Source: Candidatus Atopostipes pullistercoris (GTDB lineage Bacteria; Bacillota; Bacilli; Lactobacillales; Carnobacteriaceae_A). From it: a stretch of DNA of 36,317 nt. The notes beneath the pieces are model-generated. The model ran no database searches. It was not told where the DNA came from and saw only the letters and a list, made by a program, of their open reading frames with translations. Both the position numbers and the translations under genes were made by a program. This document shows positions 1 through 36,317 of this stretch, in pieces (position 1 is the stretch's first letter; the number at the start of each line of letters is the position of its first letter). Location of the stretch: assembly GCA_019116785.1 (NCBI GenBank), contig DXAZ01000013.1, positions 1 to 36,317 on the forward strand, in the 5' to 3' direction.

Positions 1-974
1 GTAATTAGGGCAGTTTTTAAATATTTATTCCCTCTAGTTACTCTCGAAGATTTCTTTTTTCCTGCACTTTCATAAGAACCAGGTGAAAGTCCAGCCCATG
101 AAGCTAAGTGGCTCGCTGTCCTAAAGGCCTCTATACTTGGACCAATTTCTGCTAGGATAATCGCTGCACTATGTTGCTTCACACCAGGAATACTTTGGAG
201 CAACTCATATTCCAAAGGAAAATGAGATAAAATATATTGTTCGATATCATGTTCTATTTTCTTGATTTTCCGAGTATAAAATTGATACTCATCTAACGAA
301 TCATCAAGCAATCGCCTATCTGTTAGAGATATTTTTCCATCCATTGCTTGAAGTATATCTTTGGGAGATGCTTTCACTCTGCCATGTAAACAAGCTCCGA
401 CAGATTCAAGAGTTAAGACTTCACCATTTATAAATAATTGGAGCAAGGCTTGGCCAGTTTTTCCAAAGATATTACTTAAATAACCCGTCAACTTAATGTT
501 CGATCGTTGAAGAATATTGTGTAACTCATTCTTTGATTGGGTTCGTTTTTGAGTGTAGGATTGCCTACGGCGAGTCATTAGACGTAATTCCATAACTTCA
601 GGTGCTGGAATATACGAATTTTGTATTAAACCAACTCGTCCAAGTTGCGCAATCCATTCTGCATCCTTCATATCTGTTTTTCGACCCGGTACATTCTTAA
701 TATGTTCTGGATTTGCGAGGATCATATTAAAATTTCCTTCGGAAAAGATATTAAACACCGGCACCCAATATTGTCCTGTACTTTCCATAAAAATATCAGT
801 CACTTCATTTTCTTCTAACCATTCAAGTGCTTTCCGTAATTCACTCGTTCGAGTGCCAAATATCTTATAGGACTTTTTAGGTTTGTTCGTGTCCAAAGGA
901 CCCTCTAATATACAACATACAATAGTCTTCTGATGAACGTCAATTCCACAACATGTCTCAATCATAACTTCCAT
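1..974 (-). mobile_element. IS110-family transposase (DEDD N-terminal domain plus transposase_20-like C-terminal part), 3' end cut by window start
   Basis: Minus-strand reading from ATG at 974: MEVMIETCCGIDVHQKTIVCCILEGPLDTNKPKKSYKIFGTRTSELRKALEWLEENEVTDIFMESTGQYW... then ...LLQSIPGVKQHSAAIILAEIGPSIEAFRTARHLASWAGLSPGSYESAGKKRSSRVTRGNKYLKTAL. Both regions match IS110 hallmarks. Missing from the ORF track because it is open at the edge. Confidence 0.93.
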
Positions 975-1160
975 GATGAAAACCTCCATCAAATAATTTA
1001 GGAAACAGAACATTTTATAAAATATTGTAATTTTATTTTCACATTCTAAGATGTATTCGGCTTATCGCAAAAGATAAAATGTTCATCCAGTTTTTTATAC
1101 AGGTTCGGCAAAACCCATTAAACCTTCGGATTAATGTTTCCTATGTTAATTATAGGATAC
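975..1160 (-). ncRNA. Candidate IS110 left-end structured RNA (bridge-RNA-like region) upstream of the transposase
   Basis: Non-coding stretch directly 5' of the transposase ATG with three inverted repeats: 11-bp GAACATTTTAT (1008-1018)/ATAAAATGTTC (1074-1084); CATTAAaCC-ttc-GGaTTAATG (1116-1136); CCTAT-gttaatt-ATAGG (1140-1156). Confidence 0.45.
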
Positions 1161-1294
1161 TCTCTCTTTTCTGTCATGGCTTAGATTGCGAAGCAATCAT
1201 ATTGTTTTTTATATAAAAAATGAGGAATCGAGCTCTATTTTTACTAAAAGCAACACTTTCTTCACTTATAAAGCAGAATAGTCAAGAAAAATCA

Positions 1295-1324
1295 TTGATA
1301 TTAAGTCATTTTCCAGAGTATAAT
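1295..1324 (+). promoter_or_regulatory. Putative sigma-A promoter for the disulfide reductase-like gene
   Basis: TTGATA (1295-1300), 18-bp spacer, TATAAT (1319-1324). Confidence 0.55.
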
Positions 1325-1432
1325 AGATGAGTATGTAAGATTACATTCGCGCATTAACTATTTGGTAATGTGCATATAAACTATATTACTAATCATACTT
1401 GCTTAAAGAAAGTATGTGAAAGGAGATCAATA

Positions 1433-3109
1433 ATGGAAATCATTATTATTGGAGGCGTAATCGCAGGAATAGAGGCAGCCATACAAGCAAGAAAAAATTC
1501 AGAAGATGTGAAAATCACTATATATGATAGGGATTATGATATAGCACATACTGGTTTTGCAACACACTATGTAGCAGGTGGGGTTGTTGATAACGTCGAT
1601 CAATTAGTGTTAAAGACACCTGAATGGTTTAAAGACCGTTATAATATAGATATCCATACAGGGCATGAAATAACAAAAATTGATTACGAAAATAAAAAAG
1701 TTATAGGTGTAGAATTAACTTCAAATGAAGAATTTGAAGATACTTTTGATGCTTTAGTTTTTGCAAATGGTTCCGTAGTAACCGTTCCTCCAGTCTTTAG
1801 AGATAAAGAGTTTTCAAATGTCTTTACGATAAAGAGTGTTCAAAATGCTAGAAAACTATTGACATTTGTTGAAGAAAAACAACCAAAAAATGCAATTGTA
1901 ATTGGAACAGGGTATATTGGTTTAGGTGTATCTGAACAATTAACCAATGCTGGAATTAATGTTAAAACAGTAGACTTCTTAGAATATCCGATGGCTCAAT
2001 TAGACCATGACACTTCCGTCCATATCGCTGATATTTTAGAAGATAATGGTGTTTCTTTTCATGGAAACGAAGGAGTAGTTGAACTGGCTAGTCATAATGG
2101 AGAATTAGATAGCGTAGTAACTTCTCAAGGAAATAAATATGAAGCAGACATGTTTATTGTCGCTACAGGTGTTCGACCAAACACTGAATTGGCAGAATCT
2201 ATTGGTGTAAAAACAGGGTCAACACGTGCCATTAAAGTTAATGATAAATTACAAACGAATCTTTCGGATGTCTATGCTGTAGGAGATGTGGCTGAAGCTT
2301 ATCATGCAGTAACTAAAGCACCAATCTATCTTCCATTAGCAACAACTGCTGTAAAAATGGGACGTATTGCTGGAGATGTCATTACTGGTGGAGATATGAG
2401 ATTTGAAGGAGTACTTGGTACTTCTGCTGTACGGTTATTTGGTCAAACTATTGCTTCAACAGGTATGACGGAAGATGCTGCTAGAAAAGCAGGAATAGAA
2501 CCAGAAGTCTTAGTTATTACTAAACCCTCTGTCTTGAAAATAATGGGTGGTAAAGATATTTTAATTAAAGCAATCGCTGAACCTAAGACTGAAAGACTAT
2601 TAGGTGTACAAATCATTGGTCCAGAAGGTGTTGAAAGAAGAATTGATGTTTTTGCCACAGCTATGCAGCTTGGAGCAAAAGTTTCAGATTTAGCAAATAT
2701 AGACTTAGCATTCACACCACCAATTTCTACACCAACTGATCCTGTAATGTATACTGGGTTATTATTATCGGAAGCCATTAAAAAATGTCCTCTAATGACT
2801 CCAGAACAATTAAATGAAATGCTAGAAGATGATCAGGAACTAACAATTCTTGACGTTAGAAATAAAGAAAGCTATGAAAAAGCTCATATTCAAGGAGCGA
2901 TTAATCTACCCGTTGATTCTATAAGAGATTCTATAGATTCCTTAGATAAAAACAATAAAATTGTTGTATATTGTGGAATAGGAGAATCTTCATTGGTTGC
3001 TCAAGAAATATTAGTAAATAATGGATTTGAAAAAGTCTATAATTTAACAGGTGGACTTACAAATTACCGAACACTAAATGAAGAAAAGCTTTCTAAAGTA
3101 AATAAATAA
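1433..3109 (+). CDS. FAD/NAD(P)-dependent pyridine nucleotide-disulfide oxidoreductase (CoA-disulfide reductase/NADH oxidase-like) fused to C-terminal rhodanese domain
   Basis: MEIIIIGGVIAGIEAA FAD motif, IGTGYIGLGVSEQL NAD motif, VYAVGDVAE FAD motif, C-terminal LDVRNKESYEKAHIQGAINLP...VVYCGIGESS rhodanese. SD AAGGAGAT before ATG 1433; the 1370 start in the track is over-extended. Confidence 0.9.
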   Translation: MEIIIIGGVIAGIEAAIQARKNSEDVKITIYDRDYDIAHTGFATHYVAGGVVDNVDQLVLKTPEWFKDRYNIDIHTGHEITKIDYENKKVIGVELTSNEEFEDTFDALVFANGSVVTVPPVFRDKEFSNVFTIKSVQNARKLLTFVEEKQPKNAIVIGTGYIGLGVSEQLTNAGINVKTVDFLEYPMAQLDHDTSVHIADILEDNGVSFHGNEGVVELASHNGELDSVVTSQGNKYEADMFIVATGVRPNTELAESIGVKTGSTRAIKVNDKLQTNLSDVYAVGDVAEAYHAVTKAPIYLPLATTAVKMGRIAGDVITGGDMRFEGVLGTSAVRLFGQTIASTGMTEDAARKAGIEPEVLVITKPSVLKIMGGKDILIKAIAEPKTERLLGVQIIGPEGVERRIDVFATAMQLGAKVSDLANIDLAFTPPISTPTDPVMYTGLLLSEAIKKCPLMTPEQLNEMLEDDQELTILDVRNKESYEKAHIQGAINLPVDSIRDSIDSLDKNNKIVVYCGIGESSLVAQEILVNNGFEKVYNLTGGLTNYRTLNEEKLSKVNK

Positions 3110-3117
3110 GTTTATAA

Positions 3118-3157
3118 AAAAGAAGACGCTAGATAATTTGCTAGTGTCTTCTTAAAT
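3118..3157 (+). terminator. Rho-independent terminator
   Basis: AAGAAGACGCTAG-ataatttg-CTAGTGTCTTCTT. Confidence 0.8.
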
Positions 3158-3232
3158 TATCACAAGAGATCATATTTAGATTGCATCTATCTATTATTTT
3201 TAAATCTTTAGGTTTTGAGGGAGGGTGAGGCG

Positions 3233-4393
3233 ATGTCAAAATTTGAACAAGAAAAACGTGTAAAAAGTGGAATACGGACAGGCTTCATCGGTTTATTGAT
3301 AAATATAATCTTATTAATCATTAAATTAATAGCAGGATTCACCGCTGGCAGTGTATCTATTTTAGTAGATGCTATGAATAGTTTAGGAGATACCGCTAGT
3401 TCTTTTTTTACAATAGGTGGATTTTATGTTTCAAATAAACCAGCTGATCGTGAACATCCCTATGGTCATCAAAGAGCTGAATACATTAGTGGTTTATTTA
3501 TTGCGATTATTATTTTAATTGTAGGGTTTCAATTCTTACTTCAATCAATTAAACGGATACTTAACCCGAGTAGTGTTTATAGTTCTCGTTTAGTCTTGTA
3601 TTTATTAATTCTTTCTATACTCTTGAAGACTGGGCTAGGTTTTTATTATCAATACCGTGGTAAGCAAATGACAACTCCATCAAATACTGTTCTAGCTTTG
3701 AAAAAAGATAGCTTTAATGATGCATTAATGACATTGGTTATTATTATTTCTTATTCTATAGAAGTTCAATTTGGTTGGTATATTGATGGTTATGTAGGAG
3801 CTGGAGTTGCTTTATTTATTATTTATTCCGGTTTCCGTTCAATTCTTGATTCGTCGGATGATTTGTTAGGTACTCGTCCAGATGTTCAATTAATTCAACG
3901 AATGCAAGAAGTTTTAGATTCATTTGACACTCCTATTGGGTATCATGACTTAGTTGTTCATAAATATGGACCAAATAAGGTTTTTGCTACAGTAGATATT
4001 GAGATTGATTCAAGATTAAGTTTAATCCATGCCCATCAAGTTATTGATGAAATTGAACAAGAATTTGAAAAGCAATTTAATATAAAATTAGTTGGCCATT
4101 TAGATCCAATTATATTAGATGATGAAGAACAAAATAAAATATATGCTCTAGTTAAACATGTTTTAAAATCTTATCATTCAGAGTATCATTTTCATGATTT
4201 TAGGATTAAAAGAAATAATGGAGAGAGAGAAATTCATTTCGATGTTGTGGTTCCAACAGATGTAAAAGAAACTGATCAAGAGCTTCATTATAAAATAACA
4301 AGTGATATCTATCGAAAATATAATGAATATCCGATATATATTAAATTTGATCGCGATTATATTTTAGATGAAGCCAACAAGAATAAAAGATAG
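3233..4393 (+). CDS. Cation diffusion facilitator (CDF) family transporter
   Basis: SVSILVDAMNSLGDTASSFFTIGG...REHPYGHQRAEYISGL (CDF signature region), multiple TM helices, cytosolic C-terminal domain. GAGGGTGAGG SD before ATG 3233. Confidence 0.92.
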   Translation: MSKFEQEKRVKSGIRTGFIGLLINIILLIIKLIAGFTAGSVSILVDAMNSLGDTASSFFTIGGFYVSNKPADREHPYGHQRAEYISGLFIAIIILIVGFQFLLQSIKRILNPSSVYSSRLVLYLLILSILLKTGLGFYYQYRGKQMTTPSNTVLALKKDSFNDALMTLVIIISYSIEVQFGWYIDGYVGAGVALFIIYSGFRSILDSSDDLLGTRPDVQLIQRMQEVLDSFDTPIGYHDLVVHKYGPNKVFATVDIEIDSRLSLIHAHQVIDEIEQEFEKQFNIKLVGHLDPIILDDEEQNKIYALVKHVLKSYHSEYHFHDFRIKRNNGEREIHFDVVVPTDVKETDQELHYKITSDIYRKYNEYPIYIKFDRDYILDEANKNKR

Positions 4394-4440
4394 TTTGATT
4401 GATTTTTTATTTTTCATTTCAATTAAATATTTTTATGGTA

Positions 4441-4469
4441 TTGATTTCATAATGACAACTGTGTATAAT
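4441..4469 (+). promoter_or_regulatory. Putative promoter of beta-glucoside operon
   Basis: TTGATT (4441-4446), 17-bp spacer, TATAAT (4464-4469). Confidence 0.6.
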
Positions 4470-4480
4470 GATCTTGATAT

Positions 4481-4509
4481 GGATTGTTACTGGTAATGCA
4501 GGCAAAACC
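4481..4509 (+). promoter_or_regulatory. RAT (ribonucleic antiterminator) site for a BglG/LicT-family antiterminator
   Basis: GGATTGTTACTGGTAATGCAGGCAAAACC, the classic BglG/LicT/SacY RAT architecture, just downstream of the promoter. Confidence 0.9.
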
Positions 4510-4593
4510 TAAATATATACTCGATAAGATGGCAATATTTGTGGAGTTCCACAGGTGTAGCCAATTATTGTGTATCTATTTAGGTTTTTTTAT
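4505..4593 (+). terminator. Intrinsic terminator overlapping the RAT 3' arm
   Basis: AAACCTAAATATATA ... TGTATCTATTTAGGTTTTTTTA, with an inner TGTGGA-gt-TCCACA hairpin. Confidence 0.75.
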
Positions 4594-4610
4594 TTGGAAG
4601 GAGGGGCAGA

Positions 4611-7443
<2,833 letters not shown>

Positions 7444-7457
7444 GAAGATATCGATTA

Positions 7458-7491
7458 AGAAGACAATTTTTTAAATTGGATGTCTTTTCTT
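7458..7491 (+). terminator. Probable (imperfect) terminator after bglP
   Basis: AAGAAGACA...TGTCTTTTCTTAT. Confidence 0.45.
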
Positions 7492-7640
7492 ATAGTCTGT
7501 TTTACTCACAGTTATAGAATGAAAAAGTGATTAAAAATAATAATTGAATTTTGAATCAATAAAAGGAAAAATTTTTTATCAATAGATAACATGTTATAAT
7601 CAAATTATATGAAAATTTATTAAACAAAGAAATTTTATAA

Positions 7641-9110
<1,470 letters not shown>

Positions 9111-9121
9111 AATTTGTATTT

Positions 9122-9154
9122 AAAAAGAGAAGCTATTTTGCTTCTCTTTTTTTA
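9122..9154 (+). terminator. Terminator, possibly bidirectional, between convergent genes
   Basis: AAAAAGAGAAGC-tatttt-GCTTCTCTTTTTTT. Confidence 0.85.
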
Positions 9155-9293
9155 TATACATAGAAGAGTTAAAGTATTCATACCTTCGACAAATTTTTTA
9201 GTGAGTGTAAAAATCTTTCTAAAATCATTTTATTTTCAATACCTTCTCTAGGGACACTGATTCATAATTTCCTTGTTTTTTAAAATAGGTAAT

Positions 9294-10187
9294 TTATGGA
9301 TTGATAGGCTGTCCACCCGTTATGCCATAAATTTGTCCAGTGATATAACTACCTTCGTCAGAAGCTAATAATACATAGACAGGAGCGAGTTCTACAGGTT
9401 GACCAGCCCTCCCAAGTGGACTATTTTTACCAAAATTTGGGATCGCATCTTCAGGTTGCCCTTGATCCATTTGGATAGGTGTCCAGATTGGTCCGGGAGC
9501 AACACCATTTACACGAATACCTCTTTTTGCGAAAATACTAGATAAAGCAACGGTAAAGTTCGTGATGGCTCCTTTTGTTGCAGCATAATCAATAATATGT
9601 GAGCTTGGATCAAAAGATTGTATCGAGGTCGTCGTTATAATCGCACTACCAGGTTTTAAATATTTTTCTGCAGCTTTTACCGTTTCAAACATACTAATAA
9701 TATTCACTTTGAATGTATCATGAACTTGTTCCATGGATAAATCGCTCAATTTAGTATGAGAGATTTGTTGGGCTGCATTTAAAACTAAAATATCTAGGGC
9801 TTTAAATTCATCGATTGTTTTCTCAACGATTTCGGTGGCTGCATAATCTTCTCGTAAATCATAAGGAAGGAGTAAAGCTTTTTTTCCTTCATTTTCGATT
9901 AATTTTTTAACTTCCTCAGCATCTTTTTCTTCACCTGGGAAAAATTGAATGGCAACATTTGCTCCTTCACGTGCATAAGCGATAGCCGCTGCACGTCCGA
10001 TTCCCGAATCTCCACCAGTAATTAGGGCATTACGTCCTTTAAGCCGATCGTGTCCTTGGTAATTTTCTTCTCCACAGTCAGGTTTTGGTTTCATTTCATC
10101 TTGTAAAGCCGGAGTATCTTGTTCTTGAGCGGGATATTTTCCTGTGTAATACATTTCTCTTGGGTTTCGTAAATTATTATCTTCCAT
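9294..10187 (-). CDS. SDR family oxidoreductase (general stress protein 39/glucose-ribitol dehydrogenase type)
   Basis: NALITGGDSGIGRAAAIAYAREGANVAI, LVLNAAQQ, YAATKGAI; N-terminal extension typical of this subfamily. Start taken at the internal ATG 10187. Confidence 0.92.
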   Translation of the reverse strand: MEDNNLRNPREMYYTGKYPAQEQDTPALQDEMKPKPDCGEENYQGHDRLKGRNALITGGDSGIGRAAAIAYAREGANVAIQFFPGEEKDAEEVKKLIENEGKKALLLPYDLREDYAATEIVEKTIDEFKALDILVLNAAQQISHTKLSDLSMEQVHDTFKVNIISMFETVKAAEKYLKPGSAIITTTSIQSFDPSSHIIDYAATKGAITNFTVALSSIFAKRGIRVNGVAPGPIWTPIQMDQGQPEDAIPNFGKNSPLGRAGQPVELAPVYVLLASDEGSYITGQIYGITGGQPINP

Positions 10188-10324
10188 CAATAACAACCCC
10201 CATTTTATATTTTTTACAGATTTAGAATATCATCAGTCAGACTTTTAATCTATTAAAACGGTTTCAATTAACTGATTAAAGAGATAGTTTCAATATTATA
10301 ATATAATCAATAAAATAATTTGAA

Positions 10325-10368
10325 AAAAGTTGACAGAAAAAATCTAATCTCTATCAACTTTTTTTTAT
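10325..10368 (-). terminator. Terminator downstream of pyruvate oxidase
   Basis: AAAAAAGTTGA...TCAACTTTTTTTT inverted repeat directly after the stop codon. Confidence 0.65.
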
Positions 10369-10370
10369 AT

Positions 10371-12146
10371 TTATTGTTTGATTGAACTTAAACCTTCAGC
10401 TTCTAAAAATTCACGGAAAGGTTTTAAATCCCAAGCTTCAAAACGATCTTTATAGGCTTTAACTTCTTCCTCTGAATAATATTTCGTGTCTAGTCTTAAT
10501 GCTTCAACGGGTATAGGTTGTTCATTTGTAATCTTTGCATCGATGACTACTACTTGTCCAGCTTTTTCATCTTCCATTGCTTTAGCAAAGACTTCATCAA
10601 TCTCGTCAATTGTATTTATAGTATAACCATTTGCACCTTGTGCTTCAGCAATTTTAGCAAAGTCAACAGGTTCAGTAAAATCAACACCAAAAAATAGATG
10701 TTCATTGGTTTCTTCTTGTTCTCTTTTGATAAAGCCGTACATCATATTTGAAAAGACTATATGAATACTAGGTAATTTATGTTGAACAAAAGTAACAACA
10801 TCTTGCATCACCATACCAAAACCACCATCACCGGATAAATTCCAAGTTTGACGATCAGGAAATTCTAATTTGGCAGCAAGTGCGCCTGGCAACCCACATC
10901 CCATAGTTGCAAATTTTGGTGAGGTTCGCCATAAATTTTTTGGCGTTAAATGAAGGTGACGAACAGACTGCTGCGTAACATTTCCTACATCAATTGAATA
11001 GATCGCATCTTCACTTGCATGACGATTTACTGCATCAAAAACTTGGTAAGCTTGTAACTCGCCTTCTTTTTTTGTTTCAAGTTTATTCATATATTCTCGC
11101 CAGTTTTTATTATTAGCTAAACACGCACGATACCAAGAGCTTTCTTCTTTTTGCTCTATTTTGTCTGAAATCATACGTATGGCTTCGGGAGCATCACCTA
11201 AAATAGCTGCATCAACAGAACGTCTCTTTCCTAGACGAGAAGCATCGATGTCTATTTGAATAAATTTCTTTCCATCAAAAATACCCGTAGATTCTGCAAA
11301 AGGAAAATCACTACCTGCAAATAATATCGTGTCAGCTTCTTCTATGATCTCGTTTGCAGATTTCCATCCAACGCGCCAGGTCGAACCAATAAGACCTTCA
11401 TAGTCAAAGTCAAAAGTATCATAATTCTTACCTGTTACAGCAATTGGAGCTTTGAGTTTTTCAGCCAAAGCGATTACATCTTCTCCATGTCCCCGAGTTC
11501 CTATTCCTGCATAAATAACAGGGCGTTTCGCTTCCTCTAATAAAGACACAGCCTTATCGATATCCTTTTCATCAATCGGTGGCTTATTTGGTTTACGAAA
11601 ACCATTTGCAGAAGAATACCACGAATCATTATCAATTTCTTCCCAACCAAAATCAACCGGAACTTCTATGGTAGCAATACCTCCTTTAGTAATGGCTTCG
11701 CGAATGGCTCGGTCAATAATTTTAGGGAGCTGCTCAGCATAAGCCACGCGCACATTATATTCGGATACATCTGAATAAATAGGGTTCTGACTTAATTCTT
11801 GAAATCCATCTAGATTTAATTCTCTTTGAGGACGAGTTCCAATAATGGCAAGCATTGGCACACCGTCTTCACGAGCATCATATAAACCATTCATTAAATG
11901 TGTAGCGCCAGGTCCACCAGATCCTAAAACAACACCTATATTCCCAGAAAATTTTGGCTGCATGGATGCGGCTAGAGCTCCTACTTCTTCATGGCGTACT
12001 TGAATAAAATCTATATTGCTTTGTTCTTCATATAGCATATCCATTTCAGCATTCAATGAACCGGCTGGAAGACCATAAATCTGTTTGACGCCCCAGCTTT
12101 CGATCACTTTAAGTGCTGCTAAGCCTGCTTTTATTTTCTCGCTCAT
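10371..12146 (-). CDS. pox: Pyruvate oxidase (TPP-dependent; SpxB/Pox type)
   Basis: GLPAGSLNAEMDML, RHEEVGALAASMQPKFSGNIGVVLGSGGPGATHLMNGLYDA, GDGGFGMVMQDVVTFVQHKLP TPP-binding motif. SD AAAGGAA before ATG 12146. Confidence 0.92.
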   Translation of the reverse strand: MSEKIKAGLAALKVIESWGVKQIYGLPAGSLNAEMDMLYEEQSNIDFIQVRHEEVGALAASMQPKFSGNIGVVLGSGGPGATHLMNGLYDAREDGVPMLAIIGTRPQRELNLDGFQELSQNPIYSDVSEYNVRVAYAEQLPKIIDRAIREAITKGGIATIEVPVDFGWEEIDNDSWYSSANGFRKPNKPPIDEKDIDKAVSLLEEAKRPVIYAGIGTRGHGEDVIALAEKLKAPIAVTGKNYDTFDFDYEGLIGSTWRVGWKSANEIIEEADTILFAGSDFPFAESTGIFDGKKFIQIDIDASRLGKRRSVDAAILGDAPEAIRMISDKIEQKEESSWYRACLANNKNWREYMNKLETKKEGELQAYQVFDAVNRHASEDAIYSIDVGNVTQQSVRHLHLTPKNLWRTSPKFATMGCGLPGALAAKLEFPDRQTWNLSGDGGFGMVMQDVVTFVQHKLPSIHIVFSNMMYGFIKREQEETNEHLFFGVDFTEPVDFAKIAEAQGANGYTINTIDEIDEVFAKAMEDEKAGQVVVIDAKITNEQPIPVEALRLDTKYYSEEEVKAYKDRFEAWDLKPFREFLEAEGLSSIKQ

Positions 12147-12211
12147 ATCTATATTCCTTTCTATATTTTCCCGTCCAGTAAAAATCACTTATTAGCATCA
12201 TCATAATTCTT

Positions 12212-12221
12212 AAAGCGCTTT
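12212..12221 (-). promoter_or_regulatory. cre-like palindrome within the putative pox promoter
   Basis: AAAGCGCTTT; on the minus strand TTGCTA-(17 nt containing AAAGCGCTTT)-TATGAT. Confidence 0.45.
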
Positions 12222-12419
12222 ATAGCAATTGATTTGTTTGTGAGGAGAGAATTTTCTTCACTTATTAAAAAATTTCACTAGATTCAGATATAAAAAATTT
12301 TGAGCCATTTGAATAGTTTGAATATACTTAGAATAAAGATTGATGTTTTAATTCCTTTGTTGATTATGGCAAATGAAAAGCTTATTATTGTTACAGTACA
12401 AAAAGTTGGGAGAACATTT

Positions 12420-14177
12420 ATGTTTAGCTTATTTAGAAATTTAACCAAAAGAGATAAATTCTTTATGTCCCTTATTTTAATATTTATTATCGGACAAGTT
12501 TGGCTTGAATTACAGCTACCTGTCTATATGCAATCTATTACACTTCTTATTCAAACACCTGGTAGCGAGTTAAAAGAAATCTTATCGGTTGGTAGTTTTA
12601 TGCTTTTAGCAGCCTTGGGTAGTTTATTTCTTTCTGTAATTGTTGCGATATTGGTTGCTGAAACCTCAGCAAATTTTTCAGCAACGCTTCGCGATTTGCT
12701 GTTTAATAAAGTCATTTCTTTATCCATGGAAGATATAAGTAGCTTTTCAAAAGCAAGTTTAATTACACGTTCTACAAATGATGTCACCCAGATTCAAGTG
12801 TTTTTAGTCATTGGGCTTCAAATGCTTGTTCGCGCTCCAATCATGGCCATTTGGGCACTGATTCGAATTTCAAACACACAATGGGCGTGGACATTTTCTA
12901 CTATTATCGCTGTTTTGATATTATTTGTTTTAATCGGTGTTTCAATGTACTTTGTTATCCCTAAATTCAAATTACGTCAAAAATTGACTGATCGATTAAA
13001 TTTAGTAACCAGAGAAAATTTAACGGGGATTGAAGTTATCCGTGCTTATAATGCAAAAGACTATCAAACAGATAAATTCGAAGATGTAAATGATCATTTT
13101 ACAGATACAAATATTTTTGTAAATAAAATTATGGCTATTCTTCAACCTTCAATTTCATTTATTATGAATGCTTTATCCTTAGCTATATTTTGGATTGGTG
13201 CAATTTTAATTCAAAATACAACCTCTGGTAATGAGGTTACATTATTTTCAGAGATGGTCGTATTTTCTAACTATGCCATGCAAGCAATCATTTCTTTACT
13301 GATATTAATTGTAGTTTTTGCAGTATTTCCACAAGCAAAAGTTTCAGGAGATCGTATTATGGAAGTATTAGATACCAAGTCTTCAATTATTGAAGGAAAT
13401 GAAACTCAAGGAAAACCCAATCAAATTGGAGAAATTGAATTCCGTAATGTCGATTTCTATTACCCAGGTGCAGAAGAAAAAGCGTTAGAAGATATTTCTT
13501 TTAAAACACGACCCGGAGATACGGTAGCAATTATTGGAGCAACAGGTAGTGCAAAGAGTACATTAGTCAACTTAATTCCTCGCTTTTATGATGTATCTTC
13601 AGGAGAAGTTTTAGTGAATGGTCGAAATGTAAAAGAATATACAAAACAGGCATTGAATAATCAGATTGGTTTTGTTACTCAATCGGCGATTTTGTTTTCT
13701 GGAGATATTGAAGAAAATATTGCTTATGGAGATAATAACCAGGGAAAACCGACCAAAGAAGAAATTAAGCGGGCAGCAGAAATTGCACAAGCAAACGAAT
13801 TTATTGAAAAATTAGAAAATGGTTATCATTCACATGTAGCCCAAGGAGGGTCTAATTTTTCAGGAGGACAAAAACAACGAATCTCTATTGCACGAGCGAT
13901 TGCTCGGAAGCCGGATATTTTAATTTTCGATGATTCTTTTTCCGCTTTAGACTTTAAAACAGACCGTAAATTAAGAATGGCTCTACAAGAAGAGATGGCA
14001 AGCACTACAAAGATTATTGTTGCTCAAAGAGTTGGAACCATTAAAGAAGTAGATCAAATTATTGTTTTGGAGAATGGTCGTATTGCTGGAAAAGGAACCC
14101 ATCAAGAGTTATTAGAAAACAACAAAATTTATCAAGAAATTGCCCATTCTCAATTGTCAGAGGAGGAATTAGCATGA
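12420..14177 (+). CDS. ABC exporter subunit, TMD-NBD, degenerate-site half of a heterodimer
   Basis: MFSLFRNLTKRDKFF...; NFSGGQKQR signature; ILIFDDSFSALD (Asp at the catalytic Glu position); Walker A reads GATGSAKST. Internal ATG 12420 preferred over 12300. Confidence 0.9.
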   Translation: MFSLFRNLTKRDKFFMSLILIFIIGQVWLELQLPVYMQSITLLIQTPGSELKEILSVGSFMLLAALGSLFLSVIVAILVAETSANFSATLRDLLFNKVISLSMEDISSFSKASLITRSTNDVTQIQVFLVIGLQMLVRAPIMAIWALIRISNTQWAWTFSTIIAVLILFVLIGVSMYFVIPKFKLRQKLTDRLNLVTRENLTGIEVIRAYNAKDYQTDKFEDVNDHFTDTNIFVNKIMAILQPSISFIMNALSLAIFWIGAILIQNTTSGNEVTLFSEMVVFSNYAMQAIISLLILIVVFAVFPQAKVSGDRIMEVLDTKSSIIEGNETQGKPNQIGEIEFRNVDFYYPGAEEKALEDISFKTRPGDTVAIIGATGSAKSTLVNLIPRFYDVSSGEVLVNGRNVKEYTKQALNNQIGFVTQSAILFSGDIEENIAYGDNNQGKPTKEEIKRAAEIAQANEFIEKLENGYHSHVAQGGSNFSGGQKQRISIARAIARKPDILIFDDSFSALDFKTDRKLRMALQEEMASTTKIIVAQRVGTIKEVDQIIVLENGRIAGKGTHQELLENNKIYQEIAHSQLSEEELA

Positions 14178-15955
14178 GACCGAAACCAAAAGATACCCAA
14201 AAATCCGCAAACTTCTTTGATAGTTGGAAAAGAATGATTCAATATAGCCAAAAATACTGGAAAGGATTCCTTCTAGCCATTATTTTTGCAGCAGGGGGGA
14301 ATATCTTAAACGTCATAGGCCCTGATCGATTAGCAGCTATGACCGATGTAATTAGTGCCGGTTTAAAAACCACTATTGATATGGCTGCTATAAGAAAAAT
14401 AGGCTTTTCAGTATTATTTTTATATGGGTTTGGAGGACTATTAACTTTAATTCAAGGTTGGATTATGGTGAACATTACTCAAAACATTACAAGAAGTTTA
14501 CGTACGGATATCTCCGATAAAATCAATCGTTTACCAATGGCTTATTTTAGTCATACAACAGTTGGTGATACTCTATCTCGAGTGACAAATGATGTAGATA
14601 CTATTGGTAGAGCCTTGAATATGAGTGTGCAAAATCTTATTTCTTCAGGAACTATGATGATAGGAACTTTGGTTATGATGTTTATCACAAATATTTGGTT
14701 GACTTTAACTGCTATAGGAGCAACTCTAATTGGTCTTTTAGCTATTGGTATTATTACGAGATTCTCTCAAAAATACTTTGTAGAACAACAAAATGATTTA
14801 GGTGCTATCAACGGTCAAATTGAAGAAACATTTGCTGGGCATACAATTGTTAAAGTTTATAATGGAGAAGAGATGGTTCGTAAAGAGTTTACAGAAATGA
14901 ACAAACAACTTCGAGAAAGTGGCTTTAAATCTCAAGCTTTATCTAGTTTAATGTCGCCAATTATGACGTTCATCGGTAACTTTGGTTATGTAGCAGTCGC
15001 TGTTATGGGGGCTTTACTTACAATGAATGGTAACATTTCGTTTGGAGTGGTTGTTGCGTTTATTATTTATGTCCGCTTATTTACACAACCTTTATCTCAA
15101 ATCGCTCAAGGAATACAATCTTTACAGTCTGCAGCAGCTGCAGGAGAACGTGTCTTTAGTATGCTAGATGAAGAAGAGATGGAAGATGAAAGTGCTAAAA
15201 CGAAAGAAATTAGGGATGCAAAAGGATACGTAGAATTTTCTAATGTTCAATTTAGTTATGGTGAAGATGAACCACCAGTCATTAAAGATTTTTCTGCTGT
15301 AGCAAAACCTGGCCAAAAAATAGCAATTGTTGGGCATACTGGAGCTGGGAAAACAACAATCGTTAACTTATTGATGCGCTTTTATGAAATAAATAAAGGA
15401 GATATCTTTATTGATGGAATCTCTACCCAAGAAATTACAAGAGAAAATTTACATGATCAGTTTTGTATGGTTCTGCAAGATACTTGGGTTTTTGAAGGAA
15501 CCGTCCGTGAAAATTTAATATACAATACACAAAATGTCCCAGATGAAAAAATGATAGAAGCTAGCAAAGCAGTAGGTTTTGACTTCTTTGTCCGAACACT
15601 TGCTAAAGGATATGATACAGTTTTAGATGAAAAGATCAGTTTATCTCAAGGACAAAAACAACAATTAACCATTGCACGCGCAATCATTGCAGATAAACCG
15701 ATGTTAATTTTAGATGAAGCTACAAGTTCTGTGGATACAAGAACAGAGCTAAAAATTCAAAAAGCAATGGATGCCTTAATGGAAGGACGAACTTCTTTCG
15801 TTATTGCTCACCGATTATCTACTATAAAAAATGCAGACACGATTTTAGTTATGGATAATGGGGATATTATTGAAAAAGGAAGCCATGAAGAATTAATGAC
15901 CAAAAATGGGTTCTACACTGATTTATACAATAGTCAATTCGAGCATGCCTCATAA
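14174..15955 (+). CDS. ABC exporter subunit, TMD-NBD, canonical half of a heterodimer
   Basis: GHTGAGKTT Walker A, LSQGQKQQL signature, LILDEATSSVD Walker B; ATGA overlap with the preceding gene. Confidence 0.93.
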   Translation: MRPKPKDTQKSANFFDSWKRMIQYSQKYWKGFLLAIIFAAGGNILNVIGPDRLAAMTDVISAGLKTTIDMAAIRKIGFSVLFLYGFGGLLTLIQGWIMVNITQNITRSLRTDISDKINRLPMAYFSHTTVGDTLSRVTNDVDTIGRALNMSVQNLISSGTMMIGTLVMMFITNIWLTLTAIGATLIGLLAIGIITRFSQKYFVEQQNDLGAINGQIEETFAGHTIVKVYNGEEMVRKEFTEMNKQLRESGFKSQALSSLMSPIMTFIGNFGYVAVAVMGALLTMNGNISFGVVVAFIIYVRLFTQPLSQIAQGIQSLQSAAAAGERVFSMLDEEEMEDESAKTKEIRDAKGYVEFSNVQFSYGEDEPPVIKDFSAVAKPGQKIAIVGHTGAGKTTIVNLLMRFYEINKGDIFIDGISTQEITRENLHDQFCMVLQDTWVFEGTVRENLIYNTQNVPDEKMIEASKAVGFDFFVRTLAKGYDTVLDEKISLSQGQKQQLTIARAIIADKPMLILDEATSSVDTRTELKIQKAMDALMEGRTSFVIAHRLSTIKNADTILVMDNGDIIEKGSHEELMTKNGFYTDLYNSQFEHAS

Positions 15956-15960
15956 TGAAT

Positions 15961-15994
15961 TAAAAGTCAGAGAAGAAATTCTCTGATTTTTACA
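15961..15994 (+). terminator. Rho-independent terminator
   Basis: AAAGTCAGAGAA-gaaa-TTCTCTGATTTTT. Confidence 0.75.
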
Positions 15995-16053
15995 TTTAAT
16001 ATAATAATAGAGTAAAATGTATCGGGATATCTGAAGAAATTAGGAGCAGATAA

Positions 16054-16521
16054 ATGGAAGAAATAAAAATAGAAGAAGTTATAGATAAACCACTGAAAGA
16101 AGCTATCTCTAAAGAAATACTTTCTGATTTGCCTGAATGGTTTGGACTTCCACAAAGCACCAAAGAATACATTCATCAAGCGGCTAAACATCCATTTTGG
16201 GTGGCTAAAAATAAAAAACAAATTTTAGGGTTTATCAGTATGAGAGAAACTAGCATTGATTGTGCAGAAATATATTGTATGGGCGTAAAAAAAGAATTTC
16301 ACCGAAAAGGAATTGGAAGCTTATTAGTAGAAGCACTTGAGGCATCTGCTATTCAAAAATATAGTTATTTACAAGTTAAAACAGTAGCTCAAGGTCATTA
16401 TAAAGAATACGATAGAACCATTGCTTTTTACAAAAATATGGGATTTAAAAAAATGGAAGTCTTTCCATTCTTATGGGATGAGTGGAACCCTTGTTTAGTG
16501 ATGGTTAAAAAAATAAGGTAG
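16054..16521 (+). CDS. GNAT family N-acetyltransferase
   Basis: EIYCMGVKKEFHRKGIGSLLVEALEA acetyl-CoA binding motif; TIAFYKNMGFKKME. Confidence 0.9.
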   Translation: MEEIKIEEVIDKPLKEAISKEILSDLPEWFGLPQSTKEYIHQAAKHPFWVAKNKKQILGFISMRETSIDCAEIYCMGVKKEFHRKGIGSLLVEALEASAIQKYSYLQVKTVAQGHYKEYDRTIAFYKNMGFKKMEVFPFLWDEWNPCLVMVKKIR

Positions 16522-16649
16522 AAAGAAAACTCTTTTTAATAGTATCTAATTTTTAATTTTGCTTCTCTATAATATTCTGGTATTCTAAGGATTAGTATCT
16601 TGAATGATATAGGAAGCATTTTTAATACATACATTAAGGGGTGGAACTT

Positions 16650-17807
16650 GTGCAGACGTCAAGTTCAAATAAAAAATTATTTAAACGTTTATTGGTCCGA
16701 CTTATTTTGGCAATTCTTTTTATTCTTACTATTTTTTACTTAATACCTAAAGTCATTCATCTTTTATTTCCAATCATATTGGCTTATTTAGTTGCAGCAA
16801 TGGTGAACCCGTTAGTTAATAAAATCAATCATAGGTTGAGTAAAACAAAATTTAATTATTCTTTTTCGAGGAATATTATTACCTTACTATTAACGCTCAT
16901 CATCCTTGTGATCATTTCCGTGGTTATCTATTTTATTACCGCAAAAATTGTCCAAGAAGTTATTGGTTTGGCTTTAAACATTCAAGATAATTGGTCAAAT
17001 ATTGTTTCTGCCTTTGAAGAATTGGAAACTTGGATTGCCAAACAGGTTGTTATTTTACCTGGTCCTGCAGTAGAATTACTGGAGAATATGACAGAAAATG
17101 TTTTAAATTTCATCCAAAATTTTAGTAGTAATTTACTTACACACACGGTTTCATCTACAGGGTGGATTATTTCTAGAACAGGAACGTTCTCTTTAAATTT
17201 TATTACTTTTTTCTTAGCCTTATATTTTTTAATGTCTGATTTTAACAGGATTAGAGCGTTTTTTATCGAACGGATAGATCGGCAATTATTAAATTCTTTA
17301 AGTCTTTTGAAAAATTCCGCCTTAAAAGGGGTAGTTGGTTATATTAAAACGCAGCTTATTCTAGCAGGAATTGCTTTTGTTTTTATGTTTATCGCGTTTA
17401 CGCTTTATCGACAACCTTATAGTTTTATTATTGCTTTAGCTTTAGCTATTGTGGATATTATTCCATTGCTTGGTACCATTGCTATTTTGGTTCCATGGGG
17501 AGCTATTGAATTAATTGGTGGAGATTCAACAACAGGAATTTTCCTTATTTTACTAGGGGTTTCCTTCTTTGTGTTTAGAAGATTAGTAGAACCTAAAGTA
17601 ATGGGGAAACAAACAGGGTTACCTCCTTTACTGGCTCTAATTGGGATTTATGCGGGGATTCAATTCTCTGGACTTTGGGGAGCGTTACTAGGTCCTTTAG
17701 TGATGATTTTAGTGATTAGTGTATTTAATTCAGGAATTTTAGATCATACGATTGCTGATTTGAAAGAGGTATATCATAAAACAGCCTGGCTTTTAGCCAG
17801 AAATTAA
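16650..17807 (+). CDS. AI-2E family transporter (PerM/YhhT-like)
   Basis: About eight TM helices, LALAIVDIIPLLGTI, RRLVEPKVMGKQTGLPPLLALIGIYAG. GTG 16650 preceded by AAGGGGTGG SD. Confidence 0.88.
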   Translation: MQTSSSNKKLFKRLLVRLILAILFILTIFYLIPKVIHLLFPIILAYLVAAMVNPLVNKINHRLSKTKFNYSFSRNIITLLLTLIILVIISVVIYFITAKIVQEVIGLALNIQDNWSNIVSAFEELETWIAKQVVILPGPAVELLENMTENVLNFIQNFSSNLLTHTVSSTGWIISRTGTFSLNFITFFLALYFLMSDFNRIRAFFIERIDRQLLNSLSLLKNSALKGVVGYIKTQLILAGIAFVFMFIAFTLYRQPYSFIIALALAIVDIIPLLGTIAILVPWGAIELIGGDSTTGIFLILLGVSFFVFRRLVEPKVMGKQTGLPPLLALIGIYAGIQFSGLWGALLGPLVMILVISVFNSGILDHTIADLKEVYHKTAWLLARN

Positions 17808-17816
17808 ATAAACATA

Positions 17817-17850
17817 CAAAAAGACTGGAAATATTCTAGTCTTTTTTTGT
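17817..17850 (+). terminator. Rho-independent terminator
   Basis: AAAAAGACTggaaatattctAGTCTTTTTTT. Confidence 0.8.
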
Positions 17851-18113
17851 GTTGAAATTAATCATTAAAGACTTTTCAAAAGTAGAAATTCAACATATTT
17901 TTCAAGAAAAACTCTCACTCCTGCTAGAATTAGAGTAACTTTTTCACTATGTTTAATAGGTAAATCATTTTTTAATGTTTAAAATTGAATAATTAACGAT
18001 AATGGAATAAGAAATATTATAATTTTTAGTGTTCTAATTCTGCGGTATTTTTGATTAATATTTGATATAATTATTCTATGTTAAAAGTATAAGTAATAAG
18101 AAAGGAATGAAGG

Positions 18114-19265
18114 ATGGAAATTGGAAAGAATTGGAGACGACTATTAAGCTTATTGGTAATTGTAGTATTAATATATTGGGCAGTAAATAATATGTTAATG
18201 ATACAAAGTTTTGTAAATGCATTAATATCAGCTTTTCAGCCTTTTATCTTTGGGGCTTCATTTGCTTTTATACTCAATTTACTTGTTAAAAGAATTGAAA
18301 ATTGGTTAATGAAATGGCAAAAAGAGTATAAAAGTTGGTTTCGTATATTAGCTATTATATCCTCATTTATGTTTGTTATTCTTATTTTGTTTTTCTTAGT
18401 TTTCTTAGTTATTCCTGATTTAGAGCGTACTGTTACTTCTTTTATTGAAGTCGTACCGAATCAAGTTTCGGTTATTATTCAGTGGGTGAATCATTTTTTC
18501 GATAATAATACTGAAATTATTCAGTTTGTTCAGAATTTAGATATTGATTTAAATTCTATTCAGCAAGAGTTAATTAATTATGCTCAAACTTTTGCTACCA
18601 ATACTTTAGGGAATATTGTAAGCTTTATAACAGGAGCTGTAAATAGTGTAGTTACAATATTTATAGCTATTGTATTTGCATTTTTTCTACTGACCAACAA
18701 AGAAAAAATTATTCGACAATTAAAAAAAGTTATTTATAGTATTTGGTCATTAAAATGGGCAAATTATTTGATTAATGTTGGACAAAAAGCCAATGAAATT
18801 TTCTCGAATTTTGTTGGTGGAGCGATTATAGAAGCTTTCATTCTGGGGATCTTAGTTTATATAGGAATGCTAATCTTTAGCTTCCCTTTTAAATTATCAA
18901 TCTCGGTTGTTACAGGTGCACTAGCATTAATTCCAATCTATGGAGCAATAATAGGTGGCGTTATAGGTTTTATTTTAATATCCGTTGTTAATTTTAAACA
19001 AGCCGTTTTATTTATTGTTTTTATTGTTATTATCCAACAAATTGAAGGAAATATTATCTATCCCAGAGTGGTTGGAAATAAAGTTGGATTACCTAGTATT
19101 TGGGTAATGGTTAGTGTAACGGTTGGAGGCTCGTTTTTTGGACTTATCGGAATGCTAGTAAGTGTGCCTTTAGTTTCTGTTATTTACTCATTAATATCAG
19201 CAACAGTAAATTATCGCTTGGAAACTGCAGGGCTTAATATAGATACTGATTCAAAAAATCTTTAG
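18114..19265 (+). CDS. AI-2E family transporter, second paralogue
   Basis: TGALALIPIYGAIIGGVIGF...QQIEGNIIYPRVVGNKVGLPSIWVMVSVTVGG. Confidence 0.88.
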   Translation: MEIGKNWRRLLSLLVIVVLIYWAVNNMLMIQSFVNALISAFQPFIFGASFAFILNLLVKRIENWLMKWQKEYKSWFRILAIISSFMFVILILFFLVFLVIPDLERTVTSFIEVVPNQVSVIIQWVNHFFDNNTEIIQFVQNLDIDLNSIQQELINYAQTFATNTLGNIVSFITGAVNSVVTIFIAIVFAFFLLTNKEKIIRQLKKVIYSIWSLKWANYLINVGQKANEIFSNFVGGAIIEAFILGILVYIGMLIFSFPFKLSISVVTGALALIPIYGAIIGGVIGFILISVVNFKQAVLFIVFIVIIQQIEGNIIYPRVVGNKVGLPSIWVMVSVTVGGSFFGLIGMLVSVPLVSVIYSLISATVNYRLETAGLNIDTDSKNL

Positions 19266-19282
19266 CAAGCTATAAAAGATAA

Positions 19283-19318
19283 AGTGCATATTCATCAAAA
19301 ATGAATATGCATAGCTTT
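19283..19318 (+). terminator. Probable terminator hairpin
   Basis: GTGCATATTCAT-caaaa-ATGAATATGCAT. Confidence 0.5.
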
Positions 19319-19384
19319 CTTTCTTATTGATTTTTATAATCTTGTTAATTATTTTGTTTATTAGAAGTATATTAAGGAGTTGTC

Positions 19385-19987
19385 ATGTTGAATAGAAAAA
19401 AGAAAATTCAGATTAAAGATTTAGTAGCAATAGGTGTTTATACGGCATTATATTTTATTATGGTTGCTATTTCTGCTTTACTTGTTGTTTTTATTATTCC
19501 AGGATATTCTTATGTCTTTATTCCAGTGGTTTCTGCTTTGTTATCAGGCACTATTTTTATGTTGCTGGTGGCTAAGGTCCCAAGATTTGGAGCAATCACG
19601 ATTATGGGTTCCGTTATGGGGATCTTCTTTTTTATTATGGGTCGTTTTCCAGGAGCATTATTTATATGTATTGTAATTGCCCTTGTCGCGGATGGCGTGG
19701 CGTACTTGTTTCAGTATAAAAATAAATTAGGTATTCTATTAAGTTATTTAGTTTTCTCATTTAGTACAATAGGTCCTGTAGTCCCAATGTTTATCTTTCC
19801 AAATGTATATGTCAAACAGTTGGAGGAAATCGGTCATGATGCATCCTATATTGAAGGAGCTTTTAGTAATATTTCACAAACCACTTTTATTTTATTAATA
19901 GGGGGAATTATTGTAGCGGCAATTATTGGTGGAGTATTTGGACAAAAAATGATGAATAAACACTTCGAAAAAGCAGGTATTGTATAA
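19385..19987 (+). CDS. MptD-family putative ECF transporter S component
   Basis: MLNRKKKIQIKDLVAIGVYTALYFIMVAISALLVV...; five to six TM helices; coupled to T and ATPase genes by overlapping start/stop codons. Confidence 0.82.
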   Translation: MLNRKKKIQIKDLVAIGVYTALYFIMVAISALLVVFIIPGYSYVFIPVVSALLSGTIFMLLVAKVPRFGAITIMGSVMGIFFFIMGRFPGALFICIVIALVADGVAYLFQYKNKLGILLSYLVFSFSTIGPVVPMFIFPNVYVKQLEEIGHDASYIEGAFSNISQTTFILLIGGIIVAAIIGGVFGQKMMNKHFEKAGIV

Positions 19988-20685
19988 TGAAGAAAGTGTT
20001 AGACCCACGTGTAAAATTATTACTATTAATTTTGGCAGCTGTTTATATTAGTATACAAATGAGTTTTCAAATAGAATTACTCTTAATTTTTATTTATGTT
20101 GGACCGCTTTTTATGGCTGGACTTTATTCGTTAACTTTCATTTTTTTATCTTTTTACTTATTCCAATTGCTTATTACACAATTTGTTGTCCCTCACATTA
20201 ATGCTGCTTTTGTTATTTATATTATTTCGTTTTTAGTTTTTGGTTTGCGGTCATTATTACCAAGTATAATTGCTGGCACGTATTCAATAAAAACGACTAC
20301 TGTTAGTGAATGGATTGCAACTTTCAAAAAAATACATCTTCCTAATTGGCTACTTATTCCTTTAGCTGTAATCGCTAGGTTTTTTCCCACTATTCGAAAA
20401 GATTATCAGCGTATTCGTCAAGCTATGGCTTTTAGAGGGATAGGAACTGGTTTTTGGGCTTTAATAAAACATCCTATTCAAACATTAGAGTTTATATTAA
20501 TTCCTTTACTAATGAATGCCACTAAAGTTGCTGAGGATTTAACAATTTCATCTTTGACCAAAGGACTTGGTTTACCAGGGAAACATACATCTATCGTAGA
20601 GTTAAAATTGACTGCTTATGACTGGATCTATATTGTTTTTGCTTTTGTACCGCTCGCATTACATTTAGGAGGAGTTTTTTCATGA
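19987..20685 (+). CDS. ECF transporter T component (EcfT/CbiQ family)
   Basis: MKKVLDPRVKLLLLILAAVY; IRQAMAFRGIG (A-R-G motif). Confidence 0.88.
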   Translation: MKKVLDPRVKLLLLILAAVYISIQMSFQIELLLIFIYVGPLFMAGLYSLTFIFLSFYLFQLLITQFVVPHINAAFVIYIISFLVFGLRSLLPSIIAGTYSIKTTTVSEWIATFKKIHLPNWLLIPLAVIARFFPTIRKDYQRIRQAMAFRGIGTGFWALIKHPIQTLEFILIPLLMNATKVAEDLTISSLTKGLGLPGKHTSIVELKLTAYDWIYIVFAFVPLALHLGGVFS

Positions 20686-22079
20686 AATCTATTATCAAAA
20701 GTGAACATGTTTCATTTCAATATTTACATAGTAAGGCTCCTTTTTTAAAAGATATTCATTTTGAAGTGAAACCAGGAGAATGTATTCTCATTTGTGGAGC
20801 GAGTGGCAGTGGGAAAACTTCTTTTTCAAGATTGTTAAACGGTATTAGCCCTAATTATATAGAAGGTGAGTTAAAAGGGAATATACGTACTGCTGATTTA
20901 AAAGCAGGAGAAGCAAAGATAGAAGAGTACCTTCCAATTGTTGGAAGTGTCTTTCAAAATCCTAAAACACAACATTTTGCTGTAGATACAACCAGTGAGC
21001 TTGCTTTTCCTTTAGAAAATATTGGAGAAGATCCTGATAGTATTCGAAAACAAATTAATGAAAAGACAGATGCCTTTCAAATTTCCAATTTATTAGACCG
21101 TAATATTTTTGAACTATCAGGTGGTGAGAAACAACAAATAGCCTTTGTAGCAGCCAACATGTTGAATCCTAATATTTTAATTTTAGATGAAGTCACCAGT
21201 AATTTGGATCAAAAAGCGATAAATAAAATGACACAAATGGTGCAACAATTAAAAAGTAAAAATATGACGATTATAATTTTTGAACACCGTCTTTCATGGG
21301 CAAAAGATGTTGTCGATCGCTATGTTTTATTTGAAGATGGTAAAATAATAAATGAATGGTCTGCTTTTGAATTCAATGAAATGACGAATGAAGAGCTCCA
21401 TCACCTTGGTTTACGTTCAATGAATTTATCATCGTATCGAAAAAAGATCCAAGAAAAAAGAAGTCCATTAACTGATAACAAAAAGAGTATATTACAAACG
21501 AAAGATTTAGAGATTGGTTATTCAAATCGAAAAGTTTTATCCAAGCTAAATTTAAATTTCCACTCAAACAATATTACCGGATTAATGGGGGCTAATGGAA
21601 CAGGAAAATCCACTTTAGCAAACACATTAACAGGATTACAAGAACCCATTTCAGGAGAAGTTTTGTGGAATGGAGAAAAGATAACATCCAAACAATTAAT
21701 CAAAAAAAGTTTTCTCGTGATGCAAGATATGAATTACCAACTTTTTAGTGATTCAGTTGAAGATGAAATTCTTTTGGGCTCTAAATATCCCAATAATTTA
21801 GATGAGGTAGTTGAAACGTTAAACTTAACTCCTTATCAAAAAAGACATCCAATGAGTTTGTCTGAAGGACAAAAGCAAAGAGTGGCCATTGCTTCAGCCA
21901 TTCTATCGGGTAAAGAAATCCTCATTTTTGATGAGCCTACAAGTGGACTAGATTATTTACATATGAAACGTTTTGGACAGTTATTAGAGAGATTAAAAAC
22001 AAAACAACGCGTTATTATTGTCATCACACATGATGAAGAACTGGCTGCAGAGTGGTGTGACTCGATTATTAAATTATAA
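20682..22079 (+). CDS. ECF transporter fused double ATPase
   Basis: Two NBDs: GASGSGKTS/ELSGGEKQQIAF/ILILDEVTSNLD and GANGTGKST/SLSEGQKQRVAIA/ILIFDEPTSGLD. Confidence 0.92.
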   Translation: MKSIIKSEHVSFQYLHSKAPFLKDIHFEVKPGECILICGASGSGKTSFSRLLNGISPNYIEGELKGNIRTADLKAGEAKIEEYLPIVGSVFQNPKTQHFAVDTTSELAFPLENIGEDPDSIRKQINEKTDAFQISNLLDRNIFELSGGEKQQIAFVAANMLNPNILILDEVTSNLDQKAINKMTQMVQQLKSKNMTIIIFEHRLSWAKDVVDRYVLFEDGKIINEWSAFEFNEMTNEELHHLGLRSMNLSSYRKKIQEKRSPLTDNKKSILQTKDLEIGYSNRKVLSKLNLNFHSNNITGLMGANGTGKSTLANTLTGLQEPISGEVLWNGEKITSKQLIKKSFLVMQDMNYQLFSDSVEDEILLGSKYPNNLDEVVETLNLTPYQKRHPMSLSEGQKQRVAIASAILSGKEILIFDEPTSGLDYLHMKRFGQLLERLKTKQRVIIVITHDEELAAEWCDSIIKL

Positions 22080-22089
22080 AATAAATTGT

Positions 22090-22126
22090 ATTTTAAGGCA
22101 TTGATCATCCTCAATGTCTTTTTTTG
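22090..22126 (+). terminator. Rho-independent terminator
   Basis: AAGGCATTGA-tcatcc-TCAATGTCTTTTTTT. Confidence 0.85.
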
Positions 22127-22210
22127 AATATAAACAATATTAATTGTATGGACTATCCTATTATTGCTAGTATTGAGTTAAATATATTAAGAATAAGGAG
22201 AGTGAATATA

Positions 22211-22951
22211 GTGGGAAAACTTGCTGAACAAGTCGCTTTAATATATGGTGGAACTTCCGGGCTAGGAGAAGCTACTGCAAAATTATTTGCAAAAGAAGGA
22301 GCTAAAGTGGCCATTGCTGGAAGATCAGTTGAACGTGGCAATAAGATCGTCCAAGAGATTAACAATAATGGTGGAGAGGCAATATTTGTAAAAGTTGATC
22401 TAATGGATGGAGAACAGACTAGACGCTCTGTTCAAGATACAGTGGATGCTTTTGGTACGATTGACATTTTATATAATGGAGCAGGAATATTAGATAAATA
22501 TGAAGATATTGTCCATACAAGTGAAGATACATTTGACTCAGTTATAAACCTTAATCTTAAGGCAGTCTTTAATACTACAAAAGAAGTTATGCCAATATTG
22601 ATGGAGAAAGGGCGAGGGACCATAATTAATATAGGTTCTCAAGGAAGTAAGTTTGCAGGGGTTGGCGGTATTAGCTATGTATCAAGTAAACATGCGCTGG
22701 TAGGCTTTACAAAACAATTAGCTTATGACTATGGACCCAAAGGAATAAAAGCAAATTTATTAGCCCCAGGTTATATTGATACACCAATGACAGAAGATGT
22801 AGAAGAAAAACGTCTACAAGAAATACCAAACCAAAGAGCAGGAAAACCCGAAGAAGTAGCAAAATTAGCATTATTCTTAGCCTCAGAAGATTCAAACTAT
22901 ATGAATGGTACAGAAGTGTATATGGATGGTGGCTGGACCGTCGGACGATGA
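22211..22951 (+). CDS. SDR family oxidoreductase (3-oxoacyl-ACP reductase-like)
   Basis: GKLAEQVALIYGGTSGLGEATAKLFAKEGAKVAIAGRS, YVSSKHALVGFTKQLAYDYGPKGIKANLLAPGYIDTPM. GTG 22211 after AAGGAGAG. Confidence 0.9.
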   Translation: MGKLAEQVALIYGGTSGLGEATAKLFAKEGAKVAIAGRSVERGNKIVQEINNNGGEAIFVKVDLMDGEQTRRSVQDTVDAFGTIDILYNGAGILDKYEDIVHTSEDTFDSVINLNLKAVFNTTKEVMPILMEKGRGTIINIGSQGSKFAGVGGISYVSSKHALVGFTKQLAYDYGPKGIKANLLAPGYIDTPMTEDVEEKRLQEIPNQRAGKPEEVAKLALFLASEDSNYMNGTEVYMDGGWTVGR

Positions 22952-22963
22952 CGAGAAGTTTAG

Positions 22964-23000
22964 TGAAGAACTTGAGACTAAAATCTCAGGTTCTTTTTTA
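22964..23000 (+). terminator. Rho-independent terminator
   Basis: AAGAACTTGAGA-ctaaaa-TCTCAGGTTCTTTTTT. Confidence 0.85.
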
Positions 23001-23040
23001 CATATTTTACGATTTTTCTAATAAAAATCTCCTTTTGTAA

Positions 23041-23178
23041 TTGTTATTATATTCACAAACTTTGGTATAACAAAAGTTTGTCATCGCTTGTTTATTATTA
23101 ATTAAGTTCACAAACATTATATTAATATGTTTTCATATATATAATGAATACGTTTTCACTTTGTTAAAAGTTTCACAA
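23041..23178 (+). promoter_or_regulatory. Rex-like operators and cre-like site upstream of adhE
   Basis: TTGTTATTATATTCACAA (23041-23058), TATTAATTAAGTTCACAA (23096-23113), TTGTTAAAAGTTTCACAA (23161-23178) versus Rex consensus TTGTGAA-N4-TTCACAA; cre-like ATGAATACGTTTTCAC (23144-23159). Confidence 0.6.
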
Positions 23179-23183
23179 AAGAC

Positions 23184-23212
23184 TTTACTTTTTATTTTTT
23201 CATGCTTATAAT
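23184..23212 (+). promoter_or_regulatory. adhE promoter
   Basis: TTTACT (23184-23189), 17-bp spacer, TATAAT (23207-23212). Confidence 0.65.
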
Positions 23213-23255
23213 GTATTTGAATTAATCAATAAAGATTATTAAAGGAGATGCAAAA

Positions 23256-25895
23256 ATGGTTGAAAAAGTAAAAGAGCCAGAAATTTCTGTAGTAGATAAT
23301 ATTGATAAATTGGTCCAAAAAGGATCCAAAGCACTGGAAAAATTTAGAGATTATAACCAGGAAGAAGTAGATTATATTGTAGCAAAAGCTTCAGTAGCTG
23401 CTTTAGAACAACACGGAAAATTAGCTAAGTTAGCCATCGATGAAACAAAACGCGGAGTTTTTGAAGATAAAGCCACTAAAAACTTATTTGCCTGTGAACA
23501 TGTGATTAATAATATGCGACATTTAAAAACCGTTGGAATCATTGAAGAGGATGAAGTAAATGGTATTACAACAATAGCTGATCCATTAGGGGTTATCTGT
23601 GGAATTACACCAACTACAAACCCTACTTCTACAACAATTTTTAAATCTCTCATTGCTTTAAAAACACGTAATCCAATTATCTTTTCTTTTCACCCATCTG
23701 CTATTAAATGTTCAATAGCTGCAGCAGAAATAGTATATGAAGCAGCCATTAAAGCAGGAGCTCCAAAAGATTGTATTCAATGGATTGAAAAACCATCAAT
23801 CGAAGCAACTAATGCTTTGATGAACCATGAAGATATTGCAACGATTCTTGCAACAGGTGGAAATGCGATGGTGAAAGCTGCTTACTCTTGTGGTAAACCC
23901 GCCCTTGGAGTTGGTGCAGGAAATGTACCGGCTTATGTTGAAAAAACATGTAATATTCCACAAGCTGCTCATGATATTGTAATGAGTAAATCTTTTGATA
24001 ATGGTATGGTTTGTGCTTCTGAATCTGGCGCAATTATTGATAAAGAAATTTATAAAGATTTTGTTAATGAATTGAAAACTTATCACACTTATATTGTAAG
24101 TGCTGAAGAAAAAACACTTCTTGAAAAATATGTCTTTGGAGCAACCGCTAATAGTTCTCAAGCAAAAAATGCGAAACTAAATCCTGATGTTGTTGGTATG
24201 AATGCAACAGAAATTGCCAAAAATGCTGGTTTTGAAGTTCCAAATGGTACAAGTATTTTAGGTGTAGAAATCAAAGAAATTGGAGAAAGAGAACCTATGT
24301 CTCGTGAAAAATTATCTCCAATTCTAGGACTATACAAAGCAAAATCACAAAAAGACGGAATTGAAAATGCGAAAAAAATGGTAGAATTCCATGGTTTAGG
24401 GCACTCAGCCTCTATTCATACCGCAGACGAAGAATTATCAAAAAAATACGGTGATGAAGTAAAAGCTATTCGTATAATCTGGAATTCACCTTCTACTTTT
24501 GGAGGAATTGGAGACGTTTATAATGCCTTTGAACCTTCTTTAACCTTAGGATGCGGTTCATACGGAAGTAATTCAGTGGGGGGTAACGTCAACGCTCACC
24601 ATCTTCTCAATATTAAAAAAGTAGGGAGACGTAGAAATAATATGCAATGGTTTAGAGTACCTTCTCGAATTTATTTTGAACGTGATTCAATTCAATACTT
24701 GCAAAAAATGCGTAATGTTGAAAAGGTTATGATAGTTACAGATAATGCAATGGTTGAATTAGGATTTGTAGACCGTATTATTGAACAGTTACATTTAAGA
24801 AGAAACAAAGTTATTTATCATATCTTTAATGATGTTGAACCTGACCCAGATATTAAAACTGTTCGTAAAGGTGCAGAAGCCATGCATGAATTTCAACCGG
24901 ATACTATTATTGCATTAGGTGGAGGTTCTCCAATTGACGCGGCTAAAGCGATGTGGTTATTCTATGAACAACCTCAAATTGATTTTAATGATTTAGTACA
25001 GAAATTTATGGATATACGTAAACGTGCTTTCCGTTTCCCATTACTAGGTGAAAAAGCTAAATTTGTAGGTATTCCTACAACTTCTGGTACAGGTTCAGAA
25101 GTGACACCATTTGCTGTAATTTCTGATAGAGAAAATAATATGAAATATCCTTTAACAGATTATGCATTAACTCCAACAATTGCAATTGTTGATCCATCAT
25201 TTGTTATGACAGTTCCAGCAAACGTGGCAGCAGATACTGGTATGGATGTTTTAACTCATGCGATGGAAGCTTATGTCAGTACAATGGGAAATGATTATAC
25301 GGATGGATTAGCGTTACAAGCAATCAAACTTGTATTTGAAAATCTAGAACAATCGGTTAAAGTAGGAGATTTTGAATCCCGTGAGAAAATGCATAACGCT
25401 TCAACTATTGCGGGTATGGCCTTTGCTAGTGCCTTCTTAGGAATATCTCACTCCATGGCTCATAAACTTGGTGGAGTTTTCCATACCGTTCATGGTGCAA
25501 CAAACGCTGCTCTCTTACCGTATGTTATTCGTTATAATGGAACTCGTCCTTCTAAAACATCTAATTGGCCTAAATACAATACTTACCGTGCAGATGTTCA
25601 TTATCAAGAAATTGCTAAAGTATTAGGTTTACCAAGCGAAACACCTGAAGAAGGAGTGGCTTCATTAGCTCAAGCCGTTTATGATTTAGGTAAAAAGATT
25701 GGTGTTAAAATGAGTTTTAAAGAACAAGGCTTAGATAAAGATGAATATATGTCAAAAATTTCTGAAATTGCTTATTTAGCTTACGAAGACCAATGTACAC
25801 CATGTAATCCACGTTTGGCTTTAGTGAGTGATATGGAAGAAATTTTAGCAGATGCTTACTATGGTTATGAAAAACAACCAGGAAGAATTAAATAA
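23256..25895 (+). CDS. adhE: Bifunctional acetaldehyde-CoA/alcohol dehydrogenase
   Basis: Aldehyde dehydrogenase part (GNAMVKAAYSCGKPALGVGAGNVPAYVE, FDNGMVCASE) plus Fe-ADH part (ALGGGSPIDAAKAMW, GTGSEVTPFAVISD, GISHSMAHKLGGVFHTVHGATNAALL). Confidence 0.97.
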   Translation: MVEKVKEPEISVVDNIDKLVQKGSKALEKFRDYNQEEVDYIVAKASVAALEQHGKLAKLAIDETKRGVFEDKATKNLFACEHVINNMRHLKTVGIIEEDEVNGITTIADPLGVICGITPTTNPTSTTIFKSLIALKTRNPIIFSFHPSAIKCSIAAAEIVYEAAIKAGAPKDCIQWIEKPSIEATNALMNHEDIATILATGGNAMVKAAYSCGKPALGVGAGNVPAYVEKTCNIPQAAHDIVMSKSFDNGMVCASESGAIIDKEIYKDFVNELKTYHTYIVSAEEKTLLEKYVFGATANSSQAKNAKLNPDVVGMNATEIAKNAGFEVPNGTSILGVEIKEIGEREPMSREKLSPILGLYKAKSQKDGIENAKKMVEFHGLGHSASIHTADEELSKKYGDEVKAIRIIWNSPSTFGGIGDVYNAFEPSLTLGCGSYGSNSVGGNVNAHHLLNIKKVGRRRNNMQWFRVPSRIYFERDSIQYLQKMRNVEKVMIVTDNAMVELGFVDRIIEQLHLRRNKVIYHIFNDVEPDPDIKTVRKGAEAMHEFQPDTIIALGGGSPIDAAKAMWLFYEQPQIDFNDLVQKFMDIRKRAFRFPLLGEKAKFVGIPTTSGTGSEVTPFAVISDRENNMKYPLTDYALTPTIAIVDPSFVMTVPANVAADTGMDVLTHAMEAYVSTMGNDYTDGLALQAIKLVFENLEQSVKVGDFESREKMHNASTIAGMAFASAFLGISHSMAHKLGGVFHTVHGATNAALLPYVIRYNGTRPSKTSNWPKYNTYRADVHYQEIAKVLGLPSETPEEGVASLAQAVYDLGKKIGVKMSFKEQGLDKDEYMSKISEIAYLAYEDQCTPCNPRLALVSDMEEILADAYYGYEKQPGRIK

Positions 25896-25918
25896 GTTAA
25901 TTATTAAATTTAATTCAT

Positions 25919-25957
25919 ACAGCCCCTTTATTTTAAACCAATAAAGGGGCATTTTTT
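25919..25957 (+). terminator. Rho-independent terminator
   Basis: GCCCCTTTATT-ttaaacc-AATAAAGGGGCATTTTTTT. Confidence 0.9.
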
Positions 25958-25982
25958 TAAAAGAATGAATGATTAAAATAAT

Positions 25983-26011
25983 TTGAAATATGTGAATTTA
26001 CATGTTAAATT
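25983..26011 (+). promoter_or_regulatory. Putative promoter for leader/ABC-F gene 1
   Basis: TTGAAA, 17-nt spacer, TAAATT just upstream of the leader ORF SD. Confidence 0.4.
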
Positions 26012-26041
26012 ACAGATAGATAAAAAAGGAGAGGTATATAG

Positions 26042-26068
26042 ATGTTAGCTTCAATAAGATTACGTTAA
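26042..26068 (+). CDS. Leader peptide MLASIRLR (macrolide-type regulatory uORF)
   Basis: ATG TTA GCT TCA ATA AGA TTA CGT TAA after AAAAAAGGAGAGG SD; C-terminal Arg-Leu-Arg (+X+) motif. Confidence 0.8.
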   Translation: MLASIRLR

Positions 26069-26219
26069 GAATGGCAATAAAAAGCAGTTCAATCTTATCG
26101 ATTAGATTGGCTTATTTGTCATGCTTAAAAAATCTTTATTGGGCGATATATCTATTAATAGTAATTCTTCTGGAGTAGAGGGAATTTATCTATTTGCGTA
26201 CCCAAAATATGATTATTTT

Positions 26220-26258
26220 TGCAGATTAAAGCCGATAAGACTTTGACCTGCATTTTTT
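26220..26258 (+). terminator. Intrinsic terminator inside the ABC-F leader (attenuator)
   Basis: TGCAG-a-TTAAAG-ccgataaga-CTTTGA-c-CTGCA-TTTTTT, upstream of the ORF in the same transcription direction. Confidence 0.75.
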
Positions 26259-26312
26259 ATTGCCTAACTGAGTTGATTAAGAAGGAATAATAAAATGCAG
26301 GAGGAATTATAA

Positions 26313-27785
26313 ATGGAAAATCTTGTACTTGAATTAAATCATATTGAAAAGAGTTTTATGAGTAAAAATGTATTAACTATCGATTGTTTAAAAGTTTATG
26401 AAAACGAAAAAATTGGCATTATTGGAGGAAATGGAGAAGGGAAATCAACGCTGCTCAATTTAATTGCTGGTAAGTTATTCCCTGATAGTGGAAAGATCCA
26501 TCGAACCATTGATTTTGAATACTATGAGCAAATCAAAGAAAACATTAGACCCGATTATATGAAAATTGACCCAGAATATTTATCTCGTCTAGATGTGCCA
26601 GATCATAAAGTCGCACATTTGAGTGGTGGAGAACAGACGCGTTTACGACTCGCTGAATACTTTTCAACCTATCAATTTGGTCTTTTGATGGATGAACCAA
26701 CGACACATTTAGATACAGAAGGTATCCAATTTTTAGTGGATCAGCTAAAATATTATTATGGGACACTAATGGTAGTTAGCCATGACCGTTACTTTTTAGA
26801 TGAAGTGGTAGATACCATCTGGGAAGTAAAGGAAGGCAAAGTAACCGTATATCCGGGAAATTATTCTAGCTATCAACAACAAAAAGAACAAGAGCTCGTT
26901 GAACAACAGAACGCTTATGAGAAATTTACTAAAGAAAAATATCGTTTAGAAAAAGCAGCAAAAGAAAAACAAAAACATGCAGAAAAATTAACGAATATAA
27001 GCAAAAAACAGAAAAGTCGATCCGTGAAGCCGGATCGCTTATCTTCTTCAAAACAAAAAGATACCGTACAAAAGGCGGCTCATAAATCTGCTAAAGCGCT
27101 CCAAAAAAGAGCGGAACAATTAAAAACCGTTGAAAAAGTGGAAAACAATCGTTCCATTCAGTTCCCCGAACCAGAAAATTTACAGATGCATAATGATTTT
27201 CCAATTATAGGTCAGAAAGTCACGATTCAAAAAGGAGAAAAATGTCTATTTAATGAAGCAAATTTCCAATTTCCGTTAGAAAAACGGATTGGTATTGTAG
27301 GACCAAATGGATCTGGAAAATCTACTTTATTAGAGCACATTATCACAGATGGTGAAGGAATCACTTTGTCAAATAAAATTGTCTTTTCTGTTTATAAACA
27401 GATGGCTTACCAATTAGCTGAAGATAAAACAATATTAGAATTCTTGAAACAGGACACTCATATGAAAGAGTCTATTATTCGCAGTATTTTAAATAATCTA
27501 GGATTTTCTCAAACTGAAATTGTAAAAAAGCTTATCACAAATTTAAGTGGTGGAGAAGCTACTCGTTTAGTAATTGCGAAGTTATTTACAATCCCAAGTA
27601 ATATTTTAATCTTAGATGAACCAACAAATTTTATCGATGTGCAGACAATTGAAGCTCTAGAGGTTTTAGTAAAAAGTTATAAAGGAACTGTTTTATTTAC
27701 TTCCCATGATAAATATTTTGTAGAAAATGTAGCCGAACAAATTTGGCGAATAGAAGATCAGCAGTTGAAGCTGATTGAATATTAG
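26313..27785 (+). CDS. ABC-F protein, Msr-like antibiotic resistance (ribosome protection) type
   Basis: Two NBDs without TMDs: GGNGEGKST, HLSGGEQTRLRLAE, LLMDEPTTHLD, VVSHDRYFLDEVVDTIWEVKEGKVTVYPGNYSSYQQQKE; charged interdomain linker; GPNGSGKST, ILILDEPTNFID. Closely resembles Msr(D)/Msr(C)-type proteins as recalled. Confidence 0.88.
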   Translation: MENLVLELNHIEKSFMSKNVLTIDCLKVYENEKIGIIGGNGEGKSTLLNLIAGKLFPDSGKIHRTIDFEYYEQIKENIRPDYMKIDPEYLSRLDVPDHKVAHLSGGEQTRLRLAEYFSTYQFGLLMDEPTTHLDTEGIQFLVDQLKYYYGTLMVVSHDRYFLDEVVDTIWEVKEGKVTVYPGNYSSYQQQKEQELVEQQNAYEKFTKEKYRLEKAAKEKQKHAEKLTNISKKQKSRSVKPDRLSSSKQKDTVQKAAHKSAKALQKRAEQLKTVEKVENNRSIQFPEPENLQMHNDFPIIGQKVTIQKGEKCLFNEANFQFPLEKRIGIVGPNGSGKSTLLEHIITDGEGITLSNKIVFSVYKQMAYQLAEDKTILEFLKQDTHMKESIIRSILNNLGFSQTEIVKKLITNLSGGEATRLVIAKLFTIPSNILILDEPTNFIDVQTIEALEVLVKSYKGTVLFTSHDKYFVENVAEQIWRIEDQQLKLIEY

Positions 27786-27813
27786 TAAGATAAAAGATTA
27801 GTTGAATATAAGA

Positions 27814-27855
27814 TAAAAGCCAATTCATCAATGAATGAATTGGTTTTTATTTTAT
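27814..27855 (+). terminator. Rho-independent terminator
   Basis: CCAATTCAT-caat(ga)-ATGAATTGG-TTTTTATTTT. Confidence 0.8.
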
Positions 27856-27863
27856 AAGGGAAT

Positions 27864-27892
27864 TTGACAAAAACGATTTCACATGGTACTTT
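27864..27892 (+). promoter_or_regulatory. Putative promoter for ABC-F gene 2
   Basis: TTGACA (27864-27869), 17-bp spacer, TACTTT (27887-27892). Confidence 0.6.
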
Positions 27893-27931
27893 ATAACCAA
27901 CTTATATAGAAAAGAGGGCAAAATTAAAACG

Positions 27932-27943
27932 ATGCGCAACTAA
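27932..27943 (+). CDS. Three-residue upstream ORF MRN
   Basis: ATG CGC AAC TAA preceded by AAAGAGGGC, in the leader of ABC-F gene 2. Confidence 0.45.
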   Translation: MRN

Positions 27944-28100
27944 TCCTATTTTTCCAAGAAATAGAGATAAATAAAATTTTGACTACGGCATTCGTATGTC
28001 TTATTTTATTCTATCTATTTTGTCGAACTGGAATAATGGGGGTAGGGGCAGACTCTATATTTTTAAGTATAGATATCTTTAATTTGCCGAAGCTTAGTGT

Positions 28101-28130
28101 GCTCCCATTATGAATGAGGGGCTATTTTTT
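28101..28130 (+). terminator. Intrinsic attenuator terminator upstream of ABC-F gene 2
   Basis: GCTCC-CATT-atg-AATG-a-GGGGC-ta-TTTTTT; its 5' arm CCCATTAT (28104-28111) can alternatively pair with ATAATGGG (28033-28040). Confidence 0.7.
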
Positions 28131-28157
28131 ATGCCTCCAGATTTTAGGAGGAATTTT

Positions 28158-29756
28158 ATGAATGTTGTTAATATTTTACATCTCAAAGTAACAATTGGTA
28201 CACGAAATCTTTTAGATCTTAAAAATCTGCATGTTCAAGAGAAACAAAGAATTGGTCTTGTGGGTAAGAATGGAAGTGGAAAAACTACACTCTTTAAAGC
28301 ATTGCTGGGTGAGGTTGATACAGATATCTCTAATTTTTCAACAAAAGGAAGATTGGCGATGCTTCCGCAATTAAAATATGCCGAAACGACTAAAAGTGGT
28401 GGAGAGATTTCCCAAGATTATATCGTTCAAGTTTTGAATCAGTCGCCAAATATTTTACTAGCGGATGAACCAACGACTAATTTAGATACTTCGCATGTTG
28501 AATGGGTAGAAAGTAAACTTAGTGAATACCAAGGAACAATTCTTCTAATTTCTCACGACCGAACATTACTTGATAGTATTTGCAATACGATATGGGAATT
28601 AGAAGAAGGAGAAATAACAGAATATAAAGGAAATTATTCAGACTACATTGAACAAAAAGAAAACAAAAAGAAGCATCAACAAAAAGAATATGAAAAATTC
28701 AAACAAAAGGAACAACAATTAGAAGAAGCGATTATACAAAAGGATAGACAAGCAGAAAGGGCAACTAAAGCTCCGAAAAATTTGTCTTCATCAGAAGCTC
28801 GAATAAAAGGAGCCAAACCATATTTTGCGAAATTACAAAAAGGTTTACATCAAAATCGAAAGGCACTGCAAACGCGATTAGAAAAACTTGAGGAAATTAA
28901 AAAGCCAAAAGAAGAGTATCCAATTAAAATGACATTGCCTAATACACGTTCTTTTGAAAACAAAGTCATTCTTCGTGCCCAAAAAGTAGCTGGACAAGTG
29001 GGGGATAAAAAACTCTGGAAACCTACAACTTTTTTCATAAGAGGAAAAGATAAAGTAGGGATTATTGGCGCAAATGGTAGCGGAAAGACGACTTTGTTAA
29101 AGAAAATTATGGACAAAGAAGATAAGAGTATTTTTTTATCTCCTGCTGTTAAAATTGGGTATTTTGATCAAAATATAAATCGTTTAGACACTAAAAAGTC
29201 CATTCTTGAAAATGTAAAGGAAGAGTCTAAACAAGATGAGACGCTTATCCGAACAGTTCTTGCACGCTTAGGCTTTTCTAATGAGGATGTTTATAAAGAG
29301 GTTAGTGTATTAAGTGGAGGAGAAAGAGTTAAGGTTTCACTAGCAAAATTATTTGTAAGTGATTGTAACACACTTATTTTAGATGAACCTACTAACTTTT
29401 TAGATGTCTATGCGCTTGAAGCACTCGAAGAGTTATTGATAGAGTACGAAGGAACGGTCTTATTTGTTTCACATGATCGTCAATTTATATCTTCAATTGC
29501 AACCAAAATCTTGTCTTTTGATGATGAGAAAAATCTAGAAATGTTTAACGGAACGTATGAAGAATTTAATCTTTACCATCAAAAGAAAGATAGAGATACA
29601 CAAGCCGAGCAACTCTTGAAAACAGAAATGGCGATAACCTCGGTACTCAATAAATTAAGTGAACCGCTAATTTCTGAATCAGAAAAAGAAGATCTTGAAG
29701 AAGAATTTCAAGAATTAATAACAAAAAAACGAGTACTTGAAGAAGATAACACATAA
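28158..29756 (+). CDS. ABC-F protein, Vga/VmlR/Lsa-like antibiotic resistance type
   Basis: GKNGSGKTT, LADEPTTNLD, LISHDRTLLDSICNTIWELEEGEITEYKGNYSDYIEQKE, lysine/glutamine-rich linker, GANGSGKTT, LSGGERVKVSLAK, LILDEPTNFLD; C-terminal coiled tail. ATG 28158 after AGGAGG; the track start 28110 lies inside the attenuator. Confidence 0.87.
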   Translation: MNVVNILHLKVTIGTRNLLDLKNLHVQEKQRIGLVGKNGSGKTTLFKALLGEVDTDISNFSTKGRLAMLPQLKYAETTKSGGEISQDYIVQVLNQSPNILLADEPTTNLDTSHVEWVESKLSEYQGTILLISHDRTLLDSICNTIWELEEGEITEYKGNYSDYIEQKENKKKHQQKEYEKFKQKEQQLEEAIIQKDRQAERATKAPKNLSSSEARIKGAKPYFAKLQKGLHQNRKALQTRLEKLEEIKKPKEEYPIKMTLPNTRSFENKVILRAQKVAGQVGDKKLWKPTTFFIRGKDKVGIIGANGSGKTTLLKKIMDKEDKSIFLSPAVKIGYFDQNINRLDTKKSILENVKEESKQDETLIRTVLARLGFSNEDVYKEVSVLSGGERVKVSLAKLFVSDCNTLILDEPTNFLDVYALEALEELLIEYEGTVLFVSHDRQFISSIATKILSFDDEKNLEMFNGTYEEFNLYHQKKDRDTQAEQLLKTEMAITSVLNKLSEPLISESEKEDLEEEFQELITKKRVLEEDNT

Positions 29757-29762
29757 TTAAAG

Positions 29763-29842
29763 CCTTTTATAGGAATCAATGTCAAAGATTCATTTTTATA
29801 GGAATCAAAATGTTTGATTCCTATAAAAGGTTATCATATAAT
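29763..29842 (+). promoter_or_regulatory. Triple-repeat operator and promoter of satD
   Basis: CCTTTTATAGGAATCAA (29763-29779), TTTTATAGGAATCAA (29794-29808), TTGATTCCTATAAAAGG (29814-29830, exact reverse complement of the first). Promoter TTGATT (29814-29819)-17-TATAAT (29837-29842) sits on the third copy. Confidence 0.75.
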
Positions 29843-29860
29843 AGTGTCGAGGTGAGGCAA

Positions 29861-30532
29861 ATGAATAAAAATGAGTATATTGCAATTATTGGCGATATTT
29901 ATGATTCTCGATTATTAGAAGATCGAAAAAAAGTACAAAAAAATTTATTAAATGTCTTAGATTCTATAAATAAAAAATACCAAAAGGAAATAGTATCCAA
30001 ATTTTCGGTTTCAATGGGAGATAGTTTTCAAGGTTTATTAAAAATTTCATCCCCATTTATGCAAATAATTTTTGATATTCAACTTGAACTTTTTCCAGTC
30101 GAAATGCGTTTTGGAATTGGGATTGGTGAAATCACGACCACTATTGATTCTTCAAATTCACAATTAAATGATGGTCCCGCGTATCATCATGCACGAAAAG
30201 CTATTGAATTTATTGAACAAAGCGAACAACAATACGCTACTCGTAAAACAAATATATATTTATCTGATCAAAGAGAGCGTAAAGAAATGGATTTAATCAA
30301 TGCTATTTTTGCATTAAATAAAGCGATAAATTCAAAATGGTCCAATCGACAAACAGAAATTATTAAGTCCTATCTGAGTAACAATGAAAATCAATATGAG
30401 ACTGCTCATGCACTAGATATTGGTCAATCAAGTGTCAGTAAGGCGCTAAAGAGTACAAATTTTTACGCCTTTTTGTCGTCAATAAAAGATATACAAGCGT
30501 ATATAAATCGAGCGGATGGTGAAAGAGGATAA
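29861..30532 (+). CDS. SatD family protein
   Basis: MNKNEYIAIIGDIYDSRLLEDRKKVQKNLLNVLDSIN...SMGDSFQGLL...; C-terminal HTH-like ETAHALDIGQSSVSKALKSTNFYAF. ATG 29861 after GAGGTGAGG. Confidence 0.85.
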   Translation: MNKNEYIAIIGDIYDSRLLEDRKKVQKNLLNVLDSINKKYQKEIVSKFSVSMGDSFQGLLKISSPFMQIIFDIQLELFPVEMRFGIGIGEITTTIDSSNSQLNDGPAYHHARKAIEFIEQSEQQYATRKTNIYLSDQRERKEMDLINAIFALNKAINSKWSNRQTEIIKSYLSNNENQYETAHALDIGQSSVSKALKSTNFYAFLSSIKDIQAYINRADGERG

Positions 30533-31272
30533 TGTATAAAGAAATCTTTCTTCTGTTTTTTATTGGTCATTTCCTAGGGGATTATTATTTTCAATCGGAT
30601 AAGTCTGTACAAAATCAAAATAAAAAAACTGTTCGATTACATAGTTTGATTTATACCCTGTCTTTATTACTCACTACTTTGCCTGTTATGAATAAAATGA
30701 TATTTATAGTAGTATTAATTCTTTCGTTTACACATTGGTTGATTGATTCTATAAAATATCGCTATAAAGCAACACACGAATTATCTTATGAAAAATTCGT
30801 ATTTATCTATTTATTCGACCAATTACTACATATAATGATTATTTTACTTGGTGGAACTTTTTTAATGCTTCAAACGGTTGATATCCAGTATCAATTGGGT
30901 TTACAAAATATTATTTTACAACTTCAGCTAAATTCAGAATTGATTTTATCCTGGATTCTTATGCTATTAGTGATTTACAAACCTTCTAGTATTAGTATTC
31001 GGATTATTTTAGATCATTTTGAACCAGCACATAAAAAAGAACAAGATGAAGGAATTACCAATGCTGGCGCGTTGATAGGAATTTTTGAACGTCTAATTAT
31101 CTTTTTAATGCTTTATGCAGGTCAATGGACAGCCATTGGTTTCGTACTTACTGCAAAATCAGTCGCTAGATATAATAAAATTTCTGAAGATCCACAGTTT
31201 GCAGAATATTATTTACTAGGAACGTTACTTAGTTCGTTACTTATTATGGTAAGTTATTATCTCATTTTTTGA
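30532..31272 (+). CDS. DUF3307 domain-containing membrane protein
   Basis: LLFFIGHFLGDYYFQSDKSVQNQNKKTVRLHSLIYTLS; translationally coupled (TAATG) to satD. Confidence 0.82.
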   Translation: MYKEIFLLFFIGHFLGDYYFQSDKSVQNQNKKTVRLHSLIYTLSLLLTTLPVMNKMIFIVVLILSFTHWLIDSIKYRYKATHELSYEKFVFIYLFDQLLHIMIILLGGTFLMLQTVDIQYQLGLQNIILQLQLNSELILSWILMLLVIYKPSSISIRIILDHFEPAHKKEQDEGITNAGALIGIFERLIIFLMLYAGQWTAIGFVLTAKSVARYNKISEDPQFAEYYLLGTLLSSLLIMVSYYLIF

Positions 31273-31427
31273 AAGGATACTTAATAGGAAACTAAAAGGA
31301 TCCAAATCATTCAAAATGAATGAATTTCAAGAAAAAATCATTTTATAAGTGTTAATTTTGTACTATGAAATCACTTTTATTTATACTGTATATATAAATT
31401 AAAAAATTCAATAGAGGAGTGAGCTGG

Positions 31428-31862
31428 ATGAAATTCTCATCATTTGTAAAAGGTATGTTAGTAGGTTTAGGCGTCGGGTACTTATTTGCCCCAAAAAGTG
31501 GAAAAGAAACGAGAAAAGAAATTACTGACAAATTAGAAGACTTAAAAGAACAAGGAATGGATTATGCAGAAACAGCAACTGAAACAGGAGCTGAAATTGC
31601 GGATACGTCAAAACACGCAGCTCAAGATGTAAAATCAACAATGAAAGATGCTGCAGGAGATGTAAAAGAAACAGCACAAGAGTCTGCAGAAAAAGTAGGA
31701 GAAGAAGCAAAAGATGTTAAACATGAAGCGGATAAAGCAACAGATGAAGTGAAATCTACAGCTAAAGATGCAGCCGATGAAGTGAAAGACACTTCAAAAG
31801 ATGCAGCAAAAGATGTAAAAGGAACCGCAAAAGAAGCAACAGACGATGTAAAAAATAAATAA
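31428..31862 (+). CDS. YtxH domain-containing protein with amphipathic Lys/Asp/Ala repeats
   Basis: KGMLVGLGVGYLFAPKSGKETRKEITDKLEDL followed by repeats such as KDAADEVKDTSKDAAKDVKGTAKEATDDVK. ATG 31428 after GAGGAG. Confidence 0.88.
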   Translation: MKFSSFVKGMLVGLGVGYLFAPKSGKETRKEITDKLEDLKEQGMDYAETATETGAEIADTSKHAAQDVKSTMKDAAGDVKETAQESAEKVGEEAKDVKHEADKATDEVKSTAKDAADEVKDTSKDAAKDVKGTAKEATDDVKNK

Positions 31863-31881
31863 CATAAGCAATAAATAAACC

Positions 31882-31915
31882 TCAAGCCAACCAATGATAT
31901 GGTTGGCTTGAGGAC
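31882..31915 (+). terminator. Strong hairpin between convergent genes
   Basis: CCTCAAGCCAACCA-atgata-TGGTTGGCTTGAGG (14-bp perfect stem). Confidence 0.65.
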
Positions 31916-31933
31916 TTTATAAAGACTTATGCA

Positions 31934-32839
31934 TTAATTATCTAAAATTTCATCCCAAGTATCGATATATTCTAAATAAAGGCCCTGAATCTCTTGTATT
32001 TCTAAATTCTCTAATGGATTGTTATTATTAACAATCACAACAATTCCATCGACCGCGATTGGTGCTGTTTCAATGAGTTGTTCAGCTTCATAATCATCTG
32101 GTTCTCTGGAAGTCATTCCAATATCTGCACTTCCATCAATTGCTGAAGTGATGCCTGCACCGGAACCAGGAGCAGTGATATCAATTGTAACATCTGGATT
32201 GAGTTTTCTATAAGCTTCAGAAAATTTTTGGATAGTGGGTTCAACAGAAGTAGAGCCTACAATACTAATAGAGCCAGATAATCCAGAAGGTTCATATTTA
32301 GGAGCGGTTGTATCTACAGACACATAACCATCTTCTTCAACAAGTTCTTGGGCTTGAGCAGAAAACATAAACTTCCAAAAATCTTCAGCAACATCACTTA
32401 ATTCCTGACCATAAGTTACATTGAAATTCCGAATAAGTTGGTAATTTCCTTCTTGTATATTTTCAATTGTCGGTTCAACCTCATCAATCGAAACGGCTTT
32501 TACAGAGGAGTTTAATGAACCCAAAGAAATATAACTGATACCATATAAATCACTTTCAACGGCTTGTATAGTAGCACTGGTACTATTTTGAACGGTTGCT
32601 TTAGGTGATAGAATATCATCTCCATTTTCATCGGTTAAATGAGCGACTGATGTAAAAGCAGAACGTGTTCCAGAGCCAAGTTCCCGCGTATATAAATGAA
32701 TTTCTCGATCGGCTTCAAATTTTTGAGAGGTTAACTGGTTTATGTTGAGAATAAAGTATACTGCTAATCCAAAACCAACAATTGCGCCCCAAAACCACCA
32801 TTGTTTATAAAATTTGTTTTGTTTTTTGTTATTCAACAT
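31934..32839 (-). CDS. PstS-like phosphate-binding (PBP type II) protein with circularly permuted domain order and an N-terminal membrane anchor
   Basis: N-terminal TM segment WWFWGAIVGFGLAVYFILNI without lipobox Cys; TRELGSGTRSAF, VQNSTSATIQAVESDLYGISYISLGSLNSSVKAV, VEEDGYVSV precede GSISIVGSTSVEPTIQKFSEAYRKLNPDVTIDITAPGSGAGITSAIDGSADIGMTSREP. Confidence 0.87.
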   Translation of the reverse strand: MLNNKKQNKFYKQWWFWGAIVGFGLAVYFILNINQLTSQKFEADREIHLYTRELGSGTRSAFTSVAHLTDENGDDILSPKATVQNSTSATIQAVESDLYGISYISLGSLNSSVKAVSIDEVEPTIENIQEGNYQLIRNFNVTYGQELSDVAEDFWKFMFSAQAQELVEEDGYVSVDTTAPKYEPSGLSGSISIVGSTSVEPTIQKFSEAYRKLNPDVTIDITAPGSGAGITSAIDGSADIGMTSREPDDYEAEQLIETAPIAVDGIVVIVNNNNPLENLEIQEIQGLYLEYIDTWDEILDN

Positions 32840-33008
32840 AAATTCCTCCTAAGATCGGTTAAATAATAGCTAGCTTAACAATATACAATAGATCCCAATA
32901 TTCAAAATAAATGGAATGATTAAAACATTTTTTCTTTTTAGATTATGAAGTTAACCGAATTATATCATTAATAAAATAGAAATGAAATATTCAGGAATTT
33001 TAAGGACT

Positions 33009-33035
33009 AGATTAAGTCACATTTAATCTCTTTTT
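33009..33035 (+). terminator. Orphan terminator-like hairpin in the divergent intergenic region
   Basis: AGATTAA-gtcacat-TTAATCT-c-TTTTTAT. Confidence 0.4.
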
Positions 33036-33093
33036 ATAGAAAATATATTGTTTTTTTATAGTAAAAAAAATAATTAAAAATACGATGATTTTT

Positions 33094-33175
33094 TTGACAT
33101 TATTAATAAAACAAGATACTATACATAGTACTGTAAAAAACAATCCCATATATATATTTACTAATAGTATAGTAA
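33094..33175 (+). promoter_or_regulatory. Promoter plus putative operator palindromes for the second ABC exporter operon
   Basis: TTGACA (33094-33099)-17-TACTAT (33117-33122); palindrome TACTAT-ac-ATAGTA (33117-33130) covers the -10; second inverted repeat TTACTA-atagta-TAGTAA (33158-33175). Confidence 0.6.
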
Positions 33176-33213
33176 GATTGAATACAGTTTTTTGGTAGAA
33201 AAGGAGGAATTTT

Positions 33214-34944
33214 ATGGGATTTATGTGGCAATACCTGAAGAAACAACATGGGTATGTATTTGTCAGTCTGATCGGAACCTTCGGAAAAGTAGCAGCTATG
33301 ATAGGTTTACCTACTTTACTAGGAGAAATGATAGATACAGCTCTAATATCAGGTGATTTTAACAAAGCAATTACGATTGGTTGGTGGATGGTAGCTTTAG
33401 GGGTTGTAGGTTTTGTAGGTCGAACGGTGAATACCTATGGAAGTTCACTCGCAACAACCAAAATGACGGAAGATATGCGCAATGACGTCTATGAACAAAT
33501 GACAAATTTCTCGCATGACCAATACAAAGAAATGGGAGTCGCATCTTTAACGACACGTATTTCTACAGATGCCTTTGTACTAATGCAATTTGCAGATCAA
33601 ATTCTTCGAATGGGAATAATGGCACCATTGATGACAATTTCAAGTATTGTTATGATGGTAAGAATCAGTTCAAATTTAATGATTATTTTAATTCCGGCAT
33701 TATTCATAATGGTCGGTATTATTTATTTTTTGGCTAAATTTTTACGTCCATTATCTGAAGAACAACAAAAGAATTTAGACCGCATTAATGGGATTTTTAG
33801 AGAAAACATCAATGGAGCTCGAGTAATCCGTTCATTTACTCAAGAAGAAAATCGATTCAATCGATTTAAAGATGTAAATAATTCATATAAAAATAATAGT
33901 ATGAAGTTATTTAGAACGTTAGGAATTACAGATCCAGCATTCAGTTTTGTAATTGTGAGTATGATTATAATCATTGTTCTTTTTGGTTCTCGTCAAATTG
34001 AATTAGGAAATATGCAAATCGGAGTTTTAACAGCTTTTATTGAATATAGTTTTCACGCATTATTTTCATTATTGATTCTTGCTCAATTATTTATTATGTA
34101 TCCTAGAGCTTCAGTAAGTGCTAGTCGTCTTAAAGAAATTATGGATACAGTTCCTTCTATTCGAGTTAATGAAGATGGAATCACAGAAACAGAAGTTAGA
34201 GGAGAAGTTGAATTTAAAAATGTTTATTTCCAATATCCTGATGCAGATGAGCCTGTTTTAAAGAACATATCTTTTAAAGCTCACAAAGGTCAAACGGTTG
34301 CTTTTATTGGATCTACGGGTAGTGGAAAATCAACGGTTATTCAACTAATTCCAAGATTATACGATGTGACTAAAGGACAAATTTTAGTGGACGGAGTAGA
34401 TGTTAGAGATTATAACTTAGCCGTACTAAGAGATAAAATTGGTTATACACCACAAAAGTCTTTGCTTTTTAGCGGGACAATAGCAGATAATTTAAGATTT
34501 GGTAAAGAAGAAGCTGAACAACCTGATTTTGATCATGCAACTTCAATTTCTCAAGCGTATGAGTTTATTCATAGACTCGAGAAAAAATATAGCGCGGATC
34601 TTGTTGAAGGTGGAACAAACTTTTCTGGGGGTCAGCGTCAAAGATTAGCTATTGCTAGAGCGATTATTGATAAGCCAGAAATTTATATCTTTGATGACAG
34701 TTTTTCTGCTTTAGATTTTAAAACAGATGCAAAAGTAAGAAGATTACTTTCTGAAGAGACGACAGACGCTTTAACATTTATTGTAGCTCAGCGTGTTTCA
34801 TCAATCATTAATGCCGATCAAATTATTGTATTAAATGAAGGGGAAATTGTTGATATTGGAACACATCAAGAATTATTACAAAATAGCGAGCTTTATCAAG
34901 AGATAGCACGCACGCAGCTAAGTGAGGAGGAATTATACGGATGA
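33214..34944 (+). CDS. ABC exporter subunit, TMD-NBD, degenerate-site half of a heterodimer (LmrC-like)
   Basis: GSTGSGKST Walker A, NFSGGQRQRLAIARAI, IYIFDDSFSALD (Asp at catalytic Glu). Confidence 0.92.
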   Translation: MGFMWQYLKKQHGYVFVSLIGTFGKVAAMIGLPTLLGEMIDTALISGDFNKAITIGWWMVALGVVGFVGRTVNTYGSSLATTKMTEDMRNDVYEQMTNFSHDQYKEMGVASLTTRISTDAFVLMQFADQILRMGIMAPLMTISSIVMMVRISSNLMIILIPALFIMVGIIYFLAKFLRPLSEEQQKNLDRINGIFRENINGARVIRSFTQEENRFNRFKDVNNSYKNNSMKLFRTLGITDPAFSFVIVSMIIIIVLFGSRQIELGNMQIGVLTAFIEYSFHALFSLLILAQLFIMYPRASVSASRLKEIMDTVPSIRVNEDGITETEVRGEVEFKNVYFQYPDADEPVLKNISFKAHKGQTVAFIGSTGSGKSTVIQLIPRLYDVTKGQILVDGVDVRDYNLAVLRDKIGYTPQKSLLFSGTIADNLRFGKEEAEQPDFDHATSISQAYEFIHRLEKKYSADLVEGGTNFSGGQRQRLAIARAIIDKPEIYIFDDSFSALDFKTDAKVRRLLSEETTDALTFIVAQRVSSIINADQIIVLNEGEIVDIGTHQELLQNSELYQEIARTQLSEEELYG

Positions 34945-36317
34945 AAGATATAATAGAATTACGAAGAGTATGGCCTTATATTAAAAAATATAAAGGACAA
35001 TTCTTTATTGGTATCGCAATGATCTTATTAGTCGTTATTACGGCGGGGTTAGAACCATTTATATTAGGTTTAGCCATTACTGAAATAGGTGAGAATATTG
35101 TCGATATTGTTCAGGGAGTTCCTGGAGCAAGTATGAATTATTCGTATATTTTCAAAATTATGCTTATTTATGGTTTGCGTGGAGCACTAAATATGTTAGG
35201 ACGTTATTTCTCTACATTTTTTATATCAGGTGTTGTTCAAAAATCAATGTTTGATTTAAGAAATGATATCAGTAATAAAATGAATCGTCTACCCGTTTCC
35301 TATTTTGATAGCCATAAATTAGGTGACATACTCAGTCGTGTAACAAGTGATGTAGAATCTGTTTCAAACTTTTTAACACAAACATTTTCTCCTACAATTA
35401 TGGGGATTTTACAGATCATTTTCTCTTTGATCATGATTGTTTTGATTCATCCTCAAGTATTAATTATAGTGTTAACTATGATGATTTTAGCATTAGTTTT
35501 TTCTCGATTAATCATTCAATGGGGTCAACCTGTTTGGAAAGAACAAACTCAAGCTTTAGGTAGTTTATTTGCTTTATCTCAAGAACATCTAAGTGGCTTT
35601 ACAGAAATGAAAGTTTATAATCAAGAAGAAGAATCTTTAAATCAATTTAAAGACATGAATGCTAGATTAACAAAAGCAGCAGCGACTGCTAGTTTCCGCT
35701 CTGGATTAGTTACACCTGTAACACGCTTTACTGCAGATATGGCTTATGTTGTTGTTGCCTTAATTTCAGGAAGACAAGTGATTAAAGGAACCGTTACATT
35801 AGGAAATTTACAGGCTTTAGTTCAATATGTAAATCAAATTAATCAATCTATTAATCAAATGTCTGAAATGAGTGGTGCTATGCAGAATGCTGGCGCGGCA
35901 AGTGCAAGGGTTTTTGAACTTTTAGATCAAGAAGAAGAAGATTTTTCAAACGAAACACAACAATTACCAAAAAAAGTTAAAGGTGAAGTTGTTTTTGATC
36001 ATGTTCAGTTCGGATATTCTACAGATAATATTTTAATGAATGATATTAACTTTAAAGTAAACCCTGGAGATACAGTAGCTATTGTAGGGCCAACAGGTGC
36101 TGGAAAGACAACATTAATTAATTTGATTTTAAGATTTTATGAAATTTTAGATGGAAAGATATTAATTGATCAGGTTGATATTTCAGAAGTTTCTCGTCAA
36201 AATCTGCGAGAACATATTGGACTTGTACTACAAGAAGCTTGGTTGTTCCAAGATACCATAGCAGAAAATATTCGTTTTGGAGACAAAGAAGCAACAAAAG
36301 AAGAAATTATAAATGCA
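34941..36317 (+). CDS. ABC exporter subunit, TMD-NBD, partner half (LmrD-like), truncated by window end
   Basis: ATGA overlap at 34941; MKDIIELRRVWPYIKKYKGQFFIGIAMILLVV...VAIVGPTGAGKTTLINLILRFYEI...; open to 36317. Confidence 0.9.
   Translation, partial: MKDIIELRRVWPYIKKYKGQFFIGIAMILLVVITAGLEPFILGLAITEIGENIVDIVQGVPGASMNYSYIFKIMLIYGLRGALNMLGRYFSTFFISGVVQKSMFDLRNDISNKMNRLPVSYFDSHKLGDILSRVTSDVESVSNFLTQTFSPTIMGILQIIFSLIMIVLIHPQVLIIVLTMMILALVFSRLIIQWGQPVWKEQTQALGSLFALSQEHLSGFTEMKVYNQEEESLNQFKDMNARLTKAAATASFRSGLVTPVTRFTADMAYVVVALISGRQVIKGTVTLGNLQALVQYVNQINQSINQMSEMSGAMQNAGAASARVFELLDQEEEDFSNETQQLPKKVKGEVVFDHVQFGYSTDNILMNDINFKVNPGDTVAIVGPTGAGKTTLINLILRFYEILDGKILIDQVDISEVSRQNLREHIGLVLQEAWLFQDTIAENIRFGDKEATKEEIINA

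Follow-up and report, generated by a model that had tools for sequence, protein, structure and literature searches.

What controls the Msr-like ABC-F gene that lies behind a long leader in the window, that is, the whole 36,317-nt stretch of DNA analysed here? The leader carries a short upstream open reading frame (uORF), an intrinsic terminator and several complementary segments (Table 1). We consider that this chromosomal gene is controlled by a ribosome-operated transcription attenuator of the mef(E)/mel kind, with a probability of about 0.86. The analysis shows the anatomy of the leader, its conservation, its homology to mef leaders and a two-state fold by prediction. The signal is presumably a macrolide, and the ribosome probably stalls at the RLR codons.

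Table 1. Features of the leader and of the gene behind it (positions in the window)
Feature	Position	Strand	Description and basis
Promoter (predicted)	25983-26011	+	-35 TTGAAA 25983-25988, 17-nt spacer, extended -10 TG.TAAATT 26003-26011; scan
Leader SD AGGAGAGG	26027-26034	+	sequence; SD in 8/8 core leaders
R1/R2 stem (anti-antiterminator)	26040-26153	+	uORF codons and dIR1 (26040-26095) with 26104-26153; free MFE
Leader ORF MLASIRLR*, +X+ motif RLR	26042-26068	+	sequence and relatives
dIR1, antiterminator 5' strand GGCAATAAAAAGCAG	26073-26087	+	inverted repeat with 26254-26264; duplex tests
Antiterminator apical extension, TCAA and TCTTATCG (segment 2 of the earlier note)	26089-26100	+	masked MFE
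Intrinsic terminator	26220-26258	+	arms 26220-26231 and 26241-26252, loop 26232-26240, U-tract 26253-26258; MFE
dIR2 CCTGCATTTTTTATTGCC	26247-26264	+	in terminator, antiterminator and SD hairpin alike
dIR3 and gene SD	26283-26304	+	dIR3 26283-26301, running into SD AGGAGG 26299-26304; repeat search, SD-sequestering hairpin predicted
Msr-like ABC-F ribosomal protection gene	26313-27785	+	490 aa; profile and PDB matches

The gene and its transcription unit

The ABC-F protein scored 498 bits against NF000355, above the general cut-off of 380. Against NF000168 (Msr) it scored 669.5 bits, narrowly below the cut-off of 680, and it is thus labelled Msr-like. Its top PDB match was 5zlu_EE, a macrolide efflux protein chain. 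The family of the predicted protein is clear from its sequence, and the product probably has the Msr function. Relatives of the protein were searched for in viral contigs, and none was found there.

The genome is Atopostipes-like. The gene located 5′ of the promoter, which we take to be adhE-like, ends in its own terminator (25922-25950). The leader and the msr-like gene therefore form a separate transcription unit. The boxes of the promoter, TTGA[AC]A-like and TG.TAWAWT-like, have an identical location in most relatives, and transcription probably starts close to 26018. In A. suicloacalis, the msr-like gene is 82% identical and occupies the same place after an adhE-like gene (96% identical); the order adhE-msr-ABC-F is shared by the two.

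Leader peptide and homologous leaders

An 8-codon uORF with an SD, ending in Arg-Leu-Arg, had been described in an earlier note on this DNA, and we found it in place. Its codons are ATG TTA GCT TCA ATA AGA TTA CGT TAA, with AAGGAGAGG just 5′. It recurs in seven other msr leaders of Lactobacillales and in mef leaders, and the peptide of the core relatives reads M..S[MI]RLR. The RLR codons are AGA TTA CGT in the window and CGT TTA AGA in mef, so the motif was kept despite synonymous changes. Residue 5 is Ile in the window and Met in most relatives, with Ile also in one mef leader (L080). The classification as a macrolide-type +X+ leader peptide is supported by this retention in homologues and by the experiments in which the homologous mef(E)/mel leader was found to work in this way (PMC4335068).

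The leaders that we read come from 66 distinct loci of the msr family, in genomes and plasmids of Lactobacillales. A +X+ leader peptide was present in 46 of them, in two layouts. The first comprises eight leaders, including that of the window, with a peptide M..S[MI]RLR(K) of 8-9 codons followed by GGCAATA. Most of the others have the second layout, a peptide of 13-17 codons resembling MTASM[RK]LRxxLLNx. All seven other msr leaders of the first layout contain the uORF with [MI]RLR, dIR1, the terminator and dIR2, at -237 to -279. The mef(A/E) leaders also fall in the first layout (MTASMRLR, GGCAATAAAAAAAGCAG, terminator TGCAGACCAAAAGCC...GGCCTGCATTTTTTATTGCC, and TGCAGGAG at the SD of the gene). 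They align with the leader of the window in the same blocks; the middle of the leader, the R3/R4 region in mef, gave no alignment with mef. By blastn, the leader matched only in the terminator region, to mef loci in a plasmid and nine phages (E = 2e-4 against the phage mef leaders). The earlier view that a transcription attenuator precedes an Msr-like ABC-F target is supported, since both are kept in homologues and the homologous mef(E)/mel leader was found to act in this way (PMC4335068). Rfam at gathering thresholds gave 0 matches in the window.

A covariance model of the uORF/R1-R2 module matched in 37 of 398 Lactobacillales genomes, although several of the matched leaders had served to build the model and are matches by construction. 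Eight matches lie ahead of msr genes like that of the window. Of the others, seven were read or located before a mef-type MFS gene, and in most of the remainder an MsrD homologue follows about 1.6 kb further downstream. The model also matched in one more distant Bacilli genome (L094, minus strand), where an MsrD-like gene is preceded by MLHSMRIR, dIR1 and the same terminator. In Alloiococcus otitis (L014/L010), no recognisable +X+ uORF was found in the 700 bases upstream of a 70% identical msr-like gene.

Two further observations were made on these leaders. In L094, a second short ORF, MRHMRWNFFI, follows the terminator. The leaders L024-L061, which carry the longer MTASM[RK]LRxxLLN peptide, seem to be arranged differently: judged by eye, sequence 3′ of their uORF (CTTAGGAA, for example) is complementary to TTCCTAAG, next to the SD of the gene.

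A predicted two-state fold

The leader is unusually stable (MFE z = -2.5; 0 of 200 shuffles were equally stable). The free RNA of each of the eight leaders folds a long stem, in which the uORF and dIR1 pair with a downstream arm, together with the terminator. In the alignment of the eight leaders, 78% of the cells of the R1/R2 stem are paired, compared with 34-46% when the stem is slid, and six pairs were changed on both sides. The terminator, TGCAGaTTAAAG(CCGATAAGA)CTTTGAcCTGCA-T6, is located where it had been reported and its hairpin forms in the MFE; 98-100% of its cells are paired, with one compensatory pair. The NusG pause motif TTNTTT occurs in R2 of 11 of 12 leaders, which may only reflect pairing with the A-rich dIR1.

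The repeat search also revealed an inverted repeat that the earlier note had missed, GGCAATAAAAA (26073-26083) with TTTTTATTGCC (26254-26264), at 100%. When we masked the RNA from its 5′ end through 26075, a crude model of a stalled ribosome with Leu7 in the P site, the MFE contained the antiterminator in all eight leaders, given RNA through the repeat after the U-tract. When the RNA stopped at the U-tract, the switch already occurred in seven of the eight; the exception, L023, switches only when bases past the U-tract are included. Such masked pairing arises in 0-8% of leader-segment shuffles for those seven leaders and the mef leaders. In the masked fold of the window, 26076-26099 pairs with 26234-26261, and GGC 26073-26075 and GCC 26262-26264 are available beyond. 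The full antiterminator would thus join 26073-26099 with 26234-26264, i.e. the terminator loop, its 3′ arm, the U-tract and the bases after it.

The dIR1:dIR2 duplex was stronger than shuffles in 12 of 12 leaders (p ≤ 0.008), where 60-500 shuffles per test give only coarse p values and the 12 tests are not independent because the leaders are related. Its core (26073-26087 with 26248-26264) is paired in 98% of the cells of the eight leaders, compared with 43-55% when slid. It shows no compensatory changes because its sequence hardly varies.

We propose the following course of events. Without the drug, ribosomes would complete MLASIRLR and depart, the uORF and dIR1 would fold into R1/R2, and the terminator would halt transcription. 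When a macrolide occupies the exit tunnel, the ribosome would stall at the RLR codons and cover the RNA to about 26076. The base of R1/R2 would be opened, the freed dIR1 side would capture the loop and 3′ side of the terminator, and RNA polymerase would continue into the msr-like gene.

Several points speak against the attenuator: dIR1:dIR2 without compensation, the late switch of L023, Alloiococcus without a recognisable uORF, Ile5, and the Msr score below its cut-off.

Comparison with known leaders

Chancey et al. 2015 mapped the start site of mef(E)/mel and found that induction depends on the MTASMRLR leader (PMC4335068). In S. pneumoniae, the RNA ends at the terminator without a macrolide and runs on with it, and a dIR1:dIR2 antiterminator was proposed (PMC4335068). 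As described there, that leader has an 8-codon MTASMRLR-type peptide, R1/R2 over the uORF, dIR1 a few bases after the uORF, a terminator, and dIR2 over the 3′ side of the terminator and the U-tract (PMC4335068); our leader resembles it in all of these, with sequence homology throughout. The features that we found in the window are a short SD-led xRLR peptide, R1/R2 with the uORF and dIR1, a terminator, dIR1/dIR2 and the mef homology. By these features, the leader belongs to the already known mef(E)/mel kind; the target gene and the chromosomal setting differ. The leader of mef(E)/mel (Mega) precedes a mef efflux gene on mobile elements, whereas that of the window directly precedes a chromosomal msr-like gene, and the middle of the leader (R3/R4) does not align between the two.

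Other systems are less close. In vmlR and cplR, the uORF also lies in an anti-antiterminator, and an antiterminator, a terminator, an SD-hiding element and an ABC-F target are present (PMC9226507, PMC10201436). However, their uORFs are tripeptides answering pleuromutilin, lincosamide and streptogramin A drugs (PMC9226507, PMC10201436), and no sequence homology to the leader of the window was seen. The erm(D)/erm(K) attenuators (MTHSMRLR...) share the MRLR stall motif and transcription attenuation, but they have a methylase target and a longer leader peptide (PMC4335068). The enterococcal msr leaders with the extended MTASM[RK]LRxxLLN resemble erm(D)/erm(K) more.

These results place the mef-type drug-sensing leader on the chromosomes of Atopostipes and other Lactobacillales, directly before msr-like genes. 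The same RNA device is thus common to a ribosome-protection gene and an efflux gene. A leader swap between resistance genes in evolution, and a chromosomal source, become testable.

A possible translational lock

The same attenuator might also act on translation. A second inverted repeat missed by the earlier note joins 26247-26265 with 26283-26301 (79% of 19 nt), so that AGGAATAATAAAATGCAGG (26283-26301), a segment overlapping the SD of the gene, is a further complement of dIR2. In transcripts that leak past the terminator, dIR2:dIR3 would hide the SD, and capture of dIR2 by dIR1 would free it. We regard this addition as a serious contender, although still somewhat short of an even chance. 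The dIR2:dIR3 hairpin was stronger than shuffles in 12 of 12 leaders, including those of mef (p ≤ 0.04), and a C-G / T-A covariation is present at 26251-26297. Transcription and translation attenuation acting together are established for vmlR, cplR and tlrB (PMC9226507, PMC10201436, PMC6851288).

The folding is less favorable to the lock. At equilibrium, the SD hairpin dominates the masked full-length RNA (0.95 in the window), so the SD stays closed even when the ribosome is modelled. Opening it costs 7.5 kcal/mol in the masked RNA versus 9.6 in the free RNA. Because this hairpin wins at equilibrium, release of the SD would require that the antiterminator forms first and persists. The register of pairing also shifts between leaders, and the lock is absent from the distant leader of G418. 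In the strict register of the window (12 pairs), 71% of the cells are paired; a 10-pair version slid by two columns reaches 84%. One shared register was unsupported by this count, and the hairpin was instead assessed sequence by sequence.

We tentatively suggest that dIR2 may be a three-way hub in the msr and mef(A/E) leaders, serving as terminator arm, antiterminator partner and SD-hiding strand, though we would bet against it. If so, a single stalled ribosome would release both transcription and translation, in chromosomal msr and in the clinically important mef(A/E) leaders. We found no description of an SD-hiding layer for mef(A/E) leaders, and the text passages of PMC4335068 contain none. 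In mef elements, the predicted SD hairpin would add a layer of control that can be tested.

Other explanations of the switch

The earlier note had placed the switch mainly in the terminator loop, with 26093-26100 pairing with 26233-26240. Both 8-nt complementarities on which it relied are exact: ATAAGATT (26054-26061) with AATCTTAT (26091-26098), which the repeat search extends to 11 nt at 91%, and TCTTATCG with CGATAAGA at the loop. The first of them, between segments 1 and 2, is possible (91% of cells), but what folds in its place is a larger stem, uORF plus dIR1 with 26104-26153. The loop contact was significant against shuffles in the window (p = 0.004) and in L020 (p = 0.002), the two leaders with the exact match, and not in the other 10 leaders. 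Conservation was likewise partial: two pairs were changed on both sides and related contacts of different sequence are predicted in other leaders, but only 68% of the cells in the eight leaders are paired, against 98% in dIR1:dIR2. A switch through the loop is therefore improbable, and on the shuffle tests and pairing counts we rejected loop-only switching as the main mechanism. The antiterminator conserved among the leaders is dIR1:dIR2; it engages the 3′ arm and the U-tract of the terminator. In the predicted folds, the loop contact is the apical tip that continues this duplex (26089-26100 region with 26234-26246 in the masked MFE). It may be the first contact, since RNA polymerase makes the loop earlier than the 3′ arm.

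It is still less probable that the leader has decayed and is non-functional, or that its uORF is tuned to another drug class. Ile5 and Leu2 do differ from MTASMRLR. However, all elements are intact and conserved, RLR is preserved through synonymous codon changes, and the locus keeps its gene order in A. suicloacalis.

The leader of msrD (MsrDL) is also a macrolide-induced attenuator of an Msr gene, but with a MYLIFM peptide, stalling at the stop codon, a terminator near the uORF and no +X+ motif (PMC10314930). Direct obstruction, in which the stalled ribosome itself blocks the terminator and no antiterminator is needed, was proposed for that unrelated leader (PMC10314930); it is hardly credible here, where the terminator begins about 150 nt past the uORF stop, far beyond the footprint of a ribosome.

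Neighbouring features

The 465-aa ATPase-like protein encoded at 20682-22079 matches ATPase models of PADLOC, mad3 scoring highest at 174 bits. In a search of its own genome, the ABC-F query aligned to it through the ATP-binding cassettes. We did not accept it as a defence gene.

Tandem Msr-like and Vga-like ABC-F genes occupy 26313-29756, each behind its own predicted attenuator, and their order is the same in A. suicloacalis. The leader of the Vga-like gene (start 28158) spans 27866-28160, with TTGACA at 27866, a tripeptide ORF (ATG CGC AAC TAA, MRN*) near 27933 and, at about 28102-28130, a terminator. Each of these elements is conserved in A. suicloacalis (L009). Tripeptide uORFs are known from vmlR (MIN) and cplR (MRI). 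By analogy, the leader of the Vga-like gene seems to be an attenuator as well, one that would respond to a different class of drug.
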